Positions 1 to 64,000 of a stretch of 64,000 nt of DNA are shown here, one piece after another. The notes under the pieces were generated by a model, which saw only the letters and a program-made list of their open reading frames with translations, was not told where the DNA came from and searched no databases. Source of the DNA: Bacillota bacterium (GTDB lineage: Bacteria > Bacillota > Sulfobacillia > JAJZYS01 > JAJZLH01); contig JAJZLY010000030.1 in assembly GCA_021850485.1 (NCBI GenBank), positions 1 to 64,000 on the forward strand, read 5' to 3'. Each line of letters starts with the position of its first letter. Position 1 is the stretch's first letter. The position numbers and the translations under genes were made by a program.

Positions 1-30
1 CCGAGGGTTCAAATCCTTCTGGGCGCGCCA
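1..30 (+). tRNA. 3' end of a tRNA (truncated by window edge), T-arm, acceptor and CCA
   Basis: GGGTTCAAATCC T-loop followed by acceptor 3' strand and encoded CCA; anticodon lies outside the window. Confidence 0.8.
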
Positions 31-36
31 AGCTTC

Positions 37-115
37 GCCCCTGTAGCTCAGGTGGATAGAGCGGGGGTTTCCTAAACCCTGTCTGCCGGGGGTTCGAGTC
101 CCTCCAGGGGCGCCA
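37..115 (+). tRNA. tRNA-Arg (anticodon CCT)
   Basis: Acceptor GCCCCTG/CAGGGGC, anticodon loop TTCCTAA, GGTTCGAGTCC T-arm, encoded CCA. Confidence 0.9.
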
Positions 116-118
116 ATA

Positions 119-583
119 TTGGAGGGGACCGGCGCGCACAGTCACTTCCTGCGGCAGGCCCTGGCCGAGGCGGAGGTCGCCCTGGCGATGGGCGAGGTGC
201 CGGTCGGGGCGGTCGTGGTGCTGTCCGGCGAGGTGATCGCTCGGGCGCACAACCTGCGGGAGACCTTGCACGATCCGACGGCCCATGCTGAGATGCTCGC
301 CTTGCGCCAGGCAGCGGCCCAGCTTCAAGACTGGCGCCTGCCGGACGCCACGCTGTACGTTACCCTCGAGCCCTGCTTGATGTGTGCGGCGGCGATTGCC
401 GACAGCCGCTTGAAGCGGGTCGTCTTCTCGGCCTACGATCTGGAGAAGGGGGCCTTGGGCTCGCGTCACCATGTGCTCGGGGATGGCCCGGACAGTCGGC
501 GGACAGAAGTGCTGGGAGGCCTGATGGAGGAGGAAGCAAGCGCTCTCTTGAAGAGGTTTTTTCTGTCGAGGAGGGATGTCTGA
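119..583 (+). CDS. tadA: tRNA-specific adenosine deaminase TadA
   Basis: HAEMLAL and PCLMCAAAI zinc-deaminase motifs; synteny with SRP RNA-dnaX; TTG start 3 nt after tRNA-Arg CCA is uncertain. Confidence 0.9.
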   Translation: MEGTGAHSHFLRQALAEAEVALAMGEVPVGAVVVLSGEVIARAHNLRETLHDPTAHAEMLALRQAAAQLQDWRLPDATLYVTLEPCLMCAAAIADSRLKRVVFSAYDLEKGALGSRHHVLGDGPDSRRTEVLGGLMEEEASALLKRFFLSRRDV

Positions 584-663
584 GCGGTTGAAAGAGCCGC
601 ACTCGAAATGCGGTAGGCGGGCACAAACTCGTCTCGTGGGTTCGAATCCCACTCCCTCCGCCA
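570..663 (+). tRNA. tRNA-Ser (anticodon CGA)
   Basis: GGAGGGA/TCCCTCC acceptor, loop CTCGAAA, long variable arm, CCA; overlaps 3' end of tadA. Confidence 0.93.
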
Positions 664-673
664 TGAATGTTTT

Positions 674-767
674 GGAGAGGTGTCCGAGTGGTTGAAGGAG
701 GATGTCTGGAAAGCATCCAGGCGGGCTAAAACCTGCCTCGTGGGTTCGAATCCCACCCTCTCCGCCA
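674..767 (+). tRNA. tRNA-Ser (anticodon GGA)
   Basis: GGAGAGG/CCTCTCC acceptor, loop CTGGAAA, long variable arm, CCA. Confidence 0.93.
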
Positions 768-779
768 AGATTTCGATTT

Positions 780-1048
780 GGTCGTGCTAGATGGGGAGGT
801 AGCGGTGCCCTGTACCCGCAATCCGCTACAGCGGGGTTGAACTCCGGTCCCCGGCCCTGGCTCTCACTGCACACCACCCAACGGCCCGTTGACGGTTCGG
901 CCCTGCGCGACGTGGACCTCTGAACCCCGTCAGGCCCGGAAGGGAGCAGCGGTAAGGAGTACAAGCGAGTGCCGCAGGTCCCCCGAGCTAGAGGGCAGAC
1001 GGGGGGTCCCCCGGTGGGAGACGGCGGCCAAAGGCCGGTGCACGGCCG
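780..1048 (+). ncRNA. ffs: Signal recognition particle RNA, large Bacillus type with Alu domain
   Basis: TAGCGGTGCCCTGTACCCGCAATCCGCTACAGC Alu-domain signature and GTCAGGCCCGGAAGGGAGCAGC S-domain signature; synteny tadA-scr-dnaX; ends approximate. Confidence 0.9.
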
Positions 1049-1059
1049 CCCAATTCCGC

Positions 1060-1085
1060 AAGGGGAAGCCAAGTGGCTTCCCCTT
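1060..1085 (+). terminator. Hairpin downstream of SRP RNA
   Basis: AGGGGAAGCCA/TGGCTTCCCCTT perfect inverted repeat. Confidence 0.6.
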
Positions 1086-1136
1086 GTGTATGGCCCGGTA
1101 GCAGAAGTTGCGTATGGGTCTGAGGGGAGGGACAGC

Positions 1137-2435
1137 GTGCACCAGGCATTGTATCGAGCCTACCGACCGCACCGCTTCGAGCAGGTGGTGGGCCAGGACC
1201 ATGCTGTGACCATCTTTCGCAATGCACTGCGCCGGCAGCGACTCGGCCATGCCTATCTGCTCAGCGGGCCGCACGGTGTCGGCAAGACCAGCTTGGCCCG
1301 GATTGTGGCGATGGCTGCAAACTGCCTGGATCCGCAAGACGGTGAGCCGTGCCTGACCTGCGAGGCCTGCCTGAACGCCCAGCTCTACACGGTGGAGATC
1401 GACGCTGCGTCCAACAATGGGGTCGATGATACCAGGGACCTCAGGGAGCGCGCTCAGTTTGTGCCGGCGATGGGCCATAAGAAGGTTTACATCATCGACG
1501 AGGCGCACGCCCTCAGCCCTCAGTCGTTTAACGTGTTGCTGAAGATCCTGGAGGAGCCCCCCGAGCATCTGATTTTCTTGTTTGCCACTACCGTCCCCGA
1601 GAAGATGCCGCCCACAGTGTTGTCCCGCTGCCAGCGGATCAATCTGCGCCGCCATGAGGATGCCGAGGTGGCCGCCCAACTGGTGGCTGTGGCTAATCAA
1701 GAGGGACTCGCTGTGGCCGCCGACGCCGTGGAATGGATTTCACGCAAGGCGGAAGGGAGCATGCGCGACGGGCTGGCCATGCTCGAACTGGCAGCATCCT
1801 ATGCCGATGATGAAGTCACGGTGGCAGACGCCCGCAGGGCCCTGGGCAGCGTTCCGGAAGAGGAGGTCGCAGCTCTGCTGGCGGCGGTGCAAGCCGGAAG
1901 CGGAGAAGCGATATTGGACCGGACGGCCGCCCTCGAACGAGAGGGTGCGGATTTTGCGCAGCTGAGCCACGACCTGCTCGACGAAGTGGGACGGCGCATG
2001 ACGGCCGCCTACCGGCAGGGTGAAGCCGCAGCGCCTGCGTTCTGGTTGGGGCTGTGTCGGGAACTCCTGACGCTGGAAGCGGGTGGCGTCGGCAGTCAGA
2101 TCGGGCGGCTCAGCCTGGAGTCGAGACTGCTGGCCGCCGCAGCGTCAGCTCAGAAGGCAAGCGCCCCGTCGGCAGCCGCGGCCCCGGTCAGTGCCTTGCC
2201 AATCGCTGTGGACACCCTGGCACAGCTCTCGGGTGGTCGGGAGCGGTGGTTCGATATCTTGCTGCAAGGTGCCTCGGCTCGTCACCAAGATGGCGAGGTG
2301 TGGATTGAGTTCCCGTCGCCCGGCTCGTTGATCCGCGCCGAACAGGAGGACGCTCGCCGCCTGTTCGAGAAGGGCTTGGAGCAGATTTTGGGACGCTCCG
2401 TACAGATCCACTTCAGCATGAGCAAGGGGCGATAA
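1137..2435 (+). CDS. dnaX: DNA polymerase III subunit gamma/tau
   Basis: VHQALYRAYRPHRFEQVVGQDH start; Walker A GPHGVGKTS; C-x8-C-x2-C-x2-C zinc module; DEAHALS. GTG at 1137 preceded by GAGGGGAGG; track start at 969 lies inside SRP RNA. Confidence 0.93.
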   Translation: MHQALYRAYRPHRFEQVVGQDHAVTIFRNALRRQRLGHAYLLSGPHGVGKTSLARIVAMAANCLDPQDGEPCLTCEACLNAQLYTVEIDAASNNGVDDTRDLRERAQFVPAMGHKKVYIIDEAHALSPQSFNVLLKILEEPPEHLIFLFATTVPEKMPPTVLSRCQRINLRRHEDAEVAAQLVAVANQEGLAVAADAVEWISRKAEGSMRDGLAMLELAASYADDEVTVADARRALGSVPEEEVAALLAAVQAGSGEAILDRTAALEREGADFAQLSHDLLDEVGRRMTAAYRQGEAAAPAFWLGLCRELLTLEAGGVGSQIGRLSLESRLLAAAASAQKASAPSAAAAPVSALPIAVDTLAQLSGGRERWFDILLQGASARHQDGEVWIEFPSPGSLIRAEQEDARRLFEKGLEQILGRSVQIHFSMSKGR

Positions 2436-2437
2436 CC

Positions 2438-2752
2438 GTGGGCATGGATATGCACAAGCTGATGAAGCAGGCACAAAAGATGCAGCAGCAGGCACAAGAG
2501 GTGCAAAGAAGTCTGGCCAACCAGACGGTGGAGGGCACCGCAGGCGGCGGTGCGGTACGCGTGGTGGCCAGCGGCAGTCAGGAGATCCGCAGCCTACACA
2601 TCGATCCTGAGGCGCTCAGTGGCGGCGATGCGGAATTGCTTGAGGACTTGATTCTGGCCGCCGTCAACGACGCGCTGAGCAGGTCCAGGGCCCTGGCCCA
2701 AGAGGCGATGGCCAGGGTCACCGGGCAGCTGCAGATGCCGCCGCTCGGATGA
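2438..2752 (+). CDS. YbaB/EbfC family nucleoid-associated protein
   Basis: MDMHKLMKQAQKMQQQAQEVQ N-terminus; synteny dnaX-yaaK-recR. Confidence 0.92.
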   Translation: MGMDMHKLMKQAQKMQQQAQEVQRSLANQTVEGTAGGGAVRVVASGSQEIRSLHIDPEALSGGDAELLEDLILAAVNDALSRSRALAQEAMARVTGQLQMPPLG

Positions 2753-3345
2753 ACACACAAGGACCGATTGCCCGCCTGGTGGAGGAATTGGCCCGGTTGC
2801 CTGGCGTCGGACCCAAGAGCGCCCAGCGCTTGGCCTACTGGGTGTTGCGTCAAGACCCGCAGCGGGTGCAGGCGCTGGCCTCAGCGCTGACCGACGCCCG
2901 GACCAACGTGCAGCGCTGTTCAGCGTGCCAGGATCTGACCGACCGCGATCCCTGCGTGATCTGTGCCGATCCGAGACGTGACCACAGCACCATCTTGGTG
3001 GTTGAAGAGCCCCGTGACGTACAGGCCGTAGAGCGGATCCAGGAATACCGAGGCGTCTATCACGTGCTCGGTGGGGCCCTGTCGCCCATGGACGGGATCG
3101 GTCCGGAAGACCTTCGGGTCAGGGAGTTGATCCAGCGTTTGGGTGCGGACGGCGTGACAGAACTGATCTTGGCCACCGACCCGGACGTGGAGGGAGATGC
3201 TACAGCCCTCTACCTGGCCAAGATCTTGAGACGGCCAGACCTCAAAATTTCGCGTATCGCCCGCGGTTTGCCGGCCGGCGCCGACATCGACTTCGCCGAC
3301 GAGGTCACCTTGGCGCGTGCCTTGGAGGGACGAGTCGAGGTCTAG
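2749..3345 (+). CDS. recR: Recombination protein RecR
   Basis: LPGVGPKSAQRLAYW HhH, CSACQDLTDRDPCVIC zinc finger, Toprim ATDPDVEGDATALYL. Confidence 0.95.
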   Translation: MNTQGPIARLVEELARLPGVGPKSAQRLAYWVLRQDPQRVQALASALTDARTNVQRCSACQDLTDRDPCVICADPRRDHSTILVVEEPRDVQAVERIQEYRGVYHVLGGALSPMDGIGPEDLRVRELIQRLGADGVTELILATDPDVEGDATALYLAKILRRPDLKISRIARGLPAGADIDFADEVTLARALEGRVEV

Positions 3346-3432
3346 GCTGCGCAGGAGCCTAGGATATGCATACTGCGGATTTGTGTTGAGCCACGAGGTT
3401 GGTGACCCGCTGGCCCGAGAGGAGGGAACGAA

Positions 3433-3847
3433 GTGCCGCCAAAGTGGCCGGCGGACTTGCCGGTGGTCCAGGTGCGGATCGCCCGCCCGACCCGGCGCCT
3501 CCACGATGTGCTTTGGTTTTACGAAAGCGGCCTCGGCTTGGTGCGCCTGGGCGAGTTCCGCGATCACGCCGGGTACAGCGGCGTGGTGCATGGAGATGCC
3601 GGACACCCGCTATCACCTGGAGTTCACCGAGCGAGAAAGCGGCGAGCGCTACCCTCCACCGTCAAGGGACAACCTGCTCGTCTTCTACATGCCTGATCGG
3701 CAGGCGATCGAGCGGATTGTTGACTGGCTGAGCGGGCGCGGCTACACGTCCGTGGCGGCGGAAAATCCCTATTGGCAGAACAAGGGTGTCACCATCGAGG
3801 ACCCTGACGGGTGGCGGAGGGCGCTCATGGAGTCGCCTGGGATCTAG
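3433..3847 (+). pseudogene. VOC/glyoxalase-family protein split across two frames (frameshift near 3588-3598)
   Basis: N-terminal half VQVRIARPTRRLHDVLWFYESGLGLVRLGEFRDHAGYSGVVHG in one frame; C-terminal half MPDTRYHLEFTERESGER...GVTIEDPDGWR in another. Confidence 0.7.
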
Positions 3848-4056
3848 ATTCTCCGGCTCTGCCCAGGGCCTATTGTGAGATCGGCCACCAGGCACGTTGA
3901 TGCGGCGAGACGCTGATGGGACATGGCCCAGTGATTGCGATCCATCTCAGAGCCGCTCGGTATGGTGTATCGATCGGCAGATTTTTGGTATCGTTAGCCG
4001 TCGGACACCGCCGCGGCCCAGAATACAGTCTAAGGGAGGGAGTACACCCCAGTGGT

Positions 4057-6075
4057 GTGCGCAACGAAGTGACCTTTGGCAGCGTCTGGATACCTATCGT
4101 CGCGTCGGTCATCGCTATTTTGACCGGCCTCGGACTGATCGTTCAGGTCTTGCGTCAGGACGCCGGGACGGCCCGCATGCAAGAGATCTCCAAGGCGATT
4201 CAGGAGGGTGCCACCGCCTACCTCAACCGCCAGTACCGGACGGTTGCCGTAGTGGCTGTTGCCTTGTTTGTGGTCATCGCACTGGTGCTGTCGGTGCAGA
4301 CGGCGGCGTTTTTTGTGGTCGGTGCCGTGTTGTCGGCGTCGGCCGGCTACGTCGGCCTGAACGTGGCAGTACGGGCCAACGTGCGGGCGGCGCAAGCGGC
4401 GTCGCACGGCGTTGGACCAGCGCTCAGAACAGCCATCAGAGGTGGTGCTGTGACCGGGTTGCTGGTTGTCGGTCTGGCATTGGTAGGCACGACGGTGCTG
4501 ACCGTGATCGCCGGTAACCCAACCGCCATCATCGGCTTTGGATTCGGAGCCAGCCTGATCTCGGTGTTTGCCCGGCTGGGTGGCGGCATTTACACCAAGG
4601 CGGCAGACGTCGGTGCCGACCTCGTGGGCAAGGTGGAGGCAGGCATCCCCGAGGACGATCCGAGAAACCCGGCGGTGATCGCCGACAATGTCGGGGACAA
4701 CGTCGGCGACTGCGCCGGCATGGCTGCGGACTTGTTTGAAACATACGTGGTGACGGCTGTAGCAGCCATGCTGCTTGGCTTTTTGTACCTGCACTCCACT
4801 CAGGGTGTCGTCTTACCTTTGGTCCTGGGCGGCGTCGCCGTGGTGGCTTCGGTGATCGGCATTTTGAGCATGCGGACCACGGGCGGCAGCGTGAACAAGA
4901 TCATGGGCGCCCTGTACAGCGGGGTCTGGGTCAGCGCCATCTTATCCCTCGTCGGGTTCTTCTTTGTGGTCCAGTCACTGATGGGTAGCCTGAGCCTGTT
5001 CTACGCTGCCGCGGTTGGCATCGTTGTAACGGTGGCGCTGATGTATCTGACCGACTACTTCACATCGCACAAGTACAACCCGACCCGCGGCATCGCCGAG
5101 GCTTCGCAGACTGGCCACGCCACGAACGTGATCGCTGGTTTGGCGGTAGGCATGAAGGCAACGGCCCTGCCGGTCCTGGTCATCGGTGCGGGGATTCTGG
5201 TCGCCTTCCACTTCGGAGGCGTCTATGGTGTCGGTATCGCCGCCATGGGCCTGGTGTCGCAGGCCGGTATCGTTGTCACCCTCGACTCCTACGGACCGAT
5301 CACCGACAACGCCGGCGGCATCGCCGAGATGGCCGATATGTCGGAAGACGTGCGAAACACCACAGATCCGCTGGATGCTGTCGGCAACACCACCAAGGCT
5401 CTCACCAAGGGCTACGCCATCGGGTCGGCTGCCTTGGCCGCGATCGCCCTGTTCGCCTCCTATACCCAGGAGGTGACCAAGACCGTAGGCGTACCCGTCA
5501 CCTTCGATCTATCCAACCCCTTGGTGCTGGTCGGCCTGTTCGTCGGCGGCGTGTTGCCGTTCTTGTTCTCGTCATTGACGATCCAGGCCGTGGGACGAGC
5601 CGCCTTCCATGTGGTCAACGAGGTGCGTCGGCAGTTTCGAGAGATGCCTGGCATCATGGCCGGCACGCAGAAACCGGACTATGCCCGCTCGGTGGATATT
5701 GTGACCAAGGCCGCCCTGCGCGAGATGTTCGTCCCAGCCCTGATCCCTGTATTCGCCCCGATCCTGGTCGGTGTGTTGCTCGGTCCAGTCGCCCTCGGTG
5801 GGCTGCTGATCGGGGCTATTGTGGTCGGGCTATTCTTGGCCATCTTCATGACTTCCGGCGGCGCATCCTGGGACAACGCCAAGAAGCTGATCGAGGATGG
5901 GAGCTACGGCGGCAAGGGCACGGAGACGCACGCCGCATCAGTGACCGGCGACACGGTGGGCGACCCGTTCAAGGACACCGCCGGGCCAGCCATCAACCCG
6001 ATGATCAAGATCATCAACATCGTCGCCCTGCTGGTAGCACCACTGATTGCGATCCACTTCGCCATTCACCTCTAA
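4057..6075 (+). CDS. hppA: Membrane-bound proton-translocating pyrophosphatase, K+-independent type
   Basis: [45 protein letters not shown] signature; [16 protein letters not shown]; start refined to GTG 4057. Confidence 0.95.
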
Positions 6076-6097
6076 CCAAAGCGTCTGACGGACTGGC

Positions 6098-6130
6098 GGC
6101 TGGGGCCGGGCACTCTGCCCGGCCCCAGCC
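6098..6130 (+). terminator. Strong hairpin after hppA
   Basis: GGCTGGGGCCGGGCA-CTC-TGCCCGGCCCCAGCC perfect stem; no long T tract. Confidence 0.6.
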
Positions 6131-6151
6131 CTGTCTCGATCCGGGTCCGGT

Positions 6152-6168
6152 TTAACACATCCTTAACC
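6152..6168 (+). promoter_or_regulatory. Candidate PhoP-box-like direct repeat
   Basis: TTAACA-N5-TTAACC (11-bp period) upstream of phosphate-type MFS transporter. Confidence 0.35.
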
Positions 6169-6330
6169 CACCGCCGATCACCGCTCCACTAATCTGACAC
6201 TAGAGTGATCAGGTAGGAGGAGGCCGGGCCAGATGGTGGCGAAGATACTTGGTACCAGGTACCTCCCGGACGCATCAATCTCAGCCTACTTCGCGCGGCG
6301 ATCGGCTGCGGCAGGGAGGAGAGGGGAGTC

Positions 6331-7716
6331 ATGAGCGTGGCTGGTTCGCAAGACCAGGGCTCGACCCTCAGTGTCCTCAAGGCCTTCGACGAGGCCAAAA
6401 TGCAGGGCTTTCACTGGCGAACGGTATTTACCGCCGGCATGGGGTTTTTCACAGACGCCTACGATCTGTTTATCATCGGTACTGTCACCGCCATCTTGAC
6501 CCCGATCTGGGGCCTGACCACCGGCAACATCGCAATCTTGAACTCCACATCGCTGGCAGCTGCAGCACTCGGGGCGCTCTTGTTCGGCCGGCTGATGGAC
6601 CGCTTCGGCCGCAAGGCCATGTATGGCATCGAGATGACTATGCTCACGCTCGGTGCCATTTTATGTGCCTTCGCCCCGTCCTTCGGCTGGCTGGTGGCGT
6701 TTCGGGTGCTGGTCGGGTTCGGTGTCGGCGGGGACTATCCGACCAGTTCGGTGCTGATGAGCGAGTATTCCAACCGCAACAACCGCGGGCTGCTGGTGAC
6801 CATGGTGTTCGCCATGCAGGGCCTGGGCCTGCTGGTCGGACCTTTGGTGGCAGCGGCACTTCTGTCCACGGCGATGCCGCATGACATTGTGTGGCGGGTG
6901 ATGCTTGGCCTAGGGGCGATCCCCGCCGCCTCGGTGATCTACCTGCGCCGCAAGATGGCCGAGACGCCGCGCTATCTGGCGGTGGTTCGCGGCGATGTGG
7001 CCAAGGCAGGGGCCCTGGTCAGCGCCCTGACCACGACCGCGGTAGAAAAGGCGAGGGTGACCACCCAGCGGGTGGTGCGCCAGACCTGGAACAAGAGAAA
7101 CGTGATCCGCCTGATCGGCACCGCCGGCAGCTGGTTTTTGCTCGACGTCGCCTTCTACGGCAACGGCGTCTCGTCGCAGCTGATCCTCAAGGCGCTTTTG
7201 CCCGGAGACCCGCTCATCATCACGACCTTGGTGGCGGCCGGTGTGTTCTTGATCGCCGCCATCCCCGGTTATCTGGTGGCCGCCCGGTACATGGACAAAT
7301 TGGGCCGCAAGGCGATCCAGCTCACCGGCTTCGTGGTCATGGCTCTGGCCTATGGCGCCTTGTTCCTGGCTCCGGGCATCGTCAAGCTGCCATTTTTGTT
7401 CCTGATCATCTATGGGGTCAGCTACTTCTTCATCGAGTTTGGTCCAAACACAACCACCTTCTTGGTACCAGCCGAGGTGTTTCCCACTAATCTGCGCGGT
7501 AGCGGTCATGGCATGTCAGCGGCGGCTGGTAAGGTGGGGGCCTTCCTGGGCGCCTTCTTTCTGCCCGTGATCCTGGCCAGCAGCGGCCTGCCGTTTACGA
7601 TGGGCCTGCTGGCTGGGGTCGCCCTGTTAGGAGTGCTGCTTACGGCGCTGATTCTGCCCGAGATGCGCGGCCACTCGCTGGACGATACCGAAGAGCTGAT
7701 TCCCGTCACTCCCTGA
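6331..7716 (+). CDS. MFS transporter, phosphate:H+ symporter-like
   Basis: AGMGFFTDAYDLFIIGTVTAIL, DRFGRKAMYG, GVGGDYPTSSVLMSEY, 12 TM pattern typical of Pho84-like PHS family. Confidence 0.8.
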   Translation: MSVAGSQDQGSTLSVLKAFDEAKMQGFHWRTVFTAGMGFFTDAYDLFIIGTVTAILTPIWGLTTGNIAILNSTSLAAAALGALLFGRLMDRFGRKAMYGIEMTMLTLGAILCAFAPSFGWLVAFRVLVGFGVGGDYPTSSVLMSEYSNRNNRGLLVTMVFAMQGLGLLVGPLVAAALLSTAMPHDIVWRVMLGLGAIPAASVIYLRRKMAETPRYLAVVRGDVAKAGALVSALTTTAVEKARVTTQRVVRQTWNKRNVIRLIGTAGSWFLLDVAFYGNGVSSQLILKALLPGDPLIITTLVAAGVFLIAAIPGYLVAARYMDKLGRKAIQLTGFVVMALAYGALFLAPGIVKLPFLFLIIYGVSYFFIEFGPNTTTFLVPAEVFPTNLRGSGHGMSAAAGKVGAFLGAFFLPVILASSGLPFTMGLLAGVALLGVLLTALILPEMRGHSLDDTEELIPVTP

Positions 7717-7737
7717 TCATTCTCTGCGGTGTCGGCC

Positions 7738-7770
7738 AGAGAGAGCCCCGTCAGTGATGGGGCTCTCTCT
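7738..7770 (+). terminator. Hairpin after MFS gene
   Basis: AGAGAGAGCCCC / GGGGCTCTCTCT inverted repeat. Confidence 0.65.
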
Positions 7771-7810
7771 GACGCTTGACAGAGTCCTTTGTGAGATTCA
7801 ATATCGACTA

Positions 7811-7825
7811 TGAGAATGATTATCA
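7811..7825 (+). promoter_or_regulatory. Candidate Fur box
   Basis: TGAGAATGATTATCA; 7-1-7 inverted repeat with one mismatch to TGATAATNATTATCA. Confidence 0.65.
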
Positions 7826-7839
7826 GTGAGGAGTCACGA

Positions 7840-8301
7840 GTGATGGACGACAGACGCGACATGGCACTGGCGATGGACCGACTGCTGGCGCACGGACACG
7901 CCGTGACGCCACAGCGCCGGTTGGTGGCGCAGGCCTTGCGGGACGCCGCCGGGCCGATCTCCGCACAGGAGTTGAGCGCGGCGCTCGAGCCGGGCCGGGG
8001 CATCGGTCAGATGACTGTTTATCGGACCCTAGCCCTGCTGGCTGACGCAGGCGTCGCCTATCAGATTGCCGCCACTGATGCCGATCGGCATCTGGCGCGC
8101 TATGTCTTTTGCTCAGGCAGCCATCACCACCATCTGGTCTGCCAGACTTGCCACGCGGTGCTGGAGGTCGGCGGCTGCGGCATGGAGTCCGTGGACCGAG
8201 ACGTCGAGCAGCGAACCGGCTTTGCAGGAGTTGGCCACCATCTGGATTTTGTGGGCACCTGCCCGGCATGCGCCGCCGTCGCATCCGGCGAGGGGCACTA
8301 G
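7840..8301 (+). CDS. Fur family metal-responsive repressor
   Basis: winged helix TPQRRLVAQALRDAAGPISAQELSAAL...TVYRTLALLADAG; HHHHLVCQTC metal site; start 7840 GTG or 7843 ATG downstream of GAGGAG. Confidence 0.9.
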   Translation: MMDDRRDMALAMDRLLAHGHAVTPQRRLVAQALRDAAGPISAQELSAALEPGRGIGQMTVYRTLALLADAGVAYQIAATDADRHLARYVFCSGSHHHHLVCQTCHAVLEVGGCGMESVDRDVEQRTGFAGVGHHLDFVGTCPACAAVASGEGH

Positions 8302-8304
8302 ACC

Positions 8305-9213
8305 ATGCTGAACCTGTGGGATCCGCACGTCGGCTTGGCGCTCGGCGCTGTCTTGGTGACGGCGTTTTTGCTCGGGGTGGTCCATGGTGTGACACCGGAT
8401 GAGCACACCTGGCCGATCACCTTCAGTTATGCCATCGGCAGCTACTCGACCAAGCGCGGGATGATGGCCGGTCTCACCTTCTCCGCCGCCTTCACGTTGC
8501 AGCGGGCGATCGCCAGCGAGCTGGCCTATCTGACGCTCGACAAGTGGTTCACGGCCAACACCATGGTTGACTACGCCATCTACGTGGTGGTCGGCGCGGT
8601 GATGGTCTGGGCGGCATGGCATCTGGCCGGCGGCAGACACTGGCACCTGGGGCATACCCATAAGATCGCTCACGACGAGATCGACCCGCGCCTGCAAGAC
8701 CCGCGGCCCTGGATGCCGGCCGTGCACGGTTTCATCGCCGGATGGGGCTTTGGCGCGTTTGCCATCATCATCTACACCGTGCTCGCTCCGGCGATGCCCA
8801 GTGCGCTCTGGGGCTGGGTGCCGGGAGCCATGTTCGGACTGGGTACCATGGCTATGCAGGTGGCCGCTGGCGGTCTATTCGGCTGGATCAGCCAACGCAT
8901 GAAACTGACCCCGGAAATGGTTCGCCAGGTGGCGCTGACCACCGCCGTTCGGACGCTGGGCTGGGGTGGGGCAGTGTTTGTCCTAGGTGGTGCGCTCGGC
9001 CTCATATTTCCAGCGGCGGCCGCCTTTACCGTGTCGACAGGCGTGCACATCCACAACCTGTCGCACATTTCACTGGGAACGGTGCTGGTGATGATCAGTG
9101 TGCTGGTGATTGGCGTTGGGACCTTGATCCGAGAGACCAGGCACTGGTCCAAGATCGCCAAGGGGCGGCGCCCGACCGCCCCGCGCAGGCCGTCTGACGC
9201 CCCCAGCAGCTGA
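8305..9213 (+). CDS. Polytopic membrane protein, NicO/RcnA/UreH-like putative metal transporter
   Basis: HGVTPDEHTWPITF motif near N-terminus, several TM segments, His-rich cytoplasmic loop HLAGGRHWHLGHTHK; start 4 nt after fur stop. Confidence 0.55.
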   Translation: MLNLWDPHVGLALGAVLVTAFLLGVVHGVTPDEHTWPITFSYAIGSYSTKRGMMAGLTFSAAFTLQRAIASELAYLTLDKWFTANTMVDYAIYVVVGAVMVWAAWHLAGGRHWHLGHTHKIAHDEIDPRLQDPRPWMPAVHGFIAGWGFGAFAIIIYTVLAPAMPSALWGWVPGAMFGLGTMAMQVAAGGLFGWISQRMKLTPEMVRQVALTTAVRTLGWGGAVFVLGGALGLIFPAAAAFTVSTGVHIHNLSHISLGTVLVMISVLVIGVGTLIRETRHWSKIAKGRRPTAPRRPSDAPSS

Positions 9214-9286
9214 CTGGCAACGTGTTGTGGCGTCGGTCCGGGCGAGCCGGCGATGACTCCATCATGGTCGCAGCGGGAGGGCGAAT

Positions 9287-10120
9287 CTGGTAGACGAGAT
9301 AGACCTGCTCGCCCGTTACGACCAAGAGCAGCGCCAGGGCGCAGATGAGGCGGGAATGCGCCGCCAAGTCGACATCGCCGGTGTGGTGCGCCTAGTCGAC
9401 CAAGTGGGAGTCGACAGCATGGTCGTCTACTCCCGGCTAGGCGTAGCCGATGCGGACCGGGTGATCCACAGGCAGGCAGCCTACTTCTTGGGCATCGGGC
9501 ACAACCTGGAGTGGAAGCTATACGCCCATGACCAGCCAGCAGACTTGCACCAGCGGCTACTCGCTCACGGTTTCACGGATGAAGACCCCGAGGCGATCAT
9601 GGCCCTCAATCTGACTGAGCTGCCACCGGCTCTGAGCCAACTGCCGAGCGCCCGGATTTGCCGGTGCGCCAACCCCGAGCTCATGAACGACGCCATCAGT
9701 GTGTACGGTGCGGTCTGGCCGCAAAAGGTCGCCCGCCTGGCCCAGCGTCTCAACCATACCCTGCGCACCGCCCCGCAGCGCCTGAGGGTCTACGTGGCCT
9801 ACGTTGATGGTGAGCCAGTGGCGGTAGGCCGCATTCACTTCTCGCCGCACAGTGCCTTTGCCAGCCTGTGGGGCAGCGCCACCCTTCAGGCATTTCGCGG
9901 ACGCGGCCTTTACACGCAGATGCTGGCGGTGCGTCTGCAGGAGGCGATTTCCCGCAACGTTGGTGCGGTAACTGTCGATGCCGGTCCGATGAGTCGACCG
10001 ATCGTGAGCCGCCTCGGCTTTCGCCTGCTCACCTGGGCCCAGGCGCATCGGCGGCAGATCGACCAAGGGCACGGGCAGGGAGGAGAGCTGAGCGGGACCG
10101 GCCAGGCCCCTGGTGTCTAA
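9287..10120 (+). CDS. GNAT-like acetyltransferase
   Basis: GNAT C-terminal fold FASLWGSATLQAFRGRGLYTQMLAVRLQEA; reading frame open upstream of ATG 9356 to CTG 9287 after GGGAGG. Confidence 0.7.
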   Translation: MVDEIDLLARYDQEQRQGADEAGMRRQVDIAGVVRLVDQVGVDSMVVYSRLGVADADRVIHRQAAYFLGIGHNLEWKLYAHDQPADLHQRLLAHGFTDEDPEAIMALNLTELPPALSQLPSARICRCANPELMNDAISVYGAVWPQKVARLAQRLNHTLRTAPQRLRVYVAYVDGEPVAVGRIHFSPHSAFASLWGSATLQAFRGRGLYTQMLAVRLQEAISRNVGAVTVDAGPMSRPIVSRLGFRLLTWAQAHRRQIDQGHGQGGELSGTGQAPGV

Positions 10121-10788
10121 AACCCAGGCGGGAACGGAAGGGCGCTTGAGTAGCTGCCAACCGGCATGCCGCTGCTTGGCGAGAGCACGACCCGCACCGC
10201 GAACAGGTGGCGGAAGTTGACCGCACCTTGGGTGGTCGACGGGATGACCAAAAAGGACACGACCCAGGTCTGGGTGGCCGGGCTGACGTCTGGGCGCACC
10301 GATATGGGCAGTGACTGCACCGGGGTGAGGGCTGCGTTTAGCCCGCAGACGGACTGAACCAGGGCCAGGTAGCCCGTGTCTGAGAACAAGGAGGCCACAG
10401 CTGCCCGGGCGGCACTGCCCGGGATGTACACGTCCAGAGCCGTGGCGGAGATCTGGGCGGCGGTCGGATAAAAAGGTAGCCGGCTGATCACGTGGGCCTG
10501 GGCGGTCTCCAAGAACAAGTAGTCGTAGGAGGGCAAGTTGGCCAGGGTTACCGGTTCGATGAAGGTGGCACCGGCGGCGACCAGCAGGCGGGCGCTAGCT
10601 GGCAAGAAGGGGCGCAGCGAGACACCGGTGGCAAGGTAGGGCTGTCCGGAAACTGCATTGCCGGTGACTCGGGCCGTTGCCGCATTTTCCAAGTTGCTGA
10701 TATTCACGCCACCGGCCAACTGTGGACCACAACCGACCAGCGCCATCAGGGAAAGTGTGGTCAGAGCAAGAGTGACGAGCCGTCGCAC
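10117..10788 (-). CDS. Hypothetical lipoprotein
   Basis: MRRLVTLALTTLSLMALVGC signal peptide with lipobox LVGC. Confidence 0.75.
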   Translation of the reverse strand: MRRLVTLALTTLSLMALVGCGPQLAGGVNISNLENAATARVTGNAVSGQPYLATGVSLRPFLPASARLLVAAGATFIEPVTLANLPSYDYLFLETAQAHVISRLPFYPTAAQISATALDVYIPGSAARAAVASLFSDTGYLALVQSVCGLNAALTPVQSLPISVRPDVSPATQTWVVSFLVIPSTTQGAVNFRHLFAVRVVLSPSSGMPVGSYSSALPFPPGF

Positions 10789-10892
10789 AGATAGCCTCCT
10801 CCGAATCGGGTGCGCAGAGTCCGAGGTGCTCCGGTTGCTTATTGTACCGTTTTTGGCGCCTCTGCTAGACTGATCAGCACGGAAGGGGCGAG

Positions 10893-12353
10893 ATGACCAT
10901 GGTGCGCGTGCGGTTTGCCCCCAGTCCGACCGGACAGCCGCATATCGGCTGGGCCCGGACCGCCCTCTTCAACTGGTTATTTGCCCGCCATGAGGGTGGG
11001 ACCTTCATTCTGCGGATTGAGGATACGGATCAAAGCCGATCCGTTGAGGGCGCCGCTCAGGTCTTCGAAGACGCCTTTGGCTGGCTGGGGTTCACCTACG
11101 ACGAGGGCCCCGGCAAAGACGGCGGCCACGGCCCCTACCTGCAAAGCGAGCGACTTGCCAGCCATCTGCGGGTGCTCAGCCAACTGCTGGCCCAGGAACA
11201 AGCCTACCCCTGCTTTTGCTCGGCACAGACCCTAGACGCTGGCCGGGCGGAGGATCGCAGACTGGGCCGGCCGCCCCGCTATCCAGGCACCTGCCGCGAC
11301 CTGACGGCGGCCGAGGGGCGGGCCAGAATAGCCGCCGGTGAGGCGCACGTGATCCGGCTGAAGGTGCCGACCGCAGGAACGATGGTGGTGCACGATCTGA
11401 TCCGGGGCGGGGTTTCCTTCGATCTCAGCCTGTTGGATGATTTTGTCCTGCTCAAGGCCGATGGAACGCCGACCTATAACTTCGCCTCCGTGGTCGACGA
11501 CGCCGAGATGGCCATTAGCCATGTGTTGCGAGCCGATGAGCACCTGTCAAATACCCCCAAACAGCTGATCCTGTATCAGGCGATGGGCAAGACGGCGCCC
11601 ATCTTCGCCCATGTTCCGATGATCTTAGCCCCTGACCACAGCAAGCTTTCCAAGCGTCACGGGGCCACTCCCATCGCAGAGTTCATGGCGCAAGGCTTCC
11701 TGCCGGAGGCAGTCGTCAACTACCTGATGATGCTCGGCTGGAACCCAGGCGGTGACCGCGAGTTCTTGACCCTCGACGAAGCTGCCCAGCTGTTCACCCT
11801 GGACCGGGTGCAGAAGAACCCAGCCGTCTACGACACGCAGAAGATGACCTGGATGAATGCCCATTATTTGCGGGCGCTCGACCAAGGCGAACTGTGGCGT
11901 CGGTGCCGACCGTTCTTGGCGGCGCGTGGACTCCTCACCGAGTCGGCTGACGACACCTTGGTAGCGTACGCCAAGGCTGCCTTGAGCTTAGTACAAAGCC
12001 GGGTCGCGACCTTGGCTGAAGCGGCGGACGCCGTGACGTTCTTCTTCAAGGAGCCGCAGGCGTTCGACGAGGAGGGCGTGCGTCGCCACTTCCAGCGGCC
12101 AGGCACCGCTGGGCGGCTGACTGCCCTGGCCGAGCGGCTGGCCGACACCGACTTCACGGCTGCCGGACTGGAGGGCGCCTTGACCGCCTTGGCCCAAGAG
12201 CTGGGCGTGCCCAGGGCCGAACTGATTCACCCGGCCCGGCTGGCGGTCAGCGGCAAGACGGTGGGTCCGGGCGTCTTCGAAATGCTGGCGGTACTTGGCC
12301 CCCAGCGCACGGTCCAGCGCCTGCAGGTTGCCGCTCAGATGGCGGCGCCGTAA
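10893..12353 (+). CDS. gltX: Glutamyl-tRNA synthetase
   Basis: RFAPSPTGQPHIGWARTALFNWLFAR; KLSKRHG. Confidence 0.96.
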   Translation: MTMVRVRFAPSPTGQPHIGWARTALFNWLFARHEGGTFILRIEDTDQSRSVEGAAQVFEDAFGWLGFTYDEGPGKDGGHGPYLQSERLASHLRVLSQLLAQEQAYPCFCSAQTLDAGRAEDRRLGRPPRYPGTCRDLTAAEGRARIAAGEAHVIRLKVPTAGTMVVHDLIRGGVSFDLSLLDDFVLLKADGTPTYNFASVVDDAEMAISHVLRADEHLSNTPKQLILYQAMGKTAPIFAHVPMILAPDHSKLSKRHGATPIAEFMAQGFLPEAVVNYLMMLGWNPGGDREFLTLDEAAQLFTLDRVQKNPAVYDTQKMTWMNAHYLRALDQGELWRRCRPFLAARGLLTESADDTLVAYAKAALSLVQSRVATLAEAADAVTFFFKEPQAFDEEGVRRHFQRPGTAGRLTALAERLADTDFTAAGLEGALTALAQELGVPRAELIHPARLAVSGKTVGPGVFEMLAVLGPQRTVQRLQVAAQMAAP

Positions 12354-12365
12354 GGCGCATCAGGT

Positions 12366-12394
12366 TTGGCCGAGGCTCAGACCTGTGCTACAAT
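12366..12394 (+). promoter_or_regulatory. Sigma-A type promoter for tRNA-Gln/tRNA-Glu
   Basis: TTGGCC-N17-TACAAT with TGC extended -10, 10 nt before tRNA. Confidence 0.65.
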
Positions 12395-12404
12395 ACGCGG
12401 GCTC

Positions 12405-12478
12405 TGGGGAGTGGTGTAACGGTAGCACACCAGGCTCTGGACCTGTGAGTGAGGGTTCGAATCCTTCCTCCCCAGCCA
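12405..12478 (+). tRNA. tRNA-Gln (anticodon CTG)
   Basis: TGGGGAG/CTCCCCA acceptor, loop CTCTGGA, CCA encoded. Confidence 0.9.
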
Positions 12479-12480
12479 GC

Positions 12481-12556
12481 GGCCCAATCGTCTAGAGGCC
12501 TAGGACGCCGCGCTCTCAATGCGGAAACACGGGTTCGAATCCCGTTTGGGCTACCA
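12481..12556 (+). tRNA. tRNA-Glu (anticodon CTC)
   Basis: GGCCCAA/TTGGGCT acceptor, loop CTCTCAA, CCA encoded. Confidence 0.9.
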
Positions 12557-12567
12557 GCTGTCCCGAC

Positions 12568-12593
12568 AAGGAGCCGCACGACTGCGGCTCCTT
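12568..12593 (+). terminator. Rho-independent terminator after tRNA-Glu
   Basis: AAGGAGCCGCA-CGAC-TGCGGCTCCTT followed by GTTTGT. Confidence 0.75.
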
Positions 12594-12672
12594 GTTTGTC
12601 ACCAGCAGTGGAGCTCGCACGAGGGCAGGCAAGACGGAGCTGGTGCGGAAGAGATGGGCCAAGACGGGAGAG

Positions 12673-14046
12673 GTGAGGGGTACGGCCGACTACGATGACC
12701 TCTTAGCCGCCCTGATGGCTCGACGGTTCGAAAAACGCCAGGGGTTGCACGTTCCGTTTCACGGCGGAAAAAGCGCAGATCCGATCTACGCCGACTGGTT
12801 CGCCTTGGATCAGACGGAACTGGACGGGCTTGACGATTGGGCGGCACCGGCCGGGCTGATCCACCAGGCACAGGTGCGGGTGGCTGCCCACTATCACCTG
12901 GACGACGCCTGTCTGCTCACCGCCGGATCTAGTCAGGGCGTGGCCACGGCCATCTTGGCAGCGGTCGAGGAAGGCGGTCTGCTGCTCAGTCATCAAGGTG
13001 CCCACCGCTCCCTATTGCACGGACTTTTGCTCACTGGGGCCAAGCTCCGGCTGGTAGCCGATGCCTGGGATAGCCGCTGGCAAGTCAGCTGGCCGGACGT
13101 GGCGGCACTGTGCGAGGCGGTCGGGCGGCTAAGACCCCAGGCGGTGGTGGTGACGAGTCCCACCTACGCTGGCTTGGCCCCAGACCTGGGTGCTCTGCGC
13201 CTGGTCTGTGCACGCGTCGGGACCGTGCTCATCGTAGACGCGGCCCATGGCTCCCATTTCGGCTTGGGACCGCTGCCGCCGCTGGCGACTGACCTGCGGC
13301 CAGATCTGGTTGTACTGGGCGTGCACAAATCCGGTGGTGCACCGACAGCTGGCGCCATCTTGGGCCGCATCGGAGACCGAATCTCGAACCACAGGTGGCA
13401 GGCAGCCCGGCGAGCCGTTGGTAGTTCATCGCCGTCATATCCATTGATGGCTGCGATCGAGCGGGCGGTGATCCGGCTGGGCACCAGTGGCGGCAAAGAG
13501 ATGTCCAGCCTCGCAGCCGTGATGAGCACCCTTGGCGGGCCAGCCGTCTTCCAGCCACCGCCAGGCATCGCCTATGACCCGACCCGCGTCGTGGTCGCGT
13601 CTACTTCGAGCAGCCGCCAGGAACTCTCCGCCCTGGGTGTTGATCCGGAGTATGTGGCGCCCAGGCACCTTTTGCTGATCGGCACCTTGTCCACGCAGTC
13701 GCTGAGTCCCGATCTTGTGACCTGGGTGGCCGCACAGCCAGCACCGGGGGCTGCCCTGGCCAGTCCAACACTGGCAAGGCGCCGGCGGGAGGTGCGTGCT
13801 GCCTTCTTGGCCGCCAGTGAAGTGGTGGCCTTGCAGCATAGCGTCGGCCGGATCTTGACGGTGCCTCTGGTGCCATCGCCGCCCGGCATCCCGTTGGCCT
13901 GGCCCGGGCAGGTGATCGATCGGCAGCTGCAGGCGCAGGTGCGCTCGGCGATCGCCGCCGGTCAGGAAGTGCTGGGGCTCGATGCCGGGAAAGTGACGGT
14001 GGTACGCGGGAGCGCTCCGGCAGGGGAAGAGCATCGCCACGGCTAA
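12673..14046 (+). CDS. Orn/Lys/Arg decarboxylase family PLP enzyme (YaaO-like)
   Basis: HVPFHGGKS, TSPTYAGLAPDL, VDAAHGSHFGL, LGVHKSGGAPTAGA PLP-lysine motif; synteny with darA; GTG start refined. Confidence 0.88.
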   Translation: MRGTADYDDLLAALMARRFEKRQGLHVPFHGGKSADPIYADWFALDQTELDGLDDWAAPAGLIHQAQVRVAAHYHLDDACLLTAGSSQGVATAILAAVEEGGLLLSHQGAHRSLLHGLLLTGAKLRLVADAWDSRWQVSWPDVAALCEAVGRLRPQAVVVTSPTYAGLAPDLGALRLVCARVGTVLIVDAAHGSHFGLGPLPPLATDLRPDLVVLGVHKSGGAPTAGAILGRIGDRISNHRWQAARRAVGSSSPSYPLMAAIERAVIRLGTSGGKEMSSLAAVMSTLGGPAVFQPPPGIAYDPTRVVVASTSSSRQELSALGVDPEYVAPRHLLLIGTLSTQSLSPDLVTWVAAQPAPGAALASPTLARRRREVRAAFLAASEVVALQHSVGRILTVPLVPSPPGIPLAWPGQVIDRQLQAQVRSAIAAGQEVLGLDAGKVTVVRGSAPAGEEHRHG

Positions 14047-14084
14047 TTATTCCACCTAAGGGGCTGGGGGAGAACGTAAAGGGG

Positions 14085-14423
14085 GTGCCGCGAGTGCGGC
14101 TCGTCTTCGCAGTGGTTCAGGATAAGGATGCCACCCGCATCTTGGATGAGCTGGTGAAGCAGAACTTCCGAGCGACGCGGCTGGCTAGCACCGGGAGTTT
14201 TCTGCGCGAGGGCAACACCACGCTGTTTCTGGGCGTGGAGGATGACCAGGTGGAGACGGTTGTGAATCTCATTGGTCGGCTTGGCCGCAAACGGGAGAAG
14301 GTGGTCACGCCCATGGCCACGGTCGGTGCGCCGATGGATTCCTATGTTCCCTTCCCGGTCGAGGTGCAAATCGGCGGTGCAACCATCTTCACCCTACCCG
14401 TGGAGCGCTTTGAACGATTCTGA
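14085..14423 (+). CDS. darA: Cyclic-di-AMP receptor, PII-like DarA/YaaQ
   Basis: VRLVFAVVQDKDATRILDELVKQNFRATRLASTGSFLREGNTTLFLGVEDDQV. Confidence 0.93.
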   Translation: MPRVRLVFAVVQDKDATRILDELVKQNFRATRLASTGSFLREGNTTLFLGVEDDQVETVVNLIGRLGRKREKVVTPMATVGAPMDSYVPFPVEVQIGGATIFTLPVERFERF

Positions 14424-15297
14424 GCCGTCGATCTGGGACCGGCCGGCGCTGGTAGGTCAAGACCACCTGCGCCGGCCTTTGGCGCGGTGCGCTGGACAAA
14501 GTTTTCTGGTATCGGCGGCGCGGGCCGAGGAGGCTGCCGAGGCGGCGTGGCTGTTGGCCTGCAGTTGGTCAGGCCATGAGCATCAGTCGCAACCTGCAGA
14601 CGTGGTCCGCTACAGACAGCCAGACATCGATACGCTAAGGGATGACGTAGTCGGTGGGGCCCGACTGATGCCCCTGGCGGGTGTGCGCAAGGCGATCGTG
14701 GTCGAATTGATGGAGATGCCCCGGGCGGATCACCTCAATACGTTGCTCAAGTTGACCGAGGAGCCACCGGCTTATCTCGGCCTGTTCATTGCAGCGGCCG
14801 CTCGCACCGTCTTACCGAGGACGCTGCGATCCCGGCTGTTCCCGTTGCGCCTCCAGCCGTTACCGGAGGATCGGCTCTGCGAGTGGTTGGAGCAAAGCCG
14901 CGCCATCGCGCCGGCTGACGCCCGTCGCGCGGCCAGGCAAGCGGAGGGCTGGGCCCAGCAGGCGCTGGCGCTGTCGGCGTCAGTTTCCCAGATGCGCTGG
15001 CCGAGCCTGCGGGAGGACTTGCGCCGAGGGGGTGTCTCCGGACTGGCCGCAGCCGGCCCCTTGGTCGATGGCATGGGCGAATTGGTTGAGGACCTCGATC
15101 GAGAATTCGCCGAGGCAGAGCTTGATGACCGCGGATTCTACCGCCGTGCCCGCTGGCACCTGGCGTTAGCCCGGCGCCACTTGACCCGCAACGCAAACCG
15201 CAGAGTTGTGATGGACAATTTGCTAAGTCGCCTGGGCAGCGACCTGGCCAAGGTGGACGGCGGCCAGGATCTACCTGTCCGTTGGCCTGAGTGGTGA
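14410..15297 (+). CDS. holB: DNA polymerase III subunit delta'
   Basis: Position between darA and rsmI; LVGQDHLRRPLARC, VVELMEMPRADHLNTLLKLTEEPPAYLGLFIAAAARTVLPRTLRSRLFPLRL. Confidence 0.85.
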   Translation: MNDSEPSIWDRPALVGQDHLRRPLARCAGQSFLVSAARAEEAAEAAWLLACSWSGHEHQSQPADVVRYRQPDIDTLRDDVVGGARLMPLAGVRKAIVVELMEMPRADHLNTLLKLTEEPPAYLGLFIAAAARTVLPRTLRSRLFPLRLQPLPEDRLCEWLEQSRAIAPADARRAARQAEGWAQQALALSASVSQMRWPSLREDLRRGGVSGLAAAGPLVDGMGELVEDLDREFAEAELDDRGFYRRARWHLALARRHLTRNANRRVVMDNLLSRLGSDLAKVDGGQDLPVRWPEW

Positions 15298-15368
15298 CGG
15301 CGCGTCGGGTCCCATCAGAGCCACGAACGCTCGAGCCTCAGACATGGACACTGGTTCGGCCAGAGCGA

Positions 15369-16253
15369 ATGGAGGCCGCCCTCTACCTATGTCCGACGCC
15401 AATCGGGAACCTGGGAGACGTGACGCTGCGCACACTGTGGGTGCTCAGCCAAGCCAGGTTGGTGCTAGCAGAAGACACGCGCCGAGCCAGGGTGCTCTTG
15501 CAGAGCTATAACCTGAAACCATCCAAGCTGGTGTCCTACCATCAGTTCAATGAAGCCAGCCGCTGTGACGAGGTGGTGGTGCGCCTGAAGGCAGGCGAGA
15601 GTGTGGCCCTGATGTCTGATGCGGGCACACCACTGGTGGCGGATCCGGGTTTCAGATTGGTGGGTGCCGCCCTGGCAGAGGGGTTGCGTGTCATCCCCCT
15701 GCCAGGAGCCCAGGCGGTGTGGCCGGCGCTAACGGGCTCCGGACTGCCCGTGTTGCCGGTGCATGTGGAGGGGTTTTTGCCCCGGGTGAAGCAGGCGCGG
15801 CGCCGGCGGCTGACCGCCTTGTCGACACTGACCGACACCTTGGTCTTCTATGAGGCGCCGCATCGCGTGGCCAGTTGCCTGGACGACATGGCCACGATTC
15901 TGGGCGATCGGGCAGCTTGCCTGGCTCGCGAGATCACCAAGCACTATGAGACCTTTTGGCGGGGCGCAATCTCCGAACTGAGCGGTAAGGTCGCGGCTCA
16001 CCCCGTGCGCGGAGAGATCGTCCTGGTAGTGGCTGGTGCGGCGGCGCCGGTGGATCTGCCTGAGGACCTGGAGCCCCAGGCAGATGCCCTCATGGCCCAG
16101 GGCCTGTCCAGCCGAGATGTTCGGGCGAGACTGCGCTCTGAGGGGCTCAACGCCAATCAGGCCTATCGCGCCGCCACCCGCCGTCGGAGAAGTGAGGCGA
16201 CGGAAGATCCAAGGCGAACAGGGAAGGTTATACAGGGTAAAAGTGCCAGCTGA
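15369..16253 (+). CDS. rsmI: 16S rRNA (cytidine-2'-O-)-methyltransferase RsmI
   Basis: LYLCPTPIGNLGDVTLRTL, AEDTRRARVLL, SYHQFNE, MSDAGTPLVADPG. Confidence 0.95.
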   Translation: MEAALYLCPTPIGNLGDVTLRTLWVLSQARLVLAEDTRRARVLLQSYNLKPSKLVSYHQFNEASRCDEVVVRLKAGESVALMSDAGTPLVADPGFRLVGAALAEGLRVIPLPGAQAVWPALTGSGLPVLPVHVEGFLPRVKQARRRRLTALSTLTDTLVFYEAPHRVASCLDDMATILGDRAACLAREITKHYETFWRGAISELSGKVAAHPVRGEIVLVVAGAAAPVDLPEDLEPQADALMAQGLSSRDVRARLRSEGLNANQAYRAATRRRRSEATEDPRRTGKVIQGKSAS

Positions 16254-16332
16254 CTGTTTGACAAGCCATCTGGCCTTTGGTAAACAAGGGGGCGAGATGG
16301 AAAGATCTGTACGAATGGGAGTTGTGAGGCAT

Positions 16333-16590
16333 ATGAAGGCGACCGGAATTGTCCGTCGCGTCGACGAGTTGGGACGGGTGGTCCTGCCAGTTGAGTTGCG
16401 TCGCACGTTGGACATCAGCGATCGGGATGCCCTCGAGATCTTCGTGGACGACGAGCGCATCGTGCTCCGCAAGTACCAGCCCGACTGTATCTTTTGCGGC
16501 AGCATGGAAGACATCCACCAGCACAAGGGCAAGCCTGTTTGCGCCAATTGTCTGGCCGAAATGGGGACCAAGGCCGCCGTTGCCAGCTAG
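16333..16590 (+). CDS. abrB: AbrB-family transition-state regulator
   Basis: MKATGIVRRVDELGRVVLPVELRRTLDISDRDALEIFVD; C-terminal CIFCGS..CANC. Confidence 0.93.
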   Translation: MKATGIVRRVDELGRVVLPVELRRTLDISDRDALEIFVDDERIVLRKYQPDCIFCGSMEDIHQHKGKPVCANCLAEMGTKAAVAS

Positions 16591-16618
16591 CCGTCCTCCG
16601 CAGCCAGGACTCGGCGAC

Positions 16619-16647
16619 CTGCACCCGCTCTCAATGGGCGGGTGCAG
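16619..16647. terminator. Bidirectional hairpin between abrB and minus-strand secretion operon
   Basis: CTGCACCCGC / GCGGGTGCAG inverted repeat between convergent genes. Confidence 0.55.
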
Positions 16648-16667
16648 CCGTATCAGCAGCCAGATGC

Positions 16668-17297
16668 CTAAGGACTGGCGGTGACCTGACGCACACTGGG
16701 CATGACCTGCAAGGTTCCGTTCACCACCAGGGTGAACGATTGACTGGTTTGCCCGTCGGTGACCGTGATCTGCCAACTCCCGTCTGACGGGGCGTTGGCC
16801 GTCCAGGGCACGTACAGGGTACCCTGCTGCTGCGAACCAGAGACAGAAAATGGCTGAGCGTTGAGCGACGCATAATTGACATCCTGACCCTCGATCGGGA
16901 CCGTGAGCGCAAAGGCAGCTGGTACTTCGAAATGCACGGGCCGACTGGCCCCAAGCACAACCACAGAAACCGCCTGACCCCGGGCGGCCTGTCTGGCGCC
17001 TCCTTGGATGGCCCAGGCGGTGACGCGGCGGACCCGGGCGATGACCGTGACGGTACGCATGGTAAAGGCCCAGCGACCGCGATCGTCCTCCACCCATAGC
17101 GAAATCGTGTATGTGCCTGGAGCCGAGAAACTCCCCACCCTGCCAAACCAGATTTGCTGCACCAAGCTGTGGCCCGGTGCCGGGTCGTAGGAATTGTCGA
17201 CTACTGAAATGGGCGTGCCCACCAACACGACAGACGGAACTCCAAAGGAAGCCACGGGGGCCGGATAATTAATCGGACCCATGGGGCACCTCCACAT
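16668..17297 (-). CDS. PKD/Ig-like domain protein, last gene of Tad/T4SS-like operon
   Basis: VVDNSYDPAPGH...FSAPGTYTISLWVEDDRG PKD-like motif; overlaps upstream gene. Confidence 0.5.
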   Translation of the reverse strand: MWRCPMGPINYPAPVASFGVPSVVLVGTPISVVDNSYDPAPGHSLVQQIWFGRVGSFSAPGTYTISLWVEDDRGRWAFTMRTVTVIARVRRVTAWAIQGGARQAARGQAVSVVVLGASRPVHFEVPAAFALTVPIEGQDVNYASLNAQPFSVSGSQQQGTLYVPWTANAPSDGSWQITVTDGQTSQSFTLVVNGTLQVMPSVRQVTASP

Positions 17298-17727
17298 CTG
17301 CGTGCACCACTTGCGAAAAGGTCAGACCGAGGAAGACGGTGGAAAACTGTAGACTTCCACCGACCCCTGGCCATGAGAAGCGATACCCGGTGACCGGGTC
17401 GGTACTGCCTGCTGAATAGAGGCTGAGCAACGGCGAGCCGATCGGGATGAGTGCTGCTGGCAGGTCCGCCAGCAGCACTGATGAGAAGACTTGCGTGGCT
17501 CGCTTGCTGTCGAGCTGAGGCCCTGCCGGCCCGACGGGCACCTGCACCTGGCTGCCCGCAGCGTGGAGGGCAAAGACTAGCGCAGAGTATGCCTGGAACC
17601 GGGCCCACACGGTACGTTGCAGTGCCAAGGCGCCACCCAGCGAGACGATGAGGAGCAACTCCAGGAAGACGGCCAGAATGTAGATGACATGTCCATGCTC
17701 ATGGCGCCGCTGGGGCGACTGCTTCAC
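17269..17727 (-). CDS. TadE/TadF-like pseudopilin-type membrane protein
   Basis: single N-terminal TM VIYILAVFLELLLIVSLGGAL, operon context. Confidence 0.5.
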   Translation of the reverse strand: MKQSPQRRHEHGHVIYILAVFLELLLIVSLGGALALQRTVWARFQAYSALVFALHAAGSQVQVPVGPAGPQLDSKRATQVFSSVLLADLPAALIPIGSPLLSLYSAGSTDPVTGYRFSWPGVGGSLQFSTVFLGLTFSQVVHADVEVPHGSD

Positions 17728-18139
17728 TGTCGACTACCTCCTGTTCGCCGAATTGAACGGTAGTTCCGGCCAGTCCGACCAGGGTGAAGGGGAACCCCTG
17801 TAGCGGCACATTGACCCGGACCGTGATCGTCATGGGCTGCCCCCAGGGAACGGACGGAGCGGGCCCGGAGACCCATGGCTGCACGGTCAGCCCGGCGTCG
17901 GCCAGCGACTGCGAAACGCTGTGTGATACAAACGGCGTCACGCCTCCGGCTAACGCAGCGGTCTCAGATCCGACCTGAGCCGCGAATGCCACGTCCGTGG
18001 ACAGCTCGGCGAGATGCAAGGCGGCCATGCCGCCGAACAAGGTGAGCAACAGCAGTGGTAGCACTAGGGCTGTGGCGATGTAGATGTCCAGACTGCCACG
18101 CTCCCTGAAGGCCCTACTGTCCAGTGGTGATCGGTACAT
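17699..18139 (-). CDS. TadE-like pseudopilin-type membrane protein
   Basis: ERGSLDIYIATALVLPLLLLTLFGGMAALHL N-terminal TM with preceding E-x-G-S, operon context. Confidence 0.55.
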   Translation of the reverse strand: MYRSPLDSRAFRERGSLDIYIATALVLPLLLLTLFGGMAALHLAELSTDVAFAAQVGSETAALAGGVTPFVSHSVSQSLADAGLTVQPWVSGPAPSVPWGQPMTITVRVNVPLQGFPFTLVGLAGTTVQFGEQEVVDSEAVAPAAP

Positions 18140-18329
18140 TGAGCCAGGCCGTGACGATGTCGCGGATATGAGCGCCCACGGCGGTGAAGGCGAACAAAAT
18201 AACGCCTGTCAGGCTGATCGCGGCCAGAGCCATGATTCCCTGGGCAATGTACGTGGACAGATCTCCACGCTGCCCGCACAACAGGCGAATCGCAGATTGC
18301 CAGTAGCTGCGCAGTGATAACAAGGACAT
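18114..18329 (-). CDS. Small one-TM membrane protein, possible Flp-type pilin
   Basis: 71 aa, hydrophobic IMALAAISLTGVILFAFTAVGAHI, adjacent to TadC/TadE-like genes. Confidence 0.45.
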   Translation of the reverse strand: MSLLSLRSYWQSAIRLLCGQRGDLSTYIAQGIMALAAISLTGVILFAFTAVGAHIRDIVTAWLNVPITTGQ

Positions 18330-18330
18330 C

Positions 18331-18987
18331 TCAGATGAGCCCCTTTCCGGGCAAGAAGCCGAATTGTTGGATCAGGGTGACAAGATGCGGATAGCCAAAC
18401 AAGATGGCCGCATTGATCATGAAGAGCCCGGCCAGGAGGGTTAAGAGATAGGGAACGAATGTAGCCTGGCGCCGGATCAGAGCCGTGCGGGCTTGCCGGG
18501 CGATCGACTCCTGGGCCGCCATGGTTTGACGGAGCGGGACACCCAGTGTTTCACCAGCGCGAATCGCGGAAATTAGGTTTCGGCCAGCTGGGAAGGCGAG
18601 ATCCCTGGAGAGTCGAGCCAAGGCGGAAGAGAGATCAGAAGAGGCGAGTAGTTCCTCCCGAAAAGAGCGCAGAGGAAGACTGAGCGGTCCCATGACCTCG
18701 ATCGGTAAATGCAGCATGGTGGCCACTACGCTCAGACCATCTTCAGCTGAGATTCGCAACAGCAACAACAGGTCGGGAATCCACGCCGCCCGGGCCTGCA
18801 GCTCTCGCCTCCAGATCAGGCGTTGGATGGCGGGACCGATCTGATACGCAGCGAGCAGAACAAAGGGGGTCAGCGGCGGCCACACCCAGCTCAGGCTGAT
18901 GCCGACCAAACTAGCCGGGTGGGTGGGAGGACGTTTCCAGGCGACAGCGGCGAAAATTAGAGATATGCCCGCGAGGTATGTCACCAC
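18331..18987 (-). CDS. TadC-like type II/IV secretion platform protein
   Basis: PDLLLLLRISAEDGLSVVATMLHLP...FREELLASSDLSSALARLSRD...AGETLGVPLRQTMAAQ T2SF-domain pattern. Confidence 0.75.
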   Translation of the reverse strand: MVTYLAGISLIFAAVAWKRPPTHPASLVGISLSWVWPPLTPFVLLAAYQIGPAIQRLIWRRELQARAAWIPDLLLLLRISAEDGLSVVATMLHLPIEVMGPLSLPLRSFREELLASSDLSSALARLSRDLAFPAGRNLISAIRAGETLGVPLRQTMAAQESIARQARTALIRRQATFVPYLLTLLAGLFMINAAILFGYPHLVTLIQQFGFLPGKGLI

Positions 18988-19637
18988 AGCAGCGACTCAG
19001 GCTGAAACCACGGAGTTGCAAGCATGCTGGCCGTGGTCAGGAGCACCCAGGCGCTGAGCCAGCGTCCAACGCCGACCTGAAAGAGGCTCGTGCTGGCGGG
19101 AGAGGCCACCACCGACGCGATGAGGATCACCTCGACACCAAAGAAGAGTCCGGTGGCGACCCCCAGAGCGGTCTGCTCGCTACGCCACTGGTTGGCCATG
19201 GTGACGCGTTGCTCGACCTCTTGCAGCAAAATCAGAAGGGGGCGCTGGTGGCTTAGGCCAGTGCGCACCGCATCGGCCGTGAACAACTGGCGCAACGAGG
19301 TCTGAAGCCAACGCGGTGCGCTGGGACTGTGTAGGAGAAATGTGACCTGATCTCCTCCGGCCGCCAGGATCTCGTCGGGTTGCAGGGTGAGCGTACTCAT
19401 CTCCAGCATTGATTCCAGGCACCGTTCAGTTGCAGACAGGGTCTGACGCAGGCCGCGATTTCGCTGCCACTTGGTCCACGCCTGAGGGATGATGGCGGCA
19501 AGCAGTATGGCTGGAATCATGGTGACGCCGCCGCCCCAGAGCCATCCCGCCAGGGCGCCTACAGGTAGCAGAACAAGTCCACCGGACACCTGCCCGAAGA
19601 CGACCGCCGCCAGGATAGCTACCAACCAGGCATTCAT
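18981..19637 (-). CDS. TadB-like platform protein
   Basis: Polytopic; CLESMLEMSTLTLQPDEILAAGG; position between CpaF and TadC. Confidence 0.6.
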   Translation of the reverse strand: MNAWLVAILAAVVFGQVSGGLVLLPVGALAGWLWGGGVTMIPAILLAAIIPQAWTKWQRNRGLRQTLSATERCLESMLEMSTLTLQPDEILAAGGDQVTFLLHSPSAPRWLQTSLRQLFTADAVRTGLSHQRPLLILLQEVEQRVTMANQWRSEQTALGVATGLFFGVEVILIASVVASPASTSLFQVGVGRWLSAWVLLTTASMLATPWFQPESLLW

Positions 19638-20635
19638 GAGCGCACCTGGCGACTGGACGACGGTGCCCAGGTGAAGTCACCGGTCTGATCCTCGATGGCG
19701 GCCACTACCGCCCCATGTGCTGACCGGGCCATCACGACCACCAAATCGATTTCGCTGCGAAATGACTCTTCCAGAAAGCCGGTGGATGCCGACGGCATTG
19801 CCGTTTGCGCGAGCCATGCCAGGCGCTGGTGGACACGGTCTGCGGAGAGGGCGTGGATGGTGGCAAACGACCCCGAGTGACCGGAGGTCAGTGCCAGCAG
19901 CCACTCAAAGGCCTCACCGCCGCGCAGTTCACCGATGCCTAGCCGGTCCGGGCGCAGATGCAAGGCATGGCGGACCGCATCGCGCGTCGAGACGGCGAAC
20001 CGGCCCTCACGGTTGGCCGGCCTCGTCTCCAGTTCCACCACGTGATGGTGGCAGCCGGCCAAGAACAACTCACGCACCTCCTCCACGACCACGATGCGGT
20101 CGTCTGCGGGCATCTGGGACACCATCCAGCGGGTCAGCGTCGTCTTGCCGGCGCCGGTGGGCCCGGCCACGATGAATGACCTGTGACTCTGGGAGATGGC
20201 GACCAGGAGATGTTCCACTTCGGCGTCAAAGGTACCGACCGCTCGAAGCGCATCCGTCGACCAGCGATCGGGACGGTGGACGCGCACCGAGATGGACGGC
20301 TCGAGCGAGTACGGGGGAATGGTCAGCCCAACCCGACAGTGTCCCAGGGTGATCGATTGGAAAGGTTGGGCCAGCGACAGGTCCCGCCCTCCGGCCGTGG
20401 CGAGGTGCAGGGCGAGGTCGAGGGCGACCACCACAGACCCAAGCGCGCCAGCGGCTAGCAGGTGCCCGTCCCGGCAGATGGTAACGGTGGTGCCGCAGAC
20501 GAAGATGTCGGAGACCTGAGGATCTGCCAAAAAGGGGCGAAGGGGTCCCCACGGCGGTTCGCGCGGGTCGTCAGAGAGGTGTGGTGCGTCCCGGTTAAAG
20601 ATCACCGATCGGTCGGGATTGCTCAACGGCTGCAA
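19634..20635 (-). CDS. CpaF/TadA/VirB11-type secretion ATPase
   Basis: IVAGPTGAGKTTLTRWM Walker A; VVVEEVRELFL; LRPDRLGIGELRGGEAFEWLLALTSGHSGSFATIHA. Confidence 0.9.
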   Translation of the reverse strand: MQPLSNPDRSVIFNRDAPHLSDDPREPPWGPLRPFLADPQVSDIFVCGTTVTICRDGHLLAAGALGSVVVALDLALHLATAGGRDLSLAQPFQSITLGHCRVGLTIPPYSLEPSISVRVHRPDRWSTDALRAVGTFDAEVEHLLVAISQSHRSFIVAGPTGAGKTTLTRWMVSQMPADDRIVVVEEVRELFLAGCHHHVVELETRPANREGRFAVSTRDAVRHALHLRPDRLGIGELRGGEAFEWLLALTSGHSGSFATIHALSADRVHQRLAWLAQTAMPSASTGFLEESFRSEIDLVVVMARSAHGAVVAAIEDQTGDFTWAPSSSRQVRS

Positions 20636-21521
20636 CAGATGTCACCTCGTGCATGCGAAGCCTATGGAAAAGGTCGCGAAAGGGGCTCAGGGCCGGTGTC
20701 GACAGCGGCTGGCCGGAGACCAGAAGATCAACCGGGGGAAAGCGCAGCCGCGGAATGGAAATGGCGCCCGCCTGCGGCGGGTGGCAGCGCCCCAAGATGT
20801 GGTTGGCAACCCGAAAGTCACCCCCGACCGCAGTCCGTCGCCGGAGAGCTGGGGCGCAGACCACGCTTACCGTTGCACCGTCGCCAGACTCGGCGGCTCC
20901 GTCCACAATGGTCACCGCTGGCCAGGCCGGCCGCGGGCTCTCCGCATCCACGATGAATCGCCCCAGTTGGGGCCCAAGGACCGGATGCCCGAGCAGGTAG
21001 GTCTGAAGCAATCGGTCTGTCGATCGATCGAGCAGATATGTGGCGGCTCCGCGCGACTGACTGTAGAGGAAGAGCCCGAGTGCGACCGTGCTCTGGCCGA
21101 GACTGCCGGAAGTTCGACGGCAGGAGATCAGTGTCGGAGGCGGCAGGGCAGCCGCTAGGAATTGCAGCAAGGTGTCACCGGAAAAAGGCCCGCTGAGCAC
21201 ATGCCGGATGCCCACCTGCCGAAGGCTGATGGTGACGGCGCGATCGAAGATGGAATCAGGGAGAATGTAGATGATCCGCTGCGGAGGGATCGCCAGCGTG
21301 CGCAGGAAGTCGGCCGGATGGGCGGGCATGTCCGGGAGGCTGTGACTCAGGACCAGCACCTCCGGCGCGTGCGCAGCGACAGCCGCAGCCAGCAGCGAAG
21401 CGGAGCGGACCTCGGCGAGGACCCGGATCGGCTCATGCTGCTCTAAGAATCGGCAGACCGCGTCTTGATCCAACCGACTATGGGCGGCAACGACAATGCC
21501 GGGCCGGACTAGGGTATCCAT
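20595..21521 (-). CDS. TadZ/CpaE-like protein with degenerate P-loop
   Basis: Receiver-like N-terminus (APEVLVLSHSLPDMPA); SGSLGQSTVALGL in place of deviant Walker A. Confidence 0.55.
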   Translation of the reverse strand: MDTLVRPGIVVAAHSRLDQDAVCRFLEQHEPIRVLAEVRSASLLAAAVAAHAPEVLVLSHSLPDMPAHPADFLRTLAIPPQRIIYILPDSIFDRAVTISLRQVGIRHVLSGPFSGDTLLQFLAAALPPPTLISCRRTSGSLGQSTVALGLFLYSQSRGAATYLLDRSTDRLLQTYLLGHPVLGPQLGRFIVDAESPRPAWPAVTIVDGAAESGDGATVSVVCAPALRRRTAVGGDFRVANHILGRCHPPQAGAISIPRLRFPPVDLLVSGQPLSTPALSPFRDLFHRLRMHEVTSVAAVEQSRPIGDL

Positions 21522-22084
21522 GGCAGGACAACGACCTTCCCGGAACTGACGGCGAACTCCACCAGTTCCGCTTGTGCCTGGGACAAGCTGACCGCCACGA
21601 AGCTCCCCTGGGGTGTTGTTGAGGTGCTGCTGACCATCGCCCTGGGAACCAGCACTTGGGGTGGAGTACCGCTGAGCAAGAGCATCACGGCAGCCTTGGG
21701 GCCAAGGTCTGGAGGCAATGTAGTAACGGGGATGCTAACTTCCAGCTGTGAGAGGGGTGGAGCTGCGGGGGCCCTGCCATGCGTCAGAGCACCCGCACAG
21801 ACGATCGCATTGGCCGGAAGTGCGTTGCGCAGGTGCCAGCCGACTGGCGACCGACGAACGGCGCCGGGAGGAAGGGCCGAGCCGACCACTGCCGACAGAG
21901 CGCGCAGGTCGGAACTCACCAGGGTGGCACCTGCTGGCAGGGCGCGGGCGGTCACCCACACCGTGGTCGTCGGTGTGCGGGCCGGAAGCAGGGCCAAGAC
22001 CAAAGCCACCGAGGAGAGCCCCAGTGGGACCATCGACCACAGCTTGTGCCCGGACTGGAGGGCGGGAAGACGAAAAAATCCCAT
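21509..22084 (-). CDS. CpaB/RcpC-like SAF-domain protein
   Basis: N-terminal TM then TVWVTARALPAGATLVSSDLRAL SAF-like motif. Confidence 0.65.
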   Translation of the reverse strand: MGFFRLPALQSGHKLWSMVPLGLSSVALVLALLPARTPTTTVWVTARALPAGATLVSSDLRALSAVVGSALPPGAVRRSPVGWHLRNALPANAIVCAGALTHGRAPAAPPLSQLEVSIPVTTLPPDLGPKAAVMLLLSGTPPQVLVPRAMVSSTSTTPQGSFVAVSLSQAQAELVEFAVSSGKVVVLPWIP

Positions 22085-22096
22085 GGTGCCGCCTCC

Positions 22097-23974
22097 CTAG
22101 CGAAGCGAGATGGGGGTGGTATCAGTAATCGATGCCTCCAAAGCATTGAGGCTAAGTCTGACGGGACGGACGCCGTCATCAATCAACAGGGCCTCGCCAG
22201 GCTGGGCCACAGACAGCCAGTGGGTGGGCCGATGCGACAGCTGGTATCTCTCGCAGATCAATCGCAGGTCATCTGCACTCTGCCGAAAGAGCACCAGCAT
22301 CCCGGCATTGGACAGCATCAGCCGCCCATCGTCTGCCAGCAGGAAGTCCCCGACGTTTTGCGTGATTCCCGTGAAGCTGACCCCGGCCTTGCGTGAGCGC
22401 TTGAGGAACGACAGCAGACCCTGCCGGACTTGGGGATGGTGCAAGAAGAGGTGCACCTCATCGAGAGTCACGGACAAGGGGTACCCCTGTTGTCGGTGGA
22501 CGCGCAGCCAGTCTCCGACCAACTCGAGGAGTAAGGGCACTGCAGCAGCGACCGTCTCAGCGTCTGCCTGAGCCAGATTGAATGAGATGATGCGGTGATC
22601 CGGGAAGCGGCGCAGAGGGCCAGAAAAACCGCGCAACGGGCCGTCAGCGTACGGCCAGACAGCAGGGTACAGGGGATCACTACTGGGAATGCGCCGCAGC
22701 AGGTCTCGAAAGGTTGGCGCGGTCGTCTGCCGGTAGCAATCGGTGAGTAGCAGCCTGAGCCGGAGCACTTCTGCCGATCCCAGAGAGCCGGCCAGCAGTG
22801 GCGGGATCCGCAGAAGTTTGCCCTCCAGGTCGCCTGGTTGCGGGGCCGCCAGCGGATTGAGATGGCCGCTATTGGTGCCGATTGGGATGGACATCCCCTG
22901 CAGATGGCGGACCAGCAACTCGTACTCACCCTCGGGATCGAAGACGATGGCCCGCGCTTGCGTTGACTCCAGCCGACGAAGTAGCTCCACTTTGCTAAAC
23001 GTTGACTTGCCACTCCCGGGAAGGCCGAGAACGAATGCGGACGGATTGGCCTTGCGGCGGTCGTGACTGACCAGAGCGCGGTGATCCGGATCGATCCCGA
23101 TGAACAGGTCGCGGCGGTCGCTTATCGGTGGCGCCGACCACTCGTATAGACCCAGGTGAATTAGGGTCTGGGCGTCAAGCATGCGAACCAAAGGAGGCAT
23201 GGCTGAGAAGTGATCGCCGAACAAGGTCGACAGCTGTGCCTGTTGGAAGGGAACCGGCGAGAACGTGAATCCAAGTCCCTGCGCCAGTTGCTGAAACGAA
23301 CGGGGCGCCGGGTCTGCAGGTGATCCGGAAACAGCGGCCACAAGACCAACCCTGAACAGTCGATTCATCCGACCAGAGACCTGCCCTAGTAGCGCCTCCG
23401 CGTCCTGTGCGGACTGCTGGAAGGCGGGATCCTTTGCGCTGTGTGGGCGAAGCACCCGCAGCCGGTGGCGGAGCATGCGGGTCGCCTCGTGGGCCGGCAG
23501 GGGCCGACAGTCAACGAGCAGATCCAGACCGGTCGGGAAGGTGAAGAGCGGAGCCAGAAGGTCCGGAGAGACCTGAGCCGGCCACCTGACCGCCATCAGC
23601 ATGGTGATGTCTCCTCTGGCCCCGGAGAGATGGCGAAGGTGCTCGGTGGCTGGGGAGCCACCCGGGGCCGCGAGCAGAGGGTCGGGGCGGTCAAGGTGCA
23701 GATGGCGGGCGATGGGGTGGACTGACGAGCGGCCGGGGGTGAGCAGGTGGAGTTCCATGTGCAGCAGATCGATGGGAGGTGAGAGCCTGGAGCGGGTGAG
23801 ATGGTCGAGGTACGAATGGGTGCCGGAGGCGACCTCGCTCAGGGGTCGAGACCTGTACCAGAATTTAATGTCGTGAGGGACACTGAGGAGAAAGTTCAAA
23901 TCCTGAGCCTGTAGCGAGGTTAGGTCGTCATCTGGCAGCCACCGCACCGGGATAGGGTGGATCAGTTCGACCAC
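22097..23974 (-). CDS. VirB4/TraC-type T4SS ATPase
   Basis: VLGLPGSGKSTFSKVELL Walker A, RAIVFDPEGEYELLVRHL, VTLDEVHLFL Walker B, FTGITQNVGDFL; start refined to GTG 23974. Confidence 0.88.
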   Translation of the reverse strand: MVELIHPIPVRWLPDDDLTSLQAQDLNFLLSVPHDIKFWYRSRPLSEVASGTHSYLDHLTRSRLSPPIDLLHMELHLLTPGRSSVHPIARHLHLDRPDPLLAAPGGSPATEHLRHLSGARGDITMLMAVRWPAQVSPDLLAPLFTFPTGLDLLVDCRPLPAHEATRMLRHRLRVLRPHSAKDPAFQQSAQDAEALLGQVSGRMNRLFRVGLVAAVSGSPADPAPRSFQQLAQGLGFTFSPVPFQQAQLSTLFGDHFSAMPPLVRMLDAQTLIHLGLYEWSAPPISDRRDLFIGIDPDHRALVSHDRRKANPSAFVLGLPGSGKSTFSKVELLRRLESTQARAIVFDPEGEYELLVRHLQGMSIPIGTNSGHLNPLAAPQPGDLEGKLLRIPPLLAGSLGSAEVLRLRLLLTDCYRQTTAPTFRDLLRRIPSSDPLYPAVWPYADGPLRGFSGPLRRFPDHRIISFNLAQADAETVAAAVPLLLELVGDWLRVHRQQGYPLSVTLDEVHLFLHHPQVRQGLLSFLKRSRKAGVSFTGITQNVGDFLLADDGRLMLSNAGMLVLFRQSADDLRLICERYQLSHRPTHWLSVAQPGEALLIDDGVRPVRLSLNALEASITDTTPISLR

Positions 23975-23982
23975 GACAGACC

Positions 23983-24297
23983 TCAGGTGCGGCCAAGGCG
24001 GGTGGCGACCTCTGTGCCTTGGCGTCGTCGCCGGACGCCTCGGCGCAGACTCCATAGGACGGCCCAGGTGAGCAAAAGCCGTACGGAAATCCCGTCGACC
24101 GCGCCGAAACCGACCACGAGGAACGTCGCCCACAGGCAGATCACCAGCGCGCCAAAGGCGGCCGAAGAAGAGGTCATCAGCTGGAACGACACGATGACTA
24201 AGACCACGCCCACCAGCGCAGTCCAAGCATCGAGTCCCCACAGCACAGGCTCAGCCGTTTGCAGCAAATCCTGAGGAACATGGTGGTGGGAGCGCAT
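23983..24297 (-). CDS. Small membrane protein, position consistent with VirB3/PrgI-like
   Basis: 2-3 TM, directly upstream of VirB4. Confidence 0.45.
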   Translation of the reverse strand: MRSHHHVPQDLLQTAEPVLWGLDAWTALVGVVLVIVSFQLMTSSSAAFGALVICLWATFLVVGFGAVDGISVRLLLTWAVLWSLRRGVRRRRQGTEVATRLGRT

Positions 24298-24321
24298 ATG
24301 GACGGCACCTCTGCTTTCGTC

Positions 24322-25074
24322 TTAGAAGTTCAGCCATTGAGCCGCCAGCATCCAGGCTGGAGCGTCGCGTCTGGCTCCAGTAACCATCGCTCGCAATAGA
24401 GCGGGGGCACGGATCATGAGGTAGAGGGCGGCGAGTCCAACCAGTGCGTTGGCTGGGCCTAGACCCTCTAGGCCAGACAGACCCCGGGACAAAACCAACA
24501 CGAAGGCCTGCACCGTCTGAACCAACGTGATCACCACGAGCTCTTGCAGATACCTGCCTCCGATCGGCCGAGATACTGGCCAAGCCAGGGCCATCAGGCC
24601 CAGCGGCGATATGGTTGCCAGAAACATCAACTCGATCGCTCTGATCAGATAGACGACTGTCAGAATCAGGAGCAGGACAAGGTAGGGCAGCCAGAAGACG
24701 AGGTCGGCGAGCACCCGGGTTGGCAGCGATACGGGAGTGAGCTGAAGAGCGACCTGAGAAGCCAGAGAGGAGATGAGAGCGTTGTTCAGGCGGATGAGAA
24801 AGATGCAAATGCGCATGGAGAGCAATGCCAAGATCAGGGTCGAACCCAGGGAGATGACCAACCGCAGCCAGTCGACTCTTACACCGGAGATCATCTGAGA
24901 GGCAGTCAGCAGGACAAGCAAGAGGGCACAAACACCGACCAGCGATAGGGAGAAGTGCCACAGGGAAGCGACGATGGGAAGCAACCAGACGTCTGGTGTG
25001 ATTGCGACCAATGGGGCGAGAACCCCAAATACGCTCTGCAGCACCGGTTGAACGGCTCCGGCGATGATGTTCAA
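24322..25074 (-). CDS. TrbL/VirB6-like polytopic membrane protein
   Basis: ~6 TM segments; TTG start 25074 overlaps upstream stop (TTGA); located between VirB2-like and VirB4. Confidence 0.65.
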   Translation of the reverse strand: MNIIAGAVQPVLQSVFGVLAPLVAITPDVWLLPIVASLWHFSLSLVGVCALLLVLLTASQMISGVRVDWLRLVISLGSTLILALLSMRICIFLIRLNNALISSLASQVALQLTPVSLPTRVLADLVFWLPYLVLLLILTVVYLIRAIELMFLATISPLGLMALAWPVSRPIGGRYLQELVVITLVQTVQAFVLVLSRGLSGLEGLGPANALVGLAALYLMIRAPALLRAMVTGARRDAPAWMLAAQWLNF

Positions 25075-25310
25075 AAGGGCGCCCCCTGCCCTGCCCACGA
25101 ATAGACAAGACGCACCAAGTCCTGGGCGAATACCACCACCACGAGCCCACCGACAACGGCGGCCAAGTGCTTCCAGGCGTGACTGCGCTGGCTGGGGTTG
25201 TCTCCGCTGGTCCACAGGAGATAGCCACCCCACAGCAAGAACAAGACACTGGCTGTGCCCAGCCATGCCTGGACAGAAGAGATGACGTTAAGAAGAAAGT
25301 GCTGAACCAT
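25071..25310 (-). CDS. TrbC/VirB2-like pilin-type small membrane protein
   Basis: 79 aa, two hydrophobic segments (SVLFLLWGGYLLW; LAAVVGGLVVVVFAQDLVRLVY), AAGGAG RBS, first gene of operon. Confidence 0.6.
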   Translation of the reverse strand: MVQHFLLNVISSVQAWLGTASVLFLLWGGYLLWTSGDNPSQRSHAWKHLAAVVGGLVVVVFAQDLVRLVYSWAGQGAPF

Positions 25311-25553
25311 GCCTCATGCTCCTTTGGCTGCCAAGGCGCCGACGACAAGCGGCCCACGGGCGCGTCTGGTGCATCGTCCGGGCATGGTCTGCAAGCCGCA
25401 TCGATCACAAGGCTACCTGCCGACATCACACTGTCCCTCCCAGTGCTGTTAACGCACCAGAAGGGTTCGAAACGCCGATCGCGACGCCTGCCCACAAATA
25501 AGTAAACTTACCAGATACTGGATATGTCTAAACGGTGTCTTTCTTCCCTGCTC

Positions 25554-26015
25554 TTAGGTCGAGGCGGCAAGAGCAGCTTGGAGTTCAACCATGTCCAGGG
25601 ACTGCTGCGGGTTGGCCTGCGCCCGCAGGTAGCGCACGGTCCCTCCTCGGTCGATAATCGCCGTTGCGCTGGTTTGAAGCGTCCCGGCGAGCACTCTGGG
25701 AAGCGCCAGAGCGGCATACAGGCTGCGCGTGGGGTCAGCCAGCAGGGGGATAGACAAGGACATGGAGGCGACCCGGCGGTCGCATGCGGCCTGAGTAGCC
25801 GGTGCTACGGCAATGCCGGCAATGTCTGCCTTTGCCCAGAGAGTGCTCTGCGCAGCTAACTGCCGCGCGTTTCGTTGGCAGGCAATTCAGGTCACGGCCC
25901 GCATCAGGTGGACGGCCGTGAGGCGGTGCTCAGAAAACAGCTGACGCCAGGTACGATCTGCTGCGACTTGGGAGTCAAGTACAAGGTCCGAGAGTGGCAC
26001 ATCAATAATACTCAT
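25554..26015 (-). CDS. Redoxin/peroxiredoxin-like protein with in-frame TGA (candidate selenocysteine, UxxC)
   Basis: Continuous frame MSIIDVPLSDLVLDSQVAADRTWRQLFSEHRLTAVHLMRAVT[TGA]IACQRNARQLAAQ...IAGIAVAPA...IPLLADPTRSLYAAL...ATAIIDRGGTVRYLRAQANPQQSLDMVELQAALAAST. Confidence 0.6.
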
Positions 26016-26073
26016 GGGTCAGCCCCGCCTCTGCTGCAACGAGTGGCAAGCGCCAAGGAAAGGAGCCCGGCAG

Positions 26074-26463
26074 ATGGACGGCCGTATTTCGGTGGTGTCC
26101 GTGCCAGTATCCGACCAAGACCAAGCAAAACTATTCTATACCCAGGTGTTGGGCTTTTCGTCAGTGGTCGACCGAACCTTTGATGCCAATGGCGAAGACC
26201 AACGCTGGGTGATGCTCGCACCGCCCGGCGGTGGCACAGCCATTACGCTTGTCACTTGGTTTGAGACCATGCCGCCCGGTTCCCTCAAGGGCATGGTCAT
26301 GTCAGTCCCGGACATTGAGCAGGCGGTCCAGCACCTGACCAATTGTGGCGTGGCCGGTGCCTCCGAACCCATCCAGCAAGCACCCTGGGGTCGCTGGATT
26401 GTGATCGAGGACCCCGATGGCAACAGCTGGGTGGTCCAGCAGGATATCGTGCCGCCGGTCTGA
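26074..26463 (+). CDS. VOC (glyoxalase/bleomycin resistance) family protein
   Basis: ISVVSVPVSDQDQAKLFYTQVLGF...WIVIEDPDGNSWVVQQ. Confidence 0.88.
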   Translation: MDGRISVVSVPVSDQDQAKLFYTQVLGFSSVVDRTFDANGEDQRWVMLAPPGGGTAITLVTWFETMPPGSLKGMVMSVPDIEQAVQHLTNCGVAGASEPIQQAPWGRWIVIEDPDGNSWVVQQDIVPPV

Positions 26464-26473
26464 GATCGGTCCT

Positions 26474-26502
26474 TTGACAGCGTGTTAGCCGGTCTTTATA
26501 CT
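26474..26502 (+). promoter_or_regulatory. Sigma-A promoter for metG T-box leader
   Basis: TTGACA-N17-TATACT. Confidence 0.75.
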
Positions 26503-26519
26503 TACCGCTACAATCCCGA

Positions 26520-26750
26520 TACGTGCGATGACAGGGGAAGAGTATCGTCGGGGGCGGGCGCAGAGAACCAGGTGGCGGTGAGAGCCTGGTCCCAGCCGAC
26601 GAGCAGATGACCCCCGGGAGCAGCCGCAAGGCCGGTTTGCCACCGATAGCAGGCGAGGGGCCGAGGGCCCCGCACGAGCCCATCCGCACGGGATGGGGAA
26701 AAGGGTGGTACCGCGACTCACGTCGCCCCTGTTGGGGCGGCTTTTTTGTT
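26520..26750 (+). promoter_or_regulatory. T-box leader upstream of metG
   Basis: T-box AAGGGTGGTACCGCG, GCCCCTGTTGGGGC + T7 terminator, candidate ATG (Met) specifier in GAGCAGATGACC. Confidence 0.92.
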
Positions 26751-26785
26751 TCCTGGCCGGTTGCAACCTGTGAGGAGGAATAGAG

Positions 26786-28687
26786 ATGGCGAAGTTTTAC
26801 ATCACGACCCCGATCTACTATCCCAACGCCCGCCTGCACATCGGGCATGCATACACCACGGTGGCAGCCGACGCCCTAGCCCGCTACCATCGCCTATTAG
26901 GCGATGAGGTGTTCTTTCTGACCGGGACCGACGAACACGGCCAGAAGATCGGCCGCACCGCGCAGGAAGCCGGACTCAGCCCACAGCAGTACGTCGATCA
27001 GATTGTGGCCACCATTCGTGAGCTGTGGGGAACCTTGGCCATTTCTTACGACGACTTCATCCGGACCAGCGAAGATCGCCATCGCACCGTGGTTCAAGAG
27101 GTATTTCGCCAGCTGGTAGCCAGTGGGGACGTGTACAAGGGGACATACGAGGGCTGGTATTGCACGCCCGATGAGTCGTTTTGGCCGGAGGGCCGGCTCG
27201 TCGACGGGAAGTGTCCCGTCTGTGGCCGGGCCGTCGAGCGGGTTCAGGAAGAAAGTTACTTTCTCAAACTGGCGCCGTACGCCGAGCGGCTGAAGCGTCA
27301 TATCCTCGAGCATCCCGGATTCATCCAGCCAGAAAGCCGGCGCAACGAGATGTTGGCCTTCATCGACCAGGGCCTGGACGATCTGTCGATTTCCCGCACC
27401 AGCTTCGATTGGGGTGTGCCGCTACCGGGAGACGAAAAGCACGTGGCCTATGTCTGGATTGATGCGCTGACCAACTACATCACAGCCGCCGGCTTTGGAT
27501 CAGATGCCGAACGGTTCGCCCGGCTGTGGCCGGCCGACGTGCACTTAGTTGGCAAGGAGATCGTCCGTTTTCATGCCATCATCTGGCCGATCATTTTGTT
27601 GGCTCTCAAATTGCCGTTACCGAAGACGGTGTTTGGGCACGGCTGGTTGCTGTTGGACGATGCGAAAATCGGTAAGTCGACCGGAAATGTCATCGACCCC
27701 ACCACCTTGGTCGAACGTTACGGCCTGGATGCCGTCCGCTACTATCTGCTGCGCGAGGTGGCCTTTGGATCCGACGGTTCGTACAGCGAGCCTTCGCTGG
27801 TGCTGCGCACGAACGTGGATCTGGCCAACGACCTTGGCAACTTACTGTCGCGGACGACGGCGATGCTGGAGCGCTTTTCCGCTGGCAAGGTGCCGGTGCC
27901 TGTCGGCACGAGCAACCTGAGGCCCGTGGCCGAGGCGGCGATTTACGAGTGTGAACAGGCGCTGGCCAGCCTATCCTTGTCCGATGCACTGGTCGCCTTG
28001 TTCCGCCTGGTGAAGGCAGCGAACAAATCGATCGAAGAGGAGGCGCCCTGGACCCTGCACCGCAATCAGGACCCGCGACTGGCGGCCGTGCTCTACGACC
28101 TGGCGGAGAGCCTGCGCATCACGGCCGTGGCGCTGAGGCCATTTCTGATCGATGCCCCGGCCAAGATTTATGCTCAGCTGGGTGCCGGTGACATCGGGGC
28201 GACCAGTTGGCAGGATGTGGCCTGGGGCGGCCTCAAGCCCGGTGCGACAATCCAGCGCGGTGCGCCGCTGTTTCCGCGGATCGAGGCAGAGGAGCCGACG
28301 GCTAGCGCACCGCGACCGGCCGTGGCCGCAACGACGTCGGCCAAAGCGACTGCCGAGAAGGCAGGCACCATTGAGCTGGCCGACTTCAAGCGCCTTGAGC
28401 TTAAGGTGGCGCGGGTCGTTAGCGCCGAGCCAGTGGAGGGTAGCCGTAAGCTGTTGAAACTGACGTTAGACCTAGGTGCCGAGCAGAGGACGGTAGTGTC
28501 CGGCATCGCCGGCCACTACGACGGCCCCGCACTGGTGGGTAAGGATGTGATCTTGGTGGCGAACCTGGCACCGGCCACCATCTTCGGCATCGAGTCGGGG
28601 GGGATGATTTTGGCCGCACGAGACCGCGATCAGTTGCGGCTGCTCACGGTCGACGGATCCCTGCAGCCGGGATCGTCGGTGTCGTGA
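26786..28687 (+). CDS. metG: Methionyl-tRNA synthetase with C-terminal tRNA-binding domain
   Basis: FYITTPIYYPNARLHIGHAYTT; KIGKSTGN; C-terminal ELADFKRLELKVARV. Confidence 0.96.
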   Translation: MAKFYITTPIYYPNARLHIGHAYTTVAADALARYHRLLGDEVFFLTGTDEHGQKIGRTAQEAGLSPQQYVDQIVATIRELWGTLAISYDDFIRTSEDRHRTVVQEVFRQLVASGDVYKGTYEGWYCTPDESFWPEGRLVDGKCPVCGRAVERVQEESYFLKLAPYAERLKRHILEHPGFIQPESRRNEMLAFIDQGLDDLSISRTSFDWGVPLPGDEKHVAYVWIDALTNYITAAGFGSDAERFARLWPADVHLVGKEIVRFHAIIWPIILLALKLPLPKTVFGHGWLLLDDAKIGKSTGNVIDPTTLVERYGLDAVRYYLLREVAFGSDGSYSEPSLVLRTNVDLANDLGNLLSRTTAMLERFSAGKVPVPVGTSNLRPVAEAAIYECEQALASLSLSDALVALFRLVKAANKSIEEEAPWTLHRNQDPRLAAVLYDLAESLRITAVALRPFLIDAPAKIYAQLGAGDIGATSWQDVAWGGLKPGATIQRGAPLFPRIEAEEPTASAPRPAVAATTSAKATAEKAGTIELADFKRLELKVARVVSAEPVEGSRKLLKLTLDLGAEQRTVVSGIAGHYDGPALVGKDVILVANLAPATIFGIESGGMILAARDRDQLRLLTVDGSLQPGSSVS

Positions 28688-29478
28688 GTTGGAGCGACAG
28701 CCACGCCCACCTCTTTGACTCGGCCTTCGACCAGGATCGGGCGGAGGTGTTGGTCCGGGCCAGGGCTGCTGGTGTGGGGCGGGTGGTGGTGGTCGGATGT
28801 GAGCCGGCGGCGTGGGACGATGTCTGCGCTTGGGCTGGTGGTGGGCCAGGTCAGGTGGCGATCGTCGGCATTCACCCGGCACAAGCCGGGCATACGCAGG
28901 GGCAAGATCTTGTCGCGTTGCGACGGCGGCTGGCGGAACCTGGTGTCCGCGCCCTGGGCGAGGTGGGTTTGGACTACCACTGGACCCCCTATTCTGCCTC
29001 AGCCCAACGCAACTTACTGGATGCCCAGATTGCCATCGCCGAGGAGTTGCGGCTCCCGCTGGTGATCCACGAGCGCGACGCCTTTGCCGACATGATGGTG
29101 GCATTGGCCGGTGTGCGCGTGCCGGTGGTCTTGCACTGTTTCTCGCACGGAACAGTGGAGGCGGAGGATGCGATTGGGCGCGGCTACTACTTGTCCTTCG
29201 CCGGCCCGGTGACGTTTCGCAAATCCGACCAGTTGCGCGAGGCCGCCCGAATCTGCCCGCCAGACCGCATCTTGCTGGAGACCGACTCGCCGTATCTGTC
29301 ACCACACCCGCTGCGCGCTTCTCGCAATGAGCCGGCGCGAGTGGCGTTGACCGGCGAGGCTGTGGCGACGTTGCGAGCGGTGAGTGCTCAGCACTTGATG
29401 GACCTGGTTGCAACTAACCTGCAGCGGCTTCTGGGCGACTTCCCGGAACTACCTTCCGATGTCGTGCCGCCCGCCTAA
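28684..29478 (+). CDS. tatD: TatD family DNase
   Basis: DSHAHLFDSAF, GIHPAQAG, GEVGLDYHW, HCFSHGT, ETDSPYLSPHP. Confidence 0.93.
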   Translation: MSWSDSHAHLFDSAFDQDRAEVLVRARAAGVGRVVVVGCEPAAWDDVCAWAGGGPGQVAIVGIHPAQAGHTQGQDLVALRRRLAEPGVRALGEVGLDYHWTPYSASAQRNLLDAQIAIAEELRLPLVIHERDAFADMMVALAGVRVPVVLHCFSHGTVEAEDAIGRGYYLSFAGPVTFRKSDQLREAARICPPDRILLETDSPYLSPHPLRASRNEPARVALTGEAVATLRAVSAQHLMDLVATNLQRLLGDFPELPSDVVPPA

Positions 29479-29592
29479 AAACCAGGTCGCCGACGCCAAT
29501 CTGAGAGAACGGCTATAATCACCTGGGAGTTCCCACCAATTTTCGTTCAAATCATGGACCTGAATCGACCAGATGGTGATTGGAGGCAGTGA

Positions 29593-30495
29593 ATGATTTA
29601 CGAGCGTATTGGTCAGCTGCGGGCGCAGCTCCGCCATCACTGGCACAACGGACTTGGGGCCAGCGTTCAAGTGTGGCTTCTGGTCCTGATGGTATTCGCA
29701 GTCGGGGCCGTTGGCTGGGCAGGCGGACCGATCGGGTCGAAGGAGGCTGCTGCCAAGGGCAGTCACGCCCATGGCTCCTCCCTGACCATCGATGTTGGCC
29801 ATGGTGCGTCACTGCACGTCACCACCGAAGCCCGCACCGTCGGGGGCGCGCTGGCCGACCTCGGTATCCCGCTGGGCGCTGACGTACTCGTCAGCCCGGG
29901 ACTGAATCAGACGGTGGCCGACGGGGAGACGATCACAATCTCGCGAGCCTCGGCCCAGCCGATTTCTCTGAGTACAGCACTCTCCTACCCAGTGATTCAG
30001 GTGGCCGACAAGACCCTAGCGCTGGGCCTCAGCGTGGTTGTCCAAAGTGGTCAGAGCGGGTACGCCAGCATCCAAAGCCGTCCCGGGATCGCCACGGGCG
30101 CCCTTGGCGAGGTCCCCCTGGTTGGTCGCAGCCAGATCCGCCAAGCAGTCCCTCAGATTGTGCTGGTCGGCGCCACCCCGCTGTCACGGGATACCTACAG
30201 CGGTGCATACGTCACTCGTCTGACGGTGAGGGCAACCGCCTACTGGCGAAATCCGCGCTGGTCGAACGGCCGGACTGCAACCGGCGCTCGGGTACACTTC
30301 GGGTCAATTGCGGTGGATCCGTCTGTGATCCCGCTTGGCAGCCAATTGTTTGTCCAAGGCTATGGAATGGGTGTGGCCGACGACACCGGATCCGCTGTCA
30401 AGGGCCTGCACGTCGACTTGTACTTCCCCACATTGGCAGAGGCGCAAGCCTGGGGGATGCGATACGTGACGGTGTACGTCATCAGCCGCGGGTGA
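29593..30495 (+). CDS. YabE-like 3D-domain cell-wall protein
   Basis: DUF348-like LHVTTEARTVGGALADLGIPLG; C-terminal RATAY..ARVHFGSIAVDPSVIPLGSQLFVQGYGMGVADDTGSAVKG..VDLYF 3D motif. Confidence 0.9.
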   Translation: MIYERIGQLRAQLRHHWHNGLGASVQVWLLVLMVFAVGAVGWAGGPIGSKEAAAKGSHAHGSSLTIDVGHGASLHVTTEARTVGGALADLGIPLGADVLVSPGLNQTVADGETITISRASAQPISLSTALSYPVIQVADKTLALGLSVVVQSGQSGYASIQSRPGIATGALGEVPLVGRSQIRQAVPQIVLVGATPLSRDTYSGAYVTRLTVRATAYWRNPRWSNGRTATGARVHFGSIAVDPSVIPLGSQLFVQGYGMGVADDTGSAVKGLHVDLYFPTLAEAQAWGMRYVTVYVISRG

Positions 30496-31325
30496 ACCCC
30501 AAAGGTGCGCCGCCCGCTAGCCTGAAAACGCTTCTACCAGACCCGGCGTTTCGTCCCCGGAGCAGCTGGGGGCAGAATTTTCTGCTCGATCTGCGGGTCG
30601 CCGAGCGGATTGTAGACAGTTTAGAGCTAGGAGCCAATGCCTCGGTCTTGGAAATCGGACCAGGCACCGGCAGCCTGACGCGCGCCCTAACCGGACGCGG
30701 TGCCCGGGTTACGGCGATCGAGATCGACCGCAGACTCGAGGGCGCACTGATGCAGGGCCAAACGGAGAAGCTGCGCCTGGTGTGGGGAAACGCCCTCACC
30801 GTCGACTGGACGCAGGCAGTCGGCGAGCCTCTCAGTCAGGTGAGCGTGGTCTCCAACATCCCCTACGCCATCGCCGGACCACTTCTGGTCCAACTGTTGC
30901 AATGCAGGCCGCGACAAGCGGTCGTGATGGTCCAAGAGGAAGTTGCGCAGCGGCTGGTGGCACCGGTGGGGCACACTGAGCGGGGCTCCTTGACCCTGCT
31001 GCGCGAGGCCAACGCCGACGCGCGACTGCTATTTCGGGTGAAGGCATCTGCCTTCTGGCCCCGGCCAACTATTACGTCCGCTGTGGTCCGGCTCACCCCA
31101 GCCTCCCGCCCGGTGCAGCAGGGAGCAGAGCGGTTGTGGACGAATTTATTCAGATATCGGCGTAAGACAGTGCGCCGGGCCCTGCAGGAGGCGTTTGCGC
31201 TCTCTCCGCAGGATGCCCTGGACGTATTGGCTAAGGCTGGCGTGGCGTCTCAGTTGCGGCCCCAGGAGTTGGCGCTCACGGCTTTTGAGTCCCTTGCAGC
31301 CGCACTGTCCTCCAAGGGGAAGTGA
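30492..31325 (+). CDS. rsmA: 16S rRNA dimethyladenosine transferase
   Basis: SWGQNFLLD, VLEIGPGTGSLTRAL, NIPYAIAGPLL. Confidence 0.95.
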   Translation: MNPKGAPPASLKTLLPDPAFRPRSSWGQNFLLDLRVAERIVDSLELGANASVLEIGPGTGSLTRALTGRGARVTAIEIDRRLEGALMQGQTEKLRLVWGNALTVDWTQAVGEPLSQVSVVSNIPYAIAGPLLVQLLQCRPRQAVVMVQEEVAQRLVAPVGHTERGSLTLLREANADARLLFRVKASAFWPRPTITSAVVRLTPASRPVQQGAERLWTNLFRYRRKTVRRALQEAFALSPQDALDVLAKAGVASQLRPQELALTAFESLAAALSSKGK

Positions 31326-31331
31326 TCGTCG

Positions 31332-31814
31332 GTGCCAGAGATGTTCTTCGTCAGCCCAAGCAAGGGCCGGATCGACTACGGTGGCATGATTGCAGACGTT
31401 TTAGGATATATCGCCGCGGACCCCGATTCGCCGCACAAGCTGATTGTGGGCACCGACTCGCAGGTTACCCGGGACGAGGTGCTGTTCGTTACGGCGGTGG
31501 TCTGCCACCGGGTGGGCAAGGGGGCGCGTTTTTACTATCAAAAAGAGCACCATCGGCCGATTCGCTCGTTGCGCCAGCGTATCTTCTACGAGGTTTCTTT
31601 GTCTCTGCAACTGGCCGGGCGCCTGGCCGGCGACATGGCGCGTGCCGGCAGCACCGTGAACAACCTGGAAATCCACCTGGACATCGGCCAGCAAGGCGCC
31701 AGCTCCGAGCTGATCCGCGAGATCGTGGGCATGGTCAGCGGCAGTGGTTTTGACGCCAAGATCAAGCCAGATTCGTTTGGAGCGTCCAAGGTGGCCGACA
31801 AGTTCACGAAATAG
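31332..31814 (+). CDS. YkuK/DUF458 family ribonuclease H-like protein
   Basis: HKLIVGTDSQV, VCHRVGKGARFYYQKEHH, EIHLDIG, PDSFGASKVADKFTK. Confidence 0.85.
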   Translation: MPEMFFVSPSKGRIDYGGMIADVLGYIAADPDSPHKLIVGTDSQVTRDEVLFVTAVVCHRVGKGARFYYQKEHHRPIRSLRQRIFYEVSLSLQLAGRLAGDMARAGSTVNNLEIHLDIGQQGASSELIREIVGMVSGSGFDAKIKPDSFGASKVADKFTK

Positions 31815-31864
31815 CCAAGCGTGGTCCAGGATCGTTGCCGCGGGACAGATGCGTCATCTTGACC

Positions 31865-31893
31865 TTGACACAGTCAGGGACAGCGGATACAAT
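31865..31893 (+). promoter_or_regulatory. Sigma-A promoter P1 upstream of veg
   Basis: TTGACA-N17-TACAAT. Confidence 0.8.
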
Positions 31894-31912
31894 ACCTCGC
31901 CCTTGACAGGCC

Positions 31913-31941
31913 AGAGGTTTCACGTTAGTCTATTCACATGA
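31913..31941 (+). promoter_or_regulatory. Sigma-A promoter P2 upstream of veg
   Basis: TTGACA-N17-TAGTCT. Confidence 0.65.
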
Positions 31942-31965
31942 TTTGTCGCCATTCAGGAAGGGTGC

Positions 31966-32250
31966 ATTTCTACGGCGGCTAGGCGCGTCTTAGCTGATAT
32001 CAAGCGTGATTTGGACGGATTGATCGGAGAGCGCATCAGGTTACGGGCCAACCGGGGTCGGCGGCGGATTGACGAAAAAGAAGGCGTCCTGGAAAAGACC
32101 TACCAAAGCATCTTTGTGATTCGACTGGACGAAGCGGGTGCGTCCGCCAGGCGAGTTTCGTTCAGTTACGCTGATGTGCTGACTGAGACCGTTGCGTTGG
32201 AGGTTGCCTCCGGCGAAGGTGAGTATCATCCGGTCGTGGTCGGCGAATAG
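31966..32250 (+). CDS. veg: Veg family protein, probable non-canonical ATT start
   Basis: AARRVLADIKRDLDGLIGERIRLRANRGRRRIDEKEGVLEKTYQSIFVIRLDE..RRVSFSYADVLTETVAL; AGGAAGG upstream of ATT 31966. Confidence 0.85.
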   Translation: MSTAARRVLADIKRDLDGLIGERIRLRANRGRRRIDEKEGVLEKTYQSIFVIRLDEAGASARRVSFSYADVLTETVALEVASGEGEYHPVVVGE

Positions 32251-32266
32251 GGAATCTAACGCGGCG

Positions 32267-32290
32267 ACAGGCGGCTGGATGGCCGCCTGT
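32267..32290 (+). terminator. Terminator hairpin after veg
   Basis: ACAGGCGGC/GCCGCCTGT followed by TTTCG. Confidence 0.6.
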
Positions 32291-32334
32291 TTCGCGTTGC
32301 CGGTCGGCAGCCAGGTGTACGGGGCGGGCAGCTG

Positions 32335-33207
32335 ATGCTGAGCATTCCGGCCTACGCCAAGCTGAATCTGTCGCTGGATGTCCTGGGACGCCGGCCAGAT
32401 GGCTACCACGACATCCGATCTGTGGTGCAGACCGTATCTTTGGCGGACCTGATCACGCTTCGGCCCCGGCGCAATTTAGTGGTGGAATCGCCAATCTCCC
32501 CACCCGAACAAGACCTGGTGTGGCAAGCGGCCCGCCTCTTGCAGCGATCGGCGGGAGCCGACCGCGGGGCCCGCATCCAGGTGCGCAAGGAGATCCCGGT
32601 CGGCGCCGGACTCGGTGGCGGCAGCGCCGACGCCGCGGCTACGCTGGTTGGGTTGAACGAACTGTGGGCACTAGGGCTGACCCAGGTCGACTTGATGGAG
32701 ATTGGCGCTGAGCTCGGTTCCGATGTCCCGTTTTTGGTTCGCGGCGGGACAGCATTGCTCGAGGGCCGGGGCGATCGGGTGACACCCCTGCCAGCGCTCG
32801 CCCCGGCCTTCTTCGTCATCCTGTGGCCGAACTTCTCGTTGGATACTGGTCGAGTGTACCGCCTTGTGGCGTCCCGATCCGGTGCCTGTAGCAGCGAACT
32901 TCTCGATCAACTGGCGGCTGGGCACTGGCGTCCAACTGGCAACGACTTGACCGATGCTGCCTGTCAGGTGGCGCCTGATTTGGGCAAGTGGATCGCTGAT
33001 CTGACCGGGCGGATGGGCAGGGCACCACAGCTGACCGGCAGCGGCAGTGCTGTGTTCTTTCTGGCCGACTCCCAGCAACATGCCGAAACGTTGGCAGCGC
33101 GTGCGCCCGCCGGTGGGTTCGTGCGGGTGGTCCAGACTGTGGAGGAGAAGGCTTTGGACCGAGCGAATGCCAGGGCGGACCGAGGGAGGGACCCTGGTGG
33201 CCATTGA
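32335..33207 (+). CDS. ispE: 4-diphosphocytidyl-2-C-methyl-D-erythritol kinase
   Basis: AYAKLNLSLDVLGRRPDGYHDI; PVGAGLGGGSADAAATL; TGSGSAVF. Confidence 0.95.
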   Translation: MLSIPAYAKLNLSLDVLGRRPDGYHDIRSVVQTVSLADLITLRPRRNLVVESPISPPEQDLVWQAARLLQRSAGADRGARIQVRKEIPVGAGLGGGSADAAATLVGLNELWALGLTQVDLMEIGAELGSDVPFLVRGGTALLEGRGDRVTPLPALAPAFFVILWPNFSLDTGRVYRLVASRSGACSSELLDQLAAGHWRPTGNDLTDAACQVAPDLGKWIADLTGRMGRAPQLTGSGSAVFFLADSQQHAETLAARAPAGGFVRVVQTVEEKALDRANARADRGRDPGGH

Positions 33208-33970
33208 CGCCGTGTTGCTTGCCGGCCGTGAGAATCGGGGTGCCTTGAGGGGTGCCTCTGAGGTGCCATGGGAAGCCTTGGTCCAGTTCGGCGGCCGGCC
33301 AATGGCGGCGTGGGTGGCGGAAGCTGCCCTCGGTGCGGAGGGTGTCGGTCGTCTGGCGGTGGTGGGCCCGGCCGAGATTGGCTCGGATGTCGCTGCCTTT
33401 GCGTCCGACCGGGTTGTGACACTGTGCCCGCATGGTTCGATGCTGGAAAACCTCCAGCGTGGGATCGCTGCCTGCGGCGGAAGCAGTGAACTGGTCTTGA
33501 TTCTCACCTCTGACATCCCGCTGGTCCGGTCGGTGATGGTCGAACGGTTTTTGCGCCAGGCGTTGAGCCGCCAGCCAGTGGCCGATTTCTACTACCCGGT
33601 GGTGCCCAAACAGGTCGTGGAAAGCCGTTTTGGCAAGAGCCAGCGAACATACGTGCGCCTGCGCGAGGGGACCTTCACCGGCGGCAACCTGGCCTTAGTC
33701 CGGCCGCAGGTGTTGATCAAGATGGCCCATGAGGTCGAGACGTTCATGGCGCTGCGCAAGTCTCCGTTTAAGCTGGCGAAGCGCCTGGGATGGGGATTTT
33801 TGATCCATTTCCTGCTCTCTCGCCCGACCTTGGCTCAGGTGGAGCAGCACTTCTCCAACCTGTTTGGAGTTCGTGGCCAAGCCGTGGTCGTGGACGACGC
33901 CGAGATCGGTGTCGATGTGGATAAGCCCGAAGATCTAGCGCTCTGTGAGGCGGTGTTGGCGCATGGCTGA
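33197..33970 (+). CDS. MobA-like nucleotidyltransferase family protein
   Basis: DAVLLAGRENRG, LVLILTSDIPLV, TFTGGNLALVRP, VDVDKPEDL; GTG with GAGGGAGGG RBS. Confidence 0.8.
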   Translation: MAIDAVLLAGRENRGALRGASEVPWEALVQFGGRPMAAWVAEAALGAEGVGRLAVVGPAEIGSDVAAFASDRVVTLCPHGSMLENLQRGIAACGGSSELVLILTSDIPLVRSVMVERFLRQALSRQPVADFYYPVVPKQVVESRFGKSQRTYVRLREGTFTGGNLALVRPQVLIKMAHEVETFMALRKSPFKLAKRLGWGFLIHFLLSRPTLAQVEQHFSNLFGVRGQAVVVDDAEIGVDVDKPEDLALCEAVLAHG

Positions 33971-34832
33971 GCAGATCGAGCCAGATGAGCCCAAGGGCGG
34001 CCGGCCCGTACGGCTGGTCAGACTGATGAATCGCCTGATGGCCGACCCAGGCGTGTCCATTACCCTGCAAGAGCTCGGCCATGCCACCGGTGCGGCCAAG
34101 TCCACCCTGTCGGAGGACGTGGCGGCCATCGATCGGGCGCTGGAGGCCGAGGGCCGCGGCTATGTGGAGCGCACCCTGGGGCCGGCCGGCGGAGTGCGCT
34201 ATCTGCCCTTTCCGGCACCTGATAAGGCCGAACAGACGCTGGACGAATTGGCCGCTGAGCTCTCTCGGCCAGACCGTCGACTGCAGGGCGAATTTTTGTA
34301 CTTGACCGACATCGTGTTTTCTCCCCTGTGGGTGTCGCGCCTGGGCGAAATCTTCGCCTCCTTGTTTGCCGCAGGTCAGCCAGACATGGTGCTCACCGTG
34401 GAGACCAAGGGCATCCCGCTGGCCTTGATGACGGCCCGAGCACTGGGTATTCCCCTGGCGGTGGCGCGCCGCGAGGCGGGGATGACCGAAGGGCCGGCCC
34501 TGGGGCTGAACTACCTCTCCGGTACCGCGCGCCGCATCGGCACCATGTCCTTGGCCAGACGAGCGGTGCCCGAAGGGTCTCGGGTCTTGATCATCGACGA
34601 TTTTCTCAAAGGAGGCGGCACCGCCCGCGGTCTGATCGACATGATGGCCGAGTTCAACACGGAGGTGACGGGAGTCGGCGTGCTGATTGCCACCCGCGAC
34701 CCGGAGCAAAAGTTGATCTCCGACTATGTGCCGCTGCTTGAGCTGATCGTGGACGGCGACGGCACCGCCAGCAATTTCCAGGTGATCAGGCGCCTGAACG
34801 TGGCGCCACACGGGCACGGTGGCCGGCCGTGA
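33963..34832 (+). CDS. purR: Pur operon repressor
   Basis: RVSIT-type HTH LQELGHATGAAKSTLSEDVAAI; PRT motif VLIIDDFLKGGGTARGL. Confidence 0.93.
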   Translation: MAEQIEPDEPKGGRPVRLVRLMNRLMADPGVSITLQELGHATGAAKSTLSEDVAAIDRALEAEGRGYVERTLGPAGGVRYLPFPAPDKAEQTLDELAAELSRPDRRLQGEFLYLTDIVFSPLWVSRLGEIFASLFAAGQPDMVLTVETKGIPLALMTARALGIPLAVARREAGMTEGPALGLNYLSGTARRIGTMSLARRAVPEGSRVLIIDDFLKGGGTARGLIDMMAEFNTEVTGVGVLIATRDPEQKLISDYVPLLELIVDGDGTASNFQVIRRLNVAPHGHGGRP

Positions 34833-36190
34833 CGGCGACCGTGGTCCTGGCGGCCGGAGATGGCAAGCGCATGCACTCGGTGCTGCCTAAGGTGCTGCAC
34901 CCAGTACTCGAGCAGCCGATGCTGGCCCATGTGCTGCGTGCCGTTCAGACGGCTGAGCTGGAGCGGCCCCTGGTGGTGATCGGACGAAACGGCGACCAGG
35001 TGCAAGAAGCCTTTGCCGGTCAGGCGACCTTTGTTTGGCAGGATCCGCCGCGCGGCACCGGGGATGCCTTGCGCGTTGCCTTGCAGCATCTGCCGTCTGA
35101 AGGGCAGGTGTTGGTGATCTCAGGCGATACCCCGCTGTGGCGAGCCGAGACGCTGCGAGACTTCATGGCCGCGGTGCCGACCAACGGCTCGGGCCTGGTT
35201 TGTACCGAGGTGACTAACCCCACCGGCTACGGCCGCATCGTCCGGCGCGACCAGCGATTTTTGCGGGTGGTCGAAGAGCAAGACGCCTCCGCAGAACAGC
35301 GCAAACTCAAGGAGGTCAACGCAGGGCTCTACTTGTTGGACAGCGCTCTGGCCCGCAAGTTGCTCGACGAGCTGGACACCGCTAACGCTCAGGGTGAGGT
35401 GTATCTGACCGACCTGCTCGCGCTGATGGCGCAGCAGGCACCATTCGTTGCCTGGACATTGGCCGACGCGACGGAAATGGCTGGCGTCAATGATCGCCGG
35501 CAGTTGGCCGCCGCCACGACAGCTCTGCGTCAGAGAATTATCAACCACTGGCTTGAGCACAGTGTGAGTGTGCTCGATCCGGTCACGACCTGGATCGGCG
35601 CCGAGGTCGAATTGGGCCAAGATGTGGTTATCGGGCCAGGCGTCCGCATCTTGGGCAAGAGCCGGATCGGACAGGGCAGCCGGATCGGCGCAGGTACCGA
35701 GATCGTCGACGCCAAGATCGGCGCGGATGCCCAGATCCGCCAGTCCGTGATCGAGAACTCGGAAGTCGGCGACCGGGTAACAATCGGGCCGTTTGCCCAT
35801 TTGCGGCCGGGATGTGTGGTGGCGGCTGACGTCGAGATTGGGAACTTTGCCGAGCTGAAGAACACGCGCATCGGCAGCGGCAGTAAGGCGCACCATCACT
35901 GCTATTTAGGGGACGCGGAGATTGGCCAACGCGTGAATATCGGAGCCGGAGCGATCACGGTGAATTATGATGGGATAGCCAAGCACCAAACGGTGATCGG
36001 CGACGGAGCCTTCGTCGGCTGCAACGCGAATTTGATCGCGCCGCTTCTGATCGGCCCTGGTGCGTATGTGGCGGCCGGCTCGACGGTAACCCAAGAGGTA
36101 CCCGCGCAGTCGCTGGCAGTGGCTAGAGAGCGCCAGCGCAATATCGAAGGTTGGGCCAAGCGGCGGTTCGGATCACACAAGGAGGAGTGA
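34829..36190 (+). CDS. glmU: Bifunctional UDP-GlcNAc pyrophosphorylase/GlcN-1-P acetyltransferase
   Basis: VVLAAGDGKRMHSVLPKVLHPV; left-handed beta-helix hexapeptides. Confidence 0.96.
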   Translation: MTATVVLAAGDGKRMHSVLPKVLHPVLEQPMLAHVLRAVQTAELERPLVVIGRNGDQVQEAFAGQATFVWQDPPRGTGDALRVALQHLPSEGQVLVISGDTPLWRAETLRDFMAAVPTNGSGLVCTEVTNPTGYGRIVRRDQRFLRVVEEQDASAEQRKLKEVNAGLYLLDSALARKLLDELDTANAQGEVYLTDLLALMAQQAPFVAWTLADATEMAGVNDRRQLAAATTALRQRIINHWLEHSVSVLDPVTTWIGAEVELGQDVVIGPGVRILGKSRIGQGSRIGAGTEIVDAKIGADAQIRQSVIENSEVGDRVTIGPFAHLRPGCVVAADVEIGNFAELKNTRIGSGSKAHHHCYLGDAEIGQRVNIGAGAITVNYDGIAKHQTVIGDGAFVGCNANLIAPLLIGPGAYVAAGSTVTQEVPAQSLAVARERQRNIEGWAKRRFGSHKEE

Positions 36191-36192
36191 CG

Positions 36193-37134
36193 GTGGCGCT
36201 CGCCCACGGCGATCTGAAGATCTTCACCGGTTCCGCCAACCCGAAGCTGGCGGAGTCGATGGTGCGCCATCTGGGCACCAGGCTGGGCGACTGTCTGGTC
36301 GGCCGCTTCACCAACGGCGAGGTGCGGGTGATGCTCCAGGAGAACATCCGCGGCGCCGATGTTTTTTTGGTGCAGCCTTTGTGTCACCCAGTCAATGAGC
36401 ACTTGATGGAACTGCTGATCATGCTCGATGCCTGCCGGCGCGCCTCTGCCCGGCGCCTGACCGCCGTGGTGCCGTTTTATGCATACGGCCGCCAGGACCG
36501 CAAAGCCCGGGGCCGCGAGCCGATCTCGGCAAAACTGGTGGCCAATTTGCTGGTCACGGCTGGGGCGGACCGGGTGCTGACCATGGATCTCCACGCGCCT
36601 CAGATCCAGGGTTTTTTTGATATTCCGCTCGACCACCTGAAGGCGGCACCCATCCTCGCCGCCTACCTCAAGCAGCGCGACCTGTCAGACGCCGTAGTCG
36701 TCGCTCCGGACGCCGGATCCGGCAACCGGGCCCGCGAGATGGCTGAGATCTTGGATGTCCCGATCGGATTCATCGACAAACGGCGCACGGAGCCGGGCAA
36801 GAGCGAAGTGATGAACATCATCGGTGACGTCGAAGGTCGCACCGCCCTGATGATCGAGGATATGATCGACAGCGGCGGCACCATTTTGGAGTCCGCCCAC
36901 GCCCTGCTCGAACGGCGCGCCAAAGCAGTGGTAGTGGCATGCACGCATCCGGTGTTGTCCGGTCCTGGATTACAGCGCATTCTGGAAGGGCCATTCGCCG
37001 AGGTGATTGTTACGGACTCCATTCCGCTACCAATCGACCCGCCGGAGCGGATCCGGGTGTTGTCGGTGGCACCGCTGCTGGGAGATGCCCTGTGGCGGAT
37101 CCATCAGGACCTTTCGGTCAGCGAATTGTTCTAG
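36193..37134 (+). CDS. prs: Ribose-phosphate pyrophosphokinase
   Basis: IFTGSANPKLAESM; YAYGRQDRKARGREPISAKLVAN; DLHAPQIQGFFDIP; LMIEDMIDSGGTI. Confidence 0.96.
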   Translation: MALAHGDLKIFTGSANPKLAESMVRHLGTRLGDCLVGRFTNGEVRVMLQENIRGADVFLVQPLCHPVNEHLMELLIMLDACRRASARRLTAVVPFYAYGRQDRKARGREPISAKLVANLLVTAGADRVLTMDLHAPQIQGFFDIPLDHLKAAPILAAYLKQRDLSDAVVVAPDAGSGNRAREMAEILDVPIGFIDKRRTEPGKSEVMNIIGDVEGRTALMIEDMIDSGGTILESAHALLERRAKAVVVACTHPVLSGPGLQRILEGPFAEVIVTDSIPLPIDPPERIRVLSVAPLLGDALWRIHQDLSVSELF

Positions 37135-37173
37135 GCGCCAGGCCCGGCCGATATCAGGAGGAGGAGACTTGAA

Positions 37174-37815
37174 ATGGCAGAGCGACACCAAGACCACGCG
37201 CGATTGGAGTGTCAATCCCGAGATACCGGTACCGCTGCGTCGAAAAGGTTGCGTCGGCTAGGATTGGTCCCGGCAGTTGTGTACGGGGGCAATGGCGAGC
37301 CGATGGCGATTTCCGTGGAGGCGGCGACCTTGAACAAGGTCCTGTCGGCCCACACCGGACCGGTTTTGGACGCCAACTTACCTGGTGGCGTCAAGGCCAG
37401 ACTGCTGGTGCGCGACCTCTACCGCTACCCACTGGACGGCAAGATCTGGCACGTCGACTTTCAGCGGGTGACCGCTGGGCAGACCATCCGAAGCGACGTG
37501 CCGGTGACGCTCGACGACGAGTCCTTGATCATCAGACAGGGCCTGATCCCGTCTTGGAGCACGACCCACCTGCACATCGAGGCGGCGCCGGACGCCTTGC
37601 CGGAGGCTCTACACATTTCCGCGGTCGGCCTAGAGTTTGGCCGACACGTGACGGCGGCCGAGATTGACCTGCCGGCCGGCGTCAAGATGCTGACGGCTCC
37701 TGAGACCTTGGTCCTCAGTGTAGTGGCGCCGAGGGTGGAAGTGGTGGCGGAAGCAGCTCCGGCGGTGGCCGAGGTTGGGGAGGCTGCGGCCGAGACGCCG
37801 GATGAGGCCGACTAG
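37174..37815 (+). CDS. rplY: 50S ribosomal protein L25 / general stress protein Ctc
   Basis: RLRRLGLVPAVVYGGNGEPMAISVE; DLYRYPLDGKIWHVDFQRVT; synteny prs-ctc-pth. Confidence 0.92.
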   Translation: MAERHQDHARLECQSRDTGTAASKRLRRLGLVPAVVYGGNGEPMAISVEAATLNKVLSAHTGPVLDANLPGGVKARLLVRDLYRYPLDGKIWHVDFQRVTAGQTIRSDVPVTLDDESLIIRQGLIPSWSTTHLHIEAAPDALPEALHISAVGLEFGRHVTAAEIDLPAGVKMLTAPETLVLSVVAPRVEVVAEAAPAVAEVGEAAAETPDEAD

Positions 37816-38401
37816 ACTGATTGTTGGCCTTGGTAACCCGGGCCTGTTTTACCGCGGGACTCGGCATAACCTGGGCTTTGTCGTGGTGGAGGCCCTGGCC
37901 CGCAGACACCGGTCAGCGCTTCGTCAGCGCGCCTATCAGGGACGCTTCGGGCAGTTGCGGGTGGCCGGACATGACCTCGGCTTGCTGTTGCCACAGACGT
38001 TTATGAACATGTCTGGGGACTCCCTGCGACTCGCTGTGGCCGGGCTGGGCCTGACTGCCGAAGAGGTGTTGGTCGTGCTGGACGATTTGGATCTGCCGCC
38101 CGGGTCACTGCGCTTGCGTGCGGCCGGATCATCTGGCGGCCACAACGGCCTGGAGTCGATCCTGGAAGCCTTGGGCACCGAGCAGGTGCCGCGACTGCGG
38201 GTCGGCATTGGCCGGCCGCCTGACCAGATGGTGGTGGAGTGGGTTCTTGGCTATCCGTCCTTGGCCGACCGTCAGGCGCTAGAGGCGGTTGTGCCCCAGG
38301 CTGTGGCTGTGCTGGACACCCTGATCGCCAAAGGGTTCGACGCGGCACAGCGGTTGGCGGCTGCCGGGGGTTCAGGGGTCGAGGCAGTTCCCGACCGATG
38401 A
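37802..38401 (+). CDS. pth: Peptidyl-tRNA hydrolase
   Basis: LIVGLGNPGLFYRGTRHNLGF; LPQTFMNMSG; DDLDLPPGSLRLRAAGSSGGHNGL. Confidence 0.96.
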   Translation: MRPTRLIVGLGNPGLFYRGTRHNLGFVVVEALARRHRSALRQRAYQGRFGQLRVAGHDLGLLLPQTFMNMSGDSLRLAVAGLGLTAEEVLVVLDDLDLPPGSLRLRAAGSSGGHNGLESILEALGTEQVPRLRVGIGRPPDQMVVEWVLGYPSLADRQALEAVVPQAVAVLDTLIAKGFDAAQRLAAAGGSGVEAVPDR

Positions 38402-41400
38402 GACAGGCCGATCCTCAGCCGCTGCTGCCAGCTGTGGCCGGCTGGGCAGAAGTAGACGAAATCGGCCGCGCCTTGGGCGGCGGGCCCACGCACCAGACCC
38501 TGGTTGGTCTTAGTGGATCGGCGCTGCGTTTGGTGTCCGGCGCCCTTTGTCAGGGGACGGGCCAGCCGGTCCTGGTGATCGTTCCAGGCGAGTCCCAGGC
38601 CGAGGAGGCGCGCCTTGACCTCGAGGCCATGGGCGTGCAACGCGTCGTCATCTTCCCGCCACATCCGGTGTTGCCCTACGAGGTGTTGGCGGAAAGCCGC
38701 CACGCCCAGGACCGGCGGCTGGGCGTGCTGCGGCGGTTGGCCACAAACGAGGATGTGGTGGTCGTCGCCTCCTTGGAGGCAGTCGTCGGGCGAATGATGC
38801 CATTTAGCATCTGGCGCGAGCAGTTGATTCGAGCCGCTGTCGGAGACCACTTCGACTTGCGCAGCCTGGTCGAGCGACTGGTCACCTTGGGCTACGAACG
38901 GGTGGGACGGGCCGAGGCCACAGGTCATCTCGCCGTGCGCGGCGGTATTGTCGACCTGGTCGATCCGTCGGATCAGCCCCTTCGCCTGGAGTTCGATGGC
39001 GACCGCCTGGAGTCGATTCACCGCTTTGACCTGAGCTCGCAGCGGTCTTTGGAAGCATGCCGACAGGTGACGATCGCACCGGCGGACGAAGTGGTGGTCG
39101 GTCCGGCCGAAGCCCAGCGTGGCGTGGCCAGATTGCGCCGGGAGACGTCAGAGCGGGTCAGCGCCCTGCATGCCTCTGGCCGGCCAGAGGCGGCCGCCCA
39201 CCTAGAGGGGCGGATTGCCCATCTGGTCGACGGCTGGCAGGGGAGACCGATCGGCCGGTCCGCAGCCCGCTTTTTGCCCTACTGGTATCCGCCTTCCTGT
39301 TTGATCGACGCCCTGCCCAGCGGGGCGCTGATTGTGTTGGAGGAGGCCGACAGGATGGCGCAGGCCGCCGAGCACCTCGAACGGGAATCTGCGCACCGGG
39401 CGGAGGCACTTCTGGCTGAGGGTAGCCTGTTGCCGTTGCAGGCGGAGGCCGTGCTACCGTATCGCGCCTTGGAACAGGCGATGCGGACCAAGGCGGTGTT
39501 GGCCTGCCAGCAATTGTTCCACCGCGCCGTCGCCGGCGGCGTTCAGGCGATCGACATGCGCTCCGGGGAGCGCTACGGAGGGCGCTGGGAGCTGGTGCTG
39601 GAGACCATCACCGCGGCTCGGCGCGACGCAGAGGCGGTCCTGATCGTGGCCGCCACTCAGGATCGGCTGGAAATGGTGCGCAATCGCCTGGAGGACGCCG
39701 ACATTCCGGTTGCGGTGGCAGATCGTGCGTTCTTGCCCAAGGCGGGCACGGTCGGTGCGTTTCTCGGCGTGGTCTCGCAGGGGTTTTACCTACCGGCACA
39801 TCGGCTGCGGCTGGTCACGGACCAGGAACTGGTCGGCAGCGAGCGCCGGCCGCGCCGACGCCTGCCCGAAGGTGCTGGGGATGCCATCACCTCACCCCTG
39901 CAGCTGCGTCAGGGCGATTATGTGGTGCATGTGCAGCATGGTGTTGGGCACTACCTGGGCCTGACCGCCATGGTGGCTGGCGGTGTGAAACGCGACTACC
40001 TGATTGTCGCCTATGCCCAGGGCGACCGTCTGTACGTGCCGACCGACCAAATCCGCCTGGTCCATCGCTACGTCGGTCAGGAGGGGCGGGAGCCGAAGGT
40101 CTACCGCCTAGGTGGCGCCGACTGGGAGCGGGTGAAGTCACGTGTCAAAGCCTCGGTACAGGAGATGGCCGAGGACCTGCTTCGTCAGCAGGCGCTACGG
40201 GCGGCAGCCCACGGCCTGCGCTGTGGGCCAGACACCGCTTGGCAGGGGCTGCTGGAGGAAAGTTTCCCCTATGAGGAAACCCGGGATCAGATGCGGGCGA
40301 TGGAGGAGATCCGAAAGGATTTGGAATCGGGTCGGCCGATGGACCGCATCTTGCTCGCGGATGTCGGATACGGCAAAACCGAGCTTGCCATTCGCGCTGC
40401 CCTGAAGGTGGTCGCCGAGGGGTCGCAGGTCGCTGTCTTGGTGCCGACCACGATCCTCGCCCAGCAGCACTTCCAGACCTTCAGCGAACGCCTGGCCGCT
40501 CTGCCGGTGTCGGTCGACGTCTTGTCTCGGTTTCGCAGTCCGGCTGAGCAGAGGTCTACGCTCAAGCGCCTGGCCAGTGGCCAGCTGGATCTGATCATCG
40601 GGACGCACCGCCTGCTCGGCCGGGACGTCAGCTTCCACCGCCTCGGCCTGATCGTGGTCGATGAGGAGCAGCGGTTCGGGGTGGCGGATAAGGAGCGGCT
40701 GAAGGCATTGAAGGCGGGTGTGCACGTGCTGACGCTGACCGCCACACCCATTCCGCGCACGCTGCAGATGGGATTTTTCGGCCTGCGCGACATCTCGCGC
40801 ATTGACACCCCACCCGAAGACCGGCGTCCGGTACAGACCGTAGTGGCGGAGTTTGACCCGGACTTGGTCCGTGATGCCATCTACCGCGAGTTGGACCGCG
40901 GCGGTCAGGTGTTTTATGTCCATAACCGAGTGGAGAGTATTTCCGCAGCATTGGCGCGGCTGTTGGCCCTGACGCCTGAAGCCCGTATCGCCCTAGCGCA
41001 CGGCCGGATGGGAGAGGGCGAGCTGGAAGAGACGATGGTTGCCTTCCAAAGCGGCGACGCCGATGTGCTGCTGGCTACCACCATCGTGGAGTCCGGCTTG
41101 GATATTCCCAACGTCAACACCTTGATCGTGGAAGACGCCGACCGCTTGGGCCTGGGTCAGATGTACCAGCTGCGCGGCCGCATCGGCCGTTCGCATCGGC
41201 AGGCCTTTGCCTACTTCACATACCGCACCTACCGGACGCTCAGCGAAGAGGCGGAACGACGCCTGCGGGCGATGCGCGAATTCACGGAGCTTGGCGCCGG
41301 CTTCCAAATTGCCCTGCGCGACCTGGAGATCCGTGGCGCCGGCAACATCTTGGGCCCGGAACAACACGGCTTCATGCTGGACGTCGGACTCGACCTGTAC

Positions 41401-41901
41401 AGCCAGCTCCTGCAAGAGGCGGTGCGCTCCCTGGCCGGAGATGAGGCCGCACAGCCAGTGGCGACCGTGATCGAATTGCCGGTGGACGCCTTCATCCCGG
41501 ACGATCTGGTGCCAGACGGGCGGGAGAAGGTATCGTTGTATCGGCGCTTGGCTGCATGTGACCAAGAAGACGTGATCGACGATCTCGGAGCTGAGATCCA
41601 CGAGCGATTCGGAGAGCCGCCGCCAGCGGTGGAGGCGTTGCTGGAGGTGGCCCGGCTGCGCATCCGAGCGAGTCTGCTCGGCCTCAAGGCGGTGCGGCTG
41701 GTTGGCCCTGGCGTGCGCCTGGAGGTCGGCGTCAGGCCAAACCTTGAACCGCAGCGGGTGGTGGACGCGCAGGTTCACTTCAAGGGGCGGGTCACGGTGC
41801 ACCAGGGGAAAGAGCCGCATATCGCCCTTCGACCGCTGGCGAGTCAGGGCTTGCCGTTGCTGACGGAGGTGGGTTCTGTGCTCAGATTTCTGATCGGGTA
41901 G
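38398..41901 (+). CDS. mfd: Transcription-repair coupling factor
   Basis: ADVGYGKTELAIRAALK; DEEQRFGVADKERLK; RGRIGRSHRQAFAYF; start refined to ATG 38398. Confidence 0.96.
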   Translation: MRQADPQPLLPAVAGWAEVDEIGRALGGGPTHQTLVGLSGSALRLVSGALCQGTGQPVLVIVPGESQAEEARLDLEAMGVQRVVIFPPHPVLPYEVLAESRHAQDRRLGVLRRLATNEDVVVVASLEAVVGRMMPFSIWREQLIRAAVGDHFDLRSLVERLVTLGYERVGRAEATGHLAVRGGIVDLVDPSDQPLRLEFDGDRLESIHRFDLSSQRSLEACRQVTIAPADEVVVGPAEAQRGVARLRRETSERVSALHASGRPEAAAHLEGRIAHLVDGWQGRPIGRSAARFLPYWYPPSCLIDALPSGALIVLEEADRMAQAAEHLERESAHRAEALLAEGSLLPLQAEAVLPYRALEQAMRTKAVLACQQLFHRAVAGGVQAIDMRSGERYGGRWELVLETITAARRDAEAVLIVAATQDRLEMVRNRLEDADIPVAVADRAFLPKAGTVGAFLGVVSQGFYLPAHRLRLVTDQELVGSERRPRRRLPEGAGDAITSPLQLRQGDYVVHVQHGVGHYLGLTAMVAGGVKRDYLIVAYAQGDRLYVPTDQIRLVHRYVGQEGREPKVYRLGGADWERVKSRVKASVQEMAEDLLRQQALRAAAHGLRCGPDTAWQGLLEESFPYEETRDQMRAMEEIRKDLESGRPMDRILLADVGYGKTELAIRAALKVVAEGSQVAVLVPTTILAQQHFQTFSERLAALPVSVDVLSRFRSPAEQRSTLKRLASGQLDLIIGTHRLLGRDVSFHRLGLIVVDEEQRFGVADKERLKALKAGVHVLTLTATPIPRTLQMGFFGLRDISRIDTPPEDRRPVQTVVAEFDPDLVRDAIYRELDRGGQVFYVHNRVESISAALARLLALTPEARIALAHGRMGEGELEETMVAFQSGDADVLLATTIVESGLDIPNVNTLIVEDADRLGLGQMYQLRGRIGRSHRQAFAYFTYRTYRTLSEEAERRLRAMREFTELGAGFQIALRDLEIRGAGNILGPEQHGFMLDVGLDLYSQLLQEAVRSLAGDEAAQPVATVIELPVDAFIPDDLVPDGREKVSLYRRLAACDQEDVIDDLGAEIHERFGEPPPAVEALLEVARLRIRASLLGLKAVRLVGPGVRLEVGVRPNLEPQRVVDAQVHFKGRVTVHQGKEPHIALRPLASQGLPLLTEVGSVLRFLIG

Positions 41902-41929
41902 ATCGGTCCCTAGACTAACTGCCAGCGGC

Positions 41930-41958
41930 TTGGAGGCCTCTTAGGGTTGTGCTACACT
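41930..41958 (+). promoter_or_regulatory. Candidate sigma-A promoter for nuo operon
   Basis: TTGGAG-N17-TACACT with TGC extended -10. Confidence 0.55.
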
Positions 41959-41989
41959 CCGGCTGGATGAACGACGGCCGCGAGGCGGG

Positions 41990-42364
41990 GTGAGAATCTT
42001 GCTGACGCTCTACCTTCCAATCGTGATTTACTTCACGATTTCGCTATTGGTCTGCTTCGGAATCATGGGGGCCTCGCGGGTCATCGGCCGGCCGAAGCGG
42101 CAACAGTCCGTGGCTAAGCTACAGCCCTACGAGTCAGGCATCGTGCCCGAGGTCCAGCTCGGGCCGAAGTTTTCGATCAAGTTCTATCTGGTCGCCATGC
42201 TGTTTTTGATCTTCGATGTCGAGGCGGTCTCGTTCTACCCCTGGGCAGTGCTGATGCGTCAGCTGCGGCTTTATGGGTTGGCCGAGATGGGGCTGTTTAT
42301 CCTGGTGCTCGGCATCGGCTACGCCTACGTGTGGAAGCGGGGGGGATTCCAGTGGGATCGCTAG
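41990..42364 (+). CDS. nuoA: NADH-quinone oxidoreductase subunit A
   Basis: [23 protein letters not shown]. Confidence 0.95.
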
Positions 42365-42858
42365 ACGATCGCCCGTTTCTGCTGACCTCAGTCGACCGCA
42401 TGCTGCGCTGGGCCCAGAAGAATTCGATTTGGCCCGCCCAGTTCGGTCTGGCGTGTTGCGCGATCGAGATGATGTCGACGGCAGCGTCTCGCTTCGACCT
42501 GGCGCGGTTTGGGGCTGAGGTGATGCGGGCGTCTCCGCGTCAGGCTGACCTGATGATCGTGGCCGGTCGGGTGGCCCAGAAGATGGCACCGGTGCTCCGC
42601 CAGATCTACGACCAGATGCCGGACCCCAAGTGGGTGATCTCGATGGGTGCCTGCGCCTCCTGCGGCGGTGTGTTCAACAACTACGCCATCGTCCAGGGTG
42701 TGGACCGCGTGGTTCCGGTCGATGTCTACGTACCAGGCTGCCCGCCGACTCCTGAGGGGCTGCTCGACGGCATCATCAAGTTGCAGCAAAAGATCACAGA
42801 TGGCGGCATTCCGGCCAACCGGGCCTACCAAGCGCTTCACGCCATGGCTAAGTCCTGA
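42352..42858 (+). CDS. nuoB: NADH-quinone oxidoreductase subunit B
   Basis: [49 protein letters not shown]. Confidence 0.96.
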
Positions 42859-43328
42859 TGGTCACGGGCGTGTCCGAACCGCTGCTCTCGGCCTTCACCG
42901 ATGTCCAGGTGGAAGAGGCAGCAGGGCACAGTCTGCTGGTGGTGCCGGGCGGCCGGCAGTTGGAGTTGCTGGCCGCGCTTAAGGCCGACGGCTACACCCT
43001 GTTGGTCGATATCGGCATGATCGATCACTGGAGCGAGGGCCGTGAGCCGCGCTTTGATCTTGTGTATATTTTGCGGAGGCCGAAAAGTGGGGAAGCTGTC
43101 TGGGTCAAGGTCAAAGTAGCTGACGGTGAGACACCGCCCACCGCCATCTCGGTGTTTGTGGGAGCCAACTGGCCGGAGCGGGAGATCTACGACCTGTTTG
43201 GTATCTCCTTCGACGGGCATCCGAACATGGCGAGAATCCTAATGCCAGACGAGTGGGAGGGTCATCCGTTGCGCCGCGACTATCCGATCGTCGGCACCAA
43301 ACCGACACCACCCTTGGCCAAGGAATAG
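42858..43328 (+). CDS. nuoC: NADH-quinone oxidoreductase subunit C
   Basis: GANWPEREIYDLFGISFDGHPNMARILMPDEWEGHPLRRDYP. Confidence 0.95.
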   Translation: MVTGVSEPLLSAFTDVQVEEAAGHSLLVVPGGRQLELLAALKADGYTLLVDIGMIDHWSEGREPRFDLVYILRRPKSGEAVWVKVKVADGETPPTAISVFVGANWPEREIYDLFGISFDGHPNMARILMPDEWEGHPLRRDYPIVGTKPTPPLAKE

Positions 43329-43338
43329 GGGCACGAGC

Positions 43339-44517
43339 GTGGCAGCCGAACGCAGGCCATTGATCCTCAACATGGGACCGCAGCACCCGTCTACGCACGG
43401 CGTGCTGCGATTGGTGTTGGAATTGGACGGAGAGACGGTGCGCAACTGTGAACCGGTGATCGGCTATCTGCACACCGGCATTGAGAAGACGGCAGAGAAT
43501 TTGAACTACAACCAGGCCGTAACGGTGATCGACCGCATGGACTACCTGTCTCCACTCACCAACAACTTGGCCTACGTGTTGGCCGTCGAGAAGCTGTTGC
43601 ACATTGAGGTGCCAGCGCGGACCCGCTATATCAGGGTGCTCTTCTGTGAGCTCTCTCGCATCGCCAGTCATCTGGTCTGGGTCGGCACTGCCGCTATGGA
43701 CATGGGCGCCATGAGCGTCTTTTTCTACTGCTTCCGGGAGCGGGAGAAGATTCTTGACCTGATCGAAATGACCGCTGGAGCCCGCATGAACCCCAGCTAT
43801 TTTCGGGTCGGTGGCTTGCTGGCCGACTTGCCAGAGGGGTTTTCGGAAAAACTGCACGCCTTGCTCGATGAGTTTCCGACCTGGTTGCAAAACTATCGCG
43901 ACCTGTTGGGGGCAAATGTGCTGTGGGTAGAGCGCCTGCGCGGCGCCGCAGTGATTGGCCAAGAGGCCGCCTTGGCATATGGATTGACCGGACCAACCCT
44001 GCGCAGCACCGGGGTGGAGCTCGACCTGCGCAAAGCCCAGCCGTACTCCGGATATGAGGAGTTCGAGTTTGAGGTGCCCGTGCGCCACAGCGGCGACGCC
44101 TACGATCGCTATGAACTCAGACTCGAGGAGATGGTGCAAAGCGCCGCCATCATCCGCCAAGCCATCGACCGGCTGCCCGATGGTCCGTGGCATATCGATG
44201 ACTGGCGCATCTACCCGCCGGACAAGCATCAGTACGTGGAACGGGATATGGAGGCCTTGATCTACCATTTCAAGCTGTTTACGGAAGGATTCAAGGTCGC
44301 GCCGGGCGAGGCCTATCAGGGGGTGGAAGGACCGAGGGGCGAGATCGGGTGCTACGTGGTGTCTGACGGCACCGCCCGGCCGATGCGGGTGCGGGTGCGG
44401 GCGCCGTCGTTTTATAACCTGCAGTCCCTGCCTCTGATGGTCAAGGATCGGCTGATCGCCGACCTGATCACCGCCATTGGGTCGATCGACATCGTGTTGG
44501 GGGACGTGGACAGATGA
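43339..44517 (+). CDS. nuoD: NADH-quinone oxidoreductase subunit D
   Basis: NMGPQHPSTHGVLRLVLELDGE; IGYLHTGIEKTAEN; VPARTRYIRVLFCELSRIASHL. Confidence 0.96.
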   Translation: MAAERRPLILNMGPQHPSTHGVLRLVLELDGETVRNCEPVIGYLHTGIEKTAENLNYNQAVTVIDRMDYLSPLTNNLAYVLAVEKLLHIEVPARTRYIRVLFCELSRIASHLVWVGTAAMDMGAMSVFFYCFREREKILDLIEMTAGARMNPSYFRVGGLLADLPEGFSEKLHALLDEFPTWLQNYRDLLGANVLWVERLRGAAVIGQEAALAYGLTGPTLRSTGVELDLRKAQPYSGYEEFEFEVPVRHSGDAYDRYELRLEEMVQSAAIIRQAIDRLPDGPWHIDDWRIYPPDKHQYVERDMEALIYHFKLFTEGFKVAPGEAYQGVEGPRGEIGCYVVSDGTARPMRVRVRAPSFYNLQSLPLMVKDRLIADLITAIGSIDIVLGDVDR

Positions 44518-45005
44518 CGGAAGCGTTGCGGCAGCATTGCGAGTCCATCAAGGCGGCGTACCCGGAAGCCCAGTCGGCACTCATCCCAATTCTGCACGCC
44601 TTGCAGGACACATACGGGTATGTGACTCCGCAGGCGGTTGAGGAGGCGGCTGAGCTGATGGCCATGACGCCGGCCGAGGTGGAAGGCGTCGTCTCCTTCT
44701 ACACCTTGTTTCACCGCCAGGCCAAGGGCCGCTTTCATATCCAGGTCTGCGACAACCTGTCTTGCCGGCTGCGGGGAGCCGATCAACTGGTCGCCCACTT
44801 GGCGGAGCGGTGGCGCTTGGAGCCTGGCGCAGCCAGCCCGGACGGTCTATTTTCACTGGAGCGGGTAGAATGTTTAGCCGCCTGCGGCTACGCACCGGTG
44901 GCCCAGGTCAACTTGCGCTACTACTACCACCTGACACCAGAAAAGGCCGATCAGGTACTTGGCGGACTGGCGGACGGCGAGGAGGCCCGTGGTGAGCGAA
45001 TCTAA
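44514..45005 (+). CDS. nuoE: NADH-quinone oxidoreductase subunit E
   Basis: SALIPILHALQDTYGYVTPQAVEEAAE; VCDNLSC...ECLAACGYAPVAQVN. Confidence 0.94.
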   Translation: MTEALRQHCESIKAAYPEAQSALIPILHALQDTYGYVTPQAVEEAAELMAMTPAEVEGVVSFYTLFHRQAKGRFHIQVCDNLSCRLRGADQLVAHLAERWRLEPGAASPDGLFSLERVECLAACGYAPVAQVNLRYYYHLTPEKADQVLGGLADGEEARGERI

Positions 45006-46269
45006 GGTGTTGCTGGCCAACGCCGACGTGGCGGGCATCGAGAGCCTGGCGGTCTATGAGCGGCACGGCGGCTATCGGGCGCTGAAAAAAGGCATCACCC
45101 AGATGACAGCGGCAGAGGTGGCCCAGGCCGTGCTGGACTCTGGCTTGCGGGGCCGTGGCGGCGCTGGCTTTCCCACTGGCCGCAAGTGGAGCTTTCTGCC
45201 CAACGACGGCCGGCCCCGGATCTTGGTCTGCAACGCCGACGAGGGCGAGCCGGGCACCTTTAAGGACCATTACCTGATCCACCGCCTGCCCCATCTTCTG
45301 GTCGAGGGCATGATCCTCTCCGCCTACGCCATCGGGGCGCCGCGCGCCTTCATCTACCTGCGGGGCGAGTTCTTGCAAGGCTACGAACTGCTGGAGCAGG
45401 CCATGGCCGAGGCGACTGCGGCTGGCTATCTCGGTGAGCATATCCTGGGCACCGACTACGCCCTGGATCTGCAATTGTACCGGGGTGCCGGTGCCTACAT
45501 CTGTGGCGAAGAGACAGCGCTGCTGGACTCCTTGGAGGGACGCCGGGGCATCCCGCGGATGAAGCCACCGTTTCCGGCCACGGCCGGTTTGTACGGCTTG
45601 CCCACGGTCGTCAATAACGTGGAGACGCTGTGCGCGGTGGTGCCGATCGTGGAGCACGGCGGCGCCTGGTTTAAGTCGATGGGTACCGAGAAGAGTCCGG
45701 GCACCAAGATCTACTCGATGTCTGGCAGCTTGCAGCGCCCAGGTAACTACGAGTTTGAGATGGGTGTTAAGCTCAGCGACCTGATCGAGGCGGCCGGTGG
45801 CCTGCTGCCTGGGCGCAGCTTCAAGGCCGTGGTCCCAGGCGGCGCGTCAGCTGCCTACCTGACTGGCGAGCACATCGACATCGCCATGGATTACGATACC
45901 TTGGCGCAGTCTGGCACCATGCTCGGCTCGGGCGGGGTGATCGTGCTCGACGACTCGGTGTGCATTGTCTCGTTCACCCGGCGGGCGATGGAGTTTTTCC
46001 GTCACGAATCGTGCGGCAAGTGCACACCGTGCCGGGAAGGGACCTTGTGGATGGATCAGGTGCTCAGTAGGTTGGAATTGGGCCAGGGCACCGAGGCTGA
46101 CCTCAACTTGCTGCTAGATCTGTCTGATAACATTGCAGGCCGGACCTTCTGCGCCTTCGGTGATGCCGCTGTGGCGATGGTGGCATCCAGCGTGCGGCTG
46201 TTCCGTCAGGAGTACGTCGATCACTTCACCCATCAGGGATGTCCGCTGCTAAGGGAGCGTGTGGGATGA
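44992..46269 (+). CDS. nuoF: NADH-quinone oxidoreductase subunit F
   Basis: GLRGRGGAGFPTGRKWSF; CNADEGEPGTFKD; SCGKCTPCREG; TFCAFGDAA. Confidence 0.96.
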   Translation: MSESKVLLANADVAGIESLAVYERHGGYRALKKGITQMTAAEVAQAVLDSGLRGRGGAGFPTGRKWSFLPNDGRPRILVCNADEGEPGTFKDHYLIHRLPHLLVEGMILSAYAIGAPRAFIYLRGEFLQGYELLEQAMAEATAAGYLGEHILGTDYALDLQLYRGAGAYICGEETALLDSLEGRRGIPRMKPPFPATAGLYGLPTVVNNVETLCAVVPIVEHGGAWFKSMGTEKSPGTKIYSMSGSLQRPGNYEFEMGVKLSDLIEAAGGLLPGRSFKAVVPGGASAAYLTGEHIDIAMDYDTLAQSGTMLGSGGVIVLDDSVCIVSFTRRAMEFFRHESCGKCTPCREGTLWMDQVLSRLELGQGTEADLNLLLDLSDNIAGRTFCAFGDAAVAMVASSVRLFRQEYVDHFTHQGCPLLRERVG

Positions 46270-48440
46270 TCAATCTGACGATCGACGGAAAAACGGTTGA
46301 GGTAGAACCGGGCACCTTGCTGATTGAGGCCGCCAAGAAGGTCGGCATCAACATCCCCATCTTCTGCTACCACCCCCGCATGAAGCCGGTGGCGGCTTGC
46401 CGGATGTGCCTGGTCGGGATCGACAAGATGGGCAAGCTGCAGCCAGCCTGTGCCACTCCGGTGGCCGACGGCATGGTGGTACACACCCAGCGCGCGGATG
46501 TGCAAAAGGCCCAGGCCGGCGTGCTCGAATTTTTGCTGGCCCAGCATCCACTGGATTGTCCGATCTGCGACAAAGGTGGCGAGTGTCCGCTCCAGGACCA
46601 GGCGTTCGCCTATGGTCCTGGCGCCACCCGTTTCTCCGAGCCCAAGCGCCATCTGCACAAGGCGTGGACCCTCGGCCCGATGGTGGTGCTGGACCAAGAA
46701 CGGTGCGTCCAGTGCCAGCGCTGCACCCGGTTCATGGATGAGATTGTCGGGGACCCCGCACTGGTGCTCAAGGAGCGGGGGGCACACACGGTGGTCGACG
46801 TGGCGGACGGGAGGGCCCTCACCTCTGTGTTCGCGGGCAATACCATCGAGATGTGTCCGGTCGGTGCGCTCACATCACATCCCTATCGGTTCAGAGCCCG
46901 GCCCTGGGATATCGTTCAGGTGCCGTCTGTCTGCCCGCATTGTCCGGTCGGGTGCAACCTGACCGTGACCAACCGCGAAGGCCACGTGCTACGCGTGCTG
47001 TCTCGAGAGAACGAGCAGGTCGACCAGGGCTGGCTGTGTGATCGCGGCCGGTTTGGCTACGGCTTTTTGACCGACCCCTCGCGCATTACAACGCCGCTGA
47101 TTCGTCGAGATGGACAGCTGGTGGTCGCCAGTTGGGAGGAGGCTCTGACGGCGGCACGGTCCGGATTGCAGGGTGAGATCGGCATTTTGGGCGGCGGTCG
47201 CTTATCCCTGGAGGCCCAATATCTGCTTAGTGTTTGGCGCGACCGGCAGAGCCATGCGGTGGCGGACTGGCGGGTTGGCGGTCAGTACACGGCAGTGCCT
47301 CCTGCCGGCCAGGGCAAGCTGGTTGACCTCGATCAGGCCGCAGTGGTGTTGATGATCGAGAGCGACCCGGAGACAGAGACGCCGGTGGCTTGGCTGCGGC
47401 TGCGCCAGAATGTGGCCCATGGGCGGCATGCCCGGGTTGTATCGATCGGACCCCGGACCACCGCCAGTCTCGACGCCGGGCAGGTCCTCTATCGCCCCGG
47501 TCAGGGGGCCGATGTCCTGACCGCTGCCTTGGCGGGCAAGGGCGATCCGGGGCTGGTTGCCGCGGTGGCATCGGAGGAGCCGTTGGTTGTGTTCTGGAAC
47601 GGCCATGACCCGATGCTTTACGAGGCGATCGGCAAGCTGGTGGCCCAACGCAGTGCCAAGACCTCGGTGTTGGTAACGGGGGCCGATGCCAACGCCTATG
47701 GCGCCCAGGCCATGGGTCTGATGCCCAAAGCCGGTGAACCGACCGCAGAAGGCTTGCTGAGTGCTGCGGCCGAGGGGCAGGTGGAGAGTCTTTTGATCCT
47801 TGGCGTCGATCCGTTGCGATTGGCCCCGGGGGGTCAGCAGGCGGCGGCGGCGCTGGACAGTGCAGCGTTTGTGGTGGTTGCGGACGTCAACATGTCTGAG
47901 ACGGCCATGATGGCAGACGTAGTTTTGCCGCTGGCTGCCTTCGCCGAGTCGGACGGCACCTTTGTCAATATGGAGGGCAGACCCCAGGTGTTCGAGCCAT
48001 CTGCCACCGCCGGGGGCTCCAGCCGACCGGACTGGGCGGTGGTCGCCGAACTGCTGGCTGAGGATCGCCCCCTCGCTGAGATCCGAGAGCAGGCGCTGGC
48101 CGGCCTAAGCCGCCCTCAGGGGCCGGCGCCGGTAGCTCACAAGCCGCGAAGCCAGCAACTAATGCGGATTCCCACACTCTATTACCGGGGGCTCACCCCG
48201 GAGCCGCACCTAGTCTCCATGGTGCCGGAACAGGTGGTCGAGCTTGCGCCCGAGACCGCGCGTGCTCTCGGCGTCGCAGACGGCGACGAAGCCGCCTTGG
48301 TGGACGCTGAGATCGAGATCGTGGTCCGGGTGGCGGTTTCATCCGGGGTGGTGGATGACTGCCTGGTCGTGGGGGACTGGCCGGGTTCCAACCGACTTGG
48401 TGCGGGAGCCAGGCTGGTGGTGCGGGAGAGGAGCGTTTAG
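46266..48440 (+). CDS. nuoG: NADH-quinone oxidoreductase subunit G
   Basis: 2Fe-2S CYHPRMKPVAACRMCLVG; HPLDCPICDKGGEC; RCVQCQRC; CPHCPVGC. Confidence 0.94.
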   Translation: MINLTIDGKTVEVEPGTLLIEAAKKVGINIPIFCYHPRMKPVAACRMCLVGIDKMGKLQPACATPVADGMVVHTQRADVQKAQAGVLEFLLAQHPLDCPICDKGGECPLQDQAFAYGPGATRFSEPKRHLHKAWTLGPMVVLDQERCVQCQRCTRFMDEIVGDPALVLKERGAHTVVDVADGRALTSVFAGNTIEMCPVGALTSHPYRFRARPWDIVQVPSVCPHCPVGCNLTVTNREGHVLRVLSRENEQVDQGWLCDRGRFGYGFLTDPSRITTPLIRRDGQLVVASWEEALTAARSGLQGEIGILGGGRLSLEAQYLLSVWRDRQSHAVADWRVGGQYTAVPPAGQGKLVDLDQAAVVLMIESDPETETPVAWLRLRQNVAHGRHARVVSIGPRTTASLDAGQVLYRPGQGADVLTAALAGKGDPGLVAAVASEEPLVVFWNGHDPMLYEAIGKLVAQRSAKTSVLVTGADANAYGAQAMGLMPKAGEPTAEGLLSAAAEGQVESLLILGVDPLRLAPGGQQAAAALDSAAFVVVADVNMSETAMMADVVLPLAAFAESDGTFVNMEGRPQVFEPSATAGGSSRPDWAVVAELLAEDRPLAEIREQALAGLSRPQGPAPVAHKPRSQQLMRIPTLYYRGLTPEPHLVSMVPEQVVELAPETARALGVADGDEAALVDAEIEIVVRVAVSSGVVDDCLVVGDWPGSNRLGAGARLVVRERSV

Positions 48441-49430
48441 ATGGCGCTGACGGTTGGCATCGACATTGGCAAGGCGTTATTGGTCATCATTTTTCTGCAG
48501 GCGGCGTTCGGGTATCTGACCCTGATCGAGCGCAAGTTGTTGGGGCGGTTCCAGTTGCGGCCAGGACCCAACCGGGCCGGACCTTTTGGACTGCTGCAGC
48601 CGTTGGCTGACGGAGTGAAGCTCCTGTTTAAGGAGGAAATCATCCCGGCTGGGGTCGATCGCTTCGTATTTCTGATCGCACCCATGCTGTCGCTACTCGG
48701 CGCCCTGATGGCGTTTGCCGTGATCCCCTTCGGTTCCCCGGTGCACATTTTCGGTCGCCTGGTCCCATTGCAGATCGCTGGACCAAGCCTGAGTCTGCTC
48801 TATGTGTTCGCAGTGGCGTCGTTGGGCGTGTACGGAATCGTTCTCGGCGGCTGGTCCTCGCAGAATAAGTACGGTCTGCTTGGCGGGTTGCGGTCATCCG
48901 CCCAGATCATCTCCTACGAACTGGCCATGGGCCTGTCGGTGATCGGTGTTCTGCTGGCGGCCGGTTCGGCGGACCTGAATCAGATCGTCAGTGCCCAGAC
49001 CAGAGAATGGTTCGTCTTTCCGCAGATCGTGGGATTCATCGTCTACTTTATCTGTGCCATCGCCGAGACCAATCGAGCGCCCTTCGACTTGCCGGAGGCC
49101 GAACAGGAACTGGTGGCGGGCTATCACACCGAGTACACGGGCATGAAGTTCGCCATGTTCTTCATGGCCGAGTACATCAATATGATCACCGTCTCGGCGC
49201 TGGCTACCACGCTGTTTTTGGGTGGTTGGCACGGGCCGGCGATCTTACCCAGTTACCTGTGGTTTCTGATCAAGGTTGCCATCTTCTTGTTCGTGTTTGT
49301 CTGGCTGCGGGCCACCTTGCCTCGCTTGCGCTATGACCGCTTGATGGCCTTTGGGTGGAAGGTGTTGTTGCCGGTCGCCCTGCTCAACGCCATCGGCACT
49401 GCCGCCTGGGTCGCCCTGGTTCACCCCTAA
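48441..49430 (+). CDS. nuoH: NADH-quinone oxidoreductase subunit H
   Basis: ERKLLGRFQLRPGPNRAGPFGLLQPLADGVKLLFKE; AETNRAPFDLPEAEQELVAGYHTEY. Confidence 0.96.
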   Translation: MALTVGIDIGKALLVIIFLQAAFGYLTLIERKLLGRFQLRPGPNRAGPFGLLQPLADGVKLLFKEEIIPAGVDRFVFLIAPMLSLLGALMAFAVIPFGSPVHIFGRLVPLQIAGPSLSLLYVFAVASLGVYGIVLGGWSSQNKYGLLGGLRSSAQIISYELAMGLSVIGVLLAAGSADLNQIVSAQTREWFVFPQIVGFIVYFICAIAETNRAPFDLPEAEQELVAGYHTEYTGMKFAMFFMAEYINMITVSALATTLFLGGWHGPAILPSYLWFLIKVAIFLFVFVWLRATLPRLRYDRLMAFGWKVLLPVALLNAIGTAAWVALVHP

Positions 49431-49452
49431 GGTCTGAACGAGGAGGGACGAG

Positions 49453-49956
49453 ATGGCCAATCTGATTGCGATCCTCGCTGGCGTGCTATGCCTGTTCATG
49501 GGCGTGGTGGTGATCAGCGCGAAGAACCCGATGCACGCGGTGATCGCTCTGGTCGCCAACTTCGTCGGGCTAGGGGTCCTGTTTTTGCTGCTGCATGCCG
49601 AGTTTTTGGCGGTGATCGAGGTCATCGTCTACGCCGGCGCCGTGATGGTGTTGTTCTTGTTCGTGGTGGCCTTGCTGATGGCCGGCACCCGAGCGCCCCA
49701 GGAGAGCCGCGGCAAGAACTTGCCGGGGCAGGTGCCGCTGGCCCTTGCAGTGACCGGCGTGTTTGCAGCGCTGGTGGTGTTCGCCCTGGCCGTGCGTACC
49801 GTGCTGGTTGCGCCGCCGCCGTCGACGACGGATTTCGGCAGCATCACCAATTTCGGCCGCGCCCTGTTCACCACCTACCTGTTGCCCTTCGAGCTGACAG
49901 CTCTCGTGCTGCTGGCGGCCGTAATCGGGGTCGTGTTTTTGGCTCGCGAACGCTGA
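49453..49956 (+). CDS. nuoJ: NADH-quinone oxidoreductase subunit J
   Basis: NPMHAVIALVANFVGLGVLFLLLHAEFLAVIEVIVYAGAVMVLFLFVV. Confidence 0.95.
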   Translation: MANLIAILAGVLCLFMGVVVISAKNPMHAVIALVANFVGLGVLFLLLHAEFLAVIEVIVYAGAVMVLFLFVVALLMAGTRAPQESRGKNLPGQVPLALAVTGVFAALVVFALAVRTVLVAPPPSTTDFGSITNFGRALFTTYLLPFELTALVLLAAVIGVVFLARER

Positions 49957-49972
49957 TGAGAGGAGTGAGCGC

Positions 49973-50278
49973 ATGACCCTGCCGACTGTGGATTTCCTGG
50001 TGGTCTCTGCGCTGTTGTTCGCCATCGGCGCCGTCGGGGTGATGGTCCGCAAGAACCCCTTGATCATGTTCATGGCCATCGAGCTGATGTGGAATGCCGT
50101 CAACCTCTCGCTCGTTGCCTTCGCTCGTCAGTTTCAGGCGATCAGCGGGCACATCTTCGTGTTCGTGGTGGTGGTGGCGGCGGCAGCAGAGGTAGCCATC
50201 GGCCTGATCATCATCGTGTTGGTGTTCCGCCACCGCGACCAGGCCGACGTCGACACGCTGAACGCGATGAAGGGGTAG
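49973..50278 (+). CDS. nuoK: NADH-quinone oxidoreductase subunit K
   Basis: LFAIGAVGVMVRKNPLIMFMAIELMWNAVNL; GHIFVFVVVVAAAAEVAIGLIIIV. Confidence 0.95.
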   Translation: MTLPTVDFLVVSALLFAIGAVGVMVRKNPLIMFMAIELMWNAVNLSLVAFARQFQAISGHIFVFVVVVAAAAEVAIGLIIIVLVFRHRDQADVDTLNAMKG

Positions 50279-50281
50279 GGT

Positions 50282-52150
50282 ATGCACAGCGTAATCGTCC
50301 TCGCACTCGTCTTTCCAGCGCTGGGCGCCTTGGTGGCAGCCTGGTTGGGACCACGCCTCAGTCACCGTCAGATCACCTGGATCGGTGTTGGTGCGGTCGC
50401 CCTATCCTTCTTGGTGGCCGTGGCGGCCTTCGTGCGACTGGCCAGCCTGCCGCCGGCGCACCGCCTGATCCAGGACACCTTGTTCATCTGGAACCGGGCC
50501 GGGGCTACGCCGATCCACTTCAGCTTGCTGGTTGATCCCATTTCGATCTTGTTCATGCTGGTGATCACCGGGGTAGGTGCGCTGATCCACCTCTACTCCG
50601 CCGGGTATATGGATGATGACGAGGGCTTTGGCCGCTTCTTCTGGCAGATGAATCTGTTCATCGTCGCCATGTTGCTGCTGGTGATGGCCGGAAACTTCTT
50701 CTTCCTGTTGGTCGGTTGGGCCGGAGTGGGCCTTGCCTCTTACTTCCTGATCGGCTTTTGGTACACTCGGCCGACGGCGGTGGCAGCCGCCAAAAAGGCG
50801 TTCGTGGTCAACGTAGTGGGCGACGTCGCCTTGACTCTGGCCATCTTCTTGTTGTTCGTGAATTTGGGTCATGTAAGCTACCAGACCGTGTTCCGCCAGT
50901 TTGCCATCTTGCCGATTGCCACCCGCGATCTGGTGGCGGCGCTGCTCTTTGTGGCGGCGGCAGCCAAGAGTGCACAGTTCCCGCTGCACATCTGGCTGCC
51001 GGACGCGATGGAAGGTCCGACCCCAGTGTCCGCCCTGATCCACGCCGCCACCATGGTCACGGCCGGTGTCTATTTGGTCGCCCGGGCCTTTCCCATCTTC
51101 GGACTGGCGCCCGGTGTGGCCACCACCATCGCCTGGATCGGCGGCTTCACGGCGCTGTTTGCCGCCACTATCGCTATCGCCCAAGACGACATCAAGCGGG
51201 TGCTTGCCTACTCGACCGTGTCCCAGTTGGGCTACATGTTCATGGCCGTCGGCACGGCTGCCTATGCCGCCGGAGTCTTCCACTTTTTGACCCACGCCTT
51301 CTTCAAGGCGCTGTTGTTCCTGGCGGCCGGATCGGTGATTCACGCCTTGAGCGGGGAGCAGGACATGTGGAAGATGGGCGGTCTGCGCCGAGCCATCCCG
51401 CTCACAGCGGCCACGTTCTTGGTTGGAACCCTGGCCATCTCTGGGATCCCGCCGTTCGCTGGATTTTTCTCTAAAGATGAGATCTTAGGCGGTCTGCTCT
51501 CCGGTGGCCAAGTCGGCCTGTGGGCGATTGGTACCGTGGCCGCTGGACTGACCGCCTTTTACATGTTCCGGCTGTACTTTGTGGTGTTTGGCGGCAGTGC
51601 CCGCACCAAGAGCCATGCCCACGAGTCGCCGGCGGTGATGACCGTGCCGTTGGTGGTGTTAGCCGTGCTGTCCACCGTCGGTGGCTTTTTGGTCCTGCCC
51701 GGCGGTTACAACCTGATCGAGTCCTGGCTGCTCCCAGCCCTGAGCCGGTTCGGACCGATCCCGCCGCTACCCCCGCCCACCAACTGGGGGGCGATGGCGG
51801 TGGCCCTGGTGGTGGCCCTGGCTGGTGTCGGATCGGCTTGGGCGCTTTACGGACGTAAGGCGCCGGCGGTCGAGCCGCTGCACGGGCCGGTCTACCGCTT
51901 CCTCAAGGGCAAGTGGTACATCGACGAGTTGGGTGACTGGCTGATCGTGCGGCCCGTACTGTGGCTGGGCAGTGTCTTGGAGCGGTTCGACCGCAAGGCT
52001 CTGGACAGCGGCTTCAACCAGATCGGTCATCTGGTGGCGGGCTGGGGCGAGTCGCTGCGGCCTACTCAGAGCGGCTACGTGCGGCGCTATGCCCTGAGTT
52101 TTGCCGTTGGCGTGATGCTGGTTGTCGCCTTCTTGTCGCTAAGACCCTAA
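50282..52150 (+). CDS. nuoL: NADH-quinone oxidoreductase subunit L
   Basis: GWAGVGLASYFLIGFWYTRP; KSAQFPLHIWLPDAMEGPTPVSALIHAATMVTAGVYL. Confidence 0.96.
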   Translation: MHSVIVLALVFPALGALVAAWLGPRLSHRQITWIGVGAVALSFLVAVAAFVRLASLPPAHRLIQDTLFIWNRAGATPIHFSLLVDPISILFMLVITGVGALIHLYSAGYMDDDEGFGRFFWQMNLFIVAMLLLVMAGNFFFLLVGWAGVGLASYFLIGFWYTRPTAVAAAKKAFVVNVVGDVALTLAIFLLFVNLGHVSYQTVFRQFAILPIATRDLVAALLFVAAAAKSAQFPLHIWLPDAMEGPTPVSALIHAATMVTAGVYLVARAFPIFGLAPGVATTIAWIGGFTALFAATIAIAQDDIKRVLAYSTVSQLGYMFMAVGTAAYAAGVFHFLTHAFFKALLFLAAGSVIHALSGEQDMWKMGGLRRAIPLTAATFLVGTLAISGIPPFAGFFSKDEILGGLLSGGQVGLWAIGTVAAGLTAFYMFRLYFVVFGGSARTKSHAHESPAVMTVPLVVLAVLSTVGGFLVLPGGYNLIESWLLPALSRFGPIPPLPPPTNWGAMAVALVVALAGVGSAWALYGRKAPAVEPLHGPVYRFLKGKWYIDELGDWLIVRPVLWLGSVLERFDRKALDSGFNQIGHLVAGWGESLRPTQSGYVRRYALSFAVGVMLVVAFLSLRP

Positions 52151-52163
52151 GGGAGGTTCGGTC

Positions 52164-53657
52164 GTGCTGGTCTTGTTGCCGCTGATCCTGCTCACGCTGG
52201 GCGCCTTGGCACCTCTGTTCCTCGGCCGTCAGGCGCGGGCCATCCGGCTTGTGTCCTTGGTGTTCAGTGCACTGGCGCTGGTGGCGGCCGTGGTGGGAAT
52301 TGCCCAGGCTCCGCAGCAGGTCAACCTCCCGTGGCTGCCGGCACTGGGCCTGTCCCTTTCGCTGCAACTAGACGGGTTGTCCATGTTCTTAGTAGCGCTG
52401 ACCGCCCTTGCCACCTTGGCGGTGGTGGCGTTTTCAGATGAGACCGAGCGGCCTGCCGGTTACTATTCGTTGATCTTGCTGATGGCAGCTACGGCCGTTG
52501 GCACCTTCCTCAGCACCAACCTGCTGGTCTTTTATGTGTTCTGGGAACTGATGATCATCCCGGGCTACCTGCTGATCGGAACCTATGGGCAGGGACCGGA
52601 CAGCCGCAGGGCGGCCCTCAAGTTCCTGGTCTACTCGTTGGTCCCGTCTGCCTTTTTGCTGGTGGCGATCGTCACTCTGGCAGTGGCAGCCGCACCGGCC
52701 ATCGGCCACCTCAGTTTCAACCTGGATCAACTGCTGGCGGTCCACCTGCCGGCCGCCACGCAGAACTGGATCTTCTTGCTGTTCGCGGCTTCCTTTATGG
52801 TGAAGGTGCCGATCTGGCCCTTGCACGCCTGGATGCCGGACGCCTATGGAGAAAGCCGGCCTCAGGTGGCGGCCATGCTGTCCGGCGTGTTGTCCAAAAC
52901 GGGCCTGTATGCCTTGATCCGCTTCGCCTTTCCGCTCTTGCCTGAGGCTGCTCGCCTGTTTGCGCCGGCCCTGGCCGTGATCGCCCTGATCTCGATCTTA
53001 TACGGTGCCTGGATCGCGCTCACCCACCGCGATGGCCGGATGGTGATCGCCTACTCGTCCCTGTCGCACCTCGGACTGGTGTTCTTGGGTGTGGTGGCGC
53101 TCAATGCGCTCGGCTTGGACGGGGCCGTCTTGCAGATGCTCAACCACGGCATCTACGCCGTGGCCCTGTTCTTACTGTTTGGCATGGTGGAGGAGGCGGC
53201 TGGGACTCGGCTGCTGGCCAAACTGGGCGGCGTTGCCGGCCGGGCGGCGCTGTTTGCCGGCTTCCTTTGGATCACGGTGCTGGCTGCCTTGGGTTTGCCC
53301 GGTTTGAATGGCTTCGCCGGTGAGTTCTTGCTGCTGCTTGGCATCTTCCGCACCAGCCAGGTGTGGGCCTGGATCGCCATCGCCGCTGTAATCTTCTCAG
53401 CGGCCTACTTCATTCGCCTGTTCCAGCTCACCGCCCAGGGCGCCACTGAGGTGGAGCTGATCCGGCCGCTGCGGCTCAGTCCGATCAGATTCGCAGTACT
53501 TGTGCCCTTCGTTGTGTTGATGGTCTATATCGGGTTCGCCCCGGCACAAGTCACGAGCCGGGTGCAGCCGGTCGCCCAGTCCATCGCCCGCTTGGAGGCC
53601 CGCGCAGCTCTGACCCAGCCGGTCGGTAATTACAGCTGGGAGGCTAGCCGCCAGTGA
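52164..53657 (+). CDS. nuoM: NADH-quinone oxidoreductase subunit M
   Basis: YVFWELMIIPGYLLIGTYG; FMVKVPIWPLHAWMPDAYGESRPQVAAMLSGVLSKTGLYAL. Confidence 0.95.
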   Translation: MLVLLPLILLTLGALAPLFLGRQARAIRLVSLVFSALALVAAVVGIAQAPQQVNLPWLPALGLSLSLQLDGLSMFLVALTALATLAVVAFSDETERPAGYYSLILLMAATAVGTFLSTNLLVFYVFWELMIIPGYLLIGTYGQGPDSRRAALKFLVYSLVPSAFLLVAIVTLAVAAAPAIGHLSFNLDQLLAVHLPAATQNWIFLLFAASFMVKVPIWPLHAWMPDAYGESRPQVAAMLSGVLSKTGLYALIRFAFPLLPEAARLFAPALAVIALISILYGAWIALTHRDGRMVIAYSSLSHLGLVFLGVVALNALGLDGAVLQMLNHGIYAVALFLLFGMVEEAAGTRLLAKLGGVAGRAALFAGFLWITVLAALGLPGLNGFAGEFLLLLGIFRTSQVWAWIAIAAVIFSAAYFIRLFQLTAQGATEVELIRPLRLSPIRFAVLVPFVVLMVYIGFAPAQVTSRVQPVAQSIARLEARAALTQPVGNYSWEASRQ

Positions 53658-55165
53658 ATCTACCACTGATCGTGCCGCCGCAGGTGGCCTTTAGCCTCAT
53701 CTCGCCGGACCTGGCGCTTTTGGTCACATCGGTGGTGATTTTGGCGGTGGCCTTGTTCTTGGCCCCCGAACAGGGCATCAGGTGGCTAGCCTGGCTGGCG
53801 GCCGCCGGCATCTTGGTCGCTGCTGGAAGCGACGTCATCCTCCTGCTCGGATCTCAGCTGCCGGCCACCACCTTCAGCGGCAGTCTGGTCATGGACCCTT
53901 TGGCCGAGGTTCTCGATCTGGTGATCCTGGCCGCTGCCCTGCTCGCTGTGCTGCTGGCTGCTAACCGGCCGGAGGCTTCTCCAGACTATCTGGCGCTGAC
54001 GCTTTGGTCGGCGATCGGGATGATGGTGCTGGTCTCGGCCCACGACCTGATCGTGCTGTTTTTGGCAGTTGAGGTGCTGTCGCTGCCGCTGTACATCCTA
54101 TGCGCCTTCCGGCCGGATCGGCCGACCTCGCTTGAGGCCGCGGTCAAGTACTTTTTGCTCGGTGCATTTTCATCCGGGTTTTTGCTCTACGGTCTGGCAC
54201 TGTTGTTCGGTGTCAGCGGCGGCACCAATCTGACCCAGGTGGCGGCGGCATTGGCCACCGTCGGCAGCGCCTCTTTATTCGGGCACGGGGCGATCGGGAC
54301 AGCGCTGATCGCAGAAGTGGGCATCGGCTTGGTGGTGGTCGGCCTCGGCTTCAAGCTGGCTGCCGTACCCTTCCACCAGTGGGTGCCAGACGTCTATGAA
54401 GGGGCCCCCACCTCAGTGGTGACCTTCATGTCCGTGGGCACCAAGGTGGCCGCGTTTGGCGTGCTCGCTCGCCTGGTGGACACGGTGTTTGTGGGCAGTG
54501 CCGTCGACTGGCAGGGTCTGCTCAGCGCCTTGGCGGTGGCGACCATTCTGGCTGGCGCTGTGCTCGCAATCCCGCAGCAGAACTTCAAGCGGCTTTTGGG
54601 CTACTCTGGAATTCTCAACGCTGGCTATCTGGTGGCAGTGCTGGTGGTGGGTTCGCAGGCGGCCACTGCCGCCGGCGTCTACTTCCTGGTGACCTATGCC
54701 TTGATGAACCTGGGGGCCTTCGCCGTCATCTCAGCCGTGTCCGGCGGTGAGATGGAGGGAGTGATGATCCGGCGCTACCGCGGCCTCTTCTACCAGCAGC
54801 CCTGGACGGCGGTGGCGATGGCGGTCTTCTTGCTGTCATTGGCCTCAATTCCGCCTCTGGCCGGATTCTTCGGCAAACTGTTCATCCTGCAGGCGCTGAT
54901 CAGTGGCCACCAGCTGGTGCTCGCCCTGACCGTAGTGGCAGGCACCGCCATCACCTTGATCGTATACGGGCGCCCACTGCTCGCCATGTTCAGTCCGCCG
55001 GATCCTGACAGCCCGCCCCTACCCAAGATGCCGATGGCGGTGGCCACTGCCATCGGGTGTCTGGCTGTGGCGGTGGTGGCTGTGGGCTTGGTACCAGGTG
55101 CCATTGTCGGCCTGGTCCACGGCGTGAGCCAGATCGGACCTCTGTCTGGGATCAGCGGCCGCTAG
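53654..55165 (+). CDS. nuoN: NADH-quinone oxidoreductase subunit N
   Basis: AVEVLSLPLYILCAFRPDRPTSLEAAVKYFLLGAFSSGFLLYG; AAVPFHQWVPDVYEGAPTSV. Confidence 0.95.
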   Translation: MNLPLIVPPQVAFSLISPDLALLVTSVVILAVALFLAPEQGIRWLAWLAAAGILVAAGSDVILLLGSQLPATTFSGSLVMDPLAEVLDLVILAAALLAVLLAANRPEASPDYLALTLWSAIGMMVLVSAHDLIVLFLAVEVLSLPLYILCAFRPDRPTSLEAAVKYFLLGAFSSGFLLYGLALLFGVSGGTNLTQVAAALATVGSASLFGHGAIGTALIAEVGIGLVVVGLGFKLAAVPFHQWVPDVYEGAPTSVVTFMSVGTKVAAFGVLARLVDTVFVGSAVDWQGLLSALAVATILAGAVLAIPQQNFKRLLGYSGILNAGYLVAVLVVGSQAATAAGVYFLVTYALMNLGAFAVISAVSGGEMEGVMIRRYRGLFYQQPWTAVAMAVFLLSLASIPPLAGFFGKLFILQALISGHQLVLALTVVAGTAITLIVYGRPLLAMFSPPDPDSPPLPKMPMAVATAIGCLAVAVVAVGLVPGAIVGLVHGVSQIGPLSGISGR

Positions 55166-57888
55166 GACGCACCTGCTCGCCTGCGGGCCCCTGGTGCACC
55201 TCGGGGGCGGGGCGGGGGGCGCCAGCGGTGCTCAGGGCGGCCACGGCGTGGTGTAAGACGGCCTGCGATTGCTTGCCGTCTGTCGGGAAGGTGGCCGTGC
55301 TGGTGGCCACGCTGATCCCGAAGTCACTGGCGCACTGGCCCCGCCCAATGGCTGTTTTCAGGCGCAGAGACAAAGACTCCGCCGAGCGCTGGCGGGCGCC
55401 AGATGCGATCACGGCGAGGGTGTCTGCGTTAAGACGGGCCGGGAAGTCGCCTCGCCGGCAGCGCGCTCGGACGGTGGCGCCTGCTTCGGCCAGCAGTTGA
55501 TCGACTGAGACCTGGCCGAACATCTCAGTCAATCGGCTGAGCTGCTCCAGTTGGAACAAAAGCACGGAATAAGAGCGGTGGCCGCGCACCGACTGGGCGG
55601 TCTGCCGGTCCAACTGGTCCATAAAAGCCTGGCGATTGGCCAGGCCGCTCACCGGATCGGTCAGAGCAAGATGCTCCAGTTCGTCCTGGCGTCGCTGGCG
55701 ATAGCAGATCAGACTGACCAGTCCCGAGAATACTTCGAGCATTGATCGCACCGGCGCTGGGAAGGCGTCTGGCTTGCGGCTCTCGATGTTCAACACGCCG
55801 ATCACGGTGCCGTCCACAATCAGCGGCAGGGCCAATTCGGAGCGCACTTCAGGGTTCCCCATCAGGTAGATGGGGTCGGACAGGACATTTGGCACGTAAT
55901 ACGGCCGGGCGTTGCGCGCAACCCAGGCGCAGACGCCGCGCTGGCCCTGAGTGGCCATCCGCAGATCGCCGATCACGTGCCGGCTGTAGCCGCGCTCACT
56001 GGCCACGTAGAGCTCCTGGTGCAATCCGTCAAGGAGCAGTACGGATCCGAGCTCGGTCGCGAACAGGTCCTCCAACGCCCTGAGCACAAAGTCGAGCAAC
56101 TCCTGTTGGCTCATGGCGGCTTGCCCCATGGTGAATAGGGCCTCCGTCAGTGCGCCTGGCTCAAGCGTGGTGAGGATGTGCTGTTGGACCGACTCTGGCT
56201 GAGGGAGCGCCATCGGCGCACCGGCCTGCTCGGCAGGCGCGGCGGCGACCAATTCTGGCTCGGAAAGCAGGCGAAAGGCCTCCACCACAGCCGGATCAAA
56301 CTGGCGCCCCTGCTCCCGGATCAACTCCTCTTGGGCCTCTGCATGGGTGAATGGCTGGCGGTACGGACGGACGCTGGTCATGGCGTCGAACGAATCCGCC
56401 ACCGAGAAGATGCGGGCGAGCAGAGGGATGGACTCGGTAGCCAGTCCCTCTGGGTAGCCGGTGCCGTCGTAGCGCTCATGATGACAGCGCACAACGTCGA
56501 GGCCTTTGCCTAAAAAGTCCAGGTGGGAGAGCATGCGGTAGCCAAGGGTCGGGTGCGCCTGCATGATCTGGCGCTCTTCCGCGGTCAGCGGACCAGGCTT
56601 GGACAAGATGGCGTCTGGTACGCCGATCTTGCCAATGTCATGCAGGTGGGCGCCCCACTCCAGGTGCAACAGATCCTCCCGGCCCAACCCCATCCGCCTG
56701 CCCAGCGCCACGGCAATCCGCACCGCCCGGTCGGAATGGCCCATGGTGCCGGGATCGCGCAGACCAAGAGCGTCTCCGAGCGCGGCCAAGGTGGCGGTGT
56801 AGCCACTCCACAGGGCCTCCTGACGGCGCTCGCTCTCGGCGTGTAAATCAGTCAGCATGGCCACCTGGTGCAGGGTCCGCGCTCGGGCGTAGGCTCCGGC
56901 CATCGCCAGCGCCGTCTGCTCGGCGGCCATTCTGACCAGGCGGACTTCGGCGCTGCCGTAGCGCACTGGCGGTCGGGCGGCGACTGCCAGAACGCCGACC
57001 AGTTGGCTCAGCATGCGAATCGGCACCACCAGTAGGGTATGGGCGCCGGCCTTGGTCAGCGGGGCGGGCACTGGCCAAGGCGAAGCGGCCAAGGACGGTA
57101 AGAGCAAAGCGTCCTTGCCGCGAGCGGCAGTGGAGATGACGTCTGCAGCGCTCTCATAGGCTAGGTCTGTCATCGCCTCTGGCCACTGCCTGCCGACGCC
57201 GAGCGACAGGATCCGCTGATCCTCATCCGGCGTGTAGACGGCCAGGAAGTCAGCGGGGAGAATCGTTGCCAGAGGTTCTAGAAGGGCGCTGGCGATGTCG
57301 CTAGGCTCATCCAGCGTGAGCAGGCGGGAGGCGAAGTTGGACATGGCCTCGACCCGATCGGTGCGCCGGCCTGAGGGCGGTGCCAAAATGCTGCTGTCGT
57401 AGAGGGCGGAGCCGAGAAGGGCACAGGCCCGGCGCACCGTCTCGGCCTCCAGCGCCGTCAAGACCCGCTCGCTGGTGAAGGCGAGAGAAAGCAAGCCCAG
57501 CGGCCGGCCCAGGCTGACCAGCGTCCCGGTGAGGTGCCAGCGCAGGCCCGACGATTTGCCAGCGCCTTGCTCCAGACGCTCGCAACCCTCCATCCGTCGG
57601 CCCTGGGGCAGCAGGTCGCGGCCAAAGTTGCGCTGGCAGATGCACGGGGACCAAGCCAGGCCGGCCATGGTGTCCGCCGCCAGCTGCTTTGGCACCTGCC
57701 AGGTTGCGAGCAGCGAGAAGCTGGAGTTGGAGCGCCGGCCGTGCACCCAACCCGCGGCGGCACCCAAGGCAAGGCCGAGATGGGCCAAAAAATGTTCCGT
57801 CAGCGTCCTCGGGTCAGTCCCCTGCATGAGTTCGTCCGCCAAGTCGGCCAGGAGGCTACGGGCCTTGGCGGGTGTCAGGTGGGACGGT
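55152..57888 (-). CDS. GAF / HD-GYP / GAF / degenerate GGDEF signalling protein
   Basis: HDIGKIGVPDAILSK and CHHERYDGTGYPEGL (HD-GYP intact); GGDEF signature position reads RLNADTLAVI (degenerate); start uncertain (possible ATC 57893..57888 region after GGAGGG; ORF track starts at 58040). Confidence 0.8.
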
Positions 57889-58065
57889 GTGATGATAATC
57901 CCTCCGCACAAGCTGTCTGGCGCCAGGAACAGACATACCTGCCATCTGGACGGGACCGGATTGCCTGCCCTGTTCGACGTCTCGAAGGACGTTCCCTGTG
58001 CGTGGCCAAACAGGGACCCGCACCTAGTCGGCGAAGCCAAAACCGTTGCCTGGGGAGGTTGGTGG

Positions 58066-59616
58066 GTGCCAAAACATTTCCTGCGCGGCGCCTTCCTTCT
58101 GGCCGTGGCTGGATTTCTGACGAGCGTGCTCGGCCTCTACCGGCTACTGCTCCCTGCGCTGATCGGGGCGCAGGGCGTGGGCCTCTACCAGATGGCCTAT
58201 CCCATCTACGGCATCTTGTTCATCTTGTCGACCGGCGGTCTGCCGGTGGCCATCTCGAAGATGGTGGCAGATCGCCTGGCTCGTGGCGACGTGGCCGGCA
58301 GCGGGCGCGTGTTCCGCCTTTCGATGCGGGCCTTGGGGCTGGGCGGACTGGTGCTCGGCGTGGCCATGGCCGCTTCGGCAGGGACGCTGGCTGCCAACGT
58401 GGCCCGCGACCCGCGGGCGGCCCTCTCCATCTTGGCCATCTCGCCGGCCATCGTGCTCACGGGCCTCGCCGCGGTGTGGCGCGGTCACTTCCAGGGCCGG
58501 CAGGACATGGTGCCCACCGCTCTGTCCCAATTGGTCGACCAGGCCGTGCGGGTGGTGTTCATCGTCGTGCTGGTCGTTGTGCTCAGACCGTACGGATTGG
58601 CTGTCCAGGCAGCCGGTGCCACCTTTGCGGCGGTGATTGGCATGGCGGCGGACCTGGCGGTGCTGATGGCCTATCGCCGGCGCCACCCGGTGCCGGCGGC
58701 TGGCAGGGACCGCACACCCGATCGCCATCTGCTCGGTGAATTGTTGCTGCTGGCGCTGCCGGTGGCGGCCGCCACCTTGGTGGTGCCCCTGATGCAGCTG
58801 GGCGATCTCGTGCTGGTGCCGACCTTGCTGCTGCACAGCGGACTTGCCCTGTCGGCGCGCACTGCCCTGTACGGAGAATTGTCCGGCTACGCCTTTCCGG
58901 TGATGCTGTTGCCGTCTGTCGCCACCTTTGCCGTGGCGGTGGCGATTGTGCCGTCGCTGGCCGAGGCGGCGGCCAGGGGCGACCGTCCGACCCTGATTCG
59001 ACGTGCGGCGGATGGGTTGCGCGCCACTGCCATGGTTGCCATTCCGTCCACCATCGGCCTGTGGGTGCTGGGCACGCCGATCATGGTCCTTCTCTTTCAC
59101 ACGCCCACAGCCGGTCCGATGCTAACCATGCTCGCCCTGTCGGTGCTCGGGCTGGGCCTGCTTCAAGTCGCCGCTGGCATCTTGCAGGGAGTGGGCCGGG
59201 CCAACTTGCCGCTGTACGGCATCTGCGCCGGCTTCGTGCTCAAGATGGTGCTGACCGTGGTCCTGATGCCAACCATGGGTGTGGCTGGCGCCGCCCTGGC
59301 CACCTCTGTCGGTATGCTGGCTGCCGGAGCCATCACCCTGTTGCTGGCCTGGCGTCTGATCGGCACGCCGATCTGGCTGAAGGACGGGGTGCTACGGCCC
59401 ATGGCCGGAGTGCCGTTGATGGCAGCGGTGCTGTGGTGGACCACCAGCCATCCCGGCTTGGCGGGCAGTCACAGCCGGCTGTGGGGGCTGATCGAAGTGT
59501 TGGCCGGGGCTTGTGCCTATGCGCTGGGCTCCTTAGTGATGGGCGGGTGGAGTCGCCAAGAACGTGCCCATCTGCTTCGCCACCCGCTTGCCACCCTGAT
59601 GGGCCGTGACCGATGA
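58066..59616 (+). CDS. spoVB: SpoVB/MurJ-like polysaccharide biosynthesis (MOP) flippase
   Basis: FLLAVAGFLTSVLGLYRLLLPALIGAQGVGLYQMAYPIYGILFILSTGGLPVAISKMVA; followed by mazG as in B. subtilis; GTG with GGGGAGG RBS. Confidence 0.88.
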   Translation: MPKHFLRGAFLLAVAGFLTSVLGLYRLLLPALIGAQGVGLYQMAYPIYGILFILSTGGLPVAISKMVADRLARGDVAGSGRVFRLSMRALGLGGLVLGVAMAASAGTLAANVARDPRAALSILAISPAIVLTGLAAVWRGHFQGRQDMVPTALSQLVDQAVRVVFIVVLVVVLRPYGLAVQAAGATFAAVIGMAADLAVLMAYRRRHPVPAAGRDRTPDRHLLGELLLLALPVAAATLVVPLMQLGDLVLVPTLLLHSGLALSARTALYGELSGYAFPVMLLPSVATFAVAVAIVPSLAEAAARGDRPTLIRRAADGLRATAMVAIPSTIGLWVLGTPIMVLLFHTPTAGPMLTMLALSVLGLGLLQVAAGILQGVGRANLPLYGICAGFVLKMVLTVVLMPTMGVAGAALATSVGMLAAGAITLLLAWRLIGTPIWLKDGVLRPMAGVPLMAAVLWWTTSHPGLAGSHSRLWGLIEVLAGACAYALGSLVMGGWSRQERAHLLRHPLATLMGRDR

Positions 59617-60470
59617 GCGGCGTGGTGACGGTGGTCGGACTTGGGCTGGGCCGAGACGTGCCGCACGACGTGGTGGTGCCTGCGCCACTGCGGGCCTTGG
59701 GTGCAGCCGTGCTCCAAGAGCTGAAACCGGGACTGAAAATCGGACTTGTGGGTGGCCCGGAGCGGGCCGATCCGTGGCTGCGCGTGCTGAAACGGCGCAT
59801 CAGCCAAGCGGGGCTGACCATGCAGGTCATCTACGGTCAACCCCTGGCCCACGGCCTCACCGGCCAGGATGCCCCGGTGGTGACAGGTGGGCCCCTGCTC
59901 CCGGGGCAGATCCTGTGGGCAGGACAGGGCCGCTTTCAGCCGCGCCGGCACGGACTACTCAATCCGACCGAGCGCCTGAAGATCTTCGTGGATGTGCGCC
60001 GTGCTGGCCGCTGGACCACGGTGGCGGAGGCCACGGGCGAGCAGCGCGGCGCCCTCACCGCCTTCTGGCGGGCGGACGGCCCGCAGCTGGCACAGATGGT
60101 GCGGCTGGCCACCGTAATGTCAGCCCTACGCGGTCCGGGGGGATGTCCCTGGGACCAAGCCCAGACCCATCTCAGCCTGCGGCCATTTGTCTTGGAAGAG
60201 GCCCAGGAGGTCGCCGAGGCGATCTTGCAGGGAGACGACGCCCATCTCGAAGAGGAGCTGGGAGACCTGTTGCTGCAGGTGGTCTTTCACAGTCAGCTGG
60301 CCCAGGAACGCTCTGCGTTCGACCTGGACCACCTGGCGGCTGCCCTCAGCGACAAACTGATTCGCCGCCATCCCCACGTCTTTGCAGAACAAACGGCCGC
60401 CACCCCTGAGCAGGTGGTGGCGCTTTGGCAGGCGATCAAGGCTGCAGAGAGATCTGGAAGCCAGGGCTAG
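59613..60470 (+). CDS. mazG: MazG nucleoside triphosphate pyrophosphohydrolase with short/degenerate methylase-like N-terminus (YabN-like)
   Basis: LRGPGGCPWDQAQTHLSLRPFVLEEAQEVAEAI..EEELGDLLLQVVFHSQLAQE. Confidence 0.93.
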   Translation: MSGVVTVVGLGLGRDVPHDVVVPAPLRALGAAVLQELKPGLKIGLVGGPERADPWLRVLKRRISQAGLTMQVIYGQPLAHGLTGQDAPVVTGGPLLPGQILWAGQGRFQPRRHGLLNPTERLKIFVDVRRAGRWTTVAEATGEQRGALTAFWRADGPQLAQMVRLATVMSALRGPGGCPWDQAQTHLSLRPFVLEEAQEVAEAILQGDDAHLEEELGDLLLQVVFHSQLAQERSAFDLDHLAAALSDKLIRRHPHVFAEQTAATPEQVVALWQAIKAAERSGSQG

Positions 60471-60736
60471 GCCACTGCGAGTCAGGTGGTTTGTCTGTGT
60501 TATGGGCGCTGGCTGGCTCTGGTGAAGGAGACGCTAGAGTCAATGGGGGAAAGCCTTTTCGGGCTTTCGGCCAGGTGCCCTTGAAGGCTGGACAGTGCGA
60601 TCGGGGAGCATCTGGACTGGCCGAAAGGCGACGCTGAGATCGGGGCATTTCAGTGGTCCGGGACTGGAAAAGAAGGAATGGCGTAGGTTTGCGAGAAGTT
60701 GTGGGTCCGAATGCCGAAAGGAAGGAGGGGATAGGT

Positions 60737-61015
60737 ACGAACAAGGCGGAGCTGGTAGGCAAGATTGCCGACCACACAGGGCTCACCAAGAAGAGCGCAG
60801 AGAAGGCGGTCAACGCTTTCGTCAGCACTGTTCAGGGTGCGCTGAAGTCTGGAGACAAGGTATCGCTGGTGGGCTTCGGTACGTTCGAGGTGCGCCACCG
60901 TAGCGCTCGCAAGGGTCGCAACCCTCAGACCGGGCAGGTCATCTCGATCAAGGCAAGCAAGGTCCCGGCGTTTAAGGCGGGTAAAGCCCTCAAGGAAACT
61001 GTGGGCGGTCGCTGA
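60737..61015 (+). CDS. hup: HU-family DNA-binding protein, probable ACG start
   Basis: (T)[94 protein letters not shown] 6 nt before ACG. Confidence 0.92.
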
Positions 61016-61030
61016 GTCGGAGATCCTGAG

Positions 61031-61056
61031 GAAGGCCGACCTTCGGGTCGGCCTTC
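61031..61056 (+). terminator. UUCG-capped hairpin after HU gene
   Basis: GAAGGCCGACC-TTCG-GGTCGGCCTTC. Confidence 0.7.
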
Positions 61057-61073
61057 TTGCGTCCCGAGAGGAT

Positions 61074-61352
61074 GTGGCGGCGACGAGACTGGACAAGTTT
61101 TTGCAACTTAGCCGCTTGGTCAAGCGCCGAACCTTGGCCAAAGAACTGGCTGATGCGGGCCGGGTTCTGCTGAACGAGAAGACGGCAAAGGCCTCGGCAG
61201 ACGTGAGGGTGGGGGATCGGATCCAGGTTCGCATCGGCAACTGGCAGGTAAAAGCCACGGTCCTGACGGTACCGGGTGCCGGGAAAGTGGCGCGAGGCGC
61301 TCCGCTGGTCGAGATCTCGGAGCGAAGTCAGAGGCAGTCAGCGGACGAATGA
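61074..61352 (+). CDS. S4-domain RNA-binding protein (YabO/RqcP-like)
   Basis: TRLDKFLQLSRLVKRRTLAKELADAGRVLLNEKTAKASADVRVGDRIQVRIG. Confidence 0.9.
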   Translation: MAATRLDKFLQLSRLVKRRTLAKELADAGRVLLNEKTAKASADVRVGDRIQVRIGNWQVKATVLTVPGAGKVARGAPLVEISERSQRQSADE

Positions 61353-61385
61353 GCACGGTGGGCAGCTATTGCGCCCACCGTGCTC
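61351..61385 (+). terminator. Hairpin after S4-domain gene
   Basis: GAGCACGGTGGGC / GCCCACCGTGCTC. Confidence 0.65.
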
Positions 61386-61434
61386 GTGTCTAGCAGGAAT
61401 CATGACCGCTGGCGAGAATCAACGCGGACCGAAG

Positions 61435-61466
61435 TTATACACAAAATGTTGATAAAATGTGGACAA
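61435..61466. promoter_or_regulatory. Cluster of three DnaA-box-like 9-mers
   Basis: TTATACACA (61435-61443 +), TGTTGATAA (61447-61455, rc TTATCAACA), TGTGGACAA (61458-61466, rc TTGTCCACA). Confidence 0.6.
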
Positions 61467-61483
61467 AGTGAAGGAGACAGCCG

Positions 61484-61726
61484 GTGAAGATCGAAATCCG
61501 GGGAGCCGAGCGACTCTCCTTCCGAGAGCGCCAGGTCGTGGTCCTTAAGGAGACCGGCCTAAGCGCTGACGAGATTGCCCGCCGTTTGGGCATCAGTCAG
61601 GCGTCGGTCGCTACGTTGTACCACCGGGCCAAGGCCAAGGGCTATCAGGTTGTGATCGTGATCGAGGGCGACCCGCTCTCTCTGGCGGGCGGCGAGACAG
61701 ACGACGAAGAGGGGCTGGAAGCATGA
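61484..61726 (+). CDS. Small HTH (sigma-70 region 4/LuxR/Tfx-like) DNA-binding protein
   Basis: LSFRERQVVVLKETGLSADEIARRLGISQASVATLYHRAKAKG. Confidence 0.7.
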   Translation: MKIEIRGAERLSFRERQVVVLKETGLSADEIARRLGISQASVATLYHRAKAKGYQVVIVIEGDPLSLAGGETDDEEGLEA

Positions 61727-62070
61727 TCAACCGGCAGCCAATCAGGGAGTTGGTCGCGCCGGCCGAGGATCATTTTGTCCTGCCGTTGCCGCACCGCTCT
61801 CTGCACATTCGCTGGAGCCGCATGCTGATCGCCGCCGGTGTCCTATACCTGGCTGTGATGAGCGTATGGGGAGCGGTGGTCACTATGCAGCTCTCGGCCC
61901 AGAAGGCGGCGCTATTGGCTCAGGTACGGACCCAGCAGGCGGCCAATGCCCAACTCCAAAGTCAGATCCGCTCGTACAGCGGAACCCAAGGTCGGGACGC
62001 GGCGATTCAGTCCCAATTCGGCTTAGTACCCGCAGGACAGATTCCGGTCACGGTACAGACCACGCCCTGA
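61723..62070 (+). CDS. divIC: DivIC/FtsL-like septum formation protein
   Basis: single TM (MLIAAGVLYLAVMSVWGAVV) then coiled coil (LSAQKAALLAQVRTQQAANAQLQSQI); synteny yabO-divIC-yabR. Confidence 0.7.
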   Translation: MINRQPIRELVAPAEDHFVLPLPHRSLHIRWSRMLIAAGVLYLAVMSVWGAVVTMQLSAQKAALLAQVRTQQAANAQLQSQIRSYSGTQGRDAAIQSQFGLVPAGQIPVTVQTTP

Positions 62071-62079
62071 TCGTTTCCG

Positions 62080-62107
62080 TTGACAGGCAAGGGGTCGGTG
62101 CTACAAT
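62080..62107 (+). promoter_or_regulatory. Sigma-A promoter upstream of S1-domain gene
   Basis: TTGACA-N16-TACAAT with TGC extended -10. Confidence 0.7.
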
Positions 62108-62150
62108 CAAGGGGCACTAGACCCGGCGTGCTGCGGAAAGCGGGGAGACC

Positions 62151-62606
62151 TTGGCGGAATCGGATATCGAAGTTGGCCAGATCGTCGAAGGCGTGGTCAC
62201 CGGAATCACCCACTTCGGCGCTTTTGTTTTGCTGCCAGGTGGAAAGACCGGTTTGGTGCACATTTCGGAGATTGCGGATAGTTATGTGCGCGACGTGCAC
62301 GAATTTCTTAAGGAGAATGATCCGGTCAAGGTGAAGGTGTTGTCGTTCGACGGCGTCAACAAGATCGCCCTGTCCATCCGGCAGGCTGCGCCGCGCACTG
62401 CGGCGCCGGCGTTTGCACCTGGTGCGGATGGCGCACGGCCGATCGGCCGGCCGCTACGCTCTGGACCACCTCGCTCGAGCGCAAATCGAGGCACCTTCGA
62501 AGACAAACTGACCAAATTTCTCAAGGAGTCCGACGAGAAACTGACCGCCCTGCGTCGCCATCAGGACAAGCGCGGCCACCACGGGGGCCGGCCCGCCAGC
62601 CACTGA
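62151..62606 (+). CDS. S1-domain RNA-binding protein (YabR-like)
   Basis: VGQIVEGVVTGITHFGAFVLLPGGKTGLVHISEIADSYVRDVHEFLKENDPVKVKVLSFD. Confidence 0.92.
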   Translation: MAESDIEVGQIVEGVVTGITHFGAFVLLPGGKTGLVHISEIADSYVRDVHEFLKENDPVKVKVLSFDGVNKIALSIRQAAPRTAAPAFAPGADGARPIGRPLRSGPPRSSANRGTFEDKLTKFLKESDEKLTALRRHQDKRGHHGGRPASH

Positions 62607-62620
62607 GGCCGACGTCAGCT

Positions 62621-63697
62621 GTGGAGCGCTTTGCGTTTTTGTTCCACCCGCTGCGGCACACCGACTTTGCGCGCAAGTTCCCGATCCTGATGAAGCTGCC
62701 ACCCCCCTGGGTGGAGGGCGCCATGAAGTACCTGCCGCCGCTGCACATCTCGCATGTGACCGGGGCCAGATCGATCACCGGGATCGAGTTGGAGGGCGAT
62801 TTCGTCGGCCTCGGCATGACGCCGCGCGTCCTGCTGGAGGCGGACTTCCAGCACTTCGTGCTACCGCGGCTGATCAAGGCCGGCCAGATGGCAGAGCGCC
62901 TTGGGGCCAAGATCCTAGGGCTGGGCGCCTTCACCAAGATCGTCGGCGACCGCGGCGTGTCAGTGGCTCGGGCGCTGAACATCCCAGTCACTACCGGCAA
63001 CTCGTACACTGCAGCCTCAGCGGTGATCGGGGCGTTGCAGGCCGTGGACCGGATGCGCTTTGAGCGCTCGGAAGTGGAGGCCTGTGTGATCGGGGCCACC
63101 GGCTCGATCGGCCGGGCGGTCTCACACCTGCTGGCGGAACAGGTGGCGTCCTTGACCCTGGTCGCCCGTAATCAGGAGCGGCTGGACGCCTTGTCTGGAG
63201 ACCTGGGCGGTTGTGCGGCCCGCATCCAGACCAGCCAGGACCCGCGGCAGGCAGCGCGCAGCAGCGACTTGGTGCTGACCGTGAGCTCGGCCACCGGTGT
63301 GCTGGTCGAACCTGAGGACTTTCGGCCCGGCGCAGTGGTCTGCGATGTGGCTCGGCCTAGAAATGTGTCGGCTGCCGTTTACGAGCATCGTGACGATGTC
63401 TTGGTCATCGACGGGGGCGTGATCCGAGTCCCTGGCGCCGTTGACTTCGGCTTCTCATTTGGCTTCCCGCCGCAGATGGCCGAGGCATGCATGGCGGAAA
63501 CCATGATCCTGGCCATGGAGGGCCGCTACGAGTCGTTCACCCTAGGCGGAGACATTGAAGTGGACAAGGTGCGTCAGATCCAGGTTCTGGCCACCAAGCA
63601 CGGATTTAAGGTCGAAGGCTTCCGGCGATTTGAGCGGGCCATTCCAGACTTTGAGGTGGAACAGATCTACCAGCGGGCGCATGGCGCAGGTGCCTGA
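62621..63697 (+). CDS. Shikimate dehydrogenase-fold protein resembling acyl-[ACP] reductase
   Basis: GLGAFTKIVGD, TTGNSYTAA, VIGATGSIGRAVSHLLAEQVASLTLVARNQERLDAL, VIDGGVIRVPG, ACMAETMILAMEGRYESFTLG. Confidence 0.65.
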   Translation: MERFAFLFHPLRHTDFARKFPILMKLPPPWVEGAMKYLPPLHISHVTGARSITGIELEGDFVGLGMTPRVLLEADFQHFVLPRLIKAGQMAERLGAKILGLGAFTKIVGDRGVSVARALNIPVTTGNSYTAASAVIGALQAVDRMRFERSEVEACVIGATGSIGRAVSHLLAEQVASLTLVARNQERLDALSGDLGGCAARIQTSQDPRQAARSSDLVLTVSSATGVLVEPEDFRPGAVVCDVARPRNVSAAVYEHRDDVLVIDGGVIRVPGAVDFGFSFGFPPQMAEACMAETMILAMEGRYESFTLGGDIEVDKVRQIQVLATKHGFKVEGFRRFERAIPDFEVEQIYQRAHGAGA

Positions 63698-63758
63698 ATC
63701 TTGGCCGGCAACCGGCGGGCTGATCTAGGTCGAGCGTTGACCGGGCGGCGCCCAAGAG

Positions 63759-63986
63759 CTACGGCATATTAGGCAGGAAGAAGGCGTAAAGCAACTTCAC
63801 CATCGCCGCCCGAGTGGTCACGGAAGCGGGCTGAAACGTACCGTTGGGGAAGCCGTTGACCACGCCCATGGCGGCGCCAGCGGCGACGTAGCCAGCATCA
63901 GCGGTGGGAATCTGCGAGGCATCGCTGAACGGCGGCGGTGTGCTCAGTGGCGCGACGCCCTCACCTTGCATCAGCCACTGCACCAC
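63759..63986 (-). CDS. S-layer homology (SLH) domain protein, C-terminal end (likely continues past window)
   Basis: FSDASQIPTADAGYVAAGAAMGVVNGFPNGTFQPASVTTRAAMVKLLYAFF. Confidence 0.8.
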   Translation of the reverse strand: MVQWLMQGEGVAPLSTPPPFSDASQIPTADAGYVAAGAAMGVVNGFPNGTFQPASVTTRAAMVKLLYAFFLPNMP

Positions 63987-64000
63987 CGAGTCTCGGGGGG

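Follow-up and report, generated by a model that had tools for sequence, protein, structure and literature searches.

A chromosomal operon in Bacillota joining a VirB2/VirB6/VirB4 set to a Tad-type motor, a candidate domesticated conjugation machine

The analysis of a 64,000-nucleotide stretch of a Bacillota contig (the window) revealed a VirB2/VirB6/VirB4 set that is chromosomal and vertically kept, and that shares one operon with the motor and platform genes of a Tad-type pilus. The operon is plausibly a domesticated, chromosomally fixed monoderm conjugation machine equipped with a dedicated Tad-type motor and platform, whose cargo would be host DNA passed from cell to cell. It spans positions 16668 to 25310 of the window, where 13 tightly packed ORFs, several with overlapping ends, lie on the minus strand in the order VirB2, VirB6/TrbL, VirB3-like, VirB4, CpaB/SAF, TadZ-like, CpaF, TadB, TadC, three pilin/TadE-like proteins and a PKD-like protein. 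The thirteen-gene hybrid proposed by the initial annotation is thus borne out by the ORFs, by profile matches and by synteny in relatives. A search for a sigma-70-like promoter at the operon found none, the Rfam search returned no match at this locus, and a scan for LexA-box-like sites gave only two weak matches, none of them upstream of virB2.

The four T4SS-like genes, compared here with a monoderm conjugative T4SS (MPF_FATA-like), open the operon. The virB2-like gene (25071 to 25310) encodes a conjugative pilin of 79 aa with two hydrophobic segments, which matches PF18895 (35.0 bits) and PF04956 (31.4 bits) over both cut-offs. It is the most conserved operon protein, with 95-96% identity within the genus and a pN/pS of 0.05, and it is alignable across families; its profile had no meaningful match among solved structures. 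The virB6/TrbL-like gene (24322 to 25074) encodes a channel protein of 250 aa from a TTG start inferred from relatives, and scores over the cut-off of PF19597 (TrbL_4, 35.6 bits). The assignments of VirB2 and VirB6, which had been left to profile searches, therefore hold, both proteins scoring over Pfam cut-offs. Next comes a small membrane protein of the VirB3/PrgI type (23983 to 24297, 104 aa), whose PrgI score of 15.9 bits lies under the cut-off of 27; at the corresponding position, the genomes of a second family (f2) carry a VirB3 with clear profile homology. The virB4 ATPase gene (22097 to 23974) encodes 625 aa from a GTG start within an ORF that extends to 24241, the starts of VirB4 and VirB6 having been corrected from lengths conserved in relatives, which places their codons at 22100 to 23974 and 24325 to 25074. 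VirB4 matches the NCBIfam model CD1110 VirB4 (E=6e-43, below the curated cut-off of that model) and the VirB4 structure 4ag5 in the PDB (E=5e-11), with DUF87 at cut-off. Its Walker A (GLPGSGKS) and Walker B (SVTLDE) motifs are intact, as previously described.

The Tad-like half starts with a cpaB-like gene (21509 to 22084) whose SAF domain scores over the cut-off (PF08666, 21.3 bits). The tadZ-like gene (20595 to 21521) is named for its position between cpaB and cpaF and has a degenerate P-loop domain; the profile search gave no family match, and a low-confidence model (mean pLDDT 60) suggests a receiver-like N-terminal domain (Foldseek receiver domains, probability 1.00). The cpaF/tadA gene (19634 to 20635) encodes a secretion ATPase of the VirB11 superfamily with intact Walker A/B motifs, which reaches 106 bits with PF00437 (T2SSE), over the cut-off; its best NCBIfam model is TIGR03819 ('TadA family conjugal transfer-associated ATPase'), at 204 bits for a cut-off of 373. 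The tadB-like platform protein (18981 to 19637) is assigned mainly by position; it has no family match in the window, its positional counterpart in f2 scores below cut-off (T2SSF, 16.9 bits) and its predicted model is uninformative. The tadC platform protein (18331 to 18987) also falls below the T2SSF cut-off (19.9 bits); its f2 relative exceeds it (27.4 bits; phmmer 1e-9 to 1e-10). Downstream are a 71-aa pilin-like protein (18114 to 18329; N-terminus QRG/DLSTYIAQGIMALAAISL; 77-85% identity in the genus; no family match), a tadE-like minor pilin, TadE1 (17699 to 18139; RERG/SLDIY followed by a hydrophobic stretch; TadE 13.9 bits, below cut-off), and a second tadE/F-like protein, TadE2 (17269 to 17727; HEHG/HVIY with a hydrophobic stretch; no family match). 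The Flp motif G/XXXXEY is absent: the 71-aa protein reads G/DLSTY, without the E5 of Flp, and TadE1 reads G/SLDIY. The last gene (16668 to 17297) encodes a PKD-like protein (PKD_4 17.3 bits, below cut-off) that is kept in both same-genus genomes sampled.

All 13 genes are syntenic in these two genomes, and VirB2-VirB6-VirB4-CpaB-CpaF-TadB-TadC recurs in 4/4 genomes of f2, where none of the genes next to TadC was recognisable as pilin/TadE-like. A nine-gene order is also found in a Sulfobacillus-like family (f5). This synteny across families rules out VirB4 as a chance neighbour of the tad genes, a doubt raised by the initial annotation. Could the operon be a fragment of an ICE or plasmid, stranded or still mobile? 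Related T4SS+Tad sets do reside on plasmids, and one Sulfobacillus thermotolerans chromosome carries an integrated region of this type. Yet the operon is flanked on both sides by housekeeping genes (rsmI-abrB and metG-ksgA), the GC content of its region is close to that of its surroundings, and in two f2 genomes the core occupies the same metG-side site as in the family of the window (f1). No integrase was found among the flanking ORFs scanned around the operon. Besides, purifying selection acts on all operon genes, with a pN/pS of 0.05-0.57 that resembles the 0.22-0.26 of Mfd. The conserved site and this selection speak strongly against a remnant of a mobile element, and make a mobile or stranded fragment a highly improbable reading as a whole. 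In the VirB4 tree, the sequences from nine genomes of the order form a clade of their own (SH 98), separate from the sampled plasmid VirB4s. Since neither the VirB4 nor the CpaF tree unites the clade of the order with the Sulfobacillus-like one, one ancient origin, with one hybrid ancestral to the whole ComEC-negative clade (19 genomes), is unsupported; in the CpaF tree, the 'classical' rows L079, L080, L083 and L088 are f2 hybrid loci entered twice.

The absence of VirD4, relaxase and prepilin peptidase, noted at the outset, is true of the operon itself and not of the chromosome, which encodes all three protein families elsewhere. A VirD4-type coupling protein (PF02534, 35.6 bits, over the cut-off) is found at a second chromosomal locus (G000:C2:134505-135980), unlinked to the 13-gene operon, and adjoins a Replic_Relax protein (PF13814, 47.2 bits). 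PF13814 is listed as a MOBC-type relaxase domain (PMC5357655). The pair is also present in f2 and f5, and the residues P-D, E-x-D, K and Y are invariant in an alignment of nine Replic_Relax sequences, the f1 protein being short (182 aa). In f1, VirD4 adjoins SbcD/SbcC-like genes; the comparison of VirD4 with solved structures gave no meaningful match. Each of the four f2 genomes has an SSB gene immediately upstream of virB2. A prepilin peptidase (PF01478, 67.7 bits) is encoded at a third locus (G000:C15:69748), near a separate classical Tad locus, so that the hybrid operon is not the only Tad machine of the genome. These three families make DNA transfer likelier than had been supposed in the initial annotation, for which conjugation in the usual sense was 'not evident'.

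These genes also bear on two readings in which DNA is not the cargo. VirB2 and Tad-type filaments could form a two-motor organelle for adhesion or aggregation, as the conservation of VirB2, the adhesiveness of classical Tad pili and the adhesive pili made by VirD4-less T4SS (PMC12857230) would suggest. We consider this quite unlikely, because the genome already has its classical Tad locus and because the conserved VirD4, Replic_Relax and SSB would serve no purpose without DNA. Alternatively, the VirD4-type ATPase might serve as effector receptor of a protein-delivery T4SS: protein delivery is the task of many T4SS that are chromosomal and have no relaxase linked to them, and the T4SS of Patescibacteria appear co-opted for other roles. 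The conserved core has, however, no effector-like or cargo genes next to it and Replic_Relax adjoins VirD4, which renders protein delivery very unlikely.

Among 101 genomes of the class, ComEC was undetected in all 21 that bear the VirB2-VirB6-VirB4 core and found in 73 of the 80 core-less ones, absence in these draft genomes meaning absence of detection. Strong ComEA-type HHH_3 matches are also missing from the core-bearing genomes. The seven core-less genomes without a ComEC match include three (G414, G458 and G473) in which it may be lost in an assembly gap, because a strong ComEA-type match is kept; G474 and G475 are <90% complete, and G436 and G478 have a VirB4 match only. The association of core and ComEC absence gives a Fisher p of 5e-16 with phylogeny ignored, and comes down to only about two independent lineages: an independent-pairs test on the Mfd tree counted 2 concordant and 0 discordant pairs, which is not significant and rules out ComEC loss as statistical proof. 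The pattern could nevertheless point to an uptake machine replacing ComEC, in which the T4SS core would import free DNA or DNA of a neighbour captured by the Tad-type (pseudo)pilus. The SSB gene beside virB2 in f2 would suit this reading, as would the T4SS-derived importer ComB of Helicobacter pylori, although ComB lacks VirD4. Transformation of Micrococcus luteus requires Flp/tad pili but still needs ComEC (PMC4322843). Since the conserved VirD4 and relaxase-family pair suggests conjugative export or exchange over uptake, we regard such a replacement as unlikely.

T4SS loci had been described as normally devoid of TadB/TadC. The hybrid is real here, but that generalisation does not stand, as plasmids pL15/pY0017 of S. 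thermotolerans and an Embleya plasmid carry both. The T4SS+Tad combination is thus not wholly new; its chromosomal, vertically inherited version looks new. The 'nonpheromone conjugation system' of pL15/pY0017 (PMC6803676; NC_016040) similarly joins TrbL, VirB4 and VirD4 with CpaF, TadB and TadC, and Sulfobacillus is the probable genus of f5. It differs in being plasmid-borne, with a MOBP relaxase and a lytic transglycosylase, T4SS and Tad parts ~14 kb apart, and a VirB4 of another clade. The Embleya sp. plasmid (NZ_CP108778) encodes PrgI-VirB4-VirD4-Replic_Relax, then SAF-(TadZ position)-CpaF-T2SSF-T2SSF-small-TadE-TadE/G, the Tad gene order of the window; unlike the operon, it has ~10 kb between the halves, linked VirD4 and relaxase, and a large VirB6. 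In the archaeal Ced/Ted systems (PMC9905601, PMC11868833), an apparently similar chromosomal set of VirB2, VirB6 and VirB4 acts together with a type IV pilus (Ups), and Ted loci carry ParA/MinD, Rad50 and HerA genes. Their pilus genes lie outside the channel operon, and neither relaxase nor VirD4 is recognised there, whereas the source genome has both families. PAPI-1 of Pseudomonas aeruginosa, a chimera of VirB4 and VirD4 with a type IV pilus essential for DNA transfer (PMC12857230), is a mobile island of a diderm with T4P instead of Tad. Finally, the actinobacterial Flp/Tad transformation pili of the monoderm M. luteus have a minimal tadA-tadB-tadC-flp-tadE order and are needed for DNA entry, but lack VirB4 and work with ComEC/ComEA (PMC4322843).

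In the conjugation-derived machine that we favour, the relaxase-family protein would nick or handle host DNA and VirD4 would hand the strand to VirB4, which together with VirB3 and VirB6 would drive it across the membrane in a channel that VirB2 prolongs. CpaF, TadB, TadC and the TadE/pilin-like proteins may produce a short (pseudo)pilus to connect cells or to make a passage across the wall, with TadZ positioning the machine. Host DNA would then be swapped between cells in lineages without detected ComEC/ComEA. Points that weigh against this reading are the separation of VirD4 and Replic_Relax from the operon, the shortness of the f1 Replic_Relax protein, the small number of lineages behind the ComEC pattern, the failure of the trees to support one origin, the unrecognised pilin/TadE-like genes of f2 and the missing Flp motif of the 71-aa protein. 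We infer both the cell-to-cell transfer and its direction, which would be export by homology, or import as in Ced.

To conclude, a conjugation apparatus domesticated for DNA transfer was unreported outside archaea to the knowledge of the authors of the Ced work (PMC9905601), and a 2025 review holds that VirB11-type ATPases are universally missing from Gram-positive T4SS (PMC12857230). The operon and its plasmid relatives provide a bacterial candidate for the former and an apparent exception to the latter rule, and relatives probably include cultured Sulfobacillus, which makes the system testable. More tentatively, it is possible that this operon is the first bacterial counterpart of Ced/Ted, in a whole Bacillota lineage with permanent chromosomal DNA exchange in which transformation by ComEC/ComEA has been lost; an independent change of the same kind may have taken place in a second lineage (f172/f178). 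If true, this would be a route of gene exchange for bacteria without ComEC.

The stretch at 16668-25310 is occupied by 13 minus-strand genes, several of which overlap at their ends, in the order VirB2, VirB6, VirB3-like, VirB4, CpaB/SAF, TadZ-like, CpaF, TadB, TadC, a 71-aa protein, TadE1, TadE2 and a PKD-like protein. The combined T4SS and Tad operon proposed in the initial annotation is borne out by profile matches and by gene order in relatives. VirB2, VirB6/TrbL, SAF and CpaF match Pfam at or over the cut-off, and scores under the cut-off were obtained for VirB3, TadC, TadE1 and the PKD-like protein. On sequence grounds, the ATPase is clearly assigned to VirB4 by a match to NCBIfam CD1110 (E=6e-43, under the curated NCBIfam cut-off), by PDB 4ag5 and by its Walker motifs. 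The Pfam search of the operon ORFs gave no profile match for TadB, TadE2, TadZ or the 71-aa protein, which are named from position, relatives or an N-terminal motif. Comparison with relatives places the start of VirB4 at 23974 and that of VirB6 at 25074, the first start codon of either ORF not being used.

All 13 genes are found in the same order in both sampled genomes of the same genus (G388 and G281). In f2, a second family of the order, four genomes display VirB2-VirB6-VirB3-VirB4-CpaB-CpaF-TadB-TadC, with a TadZ-like gene preceding CpaF, and in a third family (G470) VirB2-VirB6-VirB4-TadZ can be followed up to the contig end. The same nine-gene order recurs in G469, from a more distant, Sulfobacillus-like family (f5), where the place of VirB3 is taken by a 244-aa protein without known family. 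That VirB4 might be a chance neighbour of the tad genes, a reading raised at the outset, is ruled out by this order being kept in same-genus genomes and in other families, the neighbourhood comparison showing VirB4 and the tad genes to be conserved together. In all four f2 genomes, virB2 is immediately preceded on its upstream side by a small gene for SSB (L061:11204-11557; L062:13838-14272; L063:13326-13796; L064:11570-11929 of the extracted loci).

The operon is very probably domesticated, not mobile. In the window's own family (f1), it is flanked by rsmI-abrB on one side and by a redoxin-like fragment, a glyoxalase gene and metG on the other, the contig of G388 stopping short of metG. It directly adjoins metG-yabE-ksgA in the f2 genomes G348 and G455; the rsmI-abrB flank is not common to f1 and these two genomes. 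The VirB4 proteins of nine genomes of the order form one clade (SH 98), and the base composition of the operon is that of its surroundings. Between genus members, pN/pS ranges from 0.05 to 0.57 per operon gene versus 0.22-0.26 for Mfd, and VirB2 stands out by its conservation, with 95-96% identity and a pN/pS of 0.05. Upstream of virB2, a 69-aa redoxin/AhpC-like reading frame (25554-25763, under Pfam cut-offs) looks like a C-terminal part and is kept in both same-genus genomes.

The association of a T4SS with Tad genes is already known on the plasmids pL15/pY0017 of S. thermotolerans, and an Embleya plasmid displays the same Tad gene order as the operon. In PAPI-1, VirB4 and VirD4 operate together with a type IV pilus; domesticated chromosomal T4SSs with a partner pilus are known in archaea, as are relaxase-poor chromosomal ones in Patescibacteria. 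A limited search of the open-access literature turned up no bacterial operon of T4SS and Tad genes described as chromosomal and vertically inherited. The Carboxydocella plasmid pCCELLA01 (L096, CP028515) bears a set of Tad genes that includes CpaA and CpaB, together with VirD4 and a MOBC-typed relaxase.

VirD4, a relaxase-family protein and a prepilin peptidase had been reported missing; this holds for the locus itself, but all three are encoded elsewhere in the genome. The gene next after that of a VirD4-type ATPase of 492 aa (PF02534, over cut-off) encodes a Replic_Relax protein with a score of 47.2 bits, above the cut-off, and the pair lies downstream of SbcD/SbcC (Mre11/Rad50)-like genes, found in f1 directly upstream of virD4 (L119:10057-13375) and recalling the Rad50 of archaeal Ted loci. 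The pair is also present in f2, where the SbcD/SbcC linkage was not seen, and it adjoins minC in f5 (Replic_Relax over cut-off in G305, under cut-off in G469). The P, D, E-x-D, K and Y residues of Replic_Relax are invariant in an alignment of nine sequences, the Embleya plasmid protein among them. PF13814 (Replic_Relax) is listed as a relaxase domain in two papers, and as MOBC in one of them. The prepilin peptidase is carried by contig C15, near a second, classical Tad locus (L116:5579-11895) comprising TadE, TadG-like, CpaB, TadZ/CpaE, CpaF, TadB and TadC.

Across the class, ComEC (PF03772) is present in 73 of 101 genomes searched, and the 21 genomes in which VirB2, VirB6 and VirB4 form a contiguous core all lack a match. 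A strong ComEA-type HHH_3 match is likewise missing in these 21; that of G425 sits in an 802-aa frame that is probably Tex. In the Mfd tree, the core genomes fall in two clades, one comprising 19 genomes without a ComEC match, of which 18 carry the core (SH 84), and one of four genomes, of which three do (SH 99). This amounts to two independent co-occurrences without counter-example, which is not significant; the association of the core with missing ComEC in two independent lineages is suggestive. In the second lineage (G436, G456, G471 and G479; L071, L072, L136 and L137), ComEC and strong ComEA matches are missing, and VirB4 is found in 4/4 genomes, with VirB2-VirB6 in 3/4. The order clade and the f5 clade do not group together in either the VirB4 or the CpaF tree, so fixation of the system may have occurred on more than one occasion.

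From the gene content, order, site and constraint of the operon and the VirD4-Replic_Relax pair, we infer a route for DNA, for either export or import. Replic_Relax and VirD4 would handle the DNA, which would pass via VirB4-VirB3-VirB6 and then VirB2, while CpaF-TadB-TadC would assemble a short (pseudo)pilus serving to contact other cells or to pass the wall.
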